Shown: positions 1 to 38,252 of the stretch, piece after piece
How positions within the stretch are numbered: position 1 is the stretch's first letter
Layout: every line of letters begins with the position of its first letter
Assembly: GCF_021648855.1 (NCBI RefSeq)
Contig: NZ_JAKJHX010000009.1
Location: forward strand, 31,616-69,867
Direction: 5' to 3'
Length of the DNA stretch: 38,252 bases
DNA from: Tychonema litorale BBK16
Lineage (GTDB): Bacteria > Cyanobacteriota > Cyanobacteriia > Cyanobacteriales > Microcoleaceae
Notes under the pieces: model-generated
What the model saw: only the letters and a program-made list of their open reading frames with translations
Told to the model about the DNA's origin: nothing
The model's database searches: none
Program-made: the position numbers and the translations under genes

Positions 1-2
1 CA

Positions 3-59
3 GTGCCGTTTCCCTACCCGATGACAGACTGTAGGGAAACAGCATTGCCGTCTCCATCT
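3..59. repeat. Palindromic dispersed repeat inside a coding frame
   Basis: GCCGTTTCCCTAC and GTAGGGAAACAGC form an imperfect inverted repeat around a 13-base centre, followed by ATTGCCGTCTCC. The same family recurs near 11077, 15769, 15803 and 36772. Here it is in frame with the RibD-like gene. Confidence 0.7.
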
Positions 60-389
60 CCGACACAAGACAGTAAGTTCGATCGCACAATCCATACTAA
101 AACCATCGAGGGAGAAATCGATTGGATTGATGCCTTTCAACAGCTAGAAACCCTCGGAATCAAACGTTTGGCAATTTTGGGAGGCGGAAAACTCGTCGCG
201 TCTGTGCTCGCTGCGGGCTTGATAGACGAACTCTGGCTGACGGTGTGCCCGCTAATTTTGGGCGGCGTGGATGCACCGACACCCGTTGAGGGAAAGGGTT
301 TTTTAGCGGATTTAGCGCCTAAATTGGAGCTTTTGGCGGTAAAACAGGTGGGAGGTGAGGTGTTTTTGCATTATCGGTGCGATCGCTAG
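3..389 (+). CDS. RibD C-terminal reductase-like protein, 5' part missing or rearranged
   Basis: The reading frame is open from the window edge. Residues from about 28 onward resemble the C-terminal half of the RibD/dihydrofolate-reductase-like domain, which reduces pyrimidine intermediates in riboflavin synthesis with NADPH. The GGGKL glycine-rich turn and the LIDELWLTVCPLILGG segment typical of the family are visible, and the protein ends with HYRC. The domain normally runs about 200 to 230 residues, so the first half is absent here. The first 19 or so codons are not RibD-like. They translate a palindromic dispersed repeat (GTAGGGAAAC...GCCGTCTCC) that recurs elsewhere in the window. The gene therefore either starts upstream and carries an in-frame repeat insertion, or restarts at the GTG at base 3. 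The family is fairly sure; whether the protein is functional is not. Confidence 0.7.
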   Translation: MPFPYPMTDCRETALPSPSPTQDSKFDRTIHTKTIEGEIDWIDAFQQLETLGIKRLAILGGGKLVASVLAAGLIDELWLTVCPLILGGVDAPTPVEGKGFLADLAPKLELLAVKQVGGEVFLHYRCDR

Positions 390-417
390 AGGGCGAGCAC
401 GGGGGCATCGCCCCTAC
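390..417. repeat. GGGCGGGCACGGGGGCACCGCCCCTAC-type dispersed repeat
   Basis: A GC-rich element with a GGGGC...GCCCC hairpin lies immediately after the RibD-like stop codon. A near-identical copy sits inside the LpxB-related gene near 31663 to 31693. Confidence 0.6.
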
Positions 418-500
418 ATTCGATTTGTCATAGGAGTGTGCAACAGGAGAAATTGTATTAAGTTAAATAAAGTTCGATCGCTCTACGTTCAAATCTCCCT

Positions 501-1697
501 ATGCTGAAACAGCCAAAATCTCAATATTCTGTAGCCTGGATTAGCAAGTTAGCAGATATCCCCCAAGCATCGTGGGATGCCTTGGCGATGCCGCTCAAAA
601 CGCCTTTTATGGAATGGGATTGGCTGAACAATCTCGAAACTTCTGGTAGCGCGACAGGTAAAAACGGTTGGCTACCGCATCACTTGACAGTTTGGCGAGA
701 CAAACAGTTGATCGCTTGCGCGCCGCTTTATGTCAAAAGTCACAGTTATGGCGAATTTGTATTCGATAATCAATGGGCTGATTTAGCTCAACGTTTGGGT
801 ATTGAATACTATCCGAAATTGATGGGAATGACTCCGTTTACTCCGGCAGAAGGCTATCGATTTTTGATTGCTGATGGGGAAGATGAGGATGAGTTAACTG
901 GGATAATGGTAAGTGCGATCGACCATTTTTGCGATCGCCACAATATCTCTGGTTGCAATTTCCTGTATGTCGATCCAGTTTGGCGCGATCGCATGGAACG
1001 GCACGGTTTTAGCGCTTGGCTGCACCACAGCTATATTTGGCAAAATCAAAGCCATCAAAATTTTGACAACTATCTAGGCACATTTAATGCCAACCAGCGC
1101 CGCAATATCAAGCGCGAACGCAAGGCTGTGGAAACAGCAGGTTTGTTGGTGAAAACTTTGACTGGTGATGACATTCCCCAAGCGATGTTTGGGCAAATGT
1201 ATGCTTTTTATGAGAATACTTGCGACAAGTTTGGTTGGTGGGGAAGCAAGTATTTGACTAAGCGATTTTTTGAACAGTTGCATGACAATTATCGCGATCG
1301 GGTTTTATTTGTCGCTGCTTATGACAAGGAAGACGAGAGACAGCCGATGGGAATGTCTTTTTGTCTGTATAAGGGCGATCGAATGTACGGACGTTATTGG
1401 GGCAGTTTGCAGGAAATCGACTGCTTGCACTTCGATGCTTGTTACTATACACCGATCGAATGGGCGATCGATCGGGGCATCCAAACCTTCGATCCGGGGG
1501 CTGGCGGGAGGCACAAAAAACGGCGCGGCTTTCCAGCAACGCCAAATTATAGTTTGCACCGATTTTATAACAACCGTCTAGCGCAAATTCTCAAGTCTTA
1601 TATTGGTCAAATTAATGAGAGAGAACAGGCAGAAATTGATGCAGTCAATGAGGATTTACCTTTCACTCAGTTACCCCCTTTGTTACTAGGCGATTAA
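501..1697 (+). CDS. FemAB-like GNAT-fold acyltransferase (DUF482 family)
   Basis: The 398-residue protein matches the FemAB_like/DUF482 family, which has the GNAT acyltransferase fold and is usually described as related to peptidoglycan biosynthesis proteins. Its substrate is not established. Visible family signatures are an [13 protein letters not shown] basic stretch near residue 195, GRYWGS near 298, an LHFDACYY segment, and [15 protein letters not shown] near 330 to 345 followed by YSLHRF. The length is normal for the family and there is no signal peptide, so it is probably cytoplasmic. I chose the ATG at 501, which gives a natural N-terminus, although no strong ribosome-binding site precedes it. 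It stands alone between two repeat-rich gaps, so the neighbourhood gives no functional hint. Confidence 0.85.
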
Positions 1698-1702
1698 CTG
1701 AG

Positions 1703-1867
1703 CATTGGGAATTGGGAATTGGGAATGGGGAATGGGGAATTGGGAATTGGAAGTTGGGAATTGGAAGTTGGAAATTTGTTAGTTGTTATTGGTTATTGGT
1801 TAACAGTCAACAGTCAACAGCTAACAGTCAACAATGCCCCATGCCCTATGCCCAATGCCCAATTCCC
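1703..1867. repeat. Short tandem repeat cluster (GGGAATT, CAACAGT, ATGCCC units)
   Basis: The gap between the FemAB-like gene and the convergent secreted protein is almost entirely degenerate heptamers: GGGAATT-like units, then TCAACAG-like units, then ATGCCC-like units. Such short tandemly repeated sequences are common in filamentous cyanobacteria. No gene is visible. Confidence 0.8.
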
Positions 1868-1878
1868 ATAACTAATGA

Positions 1879-2451
1879 CTAATTCAAAAACACTTTCCCA
1901 TCTTCCTGAATTTCCAGGGATTTGGTATCAGCGCCCAAGTCAGTTGTTGCGCCAAAACTGATTTGCAACATTCCCGCAGTAGCAGTTGCTTGAGCCCGAA
2001 CTAGCAGCAATCCCCCGTCTGGGCGCTGGTAAGTGAGGGTGATTGGGGTTTTCAAGTTTTTGATCGAAATTTCTGATTGTTCGCCCAGAGTGCGCGATTG
2101 ACTCATCCCAACTACTTGATAATTGATCACAGCATTGGTGGTATTTACGAGTTTGATTGTCACCATACCGTCTACGGGCGTGACTCTCGCACCGGGAAGC
2201 GGAAATCGGGGCGGCGCATCTTGGGGTGTCGTAGGAGTGGGCGTGGCAGGAGTCGGTGCGCTGACGGGCTTACCATTAGCTGGGGGAGTAGTCGCAGGTT
2301 GGGAAACTGGTTTTCCTTGGGGTTGGGAAACTGGTTTTCCTTGGGGTGGTGGCCCACCAGCAAGGGAAATGGTGGCGAGGCTGACTAGCAAACCTGTACA
2401 GGTGGCTGCTAGCAGGCTGATTTTTTTGAATGGTAGATTGTGGTGAAACAT
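1879..2451 (-). CDS. Secreted proline-rich protein of unknown function
   Basis: The 190-residue protein has a clear signal peptide: a basic start, then a hydrophobic run at about residues 12 to 30 ending LAGG. A low-complexity linker at about 31 to 80 is rich in Pro, Thr and Gln and contains two tandem copies of QGKPVSQP. The C-terminal 100 or so residues are predicted beta-rich ([19 protein letters not shown]) and end [11 protein letters not shown] do not recognise a catalytic motif. The layout suggests a small globular domain tethered in the periplasm or cell wall. It lies 147 bases downstream of the histidine kinase on the same strand, so co-transcription is possible but unproven. Confidence 0.6.
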
Positions 2452-2598
2452 AAATAACTCCTCACGAGTTCGATCGAGTGTTTTCCAACTAATGTTAAGC
2501 TGTCGCGTATCTAATTTATACTATCGAATTTTTTCAAACTCTTGTGGGGTGGGCATCCTGCCCGCCCAAAAGGTTGAATTTTAAACCGCCGGGAAGTT

Positions 2599-3954
2599 TT
2601 AGGGGCGAGATATTTCTGATTTGTGGGCTGGAAGGGTGACGGTAATGGCGGTACCTTCAGAGAGTTGGCTTTCTATATGGATTTGGCCGTGATGATTTTC
2701 GACAATGGCTTTGGCGATGGCTAATCCTAAACCGGAACCGGCGGCGCTGCGGTGGGTGCGGGCGGGATCGGCGCGGTAGAATCGATCGAATATATGCGGT
2801 AATGCTTCTGGGGAAATGCCAATGCCGGTGTCTGTTATTTTTACCTGAAGTGCTGGATTTAACATCGACGCAGTTCTTTTGCTTTTAGCTGCAAGCTGCA
2901 ATTCTACTTGAATTTCGCCCCCAGAGGACGTGTACTGGACACAATTGCTGACGAGATTGGTAAAAAGTCGGGCTAGTTGATCCCAATCTCCCAATACTGT
3001 AAAGTTGTCCTCAGCGTTGGGTCGATCGACTATTTCCAAAGAAAGAGACAGATTTTGGGTAGTGGCGATCGCGAGTTGTTCTTCAATTACCTCCATCAAC
3101 AAAGCATCGAGAGGAACATCAACCCACTGCTGCTGCACGATTCCACTATCTTGTCTCGCTAAAAACAGCAAATCGTCAACCAAGCGTCCCAAACGGCGCG
3201 TTAGGCGTTCGATAACCTGTAGCTGTTGATGTTGTTGGGGTTCAATATCCGGTTCCGCCAAAGCTACTTGGACGTTAGTTTGAATAGTTGCGATCGGATT
3301 TCTGAGTTCGTGGGAAGCATCGGCGGTAAACTGTTTGAGACGACTGTAAGATTCTCGCACAGGTGCGATCGCCAATCCCGACAGCAGCCACCCAATAGCC
3401 GCCACACAAATTAGCGTTAAACTCGCACCCAAAATCAAATCGAGAATTAATTGGCGAATCGGTTTTGTCACTTCAAACCAAGGATGACTGACTCGCAAAT
3501 AGCCCAAAACTTGGCGGCCAATTTCCACTCGTTGCGTCACCTGTCTGAGAGAATAGTTTTGATCCCGCTGCAACTTATTATTCATTATCCAAACCGTTTC
3601 GCCCGTGCGGTTAGCGCGAATCGGAACATTCAGCGGTTCCGACAAAGTAGACCACAGCAACTCGCCCGTAGGACTGAACCATTCTAAATCAATGTGGTCG
3701 TCTTCTACTGCGTCGCTGCTGTCTCGAAAACTCGCTTGAATATTAACTTGCAACTTAGTTTTATCTCCATAAATTAAGGGTTCGATCACGAGAGTTCGTT
3801 CTACTATTTCCACAACGTGACTGAGAGTGTCGTCAATGCGATCGATCAAAGTATTGCGAACGTAGAAATAGAAACCCGTGGCAAATAAAAGTAATAATAC
3901 AGCAGTAACAGCAGTGTACCAAATAGCGAGGCGGCGGCGAGTAGTTTGAAACAT
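2599..3954 (-). CDS. Membrane sensor histidine kinase, orphan
   Basis: A 451-residue two-component sensor. Transmembrane helix 1 is at about 10 to 32, a periplasmic sensing loop at about 33 to 165 and helix 2 at about 170 to 195. A short linker leads to the dimerisation/phosphorylation box [12 protein letters not shown], with His215 as the probable phosphoacceptor. The N box (FTNLVSNC, Asn333 and Asn337), G1 (DTGIGIS), F box (FDRFYRAD) and G2 ([12 protein letters not shown]) are all intact. The loop has no recognisable ligand domain. The overall build resembles the RppB/NrsS type of cyanobacterial kinase, but no response regulator is adjacent, so its partner and signal are unknown. The start codon abuts a heptamer repeat that replaces a normal ribosome-binding site. 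Confidence 0.9.
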
Positions 3955-4006
3955 TGGGAATTGGGAATTGGGAATTGGGAATTGGGAATTGGGAATTGGG
4001 AATTGG
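3954..4006. repeat. TTGGGAA heptamer array, 7 perfect copies
   Basis: Seven perfect TTGGGAA units plus four bases begin at the first base of the histidine kinase start codon. They occupy its 5' untranslated region and about half of the divergent gap to the M48 protease gene. Copy number probably varies between strains. Confidence 0.95.
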
Positions 4007-4084
4007 TTATTTGATACTTCAGATGGATGTGGAGGTACTTGTGAGTCTAGTATTCTAGTCGCTAAACTTTATAGGTATACGACT

Positions 4085-4930
4085 GTGACAAAGTTTTTAT
4101 TCCGGGCTGCGATCGGGCTGTTAATGGCATTTTTTGGAGCAATCACCTATTATACCAACGACGTACAAAATCCCGTAACTGGAGAGAGACAGAGAGTGCA
4201 GCTTTCTCCCCAGCAAGAGGTATCTTTGGGATTGCAATCGCGATCGCAAATGGCAGCAAAATACGGCGGGCTCTATCCGGGTCAGAGTATTCAACAATAT
4301 GTCGATCGAGTCGGCGGACGAGTAGTCAACAGTTCAACGGCGAAACAAGCACCTTATCCGTTTGAATTCCACCTGCTGCGAGACGCCGAAACTGTCAATG
4401 CTTTTGCTTTACCGGGAGGACAAGTTTTCATCACTGCGGGACTGCTGCGGCGACTGAATTCCGAGGCGCAGTTGGCCGCTGTACTGGGACACGAGGCTGG
4501 TCATGTTGTCGGGCGTCACGGTGCCGAACACTTGGCAAAACAGCAGTTGGGCAGGTCTTTGGTGACGGCTGTAGGGGTGGCTACCAGCGACGAACGCGGG
4601 GGCGGACAGCAAGCTGCTGTAGTGGCTCAGGCGGTGAATCAAGTGGTAAGTTTGCGCTATGGTAGATCGGATGAAATTGAGAGCGATCGGCTCGGTTTTC
4701 AGTTTATGACCGAAGCAGGTTACGATCCTAAAGGTATTGTTGAGGTGATGCAAATTCTCGGTTCTGCGAGGAAGGGCGAAGCAGCGCCGGAGTTTTTGAG
4801 CTCTCACCCAAACCCTGAAAATAGAGTTGAAAAACTACAAGCTTTAATCACGGAAAATTTTCCTAATGGTGTTCCAGCTAATTTGATGTCTGGACGCGAA
4901 GAATTTGCTAAGAATGTGTCGGGAGGTTAG
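4085..4930 (+). CDS. M48-family membrane-anchored zinc metalloprotease
   Basis: The protein is 281 residues from the GTG at 4085. An N-terminal hydrophobic segment (about 5 to 22) is a signal anchor or signal peptide. The peptidase M48 core has the zinc motif HEAGH at residues 136 to 140, and the third zinc ligand is probably Glu197 in the EIESD motif, matching the family ExxAD. The C-terminal [13 protein letters not shown] is typical of Loi22/YfgC-like M48C proteases, which handle misfolded envelope proteins. An upstream in-frame ATG at 3968 would add residues encoded purely by the heptamer repeat ([13 protein letters not shown]), so I reject it. The gene is divergent from the histidine kinase. 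Confidence 0.88.
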
Positions 4931-5071
4931 CAATTGTTGGGTTTGGCTTTGCTGAAGTTATTGCTAAAGACTGATGGAAGTTCGGCTGCGAGTTGGCACG
5001 ATCGAAGTATTGGCGATCGAGGGATTCCGGGAGGCGATCGGTGATTTCGTAAGATAAAATACTCGAAACCC

Positions 5072-5100
5072 TTGACAATCTCAAAGGGAAAATTCATAAT
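5072..5100 (+). promoter_or_regulatory. Near-consensus sigma-70 promoter
   Basis: TTGACA at 5072 to 5077 and CATAAT at 5095 to 5100 are separated by exactly 17 bases. Transcription would begin near 5107, only about 27 bases before a strong terminator hairpin. Confidence 0.65.
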
Positions 5101-5106
5101 ATGAAC

Positions 5107-5165
5107 AAGCAAAAAATCAAATAACAAGCCTACGCCGGGACGCCAAATTCGTCCCGGCTTTTTGC
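5107..5165 (+). ncRNA. Candidate small RNA of about 60 nt
   Basis: A promoter with a consensus -35, ideal spacing and a near-consensus -10 is followed within 60 bases by a perfect intrinsic terminator, with no credible protein between them. The RNA would have an A-rich single-stranded 5' half of about 27 nt and a 3' terminator stem. It lacks the Yfr1-type ACUCCUCAC core, so I cannot assign it to a known cyanobacterial family. It could instead be a constitutively attenuated leader of the small membrane protein gene at 5251. Confidence 0.5.
5134..5163 (+). terminator. Intrinsic terminator
   Basis: A perfect 9-bp stem GCCGGGACG/CGTCCCGGC (5134 to 5142 and 5150 to 5158) with a 7-base loop is followed by TTTTTGCTTTTTG. 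Confidence 0.85.
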
Positions 5166-5207
5166 TTTTTGTGCGGTTATTTAGTGTTGCCACAAATGCA
5201 GACCTAA

Positions 5208-5223
5208 ATAGGGATATCCCTAT
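5208..5223. promoter_or_regulatory. 16-bp perfect palindrome upstream of small membrane protein gene
   Basis: ATAGGGATATCCCTAT is a perfect palindrome 17 bases upstream of the GGAG ribosome-binding site of the gene at 5251. The position suits an operator, but no regulator is known. Confidence 0.4.
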
Positions 5224-5250
5224 GGAAAAAAACGAAAAAAGGAGATTATT

Positions 5251-5415
5251 ATGCCTAAGAAATGGATCGAAGTAATCGGATTTGCTGTGGTTGGCGTTGC
5301 GACTTTGTGCGATCGAACATCAGGCTGGTCACCATTTGCGATCGCGCTGATCTTTAAAATTATTCTGACAAAATTGCAGAAAGATGAGCCGAATCAAACC
5401 GACAAAACCGCGTAA
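5251..5415 (+). CDS. Small membrane protein, 54 residues, unknown function
   Basis: The ORF begins MPKKWIEVIGFAVVGVATLC, followed by a polar break (DRTSGW), a second hydrophobic stretch (FAIALIFKIIL) and a charged tail (KLQKDEPNQTDKTA). This predicts a small protein with one long or two short membrane helices and a hydrophilic end. A strong ribosome-binding site, AAAAGGAG, ends 6 bases before the ATG, and a hairpin terminator follows, so it looks like an independent transcription unit. I do not recognise the family. Two HIP1-like sites inside it match the host genome, which argues against recent transfer. Confidence 0.6.
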   Translation: MPKKWIEVIGFAVVGVATLCDRTSGWSPFAIALIFKIILTKLQKDEPNQTDKTA

Positions 5416-5444
5416 ACGCGATCGCCAGTAATTTTATGGAGGAG

Positions 5445-5478
5445 GATCGATCGCCCTGCGATCGATCTTTATTTTTTC
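5445..5478 (+). terminator. Intrinsic terminator built on HIP1-like sequence
   Basis: A 10-bp perfect stem GATCGATCGC/GCGATCGATC (5445 to 5454 and 5458 to 5467) with a 3-base loop is followed by TTTATTTTTTCC. It ends the small membrane protein transcript and separates it from vapBC. Confidence 0.7.
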
Positions 5479-5538
5479 CGATTGGCGATCGCCTAAAATA
5501 AAAGAACGAGCCTCTATAAACAAGAACCCCAAACCATA

Positions 5539-5781
5539 ATGACGATTAAAGAACAACTCCTCCAAGCCATCGAAGCTTTGCCCAGCAAAAAACTTGCTGA
5601 AGCGCTCACCTTCGTGAATTTTCTCTCCACCAAACCTGCGATCGCATCTGCTAAATCCTTCCTCGCTCACCTCAAGACAATCGGCACTTGGTCAGGCGAC
5701 GACTTCCAAGAATGTCTAGAAATCGCCGAAAACTCACGCGGCGAAGCACAATTTAACTACAGTCCCAATCCTTTTGAATAA
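5539..5781 (+). CDS. VapB-type antitoxin
   Basis: An 80-residue protein directly upstream of a PIN-domain toxin. The N-terminal half (IKEQLLQAIEALPSKKLAEALTFVNFL) resembles the helical N-termini of DUF2281-like cyanobacterial antitoxins. The C-terminal GTWSGDDFQECLEIAENSRGE is the toxin-binding type of tail seen in antitoxins that partner PIN proteins. Its stop overlaps the toxin start by one base (TAATG), the usual translational coupling. It would neutralise the VapC RNase and autoregulate the operon. The assignment rests mostly on the pairing. Confidence 0.8.
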   Translation: MTIKEQLLQAIEALPSKKLAEALTFVNFLSTKPAIASAKSFLAHLKTIGTWSGDDFQECLEIAENSRGEAQFNYSPNPFE

Positions 5782-6239
5782 TGTTTCTTCTCGACACCAA
5801 CCACTGTAGCTATGCTCTCCTAGGCAACACTCAAATACTCGATCGCCTTGCAAACCTTGGGGAGGAGTCGATCGCCACCTGTACCATTGTCAAAGGTGAA
5901 CTGATTGATATGGCGGCGCGATCGCAACAGCGGCAGGCGAATCTTGCCCTAGTTCAACGCTTTCTGCTTGGACTATACATCTACCCGATCGACGAAACCA
6001 CTGCCGAAATTTACGGCAACCTCAAAGCAGCAGTTTTCGATCGCTACGCCCCAAAAGACAAAGCCCAACGCCGTAGAACCAACATGAGTCAATTGGGTAT
6101 CGGCGAAAATGACCTGTGGATTGCCGCCGTTGCAATCCAGCATCAACTTACTCTTGTGACAGCAGATCGAGACTTCCAGCGCATTCAAGCAGTTCAGGCC
6201 TTCGACTTAGAATCGTGGATCTTAATATCTCCTTCTTGA
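5781..6239 (+). CDS. VapC-type PIN-domain ribonuclease toxin
   Basis: The 152-residue PIN domain has the acidic metal-binding residues in their expected places: Asp5 in LLDTNHCS, Glu40 in VKGELID, Asp111 in GENDLW and Asp129 in TADRDF. Such toxins cleave tRNA or rRNA in a Mg-dependent way and are held inactive by the cognate antitoxin encoded immediately upstream. The length is normal and the catalytic set intact, so the toxin is probably active. HIP1 sites inside the gene (for example near 5909) show long residence in this genome. Confidence 0.9.
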   Translation: MFLLDTNHCSYALLGNTQILDRLANLGEESIATCTIVKGELIDMAARSQQRQANLALVQRFLLGLYIYPIDETTAEIYGNLKAAVFDRYAPKDKAQRRRTNMSQLGIGENDLWIAAVAIQHQLTLVTADRDFQRIQAVQAFDLESWILISPS

Positions 6240-6247
6240 AGGATGAA

Positions 6248-6276
6248 CTATCTCGATCCATGATGGATCGAGATAG
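6248..6276. repeat. 14-bp perfect inverted repeat after vapC
   Basis: CTATCTCGATCCAT and ATGGATCGAGATAG flank one central base, just 8 bases after the vapC stop. It may act as a processing or terminating hairpin, though no clear T-run follows. The rest of the gap to ftsH (to 6556) shows one dispersed repeat and no gene. Confidence 0.6.
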
Positions 6277-6390
6277 ATTTCCTACGGGATAACTACGATG
6301 TTTTTCCCTATTAAATTATCATTAGCAATAACCACCAAGTCACTATTAACAAACCGATCGCTAACAACTATAACACTCTTTTCTTAGGCT

Positions 6391-6428
6391 CTTCCTTTGC
6401 GCCCTTGGCGACGAAAGCGGTTCGTTTT
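6391..6428. repeat. Dispersed intergenic repeat (CCTTGGCGACGAAAGCGGTTCG type)
   Basis: This segment is similar, in inverted orientation, to 35612 to 35651 (AACGAACCGCGAAGG...). Both are intergenic. It is a member of the common 'gene-flanking' repeat family of cyanobacteria. Confidence 0.5.
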
Positions 6429-6556
6429 AAATCTCAAATCCATGCTACCCGGTTAACCGACCCGACAGAGTGAGGAAATCCGATTGACACTCCCTGCGTA
6501 TTTGATGGCAAAATAGATGAATAAAACAAATTTAACTAAAAAGATGGTCGTTATCA

Positions 6557-8422
6557 ATGGCAATTAAAGACCAGCCCCAGCCCCCTCGTTTCCGCCAAAT
6601 TAGCAATGTCTTATTATTGCTATCAGGTTTGTTTCTACTGGCAAACATCTTTTTGCCTAATCTGTTCGGCCCCCAAATTCCCCAAGTGCCTTACAGTTTG
6701 TTCGTCCATCAAGTCCAAGAACAAAGTGTAGTTAGAGCTTCGGTAGGTCAAAATGAAATTCGCTACCAACTCAAAGGTGAAGGAGATCAACCCGGTCAAG
6801 TGCTATCAACTACACCGATTTTTGACCTGGAACTGCCTAAACTTTTACAAGAAAAAGGTGTTGAATTTGCAGCAACTCCCCCTTCTAAGAATGGCTGGAT
6901 CGGCAGTGTTTTAAGCTGGGTGGTTCCCCCACTGATTTTTGTGGCAATATTTCAATTTTTCGCGAACAGGCAGGGTGGCGGGCCACAGGGCGCGCTGTCG
7001 ATCGGCAAAAGCAAAGCTAAGGTCTACGTGGAAGGCGAATCGGCGAAAATTACTTTTGCGGATGTCGCTGGGGTAGAAGAAGCTAAAACTGAATTGGTCG
7101 AAGTTGTTGAGTTCCTGAAAACTCCAGACAGATATACGGCAATTGGCGCACGAATTCCAAAAGGTGTGCTGTTAGTCGGGCCGCCGGGAACTGGCAAAAC
7201 TCTGTTAGCAAAAGCAGTAGCTGGTGAAGCTGGTGTGCCGTTTTTTAGCATCTCCGGTTCCGAGTTTGTAGAATTGTTTGTAGGTGTCGGTTCTGCGAGA
7301 GTTCGAGATTTATTCGAGCAGGCTAAGAAGCAAGCTCCTTGTATTATCTTCATTGATGAATTGGATGCGATCGGTAAAGCGCGTAGCACTAATGCTGCAT
7401 TCGGCGGGAATGACGAACGCGAACAAACTCTCAACCAACTATTAACTGAAATGGATGGTTTTGCAGCCGGAAATACTACGGTAATTGTGCTGGCTGCAAC
7501 CAACCGCCCGGAAAGTTTGGATGCTGCTTTGTTGCGCCCCGGCCGTTTCGATCGCCAAGTTTTAGTCGATCGCCCAGATTTATCTGGCCGCGAAGCAATT
7601 CTCAACATTCACTCGCAAAAAGTGAAGTTGGGCCCGGATATTGACTTAAAAGCTGTCGCCACTCGTACCCCCGGTTTTTCGGGCGCAGACTTGGCAAATT
7701 TGGTCAATGAAGCTGCCTTGCTAGCCGCCCGTAACCAGCGCCTCACTATAGCGCAGAAAGACTTTTATGAGGCGTTTGAGCGTGTTGTAGCTGGCTTGGA
7801 AAAGAAAAGCCGGGTTCTCAACGAAAAGGAGAAAAAAATTGTGGCTTATCACGAAGTCGGGCACGCGATGGTGGGTGCTCTGATGACTGGTGGTGGCGAA
7901 GTGGCGAAAATCTCGATCGTGCCGCGCGGTATGGCTGCATTGGGTTACACGTTGCAATTACCGACGGAAGACCGTTTCTTGTTGGATGAGTCGGAATTGC
8001 GCGGTCAAATTGCTACACTGTTGGGTGGGCGATCGGCGGAGGAAGTCGTGTTTGGTAGCATCACTACTGGCGCTTCCAACGACTTGCAAAGGGCGACGGA
8101 TTTAGCTGAACGAATGGTGACAACTTACGGGATGAGTAAGGTTTTGGGGCCTCTTGCTTACGATCGCGGCCAACAATCTTTCCTCGGCGATGGTATGGGA
8201 AATGCGCGCCGTGCGGTGAGTGCTACAACTGCGGAGGCGATCGACCAAGAAGTCAAAGAAATTGTCGAAACTGCACATCAGCAAGCTTTGGATATTCTGA
8301 AAGCCAATCGGGAATTGTTGGAAACAATCACGCAGCAACTTTTGGAAACTGAAGTAGTTGAAGGCGAAGCTTTGCACAAATTACTCGCTGAAGTGCGGCC
8401 TTTAGATAAGACTGTGGCTTGA
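6557..8422 (+). CDS. ftsH: ATP-dependent zinc metalloprotease FtsH
   Basis: This 621-residue membrane AAA+ protease extracts and degrades membrane proteins. In cyanobacteria FtsH complexes turn over damaged photosystem subunits. Two membrane helices (about 16 to 33 and 116 to 136) flank a periplasmic/lumenal domain. Walker A GPPGTGKT is at 208 to 215 and Walker B is IIFIDELDAIG. The second region of homology ends RPGRFDRQ, and the pore motif F-V-G is near 240. The zinc motif HEVGH is at 432 to 436, and a downstream acidic ligand lies in the NDLQRATDLAERM region. The N-terminus (MAIKDQPQPP...VPYSLF) recalls Synechocystis FtsH4 (sll1463) more than FtsH2, but that subtype call is from memory. 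A strong terminator follows. Confidence 0.97.
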   Translation: MAIKDQPQPPRFRQISNVLLLLSGLFLLANIFLPNLFGPQIPQVPYSLFVHQVQEQSVVRASVGQNEIRYQLKGEGDQPGQVLSTTPIFDLELPKLLQEKGVEFAATPPSKNGWIGSVLSWVVPPLIFVAIFQFFANRQGGGPQGALSIGKSKAKVYVEGESAKITFADVAGVEEAKTELVEVVEFLKTPDRYTAIGARIPKGVLLVGPPGTGKTLLAKAVAGEAGVPFFSISGSEFVELFVGVGSARVRDLFEQAKKQAPCIIFIDELDAIGKARSTNAAFGGNDEREQTLNQLLTEMDGFAAGNTTVIVLAATNRPESLDAALLRPGRFDRQVLVDRPDLSGREAILNIHSQKVKLGPDIDLKAVATRTPGFSGADLANLVNEAALLAARNQRLTIAQKDFYEAFERVVAGLEKKSRVLNEKEKKIVAYHEVGHAMVGALMTGGGEVAKISIVPRGMAALGYTLQLPTEDRFLLDESELRGQIATLLGGRSAEEVVFGSITTGASNDLQRATDLAERMVTTYGMSKVLGPLAYDRGQQSFLGDGMGNARRAVSATTAEAIDQEVKEIVETAHQQALDILKANRELLETITQQLLETEVVEGEALHKLLAEVRPLDKTVA

Positions 8423-8452
8423 GTTTAAAATGGTTTAATTAAACCGTAGATG

Positions 8453-8492
8453 AACGCAGATGATTTTAAATCATCTGCGTTTGTTGATTTTT
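8453..8492 (+). terminator. ftsH intrinsic terminator
   Basis: A 14-bp perfect stem AACGCAGATGATTT/AAATCATCTGCGTT around one base is followed by TTGTTGATTTTTT. Just upstream, 8432 to 8445 is a separate palindrome, GGTTTAATTAAACC. Confidence 0.8.
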
Positions 8493-8518
8493 TAGTCCTG
8501 GACGGACAGATAACGCGA

Positions 8519-8553
8519 TCGTGTCATTGCGAACGAAGTGAAGCAATCTCAAA
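8519..8553. repeat. GTCATTGCGAACGAAGTGAAGC dispersed repeat
   Basis: The segment around GTCATTGCGAACGAAGTG followed by AAGCAATCTC matches a repeat type widely scattered in bacterial and cyanobacterial intergenic DNA. It holds no gene. Confidence 0.5.
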
Positions 8554-8575
8554 GTCTTGTTAAAGTGTTACAATA

Positions 8576-8650
8576 GCGTTTCCCTACCCGAACAGGGTGC
8601 GTCAGCTATAACATTGACTATACATGGGAAACGCCTTAAAACTGACGCAC
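8576..8650. repeat. Interleaved double inverted repeat
   Basis: GCGTTTCCC (8576 to 8584) pairs with GGGAAACGC (8626 to 8634), and GTGCGTCAG (8597 to 8605) pairs with CTGACGCAC (8642 to 8650). Both arms are perfect over 9 bases and interleave A-B-A'-B', the topology of a pseudoknot. It lies 79 bases upstream of tex and is probably a dispersed repeat. Confidence 0.7.
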
Positions 8651-8728
8651 TCTACAATCTCAAATGACTGTGCCCTCTGCGGTTAACATTCCTCTTAATC
8701 CCCAGCAATTGACCAGAACATCTGCACT

Positions 8729-10966
8729 ATGCTCAACATTCCTCAACTCATAGCCCAAGAACTTTCCATCAATCTTTCCCAAGTAAACAACGCCTTGGAA
8801 CTCTTCGCCGAGGGCGCAACAATTCCTTTTATCGCCCGATATCGGAAAGAAAAAACCGATTCTCTCAACGAAATTCATTTGCGCGATATCTCCGATCGCT
8901 TTACCTATCTCACAGAAATTGAAGATCGCAAAAAATCAATTTTAGGAAGTATTTCGACCCAAGGTAAACTCACTCCAGAATTGGAAGCTAAAATCGAATC
9001 TTGTTTACTAAAAACAGAACTTGAAGACCTTTATTTGCCCTATAAACAAAAGCGGCGGACGCGGGCAACTATCGCGAGAGAAAAAGGTTTGGAAGCGCTG
9101 GCAGAATTTATCAAATCTCTGAATACGCCTCAATCTCAATCGGTAGATATTGACGAGGAAGTTGCCAAATATATTTCCGAAGAAAAGGGAGTGAAAACAG
9201 CGGAAGAAGCTCTCAAAGGTGCTGCGGATATTTTAGCTGAAGGGGTTTCGGAGAAAGCAGAATTGCGCGCTTATCTGCGAGAGTTCTTGATGAAAACAGG
9301 AATATTCGTATCAAAAATCAAAGATGATTTTCCTGAAGGAAGTACGAAGTTTGAGATGTACCGTAATTACCAAATTGCGGCGCGAAATGTGCAGTCACAC
9401 AATATGTTGGCGCTGTTTCGTGGGGAAACTGATGGGGTTTTGGATTTAGAATTGAGTTTTGATGAAGCAGCGGTGGCGACTTATTTGGAGTCTCAGGAAA
9501 TTAGAACTAAGATACCCTTTGTCAAGGAGTTTTATCGATCGCTACTGAAGGATGCTTTTAACCGACTGATGAAGACTTCTTTGATGACGGAAGTGCGATC
9601 GCACAACAAGGCTGAGGCTGATATTGAGTCGATCGCAACTTTTGAAACTAATCTCCGGGAATTACTGCTGTCTGCGCCTGCGGGTATGAAGCCGACATTG
9701 GCAATTGATCCGGGTTTTCGCAGCGGTTGTAAGGTTTCCGCCCTGGATGAAACAGGACAATTTTTGGAATATCAAGCCATCTTTCCACACCAAGCTGCCG
9801 CTCAAAGACAGCAAGCTGGTAAAATTGTCAAGCATTTAATTGAAAAGTATAAGATTGAATTAATTGCGATCGGCAATGGTACTGCTTCCCGCGAAACCGA
9901 CGAATTTGTGGCAGAAGTTTTGGGTGGATTGGACAAGAAACCGGTTAAAGTAATGGTGAATGAATCTGGTGCATCGATTTATTCAGCGAGTGAAGTTGCG
10001 ATCGCCGAATTTCCCGATCTCGACATCACAGTACGTGGCGCAGTTAGCATCGGTAGGCGTTTGCAAGATCCCTTAGCCGAACTTGTGAAAATCGACCCCA
10101 AATCCATCGGAGTCGGACAATATCAACACGATGTTGACCAAAAATTACTCAAAAAGAAACTAGATGAAACCGTTGAAAGTTGTGTAAACTATGTAGGAGT
10201 AGATTTAAACACAGCATCGAAAGAACTGCTGACCTTTGTATCAGGAATGAGTTCAACAGTTGCCAAAAATATTGTCAATTATCGCAACGAAAACGGCGCA
10301 TTTAAAAATCGTCGCCAACTCCTGAAAGTACCCAAACTCGGCCCAAAGGCTTTTGAACAAGCAGCCGGATTTCTCCGCATTCGCAACGGCGAAAACTTGT
10401 TGGATAATACCGCAGTCCATCCAGAGAGTTATGCTGTAGTTCAGGCGATCGCGAAAGACTTAGATTTACCACTGACTGATGTAACCCAAATCGCAGCCAA
10501 AGTCAAGGGTGTCAGTATTAAGAAATATGTCACGGATAAAGTTGGTGAACCGACTTTGCGAGACATTATTTCGGAACTAGAAAAACCGGGGAGAGATCCA
10601 CGGGCGGAATTCAAATATGCTACATTCCAAGCAGGGATTACTAAAGTCTCAGACTTGATAGTTGGGATGGAATTAGAAGGGATAATCACGAATGTAGCTA
10701 ACTTTGGGGCTTTTGTAGATGTGGGTGTACACCAAGATGGTTTGGTGCATATTTCTCAGTTGGCTGACAGGTTTGTGGAAGATCCGAAACAGATTGTGAA
10801 GGTTGGACAGGTTGTGAAGGTTCGAGTTTTGGAGGTGAATGAGAAGTTGAAGCGGATTAGTCTGACAATGCGATCGCAAGAACAGCTAAAAAGCGATGTA
10901 AAAATCAGTTTACCGCAAAAACCATCTACTGTTAATGATTTGCAAGCAAGGTTTAATAAGAGGTGA
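8729..10966 (+). CDS. tex: Tex-family RNA-binding transcription accessory protein
   Basis: The 745-residue protein is full length for Tex. It has an N-terminal helical region (LFAEGATIPFIARYRKEKT) and a YqgF/RNase-H-like domain around 325 to 480 (AIDPGFRSGCKVSALDETG, GNGTASRETDEF). Helix-hairpin-helix elements lie around 490 to 560 (LNTASKELLTFVSGM, FKNRRQLLKVPKLG). A C-terminal S1 RNA-binding domain starts near 645 (GIITNVANFGAFVDVG, DGLVHISQL). Tex proteins bind nucleic acid and associate with transcription, and the fold is shared with eukaryotic Spt6. There is no evident operon partner. The ATG at 8729 gives the canonical N-terminus. Confidence 0.95.
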   Translation: MLNIPQLIAQELSINLSQVNNALELFAEGATIPFIARYRKEKTDSLNEIHLRDISDRFTYLTEIEDRKKSILGSISTQGKLTPELEAKIESCLLKTELEDLYLPYKQKRRTRATIAREKGLEALAEFIKSLNTPQSQSVDIDEEVAKYISEEKGVKTAEEALKGAADILAEGVSEKAELRAYLREFLMKTGIFVSKIKDDFPEGSTKFEMYRNYQIAARNVQSHNMLALFRGETDGVLDLELSFDEAAVATYLESQEIRTKIPFVKEFYRSLLKDAFNRLMKTSLMTEVRSHNKAEADIESIATFETNLRELLLSAPAGMKPTLAIDPGFRSGCKVSALDETGQFLEYQAIFPHQAAAQRQQAGKIVKHLIEKYKIELIAIGNGTASRETDEFVAEVLGGLDKKPVKVMVNESGASIYSASEVAIAEFPDLDITVRGAVSIGRRLQDPLAELVKIDPKSIGVGQYQHDVDQKLLKKKLDETVESCVNYVGVDLNTASKELLTFVSGMSSTVAKNIVNYRNENGAFKNRRQLLKVPKLGPKAFEQAAGFLRIRNGENLLDNTAVHPESYAVVQAIAKDLDLPLTDVTQIAAKVKGVSIKKYVTDKVGEPTLRDIISELEKPGRDPRAEFKYATFQAGITKVSDLIVGMELEGIITNVANFGAFVDVGVHQDGLVHISQLADRFVEDPKQIVKVGQVVKVRVLEVNEKLKRISLTMRSQEQLKSDVKISLPQKPSTVNDLQARFNKR

Positions 10967-10980
10967 TTGATATCAAATCC

Positions 10981-11061
10981 GGTTGCATCGGAATGATATA
11001 AATATAGAGGACACGGCAATGCCGTGTCCTGATTTCCGGTAATATTAATTCCGATGTAACC
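10981..11061. mobile_element. 81-bp MITE-like element
   Basis: Terminal inverted repeats GGTTGCATCGGAAT and ATTCCGATGTAACC match at 13 of 14 positions. An internal 11-bp perfect hairpin (AGGACACGGCA/TGCCGTGTCCT, near 11008 to 11030) lies in the centre. No target duplication is obvious. It directly follows tex and may double as its terminator. Confidence 0.6.
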
Positions 11062-11095
11062 ATCGCCAAATTAATTGTAGGGAAACGGCACTGCC

Positions 11096-11292
11096 CATAG
11101 GTGTCAACTTAAGCCTGCAATGCTTGGTATCTCTCGCTTTTAGCTAAGTCTAGATCCCCCTAAATCCCCCTTAAGAAGGGGGACTTTGAGAAGACTCCTG
11201 TCCCCCCCTTCTTAAGGGGGGCTAGGGGGGATCTGGCCCTAGTCGTCAAACAATAGTCTCTGACAGGGTTTGACGTTAAGTTGACACTAATG
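11096..11292. mobile_element. 197-bp MITE with 9-bp target duplication, inserted in another repeat
   Basis: The ends CATAGGTGTCAACTTAA and TTAAGTTGACACTAATG are inverted repeats matching at 15 of 17 positions. They are flanked by direct repeats GGCACTGCC at 11087 to 11095 and 11293 to 11301. The flanks are the two halves of a GTAGGGAAACGGCACTGCCGTCTCC-type dispersed repeat, so the element landed inside that repeat. No ORF is carried. It accounts for most of the tex to Uma2 gap. Confidence 0.8.
11152..11234. repeat. Long inverted repeat of G/C tracts nested inside the MITE
   Basis: AGATCCCCCTAAATCCCCC, then a CTTAAGAAG core, forms one arm. The other arm is GTCCCCCCTTCTTAAGG then a G-rich run ending GGATCT. 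It resembles the 'ATCCCCCTAAATCCCCC' repeats of cyanobacterial intergenic DNA and could fold into a long imperfect hairpin. Confidence 0.65.
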
Positions 11293-11350
11293 GGCACTGC
11301 CGTCTCCTCATGGTTCGGCAGTGCAACGCTTGTGAAATGCGGATGAGATT

Positions 11351-11995
11351 TTATTGGGAAAACTTACTGATATTACGGCGAAAATTTCTTAAAGTAGGAC
11401 TCCTACCAATAGTTGCACTTTTAGCGAGAAACTCACCGATCATTTCAATAATTGGCAATCCTGGGAAAATTAGGCTACTTGAGACTCTAACATATTTACC
11501 ATTTTGCAAAACATTAATTTGCAGTTGATTATTCTCATATCGCCACAATTCAGGAACTTGCAAAGCTTGATAAGCATCCAATTGAGTCTTGGAAGTGACA
11601 TCGATTTCAATTGCTAAATCAGGAGGGGGATCGATTGTTAAATCTACTCGCCGTTTTCCTCTCATTTGCTGATGATTTTGAATATAGAAACACTGATCTG
11701 GTTCCACACCACTTTTTGACGTTTCTAGTTTAAACGTAGTCGAACCAAAACACTCGCAATCTATTTCTAATTCTTCTAGCAATATCTTGACCATATCACC
11801 AATTAGTTCTTTATCTACCTCATGTTCTGGTAAAGGCATCCGCATCTCCAATGTTCCTTGACTATAGGCTAAGCGGGCGGATCGATGTTCGCCGATTTCT
11901 GCTAAAATTGCTTCAAATTCTGACCAACTAACGTCGTGTAGTAGCACTCGCTGTCCTAGCGGAATATCGAGTTGTCTGAGCTGAAGTGTTACCAT
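11351..11995 (-). CDS. Uma2-family putative restriction endonuclease-like protein (DUF820)
   Basis: A 214-residue member of the Uma2/DUF820 family, PD-(D/E)XK nuclease-like proteins hugely expanded in cyanobacteria and without a settled function. The N-terminal SWSEFEAILAEIGEHRSARLAYSQGTLEM and LPEHEVDKELIGDMV are characteristic. The nuclease core is visible as GVEPDQCFYI and DLAIEIDVTSKT, giving the Asp and Glu-x-Asp ligands, and LWRYENNQLQINVL follows. The protein continues about 30 residues past the usual domain with a basic tail (SPTLRNFRRNISKFSQ). It stands alone; such genes are often orphaned. Confidence 0.88.
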   Translation of the reverse strand: MVTLQLRQLDIPLGQRVLLHDVSWSEFEAILAEIGEHRSARLAYSQGTLEMRMPLPEHEVDKELIGDMVKILLEELEIDCECFGSTTFKLETSKSGVEPDQCFYIQNHQQMRGKRRVDLTIDPPPDLAIEIDVTSKTQLDAYQALQVPELWRYENNQLQINVLQNGKYVRVSSSLIFPGLPIIEMIGEFLAKSATIGRSPTLRNFRRNISKFSQ

Positions 11996-12030
11996 AGGAT
12001 TTTAGATTTAGGATTTTAGATTTAGGATTG
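11996..12030. repeat. GATTTTAGATTTAG short tandem repeat
   Basis: AT-rich repeats of TTTAGATTTAGGA units lie directly upstream of the Uma2 start codon. The same type recurs before xseA at 13439 to 13470. Confidence 0.7.
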
Positions 12031-12050
12031 AATAGCAGTAACGGCGCACC

Positions 12051-12269
12051 TTAAAAATCTGGTTGATCATCCAAAAGCTCGATCGACAAATTCATCTTTT
12101 CTTTTCCCCGCGCCAAAAAACTTTCGCACTCCTGCAAATGTTCCACAGCTACCGAAAATTGCTCGAAAACTTGTTCTAGAGGTAATTGTCCAGATTCTAC
12201 CTGCTGAATTATTGCTTCTATGCGATCGACTGTTTCTTCATAATTCCAGTCTAATTGTGAATCAATCAT
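12051..12269 (-). CDS. xseB: Exodeoxyribonuclease VII small subunit
   Basis: The 72-residue protein matches XseB: NYEETVDRIEAIIQQVESGQLPLEQVFEQFSVAVEHLQECESFLARGKEKM is the family helical hairpin. XseB subunits bind XseA to form exonuclease VII, which degrades single-stranded DNA from both ends into short oligonucleotides. The gene begins 5 bases after the xseA stop codon, so the two are co-translated. The length is typical. Confidence 0.95.
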   Translation of the reverse strand: MIDSQLDWNYEETVDRIEAIIQQVESGQLPLEQVFEQFSVAVEHLQECESFLARGKEKMNLSIELLDDQPDF

Positions 12270-12274
12270 AAGTT

Positions 12275-13435
12275 TTATTCTGCATCTAATATTTCGACAA
12301 TCTTAACTTTCAAAATGCCACGACTTAATTTAACAGTCAATTCCTCTCCCAATACTAAACCATCCGTTGTACGGACGATCGTAGCATCACTCTGGATCAC
12401 CGCAGCATAACCTCTTTCCAACACCGCCGCCGGATTTAATGCCGACAACTTTTCTTGCAACACTTCCAATTTACCACGGGCTTGCTGTAAACTTCGAGAT
12501 GTCACAGGTAAACGCTTTAATCGATTTTGTAGTAGTTGTAAATTCTGTTCTTCTTTTTGAAATCTTGCCAGTACAACATTTGATAAATTGGCAACTCGCT
12601 GTCGATGTTGGAGGTAAATATCTGCTATATTCGGTACTGCTTGTTCCGCCGCCGCCGTCGGAGTATGAGCTCGTCTATCGGCAACTAAATCGGCGAGAGA
12701 TTCATCTCTTTCGTGACCAATGCCTGTTATGATTGGAATCGCACAATTTGCGATCGCCCTGACAACTCGTTCATCATTAAAACTCCCCAAATCTTCGGCT
12801 CCACCGCCACCTCGTCCTAAAATGATCAAATCAGCCCTACCGTCCAATTCCACGCGGGCGATCGCCCTCACAATCGCCGCAGGAGCCAATTCGCCCTGCA
12901 CCCCAGTCGCCGATAACAACACCTGCAAACCGGGATATCTTTGAGCTAGGGTGCGCTGAATGTCTCCCCAAGCCGCACTGGTATCGGATGTTACCACGGC
13001 GACAATTTTCGGGTGTGCGGGGATTGGCCGTTTTCTCGCGGGATCGAAGAAACCCTCGGCTTCTAAGCGCGATCGCAATTGTTGCAATCGCAAAGCTTGT
13101 AAGCCTTCCCCAGCGATTAGACATTCGGAAACAGTCAACTGGTACTCGCCACGAACTTTGTAAACGCGGAGGCTTCCCAATACCAGTAATTTCCCTCCTT
13201 TTGTCGGTTTCTCTATTAATTTTTGCCGCTGAGATTTCCAGACTACGCAGCGAATAGCAGCGCTTTTGTCGGCATCGCAGAGGGTGAAATAGGTGCCGCT
13301 GGGGTGTTCGGAAATGCTAGCAACCTCCCCCGTTACCCAGAGGGATTGCAAGTGGCGATCGCCTTCCAACAATTCTTGCAGGTAAGATGTTAGTCTAGCA
13401 ACGGATAAGGCTTTATCGGAAACGGTTGAAGTCAT
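12275..13435 (-). CDS. xseA: Exodeoxyribonuclease VII large subunit
   Basis: A 386-residue XseA. The N-terminal OB-fold for single-stranded DNA spans about 8 to 100 (VARLTSYLQELLEGDRHLQSLWVTGEV, SGTYFTLCD). The catalytic core follows with PKIVAVVTSDTSAAWGDI, LIILGRGGGGAEDLGSFNDE and TGIGHERDESLADLVADRRAHTPTAAAE. A coiled-coil region and a C-terminal ALNPAAVLERGYAAV segment complete it. It is slightly shorter than the Escherichia coli protein (456), mainly in the coiled coil, as is usual in cyanobacteria. It is first in the xseA-xseB operon. Confidence 0.95.
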   Translation of the reverse strand: MTSTVSDKALSVARLTSYLQELLEGDRHLQSLWVTGEVASISEHPSGTYFTLCDADKSAAIRCVVWKSQRQKLIEKPTKGGKLLVLGSLRVYKVRGEYQLTVSECLIAGEGLQALRLQQLRSRLEAEGFFDPARKRPIPAHPKIVAVVTSDTSAAWGDIQRTLAQRYPGLQVLLSATGVQGELAPAAIVRAIARVELDGRADLIILGRGGGGAEDLGSFNDERVVRAIANCAIPIITGIGHERDESLADLVADRRAHTPTAAAEQAVPNIADIYLQHRQRVANLSNVVLARFQKEEQNLQLLQNRLKRLPVTSRSLQQARGKLEVLQEKLSALNPAAVLERGYAAVIQSDATIVRTTDGLVLGEELTVKLSRGILKVKIVEILDAE

Positions 13436-13438
13436 TCG

Positions 13439-13470
13439 ATTTTAGATTTTAGATTTTAGATTTTGGATTG
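13439..13470. repeat. GATTTTA heptamer array before xseA
   Basis: About four copies of GATTTTA lie within four bases of the xseA start codon, in place of a recognisable ribosome-binding site. It is the same pattern as upstream of the Uma2 and histidine kinase genes. Confidence 0.75.
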
Positions 13471-13596
13471 ATTCCATAAATAAATCCGGGGGCTTGTACC
13501 ATCAAGAAATTCTTGGTCATCGATCGTCCTAATTTGACAAATTTAGGCTAATATATTTAAGGTGATTTATTCAATTTATTGGGAAGTAATCTATCA

Positions 13597-14334
13597 ATGA
13601 TATCAGATGTTATGACTTCTATGAATATGCTGCGTCAAGAGGCCGAGGCGATCGGTATTACTGAGGAAGAAGCCAGGAAGTATGGCAACATTCGACACAG
13701 AAGAACTTGGTCTTTGGCGATCGAACATCATCTCTCAATGCAAGGAGAACGCGATCGCATTCAACCATCTTTTACCACTCCCGATCTCAACTCCTCCCTT
13801 CCCCAGACAGACTCTCCGCAGCCTGAAAATCACTCTGACTTGAAGGATTACGGTATTCAACTGACGGCGAATCTAGGAGAATATAGGAATACCACTCAAG
13901 ATAAAGTGGCATCTGTTGTTACGCCTAGACAACCAATATCGTATTCGGTGCGATCGCACAGCACATCCATTCACTATCTCAAGCAAACTGGAAGTTTTGA
14001 TCAAGTAGTTCAAAACCATATTAAAGCTTTAAAAACGGCATCCCATACTCACACAAATTTGTCGAATTCATCCACGATCAATTGGGTTTGTCCTGAGTGC
14101 GGGCCCCAAGGCGAAATTAGTTGTCACCTTTGTGAAGGTGTTGGAAATATTACTGATATTTCAGCTATTGGATGGACGCTAGCTTACATGGAAATGTTGG
14201 GTTGTTCAGCCCGTGAAATAGAACCAATCAGGAGATTATCGCCTGCATCAAACATTCTGGAATTGAATCTAAAAACTTGTTTGGCTATTAAACAAAGTGC
14301 AGAAGTTTTAGCCCGCACTGAAAAATGGTTATAG
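13597..14334 (+). CDS. Hypothetical protein with CxxC zinc-ribbon-like motifs
   Basis: The 245-residue product starts at the ATG at 13597, which has GGAAG 10 bases upstream. The N-terminal 40 residues form charged helices (MLRQEAEAIGITEEEARKYG). The middle (about 60 to 160) is polar and probably disordered. The C-terminal third contains VCPECG and CHLCEGVG, two CxxC knuckles 12 residues apart that resemble a half DnaJ-type zinc finger, followed by a helical end (LAIKQSAEVLARTEKWL). I do not recognise a named family, and a protein- or nucleic-acid-binding role is only inferred. It is monocistronic, divergent from xseA and convergent with gmk. Confidence 0.6.
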   Translation: MISDVMTSMNMLRQEAEAIGITEEEARKYGNIRHRRTWSLAIEHHLSMQGERDRIQPSFTTPDLNSSLPQTDSPQPENHSDLKDYGIQLTANLGEYRNTTQDKVASVVTPRQPISYSVRSHSTSIHYLKQTGSFDQVVQNHIKALKTASHTHTNLSNSSTINWVCPECGPQGEISCHLCEGVGNITDISAIGWTLAYMEMLGCSAREIEPIRRLSPASNILELNLKTCLAIKQSAEVLARTEKWL

Positions 14335-14410
14335 CAGAAGGAAGAAGGCCCTTCGACTACGCTCAGGAACCGAAGAAGGAAGAAGGAAGAAGGAAGAAAA
14401 TAGTCAACAG
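14335..14410. repeat. GGAAGAA heptamer array and TCAACAG repeat
   Basis: GAAGGAAGAAGGAAGAAGG-type units are followed by TAACAGTCAACA units. The latter extend to the 3' end of gmk and supply its stop codon and last few codons. Confidence 0.75.
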
Positions 14411-14968
14411 TTAACAGTCAACAAACAAGACAGATTCCAGCCCTTTCAAAGCAACTTCCAAATCGTCATTGATAACTTGAAAGTCAAATTCCCCTGCTGC
14501 TTCAATTTCTGCTTTAGCCCGCACTAACCGACGGGCGATCGCATTTTCGGCATCCAAACCCCGACTCCGCAGACGGCGTTCCAACTCTTCCCAAGAAGGA
14601 GGTAAAATAAAAATTCGCACCGCCTCTGGAAACTTATCTCTAATTTGTCTAGCACCTTCGAGTTCAATTTCCAGCAATATGGACTTTCCCTCCTCGATAC
14701 CTTGCTGGAGAGCAAAGTAGGGAGTACCATACAAATTACCCGCAAACTCAGCCCATTCAGCCAACTCGTCTACTTCAATCATTTGTTCAAAGCGACTGCG
14801 ATCGACAAAATAGTAATGTTGTCCCTCAATTTCTCCTTCACGAGGCGATCGAGTTGTCACCGATACAGAGAGATGTAATTCGGGATGGCGCGTGAGGAGC
14901 GATCGAACTAAAGTGCCTTTCCCTACACCGCTAGGCCCCGTCAGAACAATTAATTTCCCTGATTTCAT
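14411..14968 (-). CDS. gmk: Guanylate kinase
   Basis: Phosphorylates GMP to GDP with ATP. From the ATG at 14968 the protein is 185 residues, beginning MKSGKLIVLTGPSGVGKGT, with the P-loop at 11 to 18. It continues with the GMP-binding segment (TTRSPREGEIEGQHYYFV, AEWAEFAGNLYGTP) and the lid (RRLRSRGLDAENAIARRL). An upstream TTG at 14992 would add eight residues, but the ATG matches known cyanobacterial starts better. The last residues (FVDC) and the stop come from a TCAACAG-type repeat, so the C-terminus seems to have drifted. remA lies immediately upstream on the same strand. Confidence 0.95.
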   Translation of the reverse strand: MKSGKLIVLTGPSGVGKGTLVRSLLTRHPELHLSVSVTTRSPREGEIEGQHYYFVDRSRFEQMIEVDELAEWAEFAGNLYGTPYFALQQGIEEGKSILLEIELEGARQIRDKFPEAVRIFILPPSWEELERRLRSRGLDAENAIARRLVRAKAEIEAAGEFDFQVINDDLEVALKGLESVLFVDC

Positions 14969-15046
14969 CTTAAGAATAGAAACTTGTAACAATTTAAGTT
15001 GTCACTTAGTGTAAACTGTCAGAGCTTAAATTGCAACTACACAAGC

Positions 15047-15313
15047 TCAATCATCCCGACTTTGACCATCTTTGCTCACCACAAAACGATTAGCCACCGT
15101 TTCCGGCTGAATCGCCGAGAGAATAACGTGACTCGAATCAGTAATAATTACCGCCCTCGTGCGGCGTCCGTAGGTAGCGTCAACCAGTTGTCCTCGCTCC
15201 CTCGCATCAGTAATAATCCGTTTAATTGGCGCTGACTCTGGGCTAACAATGGCAATAACTCGATTGGCAGACACAATATTACCAAAACCGATATTAATTA
15301 ATTGAATATCCAT
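15047..15313 (-). CDS. remA: RemA/DUF370-family regulatory protein
   Basis: The 88-residue protein matches DUF370, the family of Bacillus subtilis RemA, a DNA-binding activator of extracellular matrix genes that forms oligomeric rings. The hallmark [27 protein letters not shown] and [29 protein letters not shown] segments are present. In many bacteria this gene sits directly upstream of gmk, as here with a 78-base gap. Its targets in cyanobacteria are not established from this sequence. Confidence 0.92.
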
Positions 15314-15628
15314 GAAAATCTTAATGTATGTGAATGACCAACTGTTATTCCTAACTTCTAATCATATATACAAACATTGTTTTTTACCAGTTTGAAATTA
15401 ATTTCAACTAATTTTTTAAATCGCTAGCTATATTTGTTTGACTGAAAGCAATTGGGTCATCTATCCCGCATTCATCTGTGGGGAAAATCTAAATAGCCAA
15501 GTACCCCAATCTTTATCAAAACTTTAAAAATAGTCGCTATTTCCTGCTGTATATTAAAGATTTGGTAAAGTTATCGATTTCTAGTTGCAAATAAAAGTAT
15601 AAAGTGGTTCAAAAATCAAAGCTATTAA

Positions 15629-15772
15629 CTTGGAAAATCTAAACGACTGTTAAAATTGCAGAATACAGTCCGTAAAAATACTGATAAAAAAATAGAAAAT
15701 ACTCGCCAATGGCTTTATGCTGACCGTAATAACACTGATATGTATCGGACTATCGACGATATTTTGGGGTAG
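15629..15772 (+). pseudogene. Possible truncated ORF ended by a dispersed repeat
   Basis: A 47-codon open frame has a protein-like end (NTRQWLYADRNNTDMYRTID, then DILG). It has no ATG at its beginning (a TTG at 15656 is possible), and its TAG stop is formed by the junction with the GTAGGGAAACGG repeat. It may be the C-terminal relic of a lost gene. I do not recognise the family. Confidence 0.3.
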
Positions 15773-15829
15773 GGAAACGGCATTGCCGTCTCCTCAATTT
15801 TGCCGTAGGGAAACGGCATTGCCGTCTCC
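15769..15829. repeat. Two tandem copies of the GTAGGGAAACGGCATTGCCG repeat
   Basis: Two near-identical units carry an inner GGCATTGCC hairpin and end TCTCCTCAAT. They are the same family as at window start and at 11077. Confidence 0.85.
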
Positions 15830-15936
15830 TCAATAATCAGGACACGGCACTCACTCAATAATCAGGACACTCCGAGAGCCCAAGGAGTGTCCCTACCCTC
15901 CCGATGCCCGATGCCCAATTCCCAATTCCCAATTCC

Positions 15937-18030
15937 CTATAACCCGCTATGTCTCAACAAAGCTTTAGTGCTGGGTTCGCGCCCCCGGAAAGTTTTAAAC
16001 ACTTCCATCGGATGCAAACTGCCGCCTAATCCTAATACTGTATCGCGGAAAAGCTGACCCGTAGATGCGATCGCACTTTCATCTTCTAACCCCGCTTCCT
16101 CAAACGCAGCAAAAGCATCAGCACTCAGCACTTCCGCCCATTTATAACTGTAATAACCAGCCGCATAACCACCAGCAAAAATGTGTCCGAAAGCGCACAA
16201 AAATGCGTCTTCTGCCAGAGGAGGCAAAACAGTAGTAGTTTCAGCAATGCGATTGCGGACATCGGACACAGTTTCACTACCACCGGACTGATATTTGTGG
16301 TGTAATTCGATATCAACTCTACTAAAATGTACTTGTCTGAGCATGGCACTTCCGCTCATGTAATGGCGCGATGCTAATAGCTTTTGGTAATAGTGTTCGG
16401 GCAAAGTTTCTCCAGTTTGATAATGCTTTGCCATGCCGAACAAGGTAGCACGATCGTAACACCAATTCTCCATAAATTGACTGGGCAATTCCACCGCATC
16501 CCACTCAACATTATTGATGCCAGATGCTCCAGCATAATCCACATTTGTCAACATATGCTGCAAGCCGTGACCGAATTCGTGGAACAAAGTTTCTACTTCC
16601 AAGAAAGTCATTAAACTTGGTTTATCATCAACGGGTGGACTTTGGTTGCACGTTAAATATGCCACAGGTAAGCGCGTCTTGGTAACACCGTCTTCCACAA
16701 ATTTAGCGCGCACCACACACTCGCTCATCCAAGCACCACCACGCTTTTCCTCCGGGCGATTGTACGCATCTAGATAGAAATAGGCGATCGCATTTCCCGA
16801 CTCATCATCGATTTGGAAATAGCGCACATCTTTGTTCCACAAAGGAGCTTGACCATCCGCAGCAGTTACTGTCACACCGAACAGCCGTTTGACTAATCCA
16901 AATAAACCCTCCAATACCTGCGGCAAAGCAAAATAAGGACGCAATTCTTCGGCGCTAAATGCAAACTTTTCTTCCCGTTGCCGTTCCGACCAAAAACCAA
17001 TATCCCAGTGTTTCAAATCTCCAGCTTCCGCAGCACCTTTTTCAGCAGCAAAAGCCTTCAATTCTGCTAAATCTTTGACAGCAGCATTATAACTAGCAAG
17101 GCGCAATTCTTCTAATAAAGCTTCGACTGCTGCAACGTTAGGAGCCATTTTGCTCGCCAAACTCAAGTCTGCATAACTACTGAAACCGAGCAAAGCAGCT
17201 TGTTCCTGGCGTAGTGCTAAAATGCGATCGGTCAATGGCCAGTTATTCAATTCTCCACTAGAAGCACGGCTAATAAAAGCTTTGTACAATTTTTCACGCA
17301 AGTCACTGCGGGTGCTGTGCTGCATGAAAGGGCCGTAACTAGGGAAGTCTAAAGTAATGCGCCAAGGGCCGTTTTCAGCATCGGCATTTTCTGCACCGGC
17401 ACTGCGAGCAACTTGGGCTGCGAAACTCAACAAACTCGGTGGTAAACCATCAATTTCGTCTTTGTTCGTGAGGGTGAGACTAAAGGCTTTGGTAGCATCG
17501 AGGACGTGATTAGAAAATAGGGTAGTAGCTTCTGCTAATTCTAATTGAATGGCATTGAAACGCTCTTTTTGCTCACCTTCTAAACCGACACCAGAAAGCT
17601 CAGCATCTCGAATAGCAGCTTCGACAATTCGCTGTTGAGCTGAATCTAAGCTGTCCCAATTTTCGCTAGCCCGCAGTGCTTTAAAAGCTTCATAAAGTGG
17701 TTTACTTTGACTGAACTTGCTCCCAAATTTTACTACTTCTGGCTGTACAGTTTCGTGAGCCGATCGCAATTCCGCGCTATTTTTCACCGCCATCAAGTGT
17801 CTAATAATCCCCCAAGTCCAATTTAAACGGTCTCCGAGTTCCTGTAAAGGTTCTACTAAGCCACTCCAAGTAGGCTCGACAGACACTTCTAAGTCAGCGA
17901 GTTCTGCTTCTAGTTGAGTCAGCAGGTGGGTGATGGCAGGGACAATGTGTTCTGGTGCGATCGATTCAAAAGGAGGCAGTCCTTTGCCAATTAGTAACGG
18001 ATTCTCAGTAATTGTAACGGTTGCTGTCAT
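15937..18030 (-). CDS. M3-family oligopeptidase (oligopeptidase A/PrlC-like)
   Basis: A 697-residue thimet-type zinc oligopeptidase that degrades short peptides, including cleaved signal peptides, in the cytoplasm. The helical N-terminal half begins ENPLLIGKGLPPFESIAPEHI, as in PrlC. The zinc motif LFHEFGHGLQHML has His484, Glu485 and His488. The third ligand is the Glu of WDAVELPSQFMENW about 28 residues later, and the conserved YYSYKWAEVLSADAF substrate segment is near the C-terminus. The length is full and no signal peptide is seen. It is monocistronic. Confidence 0.95.
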   Translation of the reverse strand: MTATVTITENPLLIGKGLPPFESIAPEHIVPAITHLLTQLEAELADLEVSVEPTWSGLVEPLQELGDRLNWTWGIIRHLMAVKNSAELRSAHETVQPEVVKFGSKFSQSKPLYEAFKALRASENWDSLDSAQQRIVEAAIRDAELSGVGLEGEQKERFNAIQLELAEATTLFSNHVLDATKAFSLTLTNKDEIDGLPPSLLSFAAQVARSAGAENADAENGPWRITLDFPSYGPFMQHSTRSDLREKLYKAFISRASSGELNNWPLTDRILALRQEQAALLGFSSYADLSLASKMAPNVAAVEALLEELRLASYNAAVKDLAELKAFAAEKGAAEAGDLKHWDIGFWSERQREEKFAFSAEELRPYFALPQVLEGLFGLVKRLFGVTVTAADGQAPLWNKDVRYFQIDDESGNAIAYFYLDAYNRPEEKRGGAWMSECVVRAKFVEDGVTKTRLPVAYLTCNQSPPVDDKPSLMTFLEVETLFHEFGHGLQHMLTNVDYAGASGINNVEWDAVELPSQFMENWCYDRATLFGMAKHYQTGETLPEHYYQKLLASRHYMSGSAMLRQVHFSRVDIELHHKYQSGGSETVSDVRNRIAETTTVLPPLAEDAFLCAFGHIFAGGYAAGYYSYKWAEVLSADAFAAFEEAGLEDESAIASTGQLFRDTVLGLGGSLHPMEVFKTFRGREPSTKALLRHSGL

Positions 18031-18129
18031 GTGATTTTCGGGTAGCAGGTTGAAAAAGCTGAACTAAACAGGTTAGCTTTTAATGGTTTAACACAAATGG
18101 CAAAAAAAGGAGAACTACGAGCTGATTTC

Positions 18130-18993
18130 CTAAGTATTCTGCAACTGCTTCACCACAGAAATTAACCGCTTGAGGTGTGGTTTAACAATTTCTTGATGTT
18201 CCTGTTCCAAATTATCAATCTGAGCCTTAAAACTAGACAAATCCCCTGATTGTTGTGCTTGAACTTGTAGTTGGCTTTGGAAATTAGCCATTACTTTCTG
18301 GATTTCCAGAAATCGAGTATTGACCCCTTCCCAGTCATCTTGAGTAATCGAAGTTTCTCCCAATATTTGAGTCGTGCTTTGCAGTTCTTCAATCGCCTGT
18401 TCAATTGCTTCGAGATTTGTCGGTGATTCCACAGATAAATCTTGCAATTGTTCGCTGACTTGCTGGCGGACATCAATCACAGCGGATGCGACAATTTCTT
18501 GCAAAGAAGCTACCGACTGGCCCAAACTCAGCAACTGCTCCTCAATATCAATCGAATCCTCAAAGCTTTCTGGGCGTGGTAGTGCAGCCATTTGCTGTCG
18601 AACTGCTTCAATATCTGTTGACAACTGGTTACGGACTTTCAGAATTACCGTCGCCGCGGTTTTCTCAATTTTGTTAACAGACTTTTGGACTTCAGCAATT
18701 TCCGAGTTTTGATAAACGCGGACTTGCTGCTCAAATCGGTAACGGTTAGCAACATTCAGCGACAAAGCTAAAGTCAGGGGAGCCACCCCATAAAAAGCTT
18801 GACCAGACAGCGCCACGGCTAGGGAACCGACACCAGAGGCTGCGAGGGAGGCGTACTCTGCCAACTCCAGCCAGTGTCTTTGAGGAACAGTTTGCCTCAA
18901 ATGCTTAGAAACTGAGGGGTTTGGCTGCCGCAGAACTCTTTGGGTCATAGTATTTTCCCGTTGTTGATAAGGTTGCGAGATTTGGTTGAGCAT
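18130..18993 (-). CDS. Coiled-coil membrane protein, unknown function
   Basis: The 287-residue protein has a basic N-terminus and one or two hydrophobic helices at about 47 to 82 (EYASLAASGVGSLAVALSGQAFYGVAPLTLAL). A long hydrophilic alpha-helical region follows to the end, rich in Gln, Glu, Leu and Ile with heptad spacing. This predicts a membrane-anchored coiled coil. I see no enzymatic motif. Similar 'hypothetical' proteins are common in cyanobacteria. The start at 18993 is kept, but the ATG at 18948 (preceded by GGGAAA) is an equal alternative. Confidence 0.65.
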   Translation of the reverse strand: MLNQISQPYQQRENTMTQRVLRQPNPSVSKHLRQTVPQRHWLELAEYASLAASGVGSLAVALSGQAFYGVAPLTLALSLNVANRYRFEQQVRVYQNSEIAEVQKSVNKIEKTAATVILKVRNQLSTDIEAVRQQMAALPRPESFEDSIDIEEQLLSLGQSVASLQEIVASAVIDVRQQVSEQLQDLSVESPTNLEAIEQAIEELQSTTQILGETSITQDDWEGVNTRFLEIQKVMANFQSQLQVQAQQSGDLSSFKAQIDNLEQEHQEIVKPHLKRLISVVKQLQNT

Positions 18994-19215
18994 CGATTTT
19001 TCTCTTTTTTAACTTATATTTTTTACATTATTCCGTGCCAATCTGATGTTTTTGCCTGAGCGAGTCAGTTCAGGATGGCTGGCATATTATGATGTATCTA
19101 GTGTATTTAGCGGTTTGTGGCGATCGCCCCAACGCGCCCCTATTCTACAGGATTTTGCGCGCAATTCCTACTGAATATCAATTACCAGTCCCAAATTTAT
19201 TGTAATAATTGACCA

Positions 19216-19350
19216 ATGAACTCAGAAAAACCCGGAATTGGCGATCGGCTCAAATCTATTTTCAGTATCACAATCTTTGTGATCCTTGTATTAGGAGTAG
19301 GTTTTTTGAGCATTAATTTTATTTTAGCTATTTATGCAAAAATTTCTTAA
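19216..19350 (+). CDS. Small single-span membrane protein, 44 residues
   Basis: MNSEKPGIGDRLKSIFSITI then a continuous hydrophobic helix (FVILVLGVGFLSINFILAIY) ending AKIS. Its clean N-in topology and a HIP1-like GGCGATCGG inside suggest a native small membrane protein. No convincing ribosome-binding site is visible, and the family is unknown to me. Confidence 0.5.
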   Translation: MNSEKPGIGDRLKSIFSITIFVILVLGVGFLSINFILAIYAKIS

Positions 19351-19357
19351 CATATAG

Positions 19358-19471
19358 TGCAGGAGGTATCAACTACATCGCGTTGGAGATTATCGGATTG
19401 TTTATGACATTAATAATGAGCAAAAGCGGGTGGTTGTGACTGTTATTGCTCATCGTCATGAAGTGTATTAG
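19358..19471 (+). pseudogene. RelE/ParE-type toxin, C-terminal remnant
   Basis: A frame opening right after a stop codon reads RRYQLHRVGDYRIVYDINN, then EQKRVVVTVIAHRHEVY, then stop. The HRVGDYRIVYDI beta-strand pair and the IAHRHEVY terminus are diagnostic of RelE-family mRNA interferases. The first 50 or so residues and any start codon are missing, so this is a decayed toxin gene. No partner antitoxin is next to it. Confidence 0.75.
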
Positions 19472-19544
19472 GGCGCAATGCAGGGAAGATAAAGGCGATC
19501 GCACTTTGGGGAAATAAGGGCGATCGCCTGTGATTCTATTTCAA

Positions 19545-19751
19545 CTACACAAACATCGATCGACCTTTCGGTTGTGGAATAGGGCGACCCAGTTTGTTAG
19601 CCGTTTCTATCCACTCCTGCATAATAATCTCTAGATTCTGCAATACTTCTTGATAATTTTCACCATCACCAGCACATCCCGGCAATTCAGGGACTTCGGC
19701 AATAAATGCCTGGTCTTCCTCACTCCAGTAAATAATTACTTCGTACTTCAT
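19545..19751 (-). CDS. HicB-family antitoxin-like protein
   Basis: The 68-residue protein has the partial RNase-H-like fold of HicB: YEVIIYWSEEDQAFIAEVPELPGCAGDGENYQEVLQNLEIIMQEWIETA. It ends shortly after this domain without a DNA-binding ribbon-helix-helix or helix-turn-helix. No hicA-like toxin gene is adjacent. Its ATG overlaps the stop of the upstream HEPN-like gene by ATGA, so the two are co-translated. It may be an orphan HicB or part of a composite module. Confidence 0.85.
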   Translation of the reverse strand: MKYEVIIYWSEEDQAFIAEVPELPGCAGDGENYQEVLQNLEIIMQEWIETANKLGRPIPQPKGRSMFV

Positions 19752-20107
19752 ATTGCATTAATAATCTGATTTATAATTCTATCTACATCTTGAATTAACA
19801 ACCTGACCTCAGCAGTGGTAATCTGTTCTTTAGGAGCTTTATGAATTTTGGCATTTTGGTATTCGGGATAAAGAAACCTACTTCTGTAATCAGAGTTAAC
19901 CATCTTTGCAATTGTTGCCGCTACCAGATGTATATTAACCGATTTAGCAAGGTGTTTTTTGCATAAACTCAAAAACATATTTAACTTAGTTTCATGATTG
20001 ACAGGAATTGAACTCTTGAAATGAACAATCACAGCCGAACCAATAGACTCTAAGGCATGATACGTCAAAAACCCAATAACTTCTTGCGTCCCATTTTCAT
20101 CAGACAC
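19748..20107 (-). CDS. HEPN-like helical protein, probably frameshifted N-terminus
   Basis: The 119-residue helical protein starts at GTG 20107. Features such as LTYHALESIGSAVIVHF, a KLNMFLSLC helix and a terminal FLYPEYQ...PKEQITTAEVRLLIQDVDRIINQII resemble small HEPN proteins that partner minimal nucleotidyltransferases. The catalytic Rx4-6H is not evident. The frame stays open upstream to a stop at about 20174, and the extra residues (TRAKDVYTDIAQRYIASAKQ) look like the missing first HEPN helix. They overlap the previous gene in the +1 frame without an ATG. A single-base indel separating two halves of one protein is plausible. Confidence 0.5.
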   Translation of the reverse strand: MSDENGTQEVIGFLTYHALESIGSAVIVHFKSSIPVNHETKLNMFLSLCKKHLAKSVNIHLVAATIAKMVNSDYRSRFLYPEYQNAKIHKAPKEQITTAEVRLLIQDVDRIINQIINAI

Positions 20108-20603
20108 AAGCTGTTTTGCGCTGGCTATGTATCGCTGCGCTATGTCTGTGTAAACATCTTTCGCTCTCGTACACTAACACCCCATTTTTTAATTTGTGCT
20201 TGAGATAGCGAAACTTAGAAGGTAATAATTCATAATCAATGATTTTAAATATCGGTAACAACAGAAACTCTATATAAAAATCAGCAAAAATCTCCGAAAG
20301 TTCTTGAACTACTGGAAAATCTCTTTCAAATTTGCCCAAAATAAATATAGTCAGAGTTTCGCGGTTTTTATTTTTGACAACAATGGGATAATTATTAATA
20401 GGTTCTAAGCGCTCGTAGTCTTTATACAAATCTTCGACAATAATCAAATCCAGATTTTCTAATTTTTCTAATCTCTCTTTCCCTGCTGCTAAACTATCAG
20501 CAATCAATTTGTAAGCGGCCAAAAAATCATCCGGGTAGGATGCTATAGGAATTGCCAATCCTTTGATATTGTCGATAATATTTTCCACACTTGTAACTGC
20601 CAT
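20100..20603 (-). CDS. Unknown protein, possibly degenerate nucleotidyltransferase-like, with out-of-frame tail
   Basis: From the ATG at 20603, with a strong AAGGAG site 7 bases upstream, the product is 167 residues. Its body contains ENLDLIIVEDLYKDYERL and ETLTIFILGKFERDFPVV. The region LLPIFKIIDYELLPSKFR then KNGVLVYESER resembles the closing strand and 'GVLLYE' end of minimal nucleotidyltransferases. I cannot find the GS...DxD active site, so any such relation is weak. The last 18 residues (CLHRHSAAIHSQRKTACV) look like an out-of-frame reading of the downstream HEPN-like gene, suggesting a frameshift near 20160. Confidence 0.45.
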   Translation of the reverse strand: MAVTSVENIIDNIKGLAIPIASYPDDFLAAYKLIADSLAAGKERLEKLENLDLIIVEDLYKDYERLEPINNYPIVVKNKNRETLTIFILGKFERDFPVVQELSEIFADFYIEFLLLPIFKIIDYELLPSKFRYLKHKLKNGVLVYESERCLHRHSAAIHSQRKTACV

Positions 20604-20668
20604 ATTCAATCTCCTTGTGGAAAGCTTCCCAGCTTGCTTGTATGTTAGACTTCTATTGTACACCTTAC

Positions 20669-20872
20669 TCAAAAAGGTGCATCTGGTTCCTGTCCCAATT
20701 CTTTGCAAAACTCTAGATAATCATCGATGGAGTTTTGGAATTCTTGGTTAGCTTCTTCAATAGTTTGTGCTTTAAAAGTCACTACGTCATTAATATCAAG
20801 CACTCGCCCGAACAGAATTTCCGCTTCTAAATCTACTTCAATGCTAGCACTGTAACCCTTGTAAGTCATCAT
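20669..20872 (-). CDS. HicB-like antitoxin, truncated
   Basis: The 67-residue protein begins MMTYKGYSASIEVDLEAEILFGRVLDINDVVTF and continues EEANQEFQNSIDDYLEFCKELGQEPDAPF. This is the HicB-type domain that normally continues into an Arc-like ribbon-helix-helix segment (PF-SGKF...RIPPE). Translation stops right at that junction, so the DNA-binding end is missing. No hicA toxin is present. It is first of four minus-strand genes and may be their leader gene. Confidence 0.8.
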   Translation of the reverse strand: MMTYKGYSASIEVDLEAEILFGRVLDINDVVTFKAQTIEEANQEFQNSIDDYLEFCKELGQEPDAPF

Positions 20873-20949
20873 GGTTGTAATACTTCTTCCTATTTCAATA
20901 GCAGAGGAGAACGCATATTTTATAAATCTCTACTTGCTGAGACTTGCGA

Positions 20950-22038
20950 TTAATTTGCAGTTAATACATAAATTGCTTGATTCTTTTTAGGATATTTTAA
21001 GACATTTATCATTTCAATTTGTAAAGATATATCTTGCTGCTTTATTATTCTAAGAACTTGTTTTGATTCTCCATTCTTATTTCTTAGTTCTCTAATTATA
21101 GCTGCTTTGCAATAAGATGAATTTGGGTTGACAATAAAAATTGTATCTTCTAATGATAAAGTAACACGATTAACGCTTGCAGTTAAGACTTTTCTATTTG
21201 AAAGATAATTTGTAATTTCGCCAATTTTTTTGGCTTTATTTATATTAATGTTTTTATTTAAAAAATGATAAATTAATAAATCAGCTAATGCCTGACATAT
21301 AGCATCCACAAAATCACACAAGTTTAGTAAGGAATCATAACCTAAAGATTCATTTTCTTGAACTAAACTATGAGCACTTGCATTGCGGTATTCGATAAAT
21401 AGGTCTAGTTGTTTTTCAAGTGTATTTGATTCCCCCAGTATATTATCAATATATTCTTTAACATTTTGGTGATTTTTAAGCCATTTCCACCCCGACTCAA
21501 ACTCTGTAAGACCTACAGAGCCAAATAACTTTTTCAGTTCACCTTCTCGTAAGTTATTTTGAGAATTTATTAGAAAAGACTCTGGTATTAATTTATATTT
21601 ACTCTTCTTGTTAATTCCATAAGATAAGCCTTGAATGATTTGATCTAACTTCAAGTCATATCTATTCTCTCCAAATGTAGAAATTAATTTGCATACACCA
21701 ATTCTATGAGTTTTACGGATTACTTCCTCTAGCTGATCGTATTTAGTAACTAACTGTGGTAAAGCCTCTAGCCATTTACGAATTAATTTCTCAACAAAGT
21801 TCTCATAAGTTGCATAAAGTTGAACAACCACTGCACTATGTTCATAAATCTTCCATTCTGTTATGGAAATTGAATTTTCTGATAAACTTAGTTTTAATTC
21901 TGCCGCTTTTTTTCTAACCTCTTCATCATTGGTAAATAAAATATCTCTTAGTGACTGGTTTTGCTTCAAAATAAAACGAATAGCTTGAGTTTTTTTCCTA
22001 ACCTGTTCTAGTGAAATTTCAATTGTTTCAATCAACAT
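20950..22038 (-). CDS. MAE_28990/MAE_18760-type HEPN ribonuclease-like protein
   Basis: The 362-residue protein matches the HEPN family named after Microcystis MAE_28990. HEPN proteins are mostly metal-independent RNases in toxin-antitoxin, CRISPR and abortive-infection systems. The N-terminal helices end with HSAVVVQLYATYENFVEKLIRKWLE. The catalytic Rx4-6H is intact as EYRNASAHS (Arg218 and His223). A C-terminal beta-rich extension (about 275 to 362: VTLSLEDTIFIVNPN, ISLQIEMINVLKYPKK) could be a small regulatory domain. It starts 6 bases after the DUF262 gene stop, so the two form an operon. The region is AT-rich with no HIP1 octamers, consistent with horizontal transfer. Confidence 0.85.
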   Translation of the reverse strand: MLIETIEISLEQVRKKTQAIRFILKQNQSLRDILFTNDEEVRKKAAELKLSLSENSISITEWKIYEHSAVVVQLYATYENFVEKLIRKWLEALPQLVTKYDQLEEVIRKTHRIGVCKLISTFGENRYDLKLDQIIQGLSYGINKKSKYKLIPESFLINSQNNLREGELKKLFGSVGLTEFESGWKWLKNHQNVKEYIDNILGESNTLEKQLDLFIEYRNASAHSLVQENESLGYDSLLNLCDFVDAICQALADLLIYHFLNKNININKAKKIGEITNYLSNRKVLTASVNRVTLSLEDTIFIVNPNSSYCKAAIIRELRNKNGESKQVLRIIKQQDISLQIEMINVLKYPKKNQAIYVLTAN

Positions 22039-22044
22039 AGATAT

Positions 22045-23295
22045 TTACTTGGACAGAATCACCTGGGACAACATTTCCTCAAATGAATTTAATCGCTTGT
22101 GTATATCAGTTTTTGTGTTTTTACCTTTACCTCTAAATAACTCAGAGTTATCTGCTTTCAGTAATTGTTGAGTAGCTTCAATGATCTGACTTTTTCTCTG
22201 TTTCAAAATTTGAGCATTAGGTAAATTTTTACTTAAGGAAACCATAACAGCATCATAATATGCTTTATATGGTTCATCAGCCCAATCCCAATTTTTAGAA
22301 TTGTTAAGTATATAAGGTCTAAATAAATGTTCTCCATAAATATCATGGGCAATATTTATTGTATCCTTGAAAATACCGCTTAAAAATGCAGTGTCTTCTT
22401 TAGAAAAATCTAAACTTTTAATCATATATAAATCCATGAATTTTTCTAAATTACCTTTAAAGTTTTCGTAATGACGCAATGCAAAAAAACGTAAGATTAA
22501 CTCAACATCTTCCATTTTCTTATAAAGATTATTTTTTTCTTTTTCTTTTTCTTTTTTAGGGTCATTCCGATCAGAGTCAGGAATACCCCAAGCATTTTTA
22601 AAAGTGGGATCATCAGCTAACTCAATCAGACTATCATTAAATTGACCATGATATAAACAGTTACGAATTTCTTGGTTACTCAACTCAACTCCACCTGTAT
22701 TCAGACGTTCAAAGGTAAGTCTCTTTAAATACATTGCGTCTTCAAGTGTTTTCGCTGATTCTGTAATAACCACTATAGAGGATAAAGTACGACGATCTAT
22801 TCCAGCTTGAATTTCTGTTGGTAAATTACTATATTTTCGACCATTTAATTCTGGCCAAAGTTGTAATCCAGTTAAAATAAGCTTATCCTCATAGAAATCC
22901 CTAAGAGCACTAATTCTTTGTTGACCGTCTATAACTTCATAGGAATTATATTTTTTTTCATACAAAATCACTGGTGGTACTGGCAAATTAATAATGAAAG
23001 ATTCAATCAAAAGAGATTGTTGTTCAGGTTTCCATCGAGGACGACGCTGAAAAAAAGGACGTAAATCCATATAGTCTGGTTTTTGCAGTGCATCCACAAA
23101 AAGTGGTAGCTTTTCTCGATTAAACTCCATTAAAATTCTGCTATTTCCTGATTCATATTTAGTATTTATTTCGTCATCAGACATTTTTTCATCGTGGGAT
23201 TTCTCCTTCTTCGATTTGTCCCACATATTTAATTCAGAAGGCGAAAAATATTGATTTATTTCTTTTTCTTGAGTCTGTTTATAAGTCCTGGTCAT
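22045..23295 (-). CDS. DUF262 (GmrSD N-terminal, DGQQR) protein
   Basis: The 416-residue protein is a DUF262/ParB-like nucleotide-dependent module. LRPFFQRRPRWKPEQQSLLIESFIINLPVPPVIL precedes the signature VIDGQQRISALRDFY (Asp123 to Arg127), then FERLNTGGVELSNQEIRNCLYHG. These motifs occur in GmrSD and in the phosphorothioate-sensing SspE, where NTP hydrolysis drives restriction. No DUF1524/HNH nuclease follows; the C-terminal half is helical. A Lys/Glu tract (KKEKEKEKNN) is encoded by a slippage-prone hexamer run. A strong AGGAGG site lies 8 bases before the ATG. The HEPN gene follows at 6 bases, so this protein probably senses or gates and HEPN executes; that division is inference. Confidence 0.85.
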   Translation of the reverse strand: MTRTYKQTQEKEINQYFSPSELNMWDKSKKEKSHDEKMSDDEINTKYESGNSRILMEFNREKLPLFVDALQKPDYMDLRPFFQRRPRWKPEQQSLLIESFIINLPVPPVILYEKKYNSYEVIDGQQRISALRDFYEDKLILTGLQLWPELNGRKYSNLPTEIQAGIDRRTLSSIVVITESAKTLEDAMYLKRLTFERLNTGGVELSNQEIRNCLYHGQFNDSLIELADDPTFKNAWGIPDSDRNDPKKEKEKEKNNLYKKMEDVELILRFFALRHYENFKGNLEKFMDLYMIKSLDFSKEDTAFLSGIFKDTINIAHDIYGEHLFRPYILNNSKNWDWADEPYKAYYDAVMVSLSKNLPNAQILKQRKSQIIEATQQLLKADNSELFRGKGKNTKTDIHKRLNSFEEMLSQVILSK

Positions 23296-23360
23296 GTTTT
23301 TAACCTCCTAGAAAATATAAATGAATAAATATGCGAAAAGTAGAGGTAGGTGATAACTCA

Positions 23361-23496
23361 TTATAACAACACTTCGGGCAGTTTTTGATTGCCAACCGTA
23401 TAATAAGGGTTTCAGGGCGATTGGGCAATGGATCTGCTAAAGGAAAATCAAGGGTTTCAGACTATGACCTAAAAACTGTCTGGACTGCTGTTATAA
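23361..23496. mobile_element. 136-bp MITE-like element
   Basis: The two 26-bp ends are imperfect inverted repeats (21 of 26) beginning TTATAACA and ending TGTTATAA. Inside is a direct repeat AAGGGTTTCAG. It sits between the DUF262 operon and chlH. TTATAA at both ends may be the target sequence. Confidence 0.6.
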
Positions 23497-23526
23497 ATTA
23501 AGAGGCTAATTTTAGCCTCTTAATTT
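23495..23526. terminator. Bidirectional hairpin terminator after chlH
   Basis: AAATTAAGAGGCTAA and TTAGCCTCTTAATTT form a perfect 15-bp stem with a 2-base loop, ending 12 bases from the chlH stop. Read on the minus strand it would end chlH. Confidence 0.75.
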
Positions 23527-23537
23527 ATATATGGTAG

Positions 23538-26500
23538 TTAGTCTACCCCTTCAATCCGGTCTTCCACCTCCTGATACAACTCACGCAACCTGTCCAAATT
23601 ACTCTCCGAAGTCTCCCAATAACCCCGGCCATTCACCTCAAGCAAAGTGCTCACAATCTTACGGAAAGAATGAGGATTCAAATTCAGCAAACGCTTCTGC
23701 ATCTCCTCATCTTGGATAAACGTACCGTTCACATCCTCATACACCCAATTGTCCACCGCGCCCGCAGTCGCACTCCATCCAGTCGTATTCACCAGACGCT
23801 TAGAAATCTCCCGCACGCCCTCATAGCCGTGGGATAACATCCCCTCGTACCACTTCGGATTCAGCAGCTTAGTCCGCGAATCTAAACGCACGGTTTCTGA
23901 TAGCGTCCGTACCTGGGCGTTCGCTGTTGTGGTATCAGCAACAAAGGATGTTGGTTTCTTGCCATCTGCGCGCAAACTGCCGATTAATTTAGTTGGATCG
24001 GAGTCGAAATAGTGCGACACGTCGGTTAGTGAAATCTCCGCAGAATCTAAGTTTTGGAAGGTGACTTCAGCAGTTTTTAAGGATGATTCAAAAATCTGCC
24101 TGTCTTGTTCCATTGTGCCGGGATTGTCGGAAGAAAAGGCGAAGGATTTGCGGGTTAAGTACATTTCCTGCAACTCGGCTTCGGTTTCCCAAGTGCTGTT
24201 TTCTACCGCTAAGTTGACGTTAGATGAATAGGAACCGGAAGCATTGGAAAAGACGCGGGTGGCTGCTTGGCGCAGGTTGATTCCCATTTCTTCCGCTTGC
24301 TTCAAGGCGTGTTTGCGGACGAAGTTCATTTCTAAGGGTTCGTCGGCTTCTGCTGCCATTTTCACCGCTTTATCTAACAGGTTCATTTGGTTGATGAACA
24401 AGTCGCGGAAGACGCCGGAACAGTTAATTACTACGTCGATTCGAGGCCGTCCCAATTCTTCTAAAGACAGCAATTCCAGCTTATTAACGCGGCCTAAAGC
24501 GTCGGGTACTGGCTTCACTCCCACCATCCACATTACTTGCGCGAGGGATTCGCCGTAAGTCTTGATGTTGTCGGTTCCCCAGAGCACAACGGCGATGGTT
24601 TCTGGGTAATTTCCGTCGTTATCGGTGCGCTGTCTTTCTAATAGCCGATCGACTACAACCTTAGCAGACTTAATCGCCCCTGTTGTAGGGATTGACTGCG
24701 GGTCCAAAGCGTGCATATTCTTCCCAGTCGGCAAAACATCCGGGTTGCGAATCGGATCGCCACCTGGGCCGGGGATAATGTATTCGCCCTCTAGCGCGCG
24801 CAACAGTGCGCCCAATTCGTTATCGGCGCAAACTTGCTGCAAACAGAATTCCAGATACTCAAACAGCGGTTTAATCAGGTCTGAATCGACTTTTTTGTAA
24901 CCGGCTGCGTGTAAGGATTCAATCCAAGGTGTTTTCTTGCCCATGTTGAAGAAATTCAACTTGGAAACTAGGGAAACTCGACCCTCAGCATCGGTTTGTT
25001 CTTTCACTAAAGCGCTGACAGCATCGCGACAGGCTAAGGTGATGTTTTGCAGCAATTCGACATCGGCTAAAATGCCTTTGTCGTTGTTGGTGTAGATGTC
25101 GTCAATATTCCGATCGCAACTTAAAGCAATAATCCGCGACAAACTGACTAATCCGTCTTCTTCCCGGTCTAAATTGGCGATATTGACGAGTGTTGCGATC
25201 GCCTCTTCCGCAGTCGGTGGCTTCCCAACAACGTGCAAACCACAAGGTAACAACCGCGACTCAATCTCCATCAACTTGCGGTAAACCAAGCCAACTAAAT
25301 TATCCCGTTCCTCCGCAGTCATACCAGCAGCAACCCCCCGTTCTTGTTCGGGAGGTAAGGTGATATCTTTGTCCAAATTCACCAAACGGCATTTTTCAAC
25401 GATCGCATCCACGATCGGCACACCGCGCCCAGTACCCTTCAAAGTTTGATAAGAAGCAATCAACTCGCTGAGTTCCTGCAAACCTTTATACAACCCCGCA
25501 TTTTCAGCCGGAGGAGTTAGATAGCTGATCGTTTCAGCATAACTGCGACGCTTAGCAATTGTTGCCTCACTCGGATTATTAGCCGCGTAATAATAGAGGT
25601 TGGGAATCTTGCCGATCAAACTGTCGGGATAACAATCTCCAGACATTCCCATCTGCTTACCGGGCATGAATTCTAGGGAACCGTGAGTGCCAAAGTGCAG
25701 CACCGCATCCGCACCCCAAATGCGCTCCAAATATGTGTAGTAAGCAGCAAAACCGTGGTGCGGACTAGCAGAACGAGAGAACAACAACCGCATCGGATCG
25801 CCTTCGTATCCAAAAGTAGGTTGCACTCCGATAAACACGTTACCAAAATGTTTGCCAAAAATCAGCAAATTTTGTCCGTCACTGTTTAAATTCCCTGGAG
25901 GTGGGCCCCAATTTTCTTCCAAACGTTCCGAGTAAGGCGTGAATTCTTCATACTCAGCTACGGACATCCGGTAAGCAACATTCAATTCCGGGCTTTGGTA
26001 TTGGGCTGTTGCGTCATGGATGACTTCTTGCATCAGTTTTTCGGCGGAATCTGGCAGTTCTGGCAAGTCGTAACCGTTGCCTTTTAAGGCTTTCAAGACT
26101 TCGTAAATCGAGCCGAAAACGTCTAAATAAGCTGCGGTTCCTACGTTACCTTTGTCGGGAGGGAAACTGAAAACTGTGATCGCAACTTTCTTGTCTAATT
26201 TCGGTTTGCGGCGCAGCATTGCCCATTTTAGAGAACGCTGGGCGATCGCCTCAATTCTATCTTGCAGCGCGATCGCCTTTCCAGTTGCGCCATCACGTCC
26301 CGACACAATAATTGGTTCGATCGCACCATCCAACTCAGGAATCGCCACTTGCAGCGCAACTTGAATCGGGTGCAAGCCTAAATCGCTATCTTCCCACTCT
26401 TCAGTCGTTTGGAAAACCAGCGGCAAAGCCACCATGTAAGGACAATTCAATTTCTTCAAAGACTCGATCGCCTTTGGGTGATCTTGTTTCGCCGGGCCAC

Positions 26501-27533
26501 CCACCAAAGCAAAACCAGTCAAAGAAACCACCGCATCAACGATCGGCAGAGGCGTAACACCTTTTGCCGCCACTTCCAAGAAGAAAGTTTCCACAGGTTT
26601 CGAGAAGTCCAAACCGCCAGCAAAAATTGGGATTACCCGCGCGCCCATTGCCTCCAATTCCTGCACCATCGCTACATAGTGCGCGTCATCTCCTGTTACT
26701 AAGTGAGTCCGTTGCAACACTAAACCAATGCAAGGTGCGAGGGGATCTTTGAGATCCGCAGAAATATCTGTGCGGGCATTAAACCAGTTCAGATATCCTT
26801 TGACATCTTCAAACATCGACGGTGCCAAAGGATGCCAAATTCCCATATCCAGGTAAACAACTGGATCGTGGAAAGTTGTTTTTGACAAATCTTTGAAGAC
26901 ATATTTCTGTGACAACATCAACAAGAAGTTTTCCAAGTTTTCTTGGGAACCTCCTAGCCAATATTGGAAACTCAGCATGAAATTCCGAGCATCTTGGGCT
27001 TTGTCAAGAGGCAAATATTTCAGCACTTTCGGCAAAGTTTGCAGCAGTTTCAGCATTCCATCTTGGAAGGAACTACCGGATTTTTCCTTCCGTTTTTTCA
27101 TGAATTCGCCGATCGCACTTTTGCTTTGTCCCAATTGTGCCATCGAGAAACTGCCCATTTTATTCAGGCGCATCACCCCAGGCATCGACGGGAAGACGAC
27201 GGCGACATCCAGTTTGTCGCGCAACGGCGCTACCGCCTCTACCACTTTTTCGGCCAAATCTTCGATAAAAATTAGAGAAGCTATAAATATGTTGGCATCC
27301 GCGACATCCCGCTTGAAAGCTTCGTAGTTTTCCGGGCTGCGGAGTTCCTCGATCAGGTAGCCGCTGATTTCGATCGCCAAATTTGGATTTTTCTTATTTA
27401 TCGATCGAACCGCCGCCGACAGGGCGCTTTGATACTGCGGTTCGAGTACGACATAGACCACCTTGAGCAGCGATCGTCCTTGCAAGTTTTCCGGTACGAT
27501 GTGGCGAACGGTGGGCTTGACGTGAGTGAACAT
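23538..27533 (-). CDS. chlH: Magnesium chelatase subunit H
   Basis: The 1331-residue large subunit binds protoporphyrin IX and, with ChlI and ChlD, inserts Mg2+ at the first committed step of chlorophyll synthesis. The family start [35 protein letters not shown] is present, as are [15 protein letters not shown] (near 635) and the CobN/BchH C-terminal region [18 protein letters not shown]. The C-terminus ends [21 protein letters not shown]. The protein is full length. It is monocistronic, with a hairpin terminator. The 498-base upstream region is AT-rich and must carry its promoter, but I see no unambiguous boxes on this strand. Confidence 0.99.
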
Positions 27534-28031
27534 CCGGTTAGGCTCCTTTAAGATGCTGTTTTCGCGAATCGGGAATTTTTTACCCCATAAGCATTTTTAC
27601 CAGAAAACGCTTGCCATTAACCGATTCGATCCTGCCAATTACACAATTCGACAAATTTATTGCAACTTTTCGTTACATTTTTTGCTGAATTTATTGAGTA
27701 AATACTCCAAATTTTATTTACAAAAATTTACTTGACTTATATTGTAAAATGTGTATAGAGAAAATTTCCAAAAAAATCCCGAAACAAGTTCCAATTTTTG
27801 TATAACAGATCATACTTGCGAGAGAGAGATTAACAGATGTAAAAAGACGATAATTTATGGATGTAGAATAAACAAATAGGATCATTCATGTTTAACAAAA
27901 CTTGATATTTACCCAGGAACTTAAAACCATTTTATAACTTCTGAATTCTATAAGTTCCCGATCCGCGATCGACTGCATGAAAAACTCATTAGTATTCACA
28001 ATCAAACTCATCAAAACCTAAGTAAAAAAAC
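27534..28031. other. AT-rich divergent promoter region between chlH and paralog 1
   Basis: A 498-base gap. Candidate plus-strand boxes are TTGACT at 27732 and TATAGA at 27754, 16 bases apart. A 24-base segment at 27904 to 27927 (GATATTT...CAGGAACTTAAAAC) is repeated at 29165, upstream of the second paralog. No gene is visible. Confidence 0.6.
27732..27759 (+). promoter_or_regulatory. Candidate sigma-70 promoter
   Basis: TTGACT and TATAGA with a 16-base spacer lie 273 bases before the first repeat-protein gene. This is a sequence match only. Confidence 0.3.
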
Positions 28032-29021
28032 ATGGCTAACTACGCAATTTTTGACGAAAAATATTACCTGGAATCATATCCGTGGCTGAAACCAGCTATT
28101 GATGCAGGAATCGTCAAATCCGGCAGAGAACACTTTGAAAAATTCGGTCAAGCCGGCGGTCTAACCAAAGTATCACGTTATTTTGACGAAGCTACTTACC
28201 TGGCCGGCAACCCAGACCTCCAACCCTTTGTCAAGACTGTCAATCCAAACGCACCTTTCGCGACTGGACTAGATCACTTTATCCAGTTCGGTTACGACGA
28301 AGGACAGCGACGGGCCAGAGTATCGCCTGAGTACAACGAAGATTTTTATTTGGCAAATAACTCAGAATTGCGATCGTTTGTCGGGCCTAATGCAGCTTTC
28401 AAATCAGGATATCAGCATTTCGTTCAATTCGGAGCGAAAGAAGGTCGTTTTGGGACTTCATTCTTTGAACCAGAATACTTACAAAAAAACCCCGATATCG
28501 TGCCATCTGTCAACTCTGGAAACTTGAAAACTGGTCGGGAACACTACTTCAATTTTGGAAAAAACGAGCCTAACCGTTCTGCTACTTTTGTGGGTAGCCG
28601 CAGCAACGACATCATCACTGGTGTTGGTGTGGGAAACACCGAACTAATTGGAGTAGAAGTAGGAATCGATCCCAGACGTAACCGGCAGTATGAAAGCTTT
28701 GGAAGCAACGAGTTCGATGTCCTGATTGGCAGTCCAGGAATTGATACATTCGTACTCGGAGTTCCTGCTACAAGCGGTAACGTTACTCCAACTCCGCTCT
28801 ATTTGGGTAATGGTCAAGCTACTATTCGGAACTTCAACGTAGACGATGATTTTATCCAACTGCAAGGAGCTTCTTTAGATAGCTATCAGCTAGTTCCTGT
28901 CGGCAGCAATTTGTCAATCCAAACACGTTTTGGAGACGTACTTGGTGTGATCGAAGGAGGCTCTGGTTTGGGCTTGATAGCTCAAGGTTCCAATAGTAAT
29001 GGTACTTTTGTGATTGGATAG
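28032..29021 (+). CDS. Repeat-containing RTX-like surface or secreted protein, paralog 1
   Basis: The 329-residue protein has four roughly 40-residue repeats between about 5 and 185. Each has the pattern F/Y-x2-xYLxxNPDLxxxV...G..HFxxFGxxEGR, for example FDEATYLAGNPDLQPFV then GLDHFIQFGYDEG. Such repeats accompany hemolysin-type and S-layer-like proteins in cyanobacteria. The C-terminal region (from about 185) is beta-rich with SNDIITG and FDVLIGSPGIDTFVLG, resembling calcium-binding RTX turns. There is no N-terminal signal peptide, so type I secretion is likely if it is exported. A close paralog lies 270 bases downstream. No typical ribosome-binding site; the leader is A-rich. Confidence 0.75.
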   Translation: MANYAIFDEKYYLESYPWLKPAIDAGIVKSGREHFEKFGQAGGLTKVSRYFDEATYLAGNPDLQPFVKTVNPNAPFATGLDHFIQFGYDEGQRRARVSPEYNEDFYLANNSELRSFVGPNAAFKSGYQHFVQFGAKEGRFGTSFFEPEYLQKNPDIVPSVNSGNLKTGREHYFNFGKNEPNRSATFVGSRSNDIITGVGVGNTELIGVEVGIDPRRNRQYESFGSNEFDVLIGSPGIDTFVLGVPATSGNVTPTPLYLGNGQATIRNFNVDDDFIQLQGASLDSYQLVPVGSNLSIQTRFGDVLGVIEGGSGLGLIAQGSNSNGTFVIG

Positions 29022-29078
29022 TCATTAGTCATTGGTCATTGGTTATTAGTCATTGGTCATTGGTCATTGGTCATTAGG
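29022..29078. repeat. GTCATTG/GTCATTA heptamer array
   Basis: About eight degenerate GTCATTG units lie immediately after the first paralog. Typical cyanobacterial short tandem repeat. Confidence 0.85.
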
Positions 29079-29126
29079 TAAAGCCGATGATTGATGACTT
29101 TTTCGTGATTTGAGCAAGGTAAAAAT

Positions 29127-29245
29127 ATGCTAACTACGGTAATTTCACGATCGGATAGTTAAATGATATTTGATCAGGAACTTAAAACGGCTTGAGAAAG
29201 TCTGAATTGGATAGAAATCTCGAAGCTATTCAGGATTTGCCTGAT
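29127..29245 (+). pseudogene. Fossils of further repeat-protein gene copies
   Basis: ATGCTAACTACGGTAATTT at 29127 matches the 5' end of paralog 1 with one base lost, and is fused within a few bases to ...CGATCGGATAG, matching the paralogs' 3' end (GATTGGATAG). After a copy of the upstream region, 29205 to 29245 aligns at 35 of 41 positions to the end and downstream flank of paralog 2 (30347 to 30387). These look like copies from which the coding body has been deleted. Confidence 0.6.
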
Positions 29246-29291
29246 TCCTGCTGTCGGTGCGATCGCAATTTACTTTCTTACAAAAACAACA

Positions 29292-30356
29292 ATGAATTAC
29301 GACATTTTTGACGAAAAATACTACCTTGCTCAATATCCGTGGTTGAAACCAGCGATTGACGCAGGAACCATCAAATCTGGAAAAGAACACTTTGAAAAAT
29401 TCGGTCAAGCGGGCGGTTTAACAAAAGTATCGCGGTATTTTGACGAAGCTACTTACCTTGCTGGCAACCCAGACATCGCTGCCTTAGTCCGCACTCCTAG
29501 CAAGCCAAATGGGACTTTTGCTACAGGCTTAGATCACTTTATTCAGTTCGGTTACGAAGAAGGTCGATCGCGCGTATCGCCTGAGTATGACGAAGCATTT
29601 TATCTAGCAAATAACCGAGATTTGCGGCCGTTTATTCAGAATGGAACTTTTAAAAATGGCTACCAGCATTTCATTAAATTCGGTATCAAAGATGGTCGCT
29701 TTGGGACTTCTTTCTTGGAACCAGAATACTTACAGAAAAACTCTGATATTGTGCCACTTGTCAACTCTGGAGCCTTGAAAACCGGTCGGGAACATTACTT
29801 CAATTTCGGGAAAAACGAGCCAAGCCGGTCTGCGACTTTTGTCGGAAGTTCTGGGAGTGACATCCTCACCGGTTCCGGGGTAGGGAAAGTTGAATTAATT
29901 GGGGTTGAAGTAGGTTTAGGTACAGGTAATGGCTTTGGCAGCGGTCGAGTTTATGAAAGTGATGGCAGCAGTGAATTCGATATTCTCATTGGTGGTAGTG
30001 GCCGCGATAAATTTGCGCTTGCTCAGGAGAACATAACCAGTAGGGGCACGCCACTAGGATCGACACAGTTTTATATCGGGCGGGGTTTTGCGACAATTCG
30101 GAATTTTACTCAAGGTCAGGATACTATTGAGCTAGGAGGAGCTATCTCACAATCAAATTCTTACTTAGATATTTTCTCGGTATTTCCCATTAACAATGGT
30201 CGAGATTTAGCTATCCAAACGAAGGGATTTGCCAACCCTATAAATGGAGTGCCATCAATCAGTAATTCTGACACGATCGCTATTATTGAGGGCGGCGGAA
30301 ATCTGACATTGAATCAATTATCATCGTTTGGGAGTTATACATTTACAATTGGATAG
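29292..30356 (+). CDS. Repeat-containing RTX-like surface or secreted protein, paralog 2
   Basis: The 354-residue protein is closely similar to the preceding one in the four N-terminal repeats (FDEKYYLAQYPWLKPAIDAG, FDEATYLAGNPDIAALV, YDEAFYLANNRDLRPFI, LEPEYLQKNSDIVPLV). It diverges more in the C-terminal part, which carries SSGSDILTGSG and FDILIGGSGRDKFALAQ, better RTX-like calcium turns than in paralog 1. This suggests a conserved repeat platform and a variable end. It has no signal peptide and no clear ribosome-binding site. Functional identity is unknown; a cell-surface or matrix role is inferred from the domain types. Confidence 0.75.
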   Translation: MNYDIFDEKYYLAQYPWLKPAIDAGTIKSGKEHFEKFGQAGGLTKVSRYFDEATYLAGNPDIAALVRTPSKPNGTFATGLDHFIQFGYEEGRSRVSPEYDEAFYLANNRDLRPFIQNGTFKNGYQHFIKFGIKDGRFGTSFLEPEYLQKNSDIVPLVNSGALKTGREHYFNFGKNEPSRSATFVGSSGSDILTGSGVGKVELIGVEVGLGTGNGFGSGRVYESDGSSEFDILIGGSGRDKFALAQENITSRGTPLGSTQFYIGRGFATIRNFTQGQDTIELGGAISQSNSYLDIFSVFPINNGRDLAIQTKGFANPINGVPSISNSDTIAIIEGGGNLTLNQLSSFGSYTFTIG

Positions 30357-30410
30357 AAGTCTCGCAGCTATTGGGGATTTACCCGATCGCGCCTGGGGAG
30401 TCCGATAATT

Positions 30411-30525
30411 GGCGTTGCTGATTTGAAGTATGATTTTCCTCCGAAATGTAGGGGCAATTCATGAATTGCCCCTACATTTCGGGAATTGCCTAAGCAAGTT
30501 AATCATACCTAGATTCAGCAACGCC
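30411..30525. mobile_element. 115-bp MITE with 8-bp target duplication
   Basis: Terminal inverted repeats begin GGCGTTGCTGA and end TCAGCAACGCC, matching at 21 of 25 positions. The exact direct repeats CGATAATT at 30403 to 30410 and 30526 to 30533 are the target duplication. The centre is a perfect 20-bp-arm hairpin (CGAAATGTAGGGGCAATTCA and its complement). It has no coding capacity. An 8-bp duplication fits families such as ISL3 or IS1595 rather than IS630. Confidence 0.85.
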
Positions 30526-30585
30526 CGATAATTAACTGTACCATCCAGAAACCGGGTTTCTCGAATAAACCCGGTTGCTAAGTCT

Positions 30586-31059
30586 TTAATTGCGGCGCGC
30601 GAGCTTCAATACCTCAACCGCATCTTGATGACCCTCGGAAGACGCCCAAATTAACGCCGTCCAAGTGTTATGATCCTTAGCCTTAATATCAGCTCCTTTT
30701 TCGATCAAAAATTCCACAACTTCAGTACGCCCGCTACCAGCCGCACTCATCAAAGCCGTCAAACCAAAATTAGTTTGAGCATTCACATCTGCTCCCGCCT
30801 CCAACAAAAGCTGTACAATCTCCCTATGTCCAGCAGCAGCGGCACTCATTAACGGTGTCCAACCGTCATTGTCGCCACTGTTGACATCGGCATCATCCGC
30901 GAGCAATTTTTTGACGAGATCAACATCGCCAGCCTCAGCCGCAGCCGTCAAAGCTGTCGCCCCTTCCTCATCTTTGGCATTGATATCTGCAAGTTGTTCG
31001 ATCGCATCTTCTAAACTAGAAACATCACCAGTCTTGGTGGCATTAATTGAATCTGTCAT
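30586..31059 (-). CDS. Ankyrin-repeat protein
   Basis: The 157-residue protein starts at the ATG at 31059, chosen because GGAGAAT lies directly upstream; a longer in-frame extension would run into the divergent gene. It consists of about four to five ankyrin repeats with the consensus G-x-TALxxAAxxGxxxxVxxLLxxGADVNAxxxxGxT (for example GWTPLMSAAAAGHREIVQLLLEAGADVNAQTNFG). Ankyrin domains mediate protein-protein contacts. There is no enzymatic domain or signal peptide, so a cytoplasmic adaptor is likely. It shares a 34-base divergent promoter region with the LpxB-related gene. Confidence 0.9.
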   Translation of the reverse strand: MTDSINATKTGDVSSLEDAIEQLADINAKDEEGATALTAAAEAGDVDLVKKLLADDADVNSGDNDGWTPLMSAAAAGHREIVQLLLEAGADVNAQTNFGLTALMSAAGSGRTEVVEFLIEKGADIKAKDHNTWTALIWASSEGHQDAVEVLKLARRN

Positions 31060-31093
31060 ATTCTCCTTTGCATCCTCTAAAATCTTAAATCCC

Positions 31094-32422
31094 ATGACAG
31101 TAGATATCTTAATCCTCTCCAATGGCCCTGGAGAATTAGCAACCTGGGTACGTCCCGTTGTGCAAGCGTTGCGAGAACATTTAGGATGCGATCGCACATC
31201 TGTCCGCATTTCCCTAATTCTATCCCCTTGTCCCCACGCCACGGGCAAAGAAGCACAAATCGCAAGTTCATACCCTGAAGTTGACAGAGTGCAAGCACCA
31301 GAGCATTTTTTGCCATTCCTATTATCTGGTAAAACTGCTGCAAATTGGGATTGGCACGAAAAAGGAGTTGTTTTATTTTTAGGTGGCGACCAATTTTTTA
31401 CAGTTGTTATTGGTAAAAGACTCAAATATCGCACTGTTATCTATGCGGAATGGGAGGCACGGTGGTATCGCTGGATTGATAAATTTGCTGCTATGAAATC
31501 GGAAGTATTTGATAAAATTCCCGAAAAATATGCTAATAAATTTACAGTTGTGGGAGACTTAATTGCAGAAGTAGGTAATCGGAAACTGATTGAGGCGGAC
31601 AGGAATAAATTGGACAGGGCGGGCACGAATAAATTGGATGGGGCGGGCACGAATAAATTGGAGAGGGCGGGCACGGGGGCACCGCCCCTACGGGAATTAG
31701 TTGGATTGTTACCGGGTTCTAAGGCTGCGAAATTAGCTTTAGGTGTGCCATTATGTTTGTCGATCGCACAATCGATCCACCGCATCCGCCCTGAAACTCG
31801 CTTTGTGATTCCCGTTGCACCTACCATAGATGTGCAAACTCTAGCACGTTTTGCCGACCAAGAACACAATCCTTGTCTACATTTATTTGCAAATTCCGCA
31901 GCAGAACTTCATGTAACAGAATCACCATTTTTGCAGACAGCAAATGGCTTAACAATAGAACTTTGGACTGAGACACCAGCCTATGATTTACTATCAGAGT
32001 GTAGTCTGTGTTTGACTACTGTGGGAGCGAATACTGCGGAATTGGGTTCGTTAGCTGTACCGATGATAGTTTTGCTACCAACGCAGCAATTGGATGCGAT
32101 GAAATCTTGGGATGGTTTACCGGGATTGCTGGCAAATTTGCCGTTTGTTGGTTCGGTTTTTGCTATAATTATTAATTGGCTAATCTGGCGAGTGGGTTCG
32201 CGAAAACTCTATGCTTGGCCGAATATTTGGGCGCAGGAGGAGATAGTACCGGAGTTGGTTGGGAAGTTGGAACCGGAAGTTGTGGCGAAATTGGCGATCG
32301 ACTATTTGAGCCATCCTGATAGGTTAGCAGAAATGTGCGATCGTTTGCGATCGGTTCGAGGAGAATCAGGGGCTGCAAATAAAATTGCTGAATTGGTTTG
32401 TGGACAACTTGATTTGCAATAA
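31094..32422 (+). CDS. LpxB-related lipid-A-disaccharide synthase-like protein
   Basis: The protein is 442 residues from the ATG at 31094 (MTVDILILSNGPGELATWV). It resembles the family of LpxB-related glycosyltransferases found in cyanobacteria and plants, whose substrate is undefined. GT-B features are visible: LILSPCPHATGKEAQIASSYP, VVLFLGGDQFFTVVIGKRL, VGLLPGSKAAKLALGVPLCLSIA, and the LTTVGANTAELGSLAVPMIVLLPT donor-site loop. A hydrophobic helix near 355 to 375 could touch the membrane. Between the two domains (about 171 to 200) lies a low-complexity insert made of three 8-residue repeats plus repeat-derived GTGAPPL. It keeps the frame and probably forms a flexible loop. Confidence 0.88.
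   Translation: MTVDILILSNGPGELATWVRPVVQALREHLGCDRTSVRISLILSPCPHATGKEAQIASSYPEVDRVQAPEHFLPFLLSGKTAANWDWHEKGVVLFLGGDQFFTVVIGKRLKYRTVIYAEWEARWYRWIDKFAAMKSEVFDKIPEKYANKFTVVGDLIAEVGNRKLIEADRNKLDRAGTNKLDGAGTNKLERAGTGAPPLRELVGLLPGSKAAKLALGVPLCLSIAQSIHRIRPETRFVIPVAPTIDVQTLARFADQEHNPCLHLFANSAAELHVTESPFLQTANGLTIELWTETPAYDLLSECSLCLTTVGANTAELGSLAVPMIVLLPTQQLDAMKSWDGLPGLLANLPFVGSVFAIIINWLIWRVGSRKLYAWPNIWAQEEIVPELVGKLEPEVVAKLAIDYLSHPDRLAEMCDRLRSVRGESGAANKIAELVCGQLDLQ
31604..31692 (+). repeat. In-frame 24-bp minisatellite plus dispersed repeat inside a CDS
   Basis: Three 24-base units (31604, 31628, 31652), each AATAAATTGGA...GGGCGGGCACG, encode NKLDRAGT, NKLDGAGT and NKLERAGT. They are followed by GGGGCACCGCCCCTAC. 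This last part is the same repeat as after the RibD-like gene at 390. The unit length of 24 keeps the frame. Confidence 0.9.
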
Positions 32423-32488
32423 TAAATAAAATCTTGTAGATACTGTCTTAGTCTGTCAAGGGTAGCAGTCAAATAATTAGGATCGAAA

Positions 32489-32518
32489 GGCTTTTGGGAT
32501 TTCAAAGTCCCAAAAGCC
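32489..32518. terminator. Hairpin between convergent genes
   Basis: An 11-bp perfect stem GGCTTTTGGGA/TCCCAAAAGCC with an 8-base loop lies between the LpxB-related gene and the convergent carotenoid oxygenase. The T-run is weak, so it is a possible bidirectional terminator. Confidence 0.5.
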
Positions 32519-32547
32519 GAATGCACCACACCCCACACTAAAGTCCT

Positions 32548-34047
32548 TTAAGGAAGCAATACACTTGAGGTAAAACTGCCATGTAAACCGTAAGGAATAT
32601 GATGCTTCAAGTGCAGACGTGCTACAGGCCCTTTGGTGATATCGCGAGCATCTAAAATCACTAAGCTCGATCGATGTTTAGCAGCATCATACATCAACAT
32701 CAGCAACCAACCATCATCCTCAGCCGTCGCTGTGTCAGGCGAAACAACGCGAGGCACAAAAACTGGTTCCCCAGCAAAGCCGCGCGGTGCCACACTCCAA
32801 ATTTGCTGGTCTCCCGTCAAGAAATCCACCTTCATAATAGCTTGTAAAGGAGCATATCCCGTCGCAGAATTAGCAGCACCGATGTAAAGATACCGATAAG
32901 GTTGTCCAGCATAATTTGGATGCAAAGTGGGAAATTCGCAGCATCTACTTTCAATCACTTTATGTTCGACAGTATTATCTGATAGATTCAATTTGAACCG
33001 CCACAATTCGCCAGCGGGAAGGCTGTCAAAATCAATTTCCAGGAAATCGCCATCTGGCCCAACATTAGGGAATGATTCGTAGCAAACTGAGTCTACAAAA
33101 ACTTCGCCTTTTTCTTCCCATGCGTTGCAGTGATGGAACACAAAACAAGGTTCAGTTTCCAATATTTTCACCTCGTCAGTGCCATTGCGAGGAATCAAAA
33201 TTGCTTGCGTCGGCTTCTTTGGCGAAAATTGAATACACTGGGCTGCACTGCGTGTTCCTAATACAAAAGGTAAAGGATTGAAGGAGACGGGATTTTGGAA
33301 AAATATGCAGTAATTTGGGGTAATTACCATATCATGCAGAAAGGCAAAACCAGGGATTATATGAGCGTGACTCTGCAAAAGTTTGCCGCTTTCATCAAAC
33401 TCATAAATAGTGATTGTACTCGACAAGCCAGGTTTGACTGAAAAGTTGACGAGCGTATCTCCTGCTCCATTTTGACCCTTTTCAATTCTGGGGTGAGCCG
33501 CGAAGGGTTCACCGGGTTTCAATATGCCGTCTAAGCTATCTAAACCAAGGGTTTCTAAGGTGCAAGGGTCGAGTCTGTAGGGCTCTGCTGCTTCCCATAG
33601 TGCTAATAGTTTGCCACCCCAATAAATGATGTTTGTGTTGGCAATGTTTTTGATTTTTAGGTCAAAAATATTGTTGATCCAGCCCCCTGGTTTCTGTGTA
33701 CCAAAAACGCCTCGATGAAGAATTTTTCCGGCTGTTTGTTCTGCTAAATAGCCTTCGGTATGGATAAATCGGTTGCGGAAGTGGGCGCGCCCGTCGGAAA
33801 TTGCGATCGCACAAATCATCCCATCGCCGTCAAATGGGTGGTGGATTCGTTCGCCATTGATGTCTAGCAAGCCGGGCCCGTTGCGAAAGAATGTGCCTTG
33901 TAAGTCGGCGGGGATTTCGCCTTCTATGTCGTCAATCCAATAGTCGAATTCGTTGCGTTGGGATTCGTAGCCACGTTGCCAGTCTATGCGATCGTATGAT
34001 AAGGTTTTGGCTGCTGTTTTGACTTGAGAATTTTCTGTGTTTTGCAT
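32548..34047 (-). CDS. Carotenoid cleavage oxygenase (RPE65/lignostilbene dioxygenase family)
   Basis: A 499-residue non-haem iron oxygenase. Such enzymes cleave carotenoids or apocarotenoids to aldehydes, for example retinal in cyanobacterial apocarotenoid oxygenases. Four histidine ligands fall in the expected blocks: AAHPRIE, FLHDMVIT, FVFHHCNAWEE and, near the C-terminus, YGLHGSF. The family start EIPADLQGTFFRNGPGLLDINGERIHHPFDGDGMI and VFVPR near the end are present. The length is normal. I cannot tell the substrate; it may be an apocarotenoid. It is followed upstream, on the same strand, by the FBT transporter 54 bases away. Confidence 0.95.
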   Translation of the reverse strand: MQNTENSQVKTAAKTLSYDRIDWQRGYESQRNEFDYWIDDIEGEIPADLQGTFFRNGPGLLDINGERIHHPFDGDGMICAIAISDGRAHFRNRFIHTEGYLAEQTAGKILHRGVFGTQKPGGWINNIFDLKIKNIANTNIIYWGGKLLALWEAAEPYRLDPCTLETLGLDSLDGILKPGEPFAAHPRIEKGQNGAGDTLVNFSVKPGLSSTITIYEFDESGKLLQSHAHIIPGFAFLHDMVITPNYCIFFQNPVSFNPLPFVLGTRSAAQCIQFSPKKPTQAILIPRNGTDEVKILETEPCFVFHHCNAWEEKGEVFVDSVCYESFPNVGPDGDFLEIDFDSLPAGELWRFKLNLSDNTVEHKVIESRCCEFPTLHPNYAGQPYRYLYIGAANSATGYAPLQAIMKVDFLTGDQQIWSVAPRGFAGEPVFVPRVVSPDTATAEDDGWLLMLMYDAAKHRSSLVILDARDITKGPVARLHLKHHIPYGLHGSFTSSVLLP

Positions 34048-34101
34048 GGGTAAATTTATGGAATCGTTTTTTTTAACGCAGATAAATTGTGATATTTTGC
34101 G

Positions 34102-35550
34102 TTAGTCGGATGTGCGAGATTCTGAGATTACTGTCGGTACTAAGTCGGGAAAATATTCGGGCATGAAATGTTGTCCACCTGGTTTGGCACAGCCTAGTTC
34201 TGGTTCTAATAGTGGTAGAGAATTTTGGTAGTCTGGTTCACTGTTTTCTGTACTGTCGGCGGGTAGCCAACTGAGGAATGGTAGTGGTAGAAGTGTAGAC
34301 AGGTTGGTGATGACTACTAGCAGCCAGAGATTGTCGAAATTGCGATCGGTAATTCCTAGCCAGTGGGTGATAATTGCACCGCCTTCATAGGAGATGATTC
34401 CAGCTAAATTTGTGATGGACATCAGCACTGCAAATAAGGTTGCTTCCACGCCGCGAGGACACAATCGCGCCGAGAGTACCAGCACCGGCATATAAGCAAT
34501 TTGTCCGATTACTGTCAGGATCAGGCTATCTCCAATACTGAACCACTGATCGTCAATTCCTAAACTTCGGTTGGCATGAGTTACTAATAATAAAGTAGTC
34601 ATGCCCAAAGCAGTTGCAATCACTGTTGACCAGCCGAAAATCACTCGAAATGGAATTGCTTTGAGGAAGCGCTGAAACAACCAGATTCCCGCGAGGGCGG
34701 CAAGGCTGGTAACGAGGCGCACTCTGCCTAGAAATTCTGGTTGAAACCCTAGTTCGTTGGTAGTGAAAAAGAAGAAAGCAGAGTCTGAACTTGGGGTAGA
34801 TTGCCACAGGAATAGAAAGGCGGTTGGCAACCAAATACTTTTTTGGCGAACAGCTTGACGGAGTTGTTTGAGTTGGTCTTTTACTGTTTCAAAGTCTGTT
34901 CTTTTGTTGATTTTTTCTTCTGTAATTAACCACGCTGTTGCTGATACAATTAGTGGGAAAGATGCGGTGATTAAAAAGATGGTGTGGGTCGAGAAGTGTT
35001 GGAGTAAAGAACCACTGAGATAGGCTGTAATTAATCCGCCGAGGGCTGATGCGCCCCAAGAAAGAGATTGCAAGGAACCGGCATCAGTAACGGATTCTTT
35101 TCGGGCTCTTTCGACGATTAGGGAGTCGGCGATGACGTCGCTGACTGCGAGGGAAAGGGAACTCAGGGCGATCGCGCCTGTAGCAGCAAAGGGTGTGTGT
35201 ATTATGGTGGCGAGGGCAATCCATGCTGCTGTCCCCAACAGCCCGGAGAGGACGATATAAGGCCGTCTGCGGTAGCCGAATATGGGCAATCCGTCGGACA
35301 TGAAGCCGAATAGGGGTTTGATAATCCAAGGTATGGCGACGACGCCCAGCATTGCTGAGACTTCGGCTGGGCTCATGCCGAGTTCGTCTTTGAGGAAGAA
35401 GCTCACGGCTAAACGGGCTAGTCCGAGGATGCCTTGGACGAAGTAAATGAGTAAGATGGCTATGAGTTCGGGGGTTGGCTCATTCCCAAAGAATACTTTT
35501 TCTTTTAAGGATTCTTTGAGTTTGCTGAAGCCAGATGGGGAAACGAGCAT
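34102..35550 (-). CDS. Folate/biopterin (FBT/BT1) family transporter
   Basis: The 482-residue membrane protein belongs to the major-facilitator-like FBT family, of which Synechocystis slr0642 and Arabidopsis homologues transport folates. It has about 12 predicted helices. Signatures include YFVQGILGLARLAVSFFLKDELGMSPAEVS, PWIIKPLFGFMSDGLPIFGYRRRPYI and DVIADSLIVERAR. It sits just upstream of the carotenoid oxygenase on the same strand, so both may be one transcript, although no functional link is known. The hydrophilic C-terminal 50 residues are variable. Substrate is inferred from family only. Confidence 0.92.
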   Translation of the reverse strand: MLVSPSGFSKLKESLKEKVFFGNEPTPELIAILLIYFVQGILGLARLAVSFFLKDELGMSPAEVSAMLGVVAIPWIIKPLFGFMSDGLPIFGYRRRPYIVLSGLLGTAAWIALATIIHTPFAATGAIALSSLSLAVSDVIADSLIVERARKESVTDAGSLQSLSWGASALGGLITAYLSGSLLQHFSTHTIFLITASFPLIVSATAWLITEEKINKRTDFETVKDQLKQLRQAVRQKSIWLPTAFLFLWQSTPSSDSAFFFFTTNELGFQPEFLGRVRLVTSLAALAGIWLFQRFLKAIPFRVIFGWSTVIATALGMTTLLLVTHANRSLGIDDQWFSIGDSLILTVIGQIAYMPVLVLSARLCPRGVEATLFAVLMSITNLAGIISYEGGAIITHWLGITDRNFDNLWLLVVITNLSTLLPLPFLSWLPADSTENSEPDYQNSLPLLEPELGCAKPGGQHFMPEYFPDLVPTVISESRTSD

Positions 35551-35611
35551 TTGAGCAATATTTCTTAATGAATCTCAATAATATTTATAACATATTCTTA
35601 ACGAGTTGGGG

Positions 35612-35651
35612 TAAACGAACCGCGAAGGCGCGAAAAACACGAAGGGAGAAA
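35612..35651. repeat. Dispersed intergenic repeat (AACGAACCGCGAAGG type)
   Basis: It is an inverted-orientation relative of the element at 6391 and ends 11 bases before the cupin start codon, including the AAGGGAGAA that may serve as a ribosome-binding site. Confidence 0.5.
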
Positions 35652-35661
35652 AAGAAGAGTT

Positions 35662-36123
35662 ATGATTATCAATCCTGAAGATGTACCAGAAAGTACAGGT
35701 TCTAATTATCCTCAGCAATTCAAATCTGCTGTGGCTGGAAGAGTGAAAAAACGCTTGGGTAATGCGGCTGGCTTGCAGAATTTTGGGGTAAATCTAGTCA
35801 GGCTTACACCGGGAAGTTGTTCTGCTCTCCGACATTGGCATAGTTGTCAAGATGAGTTTATTTATGTTCTGGAAGGGGAAGTTACTTTGGTGACTAATTC
35901 GGGAGAACAAGTGCTAAAATCGGGTATGGCTGCGGGTTTTCCTGCGGGTGATGCAGATGGTCATCATTTAGTTAATCGCACCAATTTAGATATGGTTTAT
36001 CTGGAAATTGGCGATCGCACTTCCGGCGATTCTGCCAATTATCCTGATGATGATTTGATCGCAAAAGCAGGCGAGAAAGGTTGGATTTTTACGCACAAAA
36101 ATGGTGAGCTTTATGAGAGTTGA
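35662..36123 (+). CDS. Cupin-fold protein
   Basis: The 153-residue single-domain cupin has motif 1 GSCSALRHWHSCQDEFIYVLEG with His-x-His and Glu metal ligands, and motif 2 GMAAGFPAGDADGHHLVN with the final His. A metal-dependent enzyme or small-molecule binder is likely. The C-terminal tail (YPDDDLIAKAGEKGWIFTHKNGELYES) is shared by a large unassigned cupin subgroup. It is 6 bases upstream of the methyltransferase gene and probably co-transcribed with it. A GGGAGAA upstream suits a ribosome-binding site. Confidence 0.9.
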   Translation: MIINPEDVPESTGSNYPQQFKSAVAGRVKKRLGNAAGLQNFGVNLVRLTPGSCSALRHWHSCQDEFIYVLEGEVTLVTNSGEQVLKSGMAAGFPAGDADGHHLVNRTNLDMVYLEIGDRTSGDSANYPDDDLIAKAGEKGWIFTHKNGELYES

Positions 36124-36129
36124 AAAAAC

Positions 36130-36765
36130 ATGAGTCAAGTGAATCTTTGGACTTCGGCGGAACACGCTTTGGGCTATCTGGCTAAGGCCGATCGCATTCC
36201 TCATCGCACTGAAGGTGAAGCTGTACTTTTGGGGGAAGTGCCGAAAAATGTGAAGCGGATTCTGGATATTGGTACGGGGGATGGGCGGTTGTTGGGTTTG
36301 CTTAAGTGCGATCGGCCAAATGTTGCAAGTGTCGCGATCGACTTTTCGCCTACAATGTTGGAAAAAGTCAGAATTCGCTTTGCTGATGACAAAAATGTGA
36401 CGGTAATCGAACACAATCTTGATGAAACGTTGCCGGATTTAGGCAAGTTTGATGCGATTGTTTCTAGTTTTGCAATCCATCACGTAATTGACGATCGCAA
36501 ACTTTCGCTTTATACCGAGATTTTCAACCTCTTGGAACCCGGAGGCATTTTTTGCAATTTGGAACACGTAGCGTCGGCAACAGAGGCTTTGCACGAGAAA
36601 TTTCGAGAGGCGCTTGGCATTAGCGATTCGCCTGACGATCCATCTAATAAATTGCTCGATGTCGAAACACAATTGAGCTGGTTTAGAGAAATTGGTTTTA
36701 TAGATGTAGATTGTTATTGGAAATGGTTGGAACTCGCTTTATTAGTTGGTGTCAAACCTATTTAA
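36130..36765 (+). CDS. Class I SAM-dependent methyltransferase
   Basis: The 211-residue Rossmann methyltransferase has motif I LDIGTGDGRLLGLL (around 41 to 55). The acidic loop VAIDFSPTMLEKVRIRF follows, then DAIVSSFAIHHVIDDRKL and EPGGIFCNLEHVA. These are typical of small-molecule methyltransferases of the UbiE/Methyltransf_11 type, and the acceptor is unknown. It is encoded 6 bases after the cupin, so the two could act on the same substrate; this is inference. The length is normal. Confidence 0.9.
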   Translation: MSQVNLWTSAEHALGYLAKADRIPHRTEGEAVLLGEVPKNVKRILDIGTGDGRLLGLLKCDRPNVASVAIDFSPTMLEKVRIRFADDKNVTVIEHNLDETLPDLGKFDAIVSSFAIHHVIDDRKLSLYTEIFNLLEPGGIFCNLEHVASATEALHEKFREALGISDSPDDPSNKLLDVETQLSWFREIGFIDVDCYWKWLELALLVGVKPI

Positions 36766-36771
36766 TTTGTA

Positions 36772-36797
36772 GGGACACGGAACTGCCGTTTCCCTAC
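36772..36797. repeat. Palindromic repeat between convergent genes
   Basis: GTAGGGACACGGAACTGCC and GTTTCCCTAC are inverted copies of the family seen at window start. It lies between the convergent methyltransferase and antiporter genes. Confidence 0.65.
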
Positions 36798-36801
36798 TGA
36801 A

Positions 36802-38040
36802 TTAAATTAAATCTGGTACTTGAGGTTTAATTTTTTGCTCGTACCAATTCATTAACGGGGTCGAAGTAATTCCATGCAAGATCACAGAAATCACAATTGT
36901 TGTAAAAGTAATCCAAGCAATTCTTTCGCCTAGTTCGCCTTTTAAACCGTGACCAAAAGCATAGGTCAGATAATAGATAGAACCGACACCACGAATGCCA
37001 AACCAACCGCATAACCAGCGGCTGGCTGGGTGCAAAGGACTACCGATCGTACTAATCCAAGCTCCCAACGGTCGAATCAAAAAAATTGATAATCCAGCCA
37101 CTAACATCGTATCGGCTCCAAAAGCTAATATAGGTTTTACGCGAAGTAGTGATCCTAAAAGTAAAATAGTTGCTACTTCCATTAACTTTTCGATGCGCTC
37201 AGTAAAGTGGAGTTGGGAAAGCGGTTTTTCGGGATCGCGGTAACTGCGCTGCACTACAATTCCTGCTACAAAAACAGCGAGAAATCCGTAGCCATTGACT
37301 ACTTCTGTGAGAGAATAGGTGAGCAAGATTGTACTTAATGCAATGAAATCTTCCATTAATTCATCTGCTGGTCGATAGCGTTGCAGTCTTTTATCGATCC
37401 AGGTGACGGCTTTAGCGACTAAAATGCCCATGACAATCCCTGCGAAAATTGCCCAAATGACATCGACTACTACCCACTGCGAAAACCAGTTCGGCAAATT
37501 ATCATCTTTTAGGGTATAAATTCCGAAATAAACAAAGGGAAAAGCTAGGGCATCGTTTAAACCACCTTCGGATGTTAAAGCAAAACGCAATTCATCTCGA
37601 TCGTCTAGATGTGCTAACTGAACTTCTGAGGCTAAAACTGGATCGGTGGGAGCGAGAATTGCTCCCAATAAAATTGCAGCACCCCAATCTAAACTCAAAA
37701 AGAAGTGACCAATTCCGGCAACAGCAAAAATCGAAATAGGCATTAAAAAACCGATCAGTCGCGCTGTGGAATTCCAAGCCCAAGGTTGCAGTGGGCGATT
37801 CATTTTTAAGCCGCAACTAAACAGAGAAACAATAACTACAAATTCTGTGAGTCTTTCTAAAAATTGAGCTTCGGGGCGCAATTCAATTAGCTTGACACCG
37901 TAGGGCCCCAATCCGATGCCGACTAACAGGTAAATTAAGGCATAAGATAGTGGCAATCGTGAAATCCATCCTGAACCTAATGTGACAATCAGTAGGAGGA
38001 TGCCAATAACTAACAAGTTAAGAATGTAATTATCCACCAT
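36802..38040 (-). CDS. CPA1-type Na+(K+)/H+ antiporter
   Basis: The 412-residue protein with about 11 to 12 membrane helices belongs to the monovalent cation:proton antiporter superfamily (NhaP/NhaS-like). The hallmark LAPTDPVLASEV (TDP) and SEGGLNDALAFPFVYFG (Asn-Asp active pair) are present, and the AGIVVQRSYRDPEKPL loop and GWFGIRGVGSIYYLTYA near the C-terminus are typical. It exchanges cytoplasmic Na+ or K+ for protons and would help pH and salt homeostasis. The short C-terminus lacks a regulatory RCK domain. It is monocistronic, and its cation preference cannot be read from sequence. Confidence 0.93.
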   Translation of the reverse strand: MVDNYILNLLVIGILLLIVTLGSGWISRLPLSYALIYLLVGIGLGPYGVKLIELRPEAQFLERLTEFVVIVSLFSCGLKMNRPLQPWAWNSTARLIGFLMPISIFAVAGIGHFFLSLDWGAAILLGAILAPTDPVLASEVQLAHLDDRDELRFALTSEGGLNDALAFPFVYFGIYTLKDDNLPNWFSQWVVVDVIWAIFAGIVMGILVAKAVTWIDKRLQRYRPADELMEDFIALSTILLTYSLTEVVNGYGFLAVFVAGIVVQRSYRDPEKPLSQLHFTERIEKLMEVATILLLGSLLRVKPILAFGADTMLVAGLSIFLIRPLGAWISTIGSPLHPASRWLCGWFGIRGVGSIYYLTYAFGHGLKGELGERIAWITFTTIVISVILHGITSTPLMNWYEQKIKPQVPDLI

Positions 38041-38198
38041 AGTGATCGCACTTTAATAAAGTTTCACAAGTGCCATCTTGGCAGGTAAAAACTTCTCGTG
38101 CATCTGTCACCAGTTATATTCTACCATCCTCCTAAAGTTATATTTATGAGTTATGAGTTATTAGAAACAACAACAAACAAGCATAAGACAAATAACTA

Positions 38199-38252
38199 AT
38201 GCCCTATGCCCTATGCCCTATGCCCTATGCCCTATGCCCTATGCCCTATGCC
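38199..38252. repeat. ATGCCCT heptamer array, cut by the window end
   Basis: Seven perfect ATGCCCT units and five more bases run to the last base. The array probably continues beyond the window. Confidence 0.95.

Follow-up and report, generated by a model that had tools for sequence, protein, structure and literature searches.

The described system nearest to the gene pair considered here is PD-T4-2, which appears under both DUF262 and the PF18735 HEPN family in Table 1 of PMC10952713, and which guards E. coli against T4, in that T4 plaquing increases on ECOR65 from which it has been deleted, as given in the available text of PMC9519451 (Vassallo et al. 2022). No worked-out mechanism for PD-T4-2 was found in the literature, mostly open-access. 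The accessible text of the 2013 HEPN survey also records two operon types, namely “Ribo L-PSP-HEPN ... operon with ParB” and “MAE_28990 ... In operon with a ParB nuclease and DNA methylase genes” (PMC3710099). As to what the two components do, nucleotide binding or hydrolysis together with gating of an effector is the role given to DUF262, and HEPN proteins are commonly RNases (for both, the available texts of PMC10952713 and PMC3710099). The DUF262–HEPN combination, which the sequence-only reading of this locus had put forward as a candidate defence system, is already known from PD-T4-2 and from the 2013 survey, while no description of the C-terminal barrel that is discussed below for the effector was found in the literature on HEPN/DUF262 defence, again mostly open-access.

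In Tychonema litorale BBK16 such a pair lies on the reverse strand of the window (that is, the whole 38,252-nucleotide stretch of DNA that was analysed; coordinates are collected in Table 1). Given its context and the tested relative PD-T4-2, the pair is very probably defence-related, and on balance we think it probable that it was gained horizontally and is an anti-phage operon of PD-T4-2 kind, in a large barrel-HEPN subclass, where a DUF262-gated RNase would halt translation. If so, it belongs to a known, barely studied anti-phage kind.

The features originally read from the letters alone have held up. The DUF262 protein carries an intact D123-G-Q-Q-R127 and matches PF03235 as its sole Pfam family; DUF1524/HNH (PF07510) is absent from both genes by Pfam, which finds no other DNase domain in either protein. 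R218 and H223 of the RNASAH (Rx4H) motif are both present in the HEPN protein, six bases downstream, and the AGGAGG site stands where it was said to, ahead of the first gene. The description of the pair as an AT-rich, HIP1-free acquired module is likewise borne out, its GC content being 30.3% as against 44.7% for the remaining window, and its position being within the longest HIP1-free gap (19520–25195) of a window that has 35 HIP1 sites in all. HicB-like genes, one of them shortened, adjoin the pair. No tRNA was detected anywhere in the window, and no Rfam match over the gathering score was found across window positions 15000–28000; a scan for promoter-like sites (15 vs 13.6 expected) and terminators (1 vs 1.3 expected) was at chance level and was not used. 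A second DUF262–HEPN pair, with a HEPN of 219 aa, is present on contig C134 of the same genome, and the PADLOC models of 2023 recognise neither of this genome's two effector (HEPN) copies.

Table 1 Features of the DUF262–HEPN locus, in window coordinates.
Feature	Position	Strand	Basis or detail
DUF262 (GmrSD_N-type) protein, operon gene 1, putative sensor/NTP-binding gate	22045..23295	-	416 aa; PF03235 6.1e-24
DUF262 domain proper (residues 78-215), with a predicted helical C-terminal part after it in place of DUF1524	22651..23064	-	Pfam range; model secondary structure
D123-GQQ-R127 nucleotide-pocket motif	22915..22929	-	alignment of 89 sequences
AGGAGG ribosome-binding site, 8 nt 5' of DUF262 ATG	23304..23309	-	sequence
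6-nt spacer, DUF262 to HEPN	22039..22044	-	
HEPN protein, operon gene 2, putative RNase effector	20950..22038	-	362 aa; PF18735 4.4e-17, PF18737 1.1e-12
All-helical HEPN core (predicted), residues 1-265	21244..22038	-	AF2 model
R218-NASA-H223 (Rx4H) catalytic motif	21370..21387	-	alignment of 132 partners
Predicted barrel of translation-factor type (EF-Tu domain II / eIF5B), eight-stranded, at the C-terminus (residues 269-360)	20959..21234	-	
Segment of ~2.6 kb to which nothing corresponds in the 9 same-genus chlH loci compared; no recognised content other than the two genes	20908..23537	.	blastn

For the first protein the AF2 model (pLDDT 91.2) has BrxU, SspE, ParB-type proteins and sulfiredoxin as its leading structural matches, and the best explanation is that it would be a nucleotide-binding protein of ParB/sulfiredoxin fold, as predicted, without a DUF1524 nuclease. 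In an alignment of 89 DUF262 sequences, 14 of the 18 tabulated positions are invariant (R84, W88, E98, S99, D123, G124, Q126, R127, F195, R197, N199, Q208, E209 and R211), and these include D123, G124, Q126 and R127 of the pocket motif; the variable positions are 125, 263, 265 and 269, the first of these being Q in 50 sequences, L in 27 and R in 9.

The pairing of the two genes is conserved, which had been proposed at the outset as a point to check. Across 388 genomes of the class, PF18735 is found in 125 and PF03235 in 233. There are 13 full-length HEPN homologues at 67–84% identity among the 16 others found, and DUF262 lies directly upstream in all 13 of the fetched relatives that have a HEPN frame of 353–365 aa (the set consisting of such frames among the matches listed), with the two genes overlapping by up to 4 nt or lying up to 15 nt apart. 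As to the weaker HEPN matches, L051 (G277) has DUF262 present with HEPN not seen by phmmer, L052 (G339) has neither DUF262 nor HEPN by phmmer, L026 has HEPN only, within 2,519 bases of sequence, and L036 has a short DUF262 piece, within 2,694 bases. A second protein search (alignment A2) added one extra sequence, P0018.

The same question can be approached from the side of the other gene, using 160 loci collected by DUF262 alone (alignment A4) and made up of the best 80 of 207 genomic relatives and the best 80 of 95 viral ones. In 141 of these (70/80 genomic, 71/80 viral) an ORF of at least 120 aa starts no more than 60 nt after the end of DUF262, at distances of −44 to +33 nt (mechanical starts; median 0, with 128/141 within 20 nt), and 125 of the 131 distinct partners among these ORFs match PF18735. 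The motif R[NH]x3H is present in 123 of the 131, as against 276 of the 2,769 ORFs of 120–400 aa that these loci contain when the partners are counted too. Once the window HEPN is added, giving 132 aligned partners, PF18735 is matched in 126 and PF18737 in 85 (E up to 0.001); both PADLOC and Pfam identify one of the 132 as a DNA methylase (L163, going by its length of 588 aa). Pairwise distances of DUF262 and of HEPN (core only) are correlated over 84 loci with r = 0.83, a value reached in none of 2,000 permutations, and the two genes therefore travel and evolve together.

On its profile scores the second protein is assigned to the HEPN superfamily, RiboL-PSP/MAE_28990 type, the family profiles matching above gathering at 63.0 bits (cut-off 28.4) and 49 bits (cut-off 26.8) and the Rx4-6H motif being present. 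Among the 132 aligned partners E79 is kept in 131, R218 in 129 and H223 in 128, and a profile of the HEPN partners has a CRISPR-associated protein as its top match (4.8e-5). In the AF2 model (pLDDT 94.8) the helical core is followed by residues 269–360, for which fold prediction gives a barrel of EF-Tu-domain-II/eIF5B type; the matches listed in the fold search with the HEPN protein are all taken up by one domain and none covers the HEPN core, so that the list carries no information on the fold of that core. A comparison of the barrel with EF-Tu and IF2 domains using hhalign gave a weak match. By means of a barrel HMM, 59 of the 132 partners are found to carry the barrel, the other 73 giving no match even at E 10. 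The tRNA acceptor end is contacted by domain II of EF-Tu and by the C-terminal barrel of IF2/eIF5B, and the predicted barrel is the best clue to what the HEPN protein may target. Neither this barrel nor the hotspot after chlH, described below, had been mentioned in the sequence-only reading.

Carriage on mobile elements was followed mainly through DUF262, a search with which matched 132 plasmid and 24 phage records, of which eight were inspected; tblastn with the window HEPN against plasmids gave no match. The pair is found on a P2-like Vibrio phage, 3' of a CI-type repressor (L061), on Peduovirus P24B2 (L062), on a Klebsiella phage, with tail genes adjacent (L064), on a conjugative Shewanella plasmid (L058) and on a Tabrizicola plasmid of 8 kb, where a methylase gene precedes it (L059). 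On a Bradyrhizobium plasmid (L063) an annotated N-6 methylase lies two genes upstream, and for the DUF262 of a Nostoc plasmid (L057) the HEPN is missing from the gene table, the DNA showing it split over two ORFs.

Carriage on plasmids, two co-directional genes with a short gap or overlap, and the HicB-like genes adjoining the pair in the window would all suit a plain toxin–antitoxin system, in which HEPN would be a growth-inhibiting RNase and DUF262 its antitoxin only, the whole serving maintenance of the element with no sensing of phage. This is nonetheless thought unlikely: invariance at 14 of 18 tabulated DUF262 positions in 89/89 sequences would better fit an enzyme or nucleotide sensor, the relatives have neighbours of restriction–modification type, and PD-T4-2 guards against T4 (PMC9519451, in its available text).

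These neighbours are of two sorts, those beside the pair in its relatives and those that occupy the same chromosomal site. As regards the first, a co-directional ORF of at least 150 aa ends no more than 200 nt upstream of DUF262 in 49 of the 160 loci (that is, the best 80/207 genomic and best 80/95 viral), and in 17 of those 49 (17/160 loci) it contains a DNA-methylase motif, [DNS]PP[YFW], which is short, the count being given without a background rate and with loci L197 and L198 looking alike. Eight of the 17 were scanned with Pfam and all eight are DNA methylases; in two cases the methylase is fused to a restriction endonuclease. The upstream gene of L116 is a Schlafen-group helicase, and that of L135 gave no match when scanned with Pfam.

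As regards the site, window positions 13001–25000 were compared by blastn (matches of at least 60 columns) with nine 12-kb loci. Of 12 genomes of the genus, T. litorale BBK16 itself included, 11 have chlH at 92–100% identity and G389 shows only distant matches; the contig of G396 ends at the site after chlH, a site that was compared in nine relatives. In all nine, window 20908–23537 has no counterpart at the post-chlH site, a statement that covers that site only (G123 has a related DUF262–HEPN pair on another contig, L050). The left edge of the segment falls at 20899–20907 in L246, L252 and L253 and at 20842 in L247, and its right edge is chlH, at 23538; the pair is a real insertion after chlH, an acquired module. 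Other things are found at the same place in the relatives: a fused DUF262–DUF1524 GmrSD starts directly after chlH in L245 and L250 (697 and 607 aa), a cluster of a C5-methylase-type gene and RE_TdeIII follows chlH directly in L247 and L252, and in L246 a C5-methylase-type gene is ~2.4 kb away (this gene was Pfam-scanned in L245 and recognised in the others by the same sequence beginning). By inspection, L248, L249, L251 and L253 have no restriction gene beside chlH. Restriction-type genes thus follow chlH at 5 of 10 sites, the window included, and the site is therefore regarded as a defence hotspot; the defence-type context that had been looked to for support does appear in the relatives.

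Such surroundings lend something to a DNA-targeting restriction system, in which DUF262 would recognise invading DNA and the pair would cut or nick it, HEPN acting as a structural partner or as a DNase (cf. DUF1524 in GmrSD). The motif-bearing ORFs within 200 nt upstream, with all eight of those scanned being DNA methylases, and the fused GmrSD at the same post-chlH site would agree with this, and ParB-fold domains are reported, in the available text of PMC5512222, as DNases and/or nucleotidases. However, Pfam finds neither DUF1524 nor any other DNase domain in either protein, nearly all partners retain the Rx4H site of HEPN RNases, and a DNase would have little use for a translation-factor barrel, so that we consider this quite improbable. 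It is very hard to believe that the pair is a decayed or inactive remnant, for all that it is isolated in the window with a shortened HicB-like neighbour and that the HEPN frame is split in a related copy on a plasmid, since both its frames are full length with their conserved motif residues intact, its Shine–Dalgarno site is good, and 13 full-length HEPN homologues exist at 67–84% identity. Weakest of all, and barely conceivable, is a Menshen-type system after loss of its ATPase genes, considered because NsnA is the best PADLOC match of the window DUF262 (219.9 bits, as against 137.4 bits for PD-T4-2_A) and rejected because the HEPN pairing is conserved (HEPN is the partner in 125/131 related loci) and no NsnB partner stands beside DUF262, NsnB being a broad ATPase-like family with 59 matches in the T. 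litorale BBK16 genome and matches in 14/14 control genomes, of which the one on the window's contig, among the matches listed, scores only 11.8 bits (C9:46488, ~6 kb from the pair). NsnA is also the first match of HEPN-paired DUF262s from three mobile elements (an E. coli plasmid, a P2 phage, a Shewanella plasmid), and therefore simply models the stand-alone DUF262 clade; for NsnC, PADLOC gave no match in either gene of the pair. A lone degenerate GmrSD was also rejected, given the conserved HEPN pairing.

The preferred reading, then, is the acquired anti-phage operon of PD-T4-2 kind, and it may be pictured as follows. DUF262 would form a complex with the HEPN protein and keep it inactive, and would detect invasion, most likely by recognising DNA that is foreign or carries the wrong modification, by binding a nucleotide, or both, so acting as a putative NTP-dependent gate. 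Once triggered, HEPN would cut RNA with R218/H223, the barrel carrying it to the translation machinery, most likely to tRNA (at the acceptor end) or the ribosome; protein synthesis would then halt and phage multiplication would be blocked, presumably with an abortive outcome. More tentatively, it is conceivable that barrel-type DUF262–HEPN operons represent a widespread form of restriction in which DNA surveillance, with a self-marking methylase at some loci, is wired to an RNase whose EF-Tu/eIF5B-like barrel would seize tRNA or the ribosome. If true, this would be restriction–modification with a translation-stopping RNase replacing the DNA endonuclease. There are two testable handles: the barrel, which directs attention to the translation machinery as the target, and the methylase-linked operons, which point to DNA modification as a signal of self or non-self.

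Turning to the comparison with known systems, PD-T4-2, like the window pair, has a stand-alone DUF262 without DUF1524 and an adjacent PF18735 HEPN, and the window DUF262 matches PADLOC PD-T4-2_A, at the score given above. The effectors differ, however, PD-T4-2_B being a short HEPN (168 model positions) without a barrel, whereas the window HEPN has 362 aa and the predicted barrel and gives no match to any PD-T4-2_B model at E up to 1. Among the 132 partners, PADLOC PDLC04028 (PD-T4-2_B) matches seven, the best at 8e-52, and two further PD-T4-2_B models match one each; when ten short partners were scanned singly with PD-T4-2_B, three weak matches resulted. Because these matches occur among the 132 partners, true PD-T4-2 lies in the same family, and three DUF262s with a PD-T4-2_B-matching partner (L182, L201, L204) share 26–30% identity with that of the window; because the window HEPN is itself unmatched, the pair is called a PD-T4-2-like, barrel-bearing variant and not a PD-T4-2 member. 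It also follows, with 7/132 matched, that the model misses most effectors and that PADLOC-based surveys undercount the family. The RiboL-PSP-HEPN and MAE_28990 operons (Anantharaman et al. 2013, available text) have the same HEPN Pfam families, the same kind of partner and methylase neighbours; in the main text of that paper “barrel” and “EF-Tu” occur 0 times, the one mention of this sort being “a novel beta rich domain”, for MAE_18760.

GmrSD, BrxU and SspE share with the window the DUF262 ParB/Srx fold (here as predicted) and the DGQQR-type pocket, but their effector is a DUF1524 HNH nuclease, whereas the window pair has a separate HEPN protein; with DUF1524 HNH neither fused nor adjacent to the window DUF262, the pair is not classed as GmrSD. 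PrrC, RloC and RNase LS, being HEPN RNases that are restrained and then released by phage (PMC3710099, available text), resemble it in manner of working only, their regulators being other domains or restriction–modification systems, while the candidate regulator here is DUF262. The same holds for the CoCoNuTs, which are built on a McrBC branch with coiled coils, “DUF262” occurring 0 times in the main text of PMC11090510, and which the available text of that paper describes as type IV restriction predicted to target RNA with HEPN-type RNases. One type of CoCoNuT, according to the same text, has an OB-fold that finds EF-Tu domain II among its best structural matches, so that the meeting of HEPN and EF-Tu-II-like domains in a restriction-type system, as it would appear by analogy in the window pair, has a parallel there.

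By comparison of the first 5 kb after chlH in nine same-genus relatives (L245-L253), this site is a recurrent landing place in the genus, where GmrSD, C5-methylase/TdeIII-type restriction-modification and toxin-antitoxin-like genes are found. The perfect inverted repeat that lies there in the window (see the table) is likely to be a chlH terminator; it was not among the results of the terminator scan, which demands a loop of 3-8. On the far side of the DUF262-HEPN pair lie two hypothetical ORFs, neither with a Pfam match above cut-off, and a 1.16-kb stretch spanning both is 64% identical to one relative (L253, 4921-3770), which indicates that both recur in the accessory region after chlH.

The homologue of the HicB-like gene in another of these relatives (L246, 1679-2104) extends to 141 aa, and is preceded there by an 86-aa ORF, read as HicA-like, that is absent from the window. 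Given that the edge of the segment unique to the window (20899-20907) falls just before the HicB-like gene, the pair may have replaced hicA.

Coordinates of features discussed
Feature	Location	Remarks
Perfect inverted repeat, 12 bp, 2-nt loop	window 23498-23523	between chlH and the pair
HicB-like gene, 67 aa	window 20669-20872	PF05534, under its cut-off
Two adjoining hypothetical ORFs	window 19748-20107 and 20100-20708	
Second DUF262-HEPN pair	contig C134:9151-10814 (L005, L053)	same genome (G000)
Split HEPN partner of DUF262	L057:5120-6151	Nostoc sp. C057 plasmid p057_H

In the second pair of the same genome the DUF262 protein (375 aa) and the HEPN protein (219 aa) are encoded by genes overlapping by 1 nt, and the HEPN protein matches none of the PADLOC PD-T4-2_B models. 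The Nostoc plasmid copy looks broken, since the HEPN partner of its DUF262 is divided between one ORF of 134 aa and another of 204 aa.

A further arrangement is seen in ten loci (L106, L109, L119, L120, L126, L132, L142, L143, L147 and L152), in which an ORF of 363-396 aa with a methylase motif ends 2-70 nt ahead of DUF262; PF01555 was found in all four of these ORFs that were scanned against Pfam, and the gene order in the ten loci is that of a predicted three-gene operon, methylase-DUF262-HEPN.
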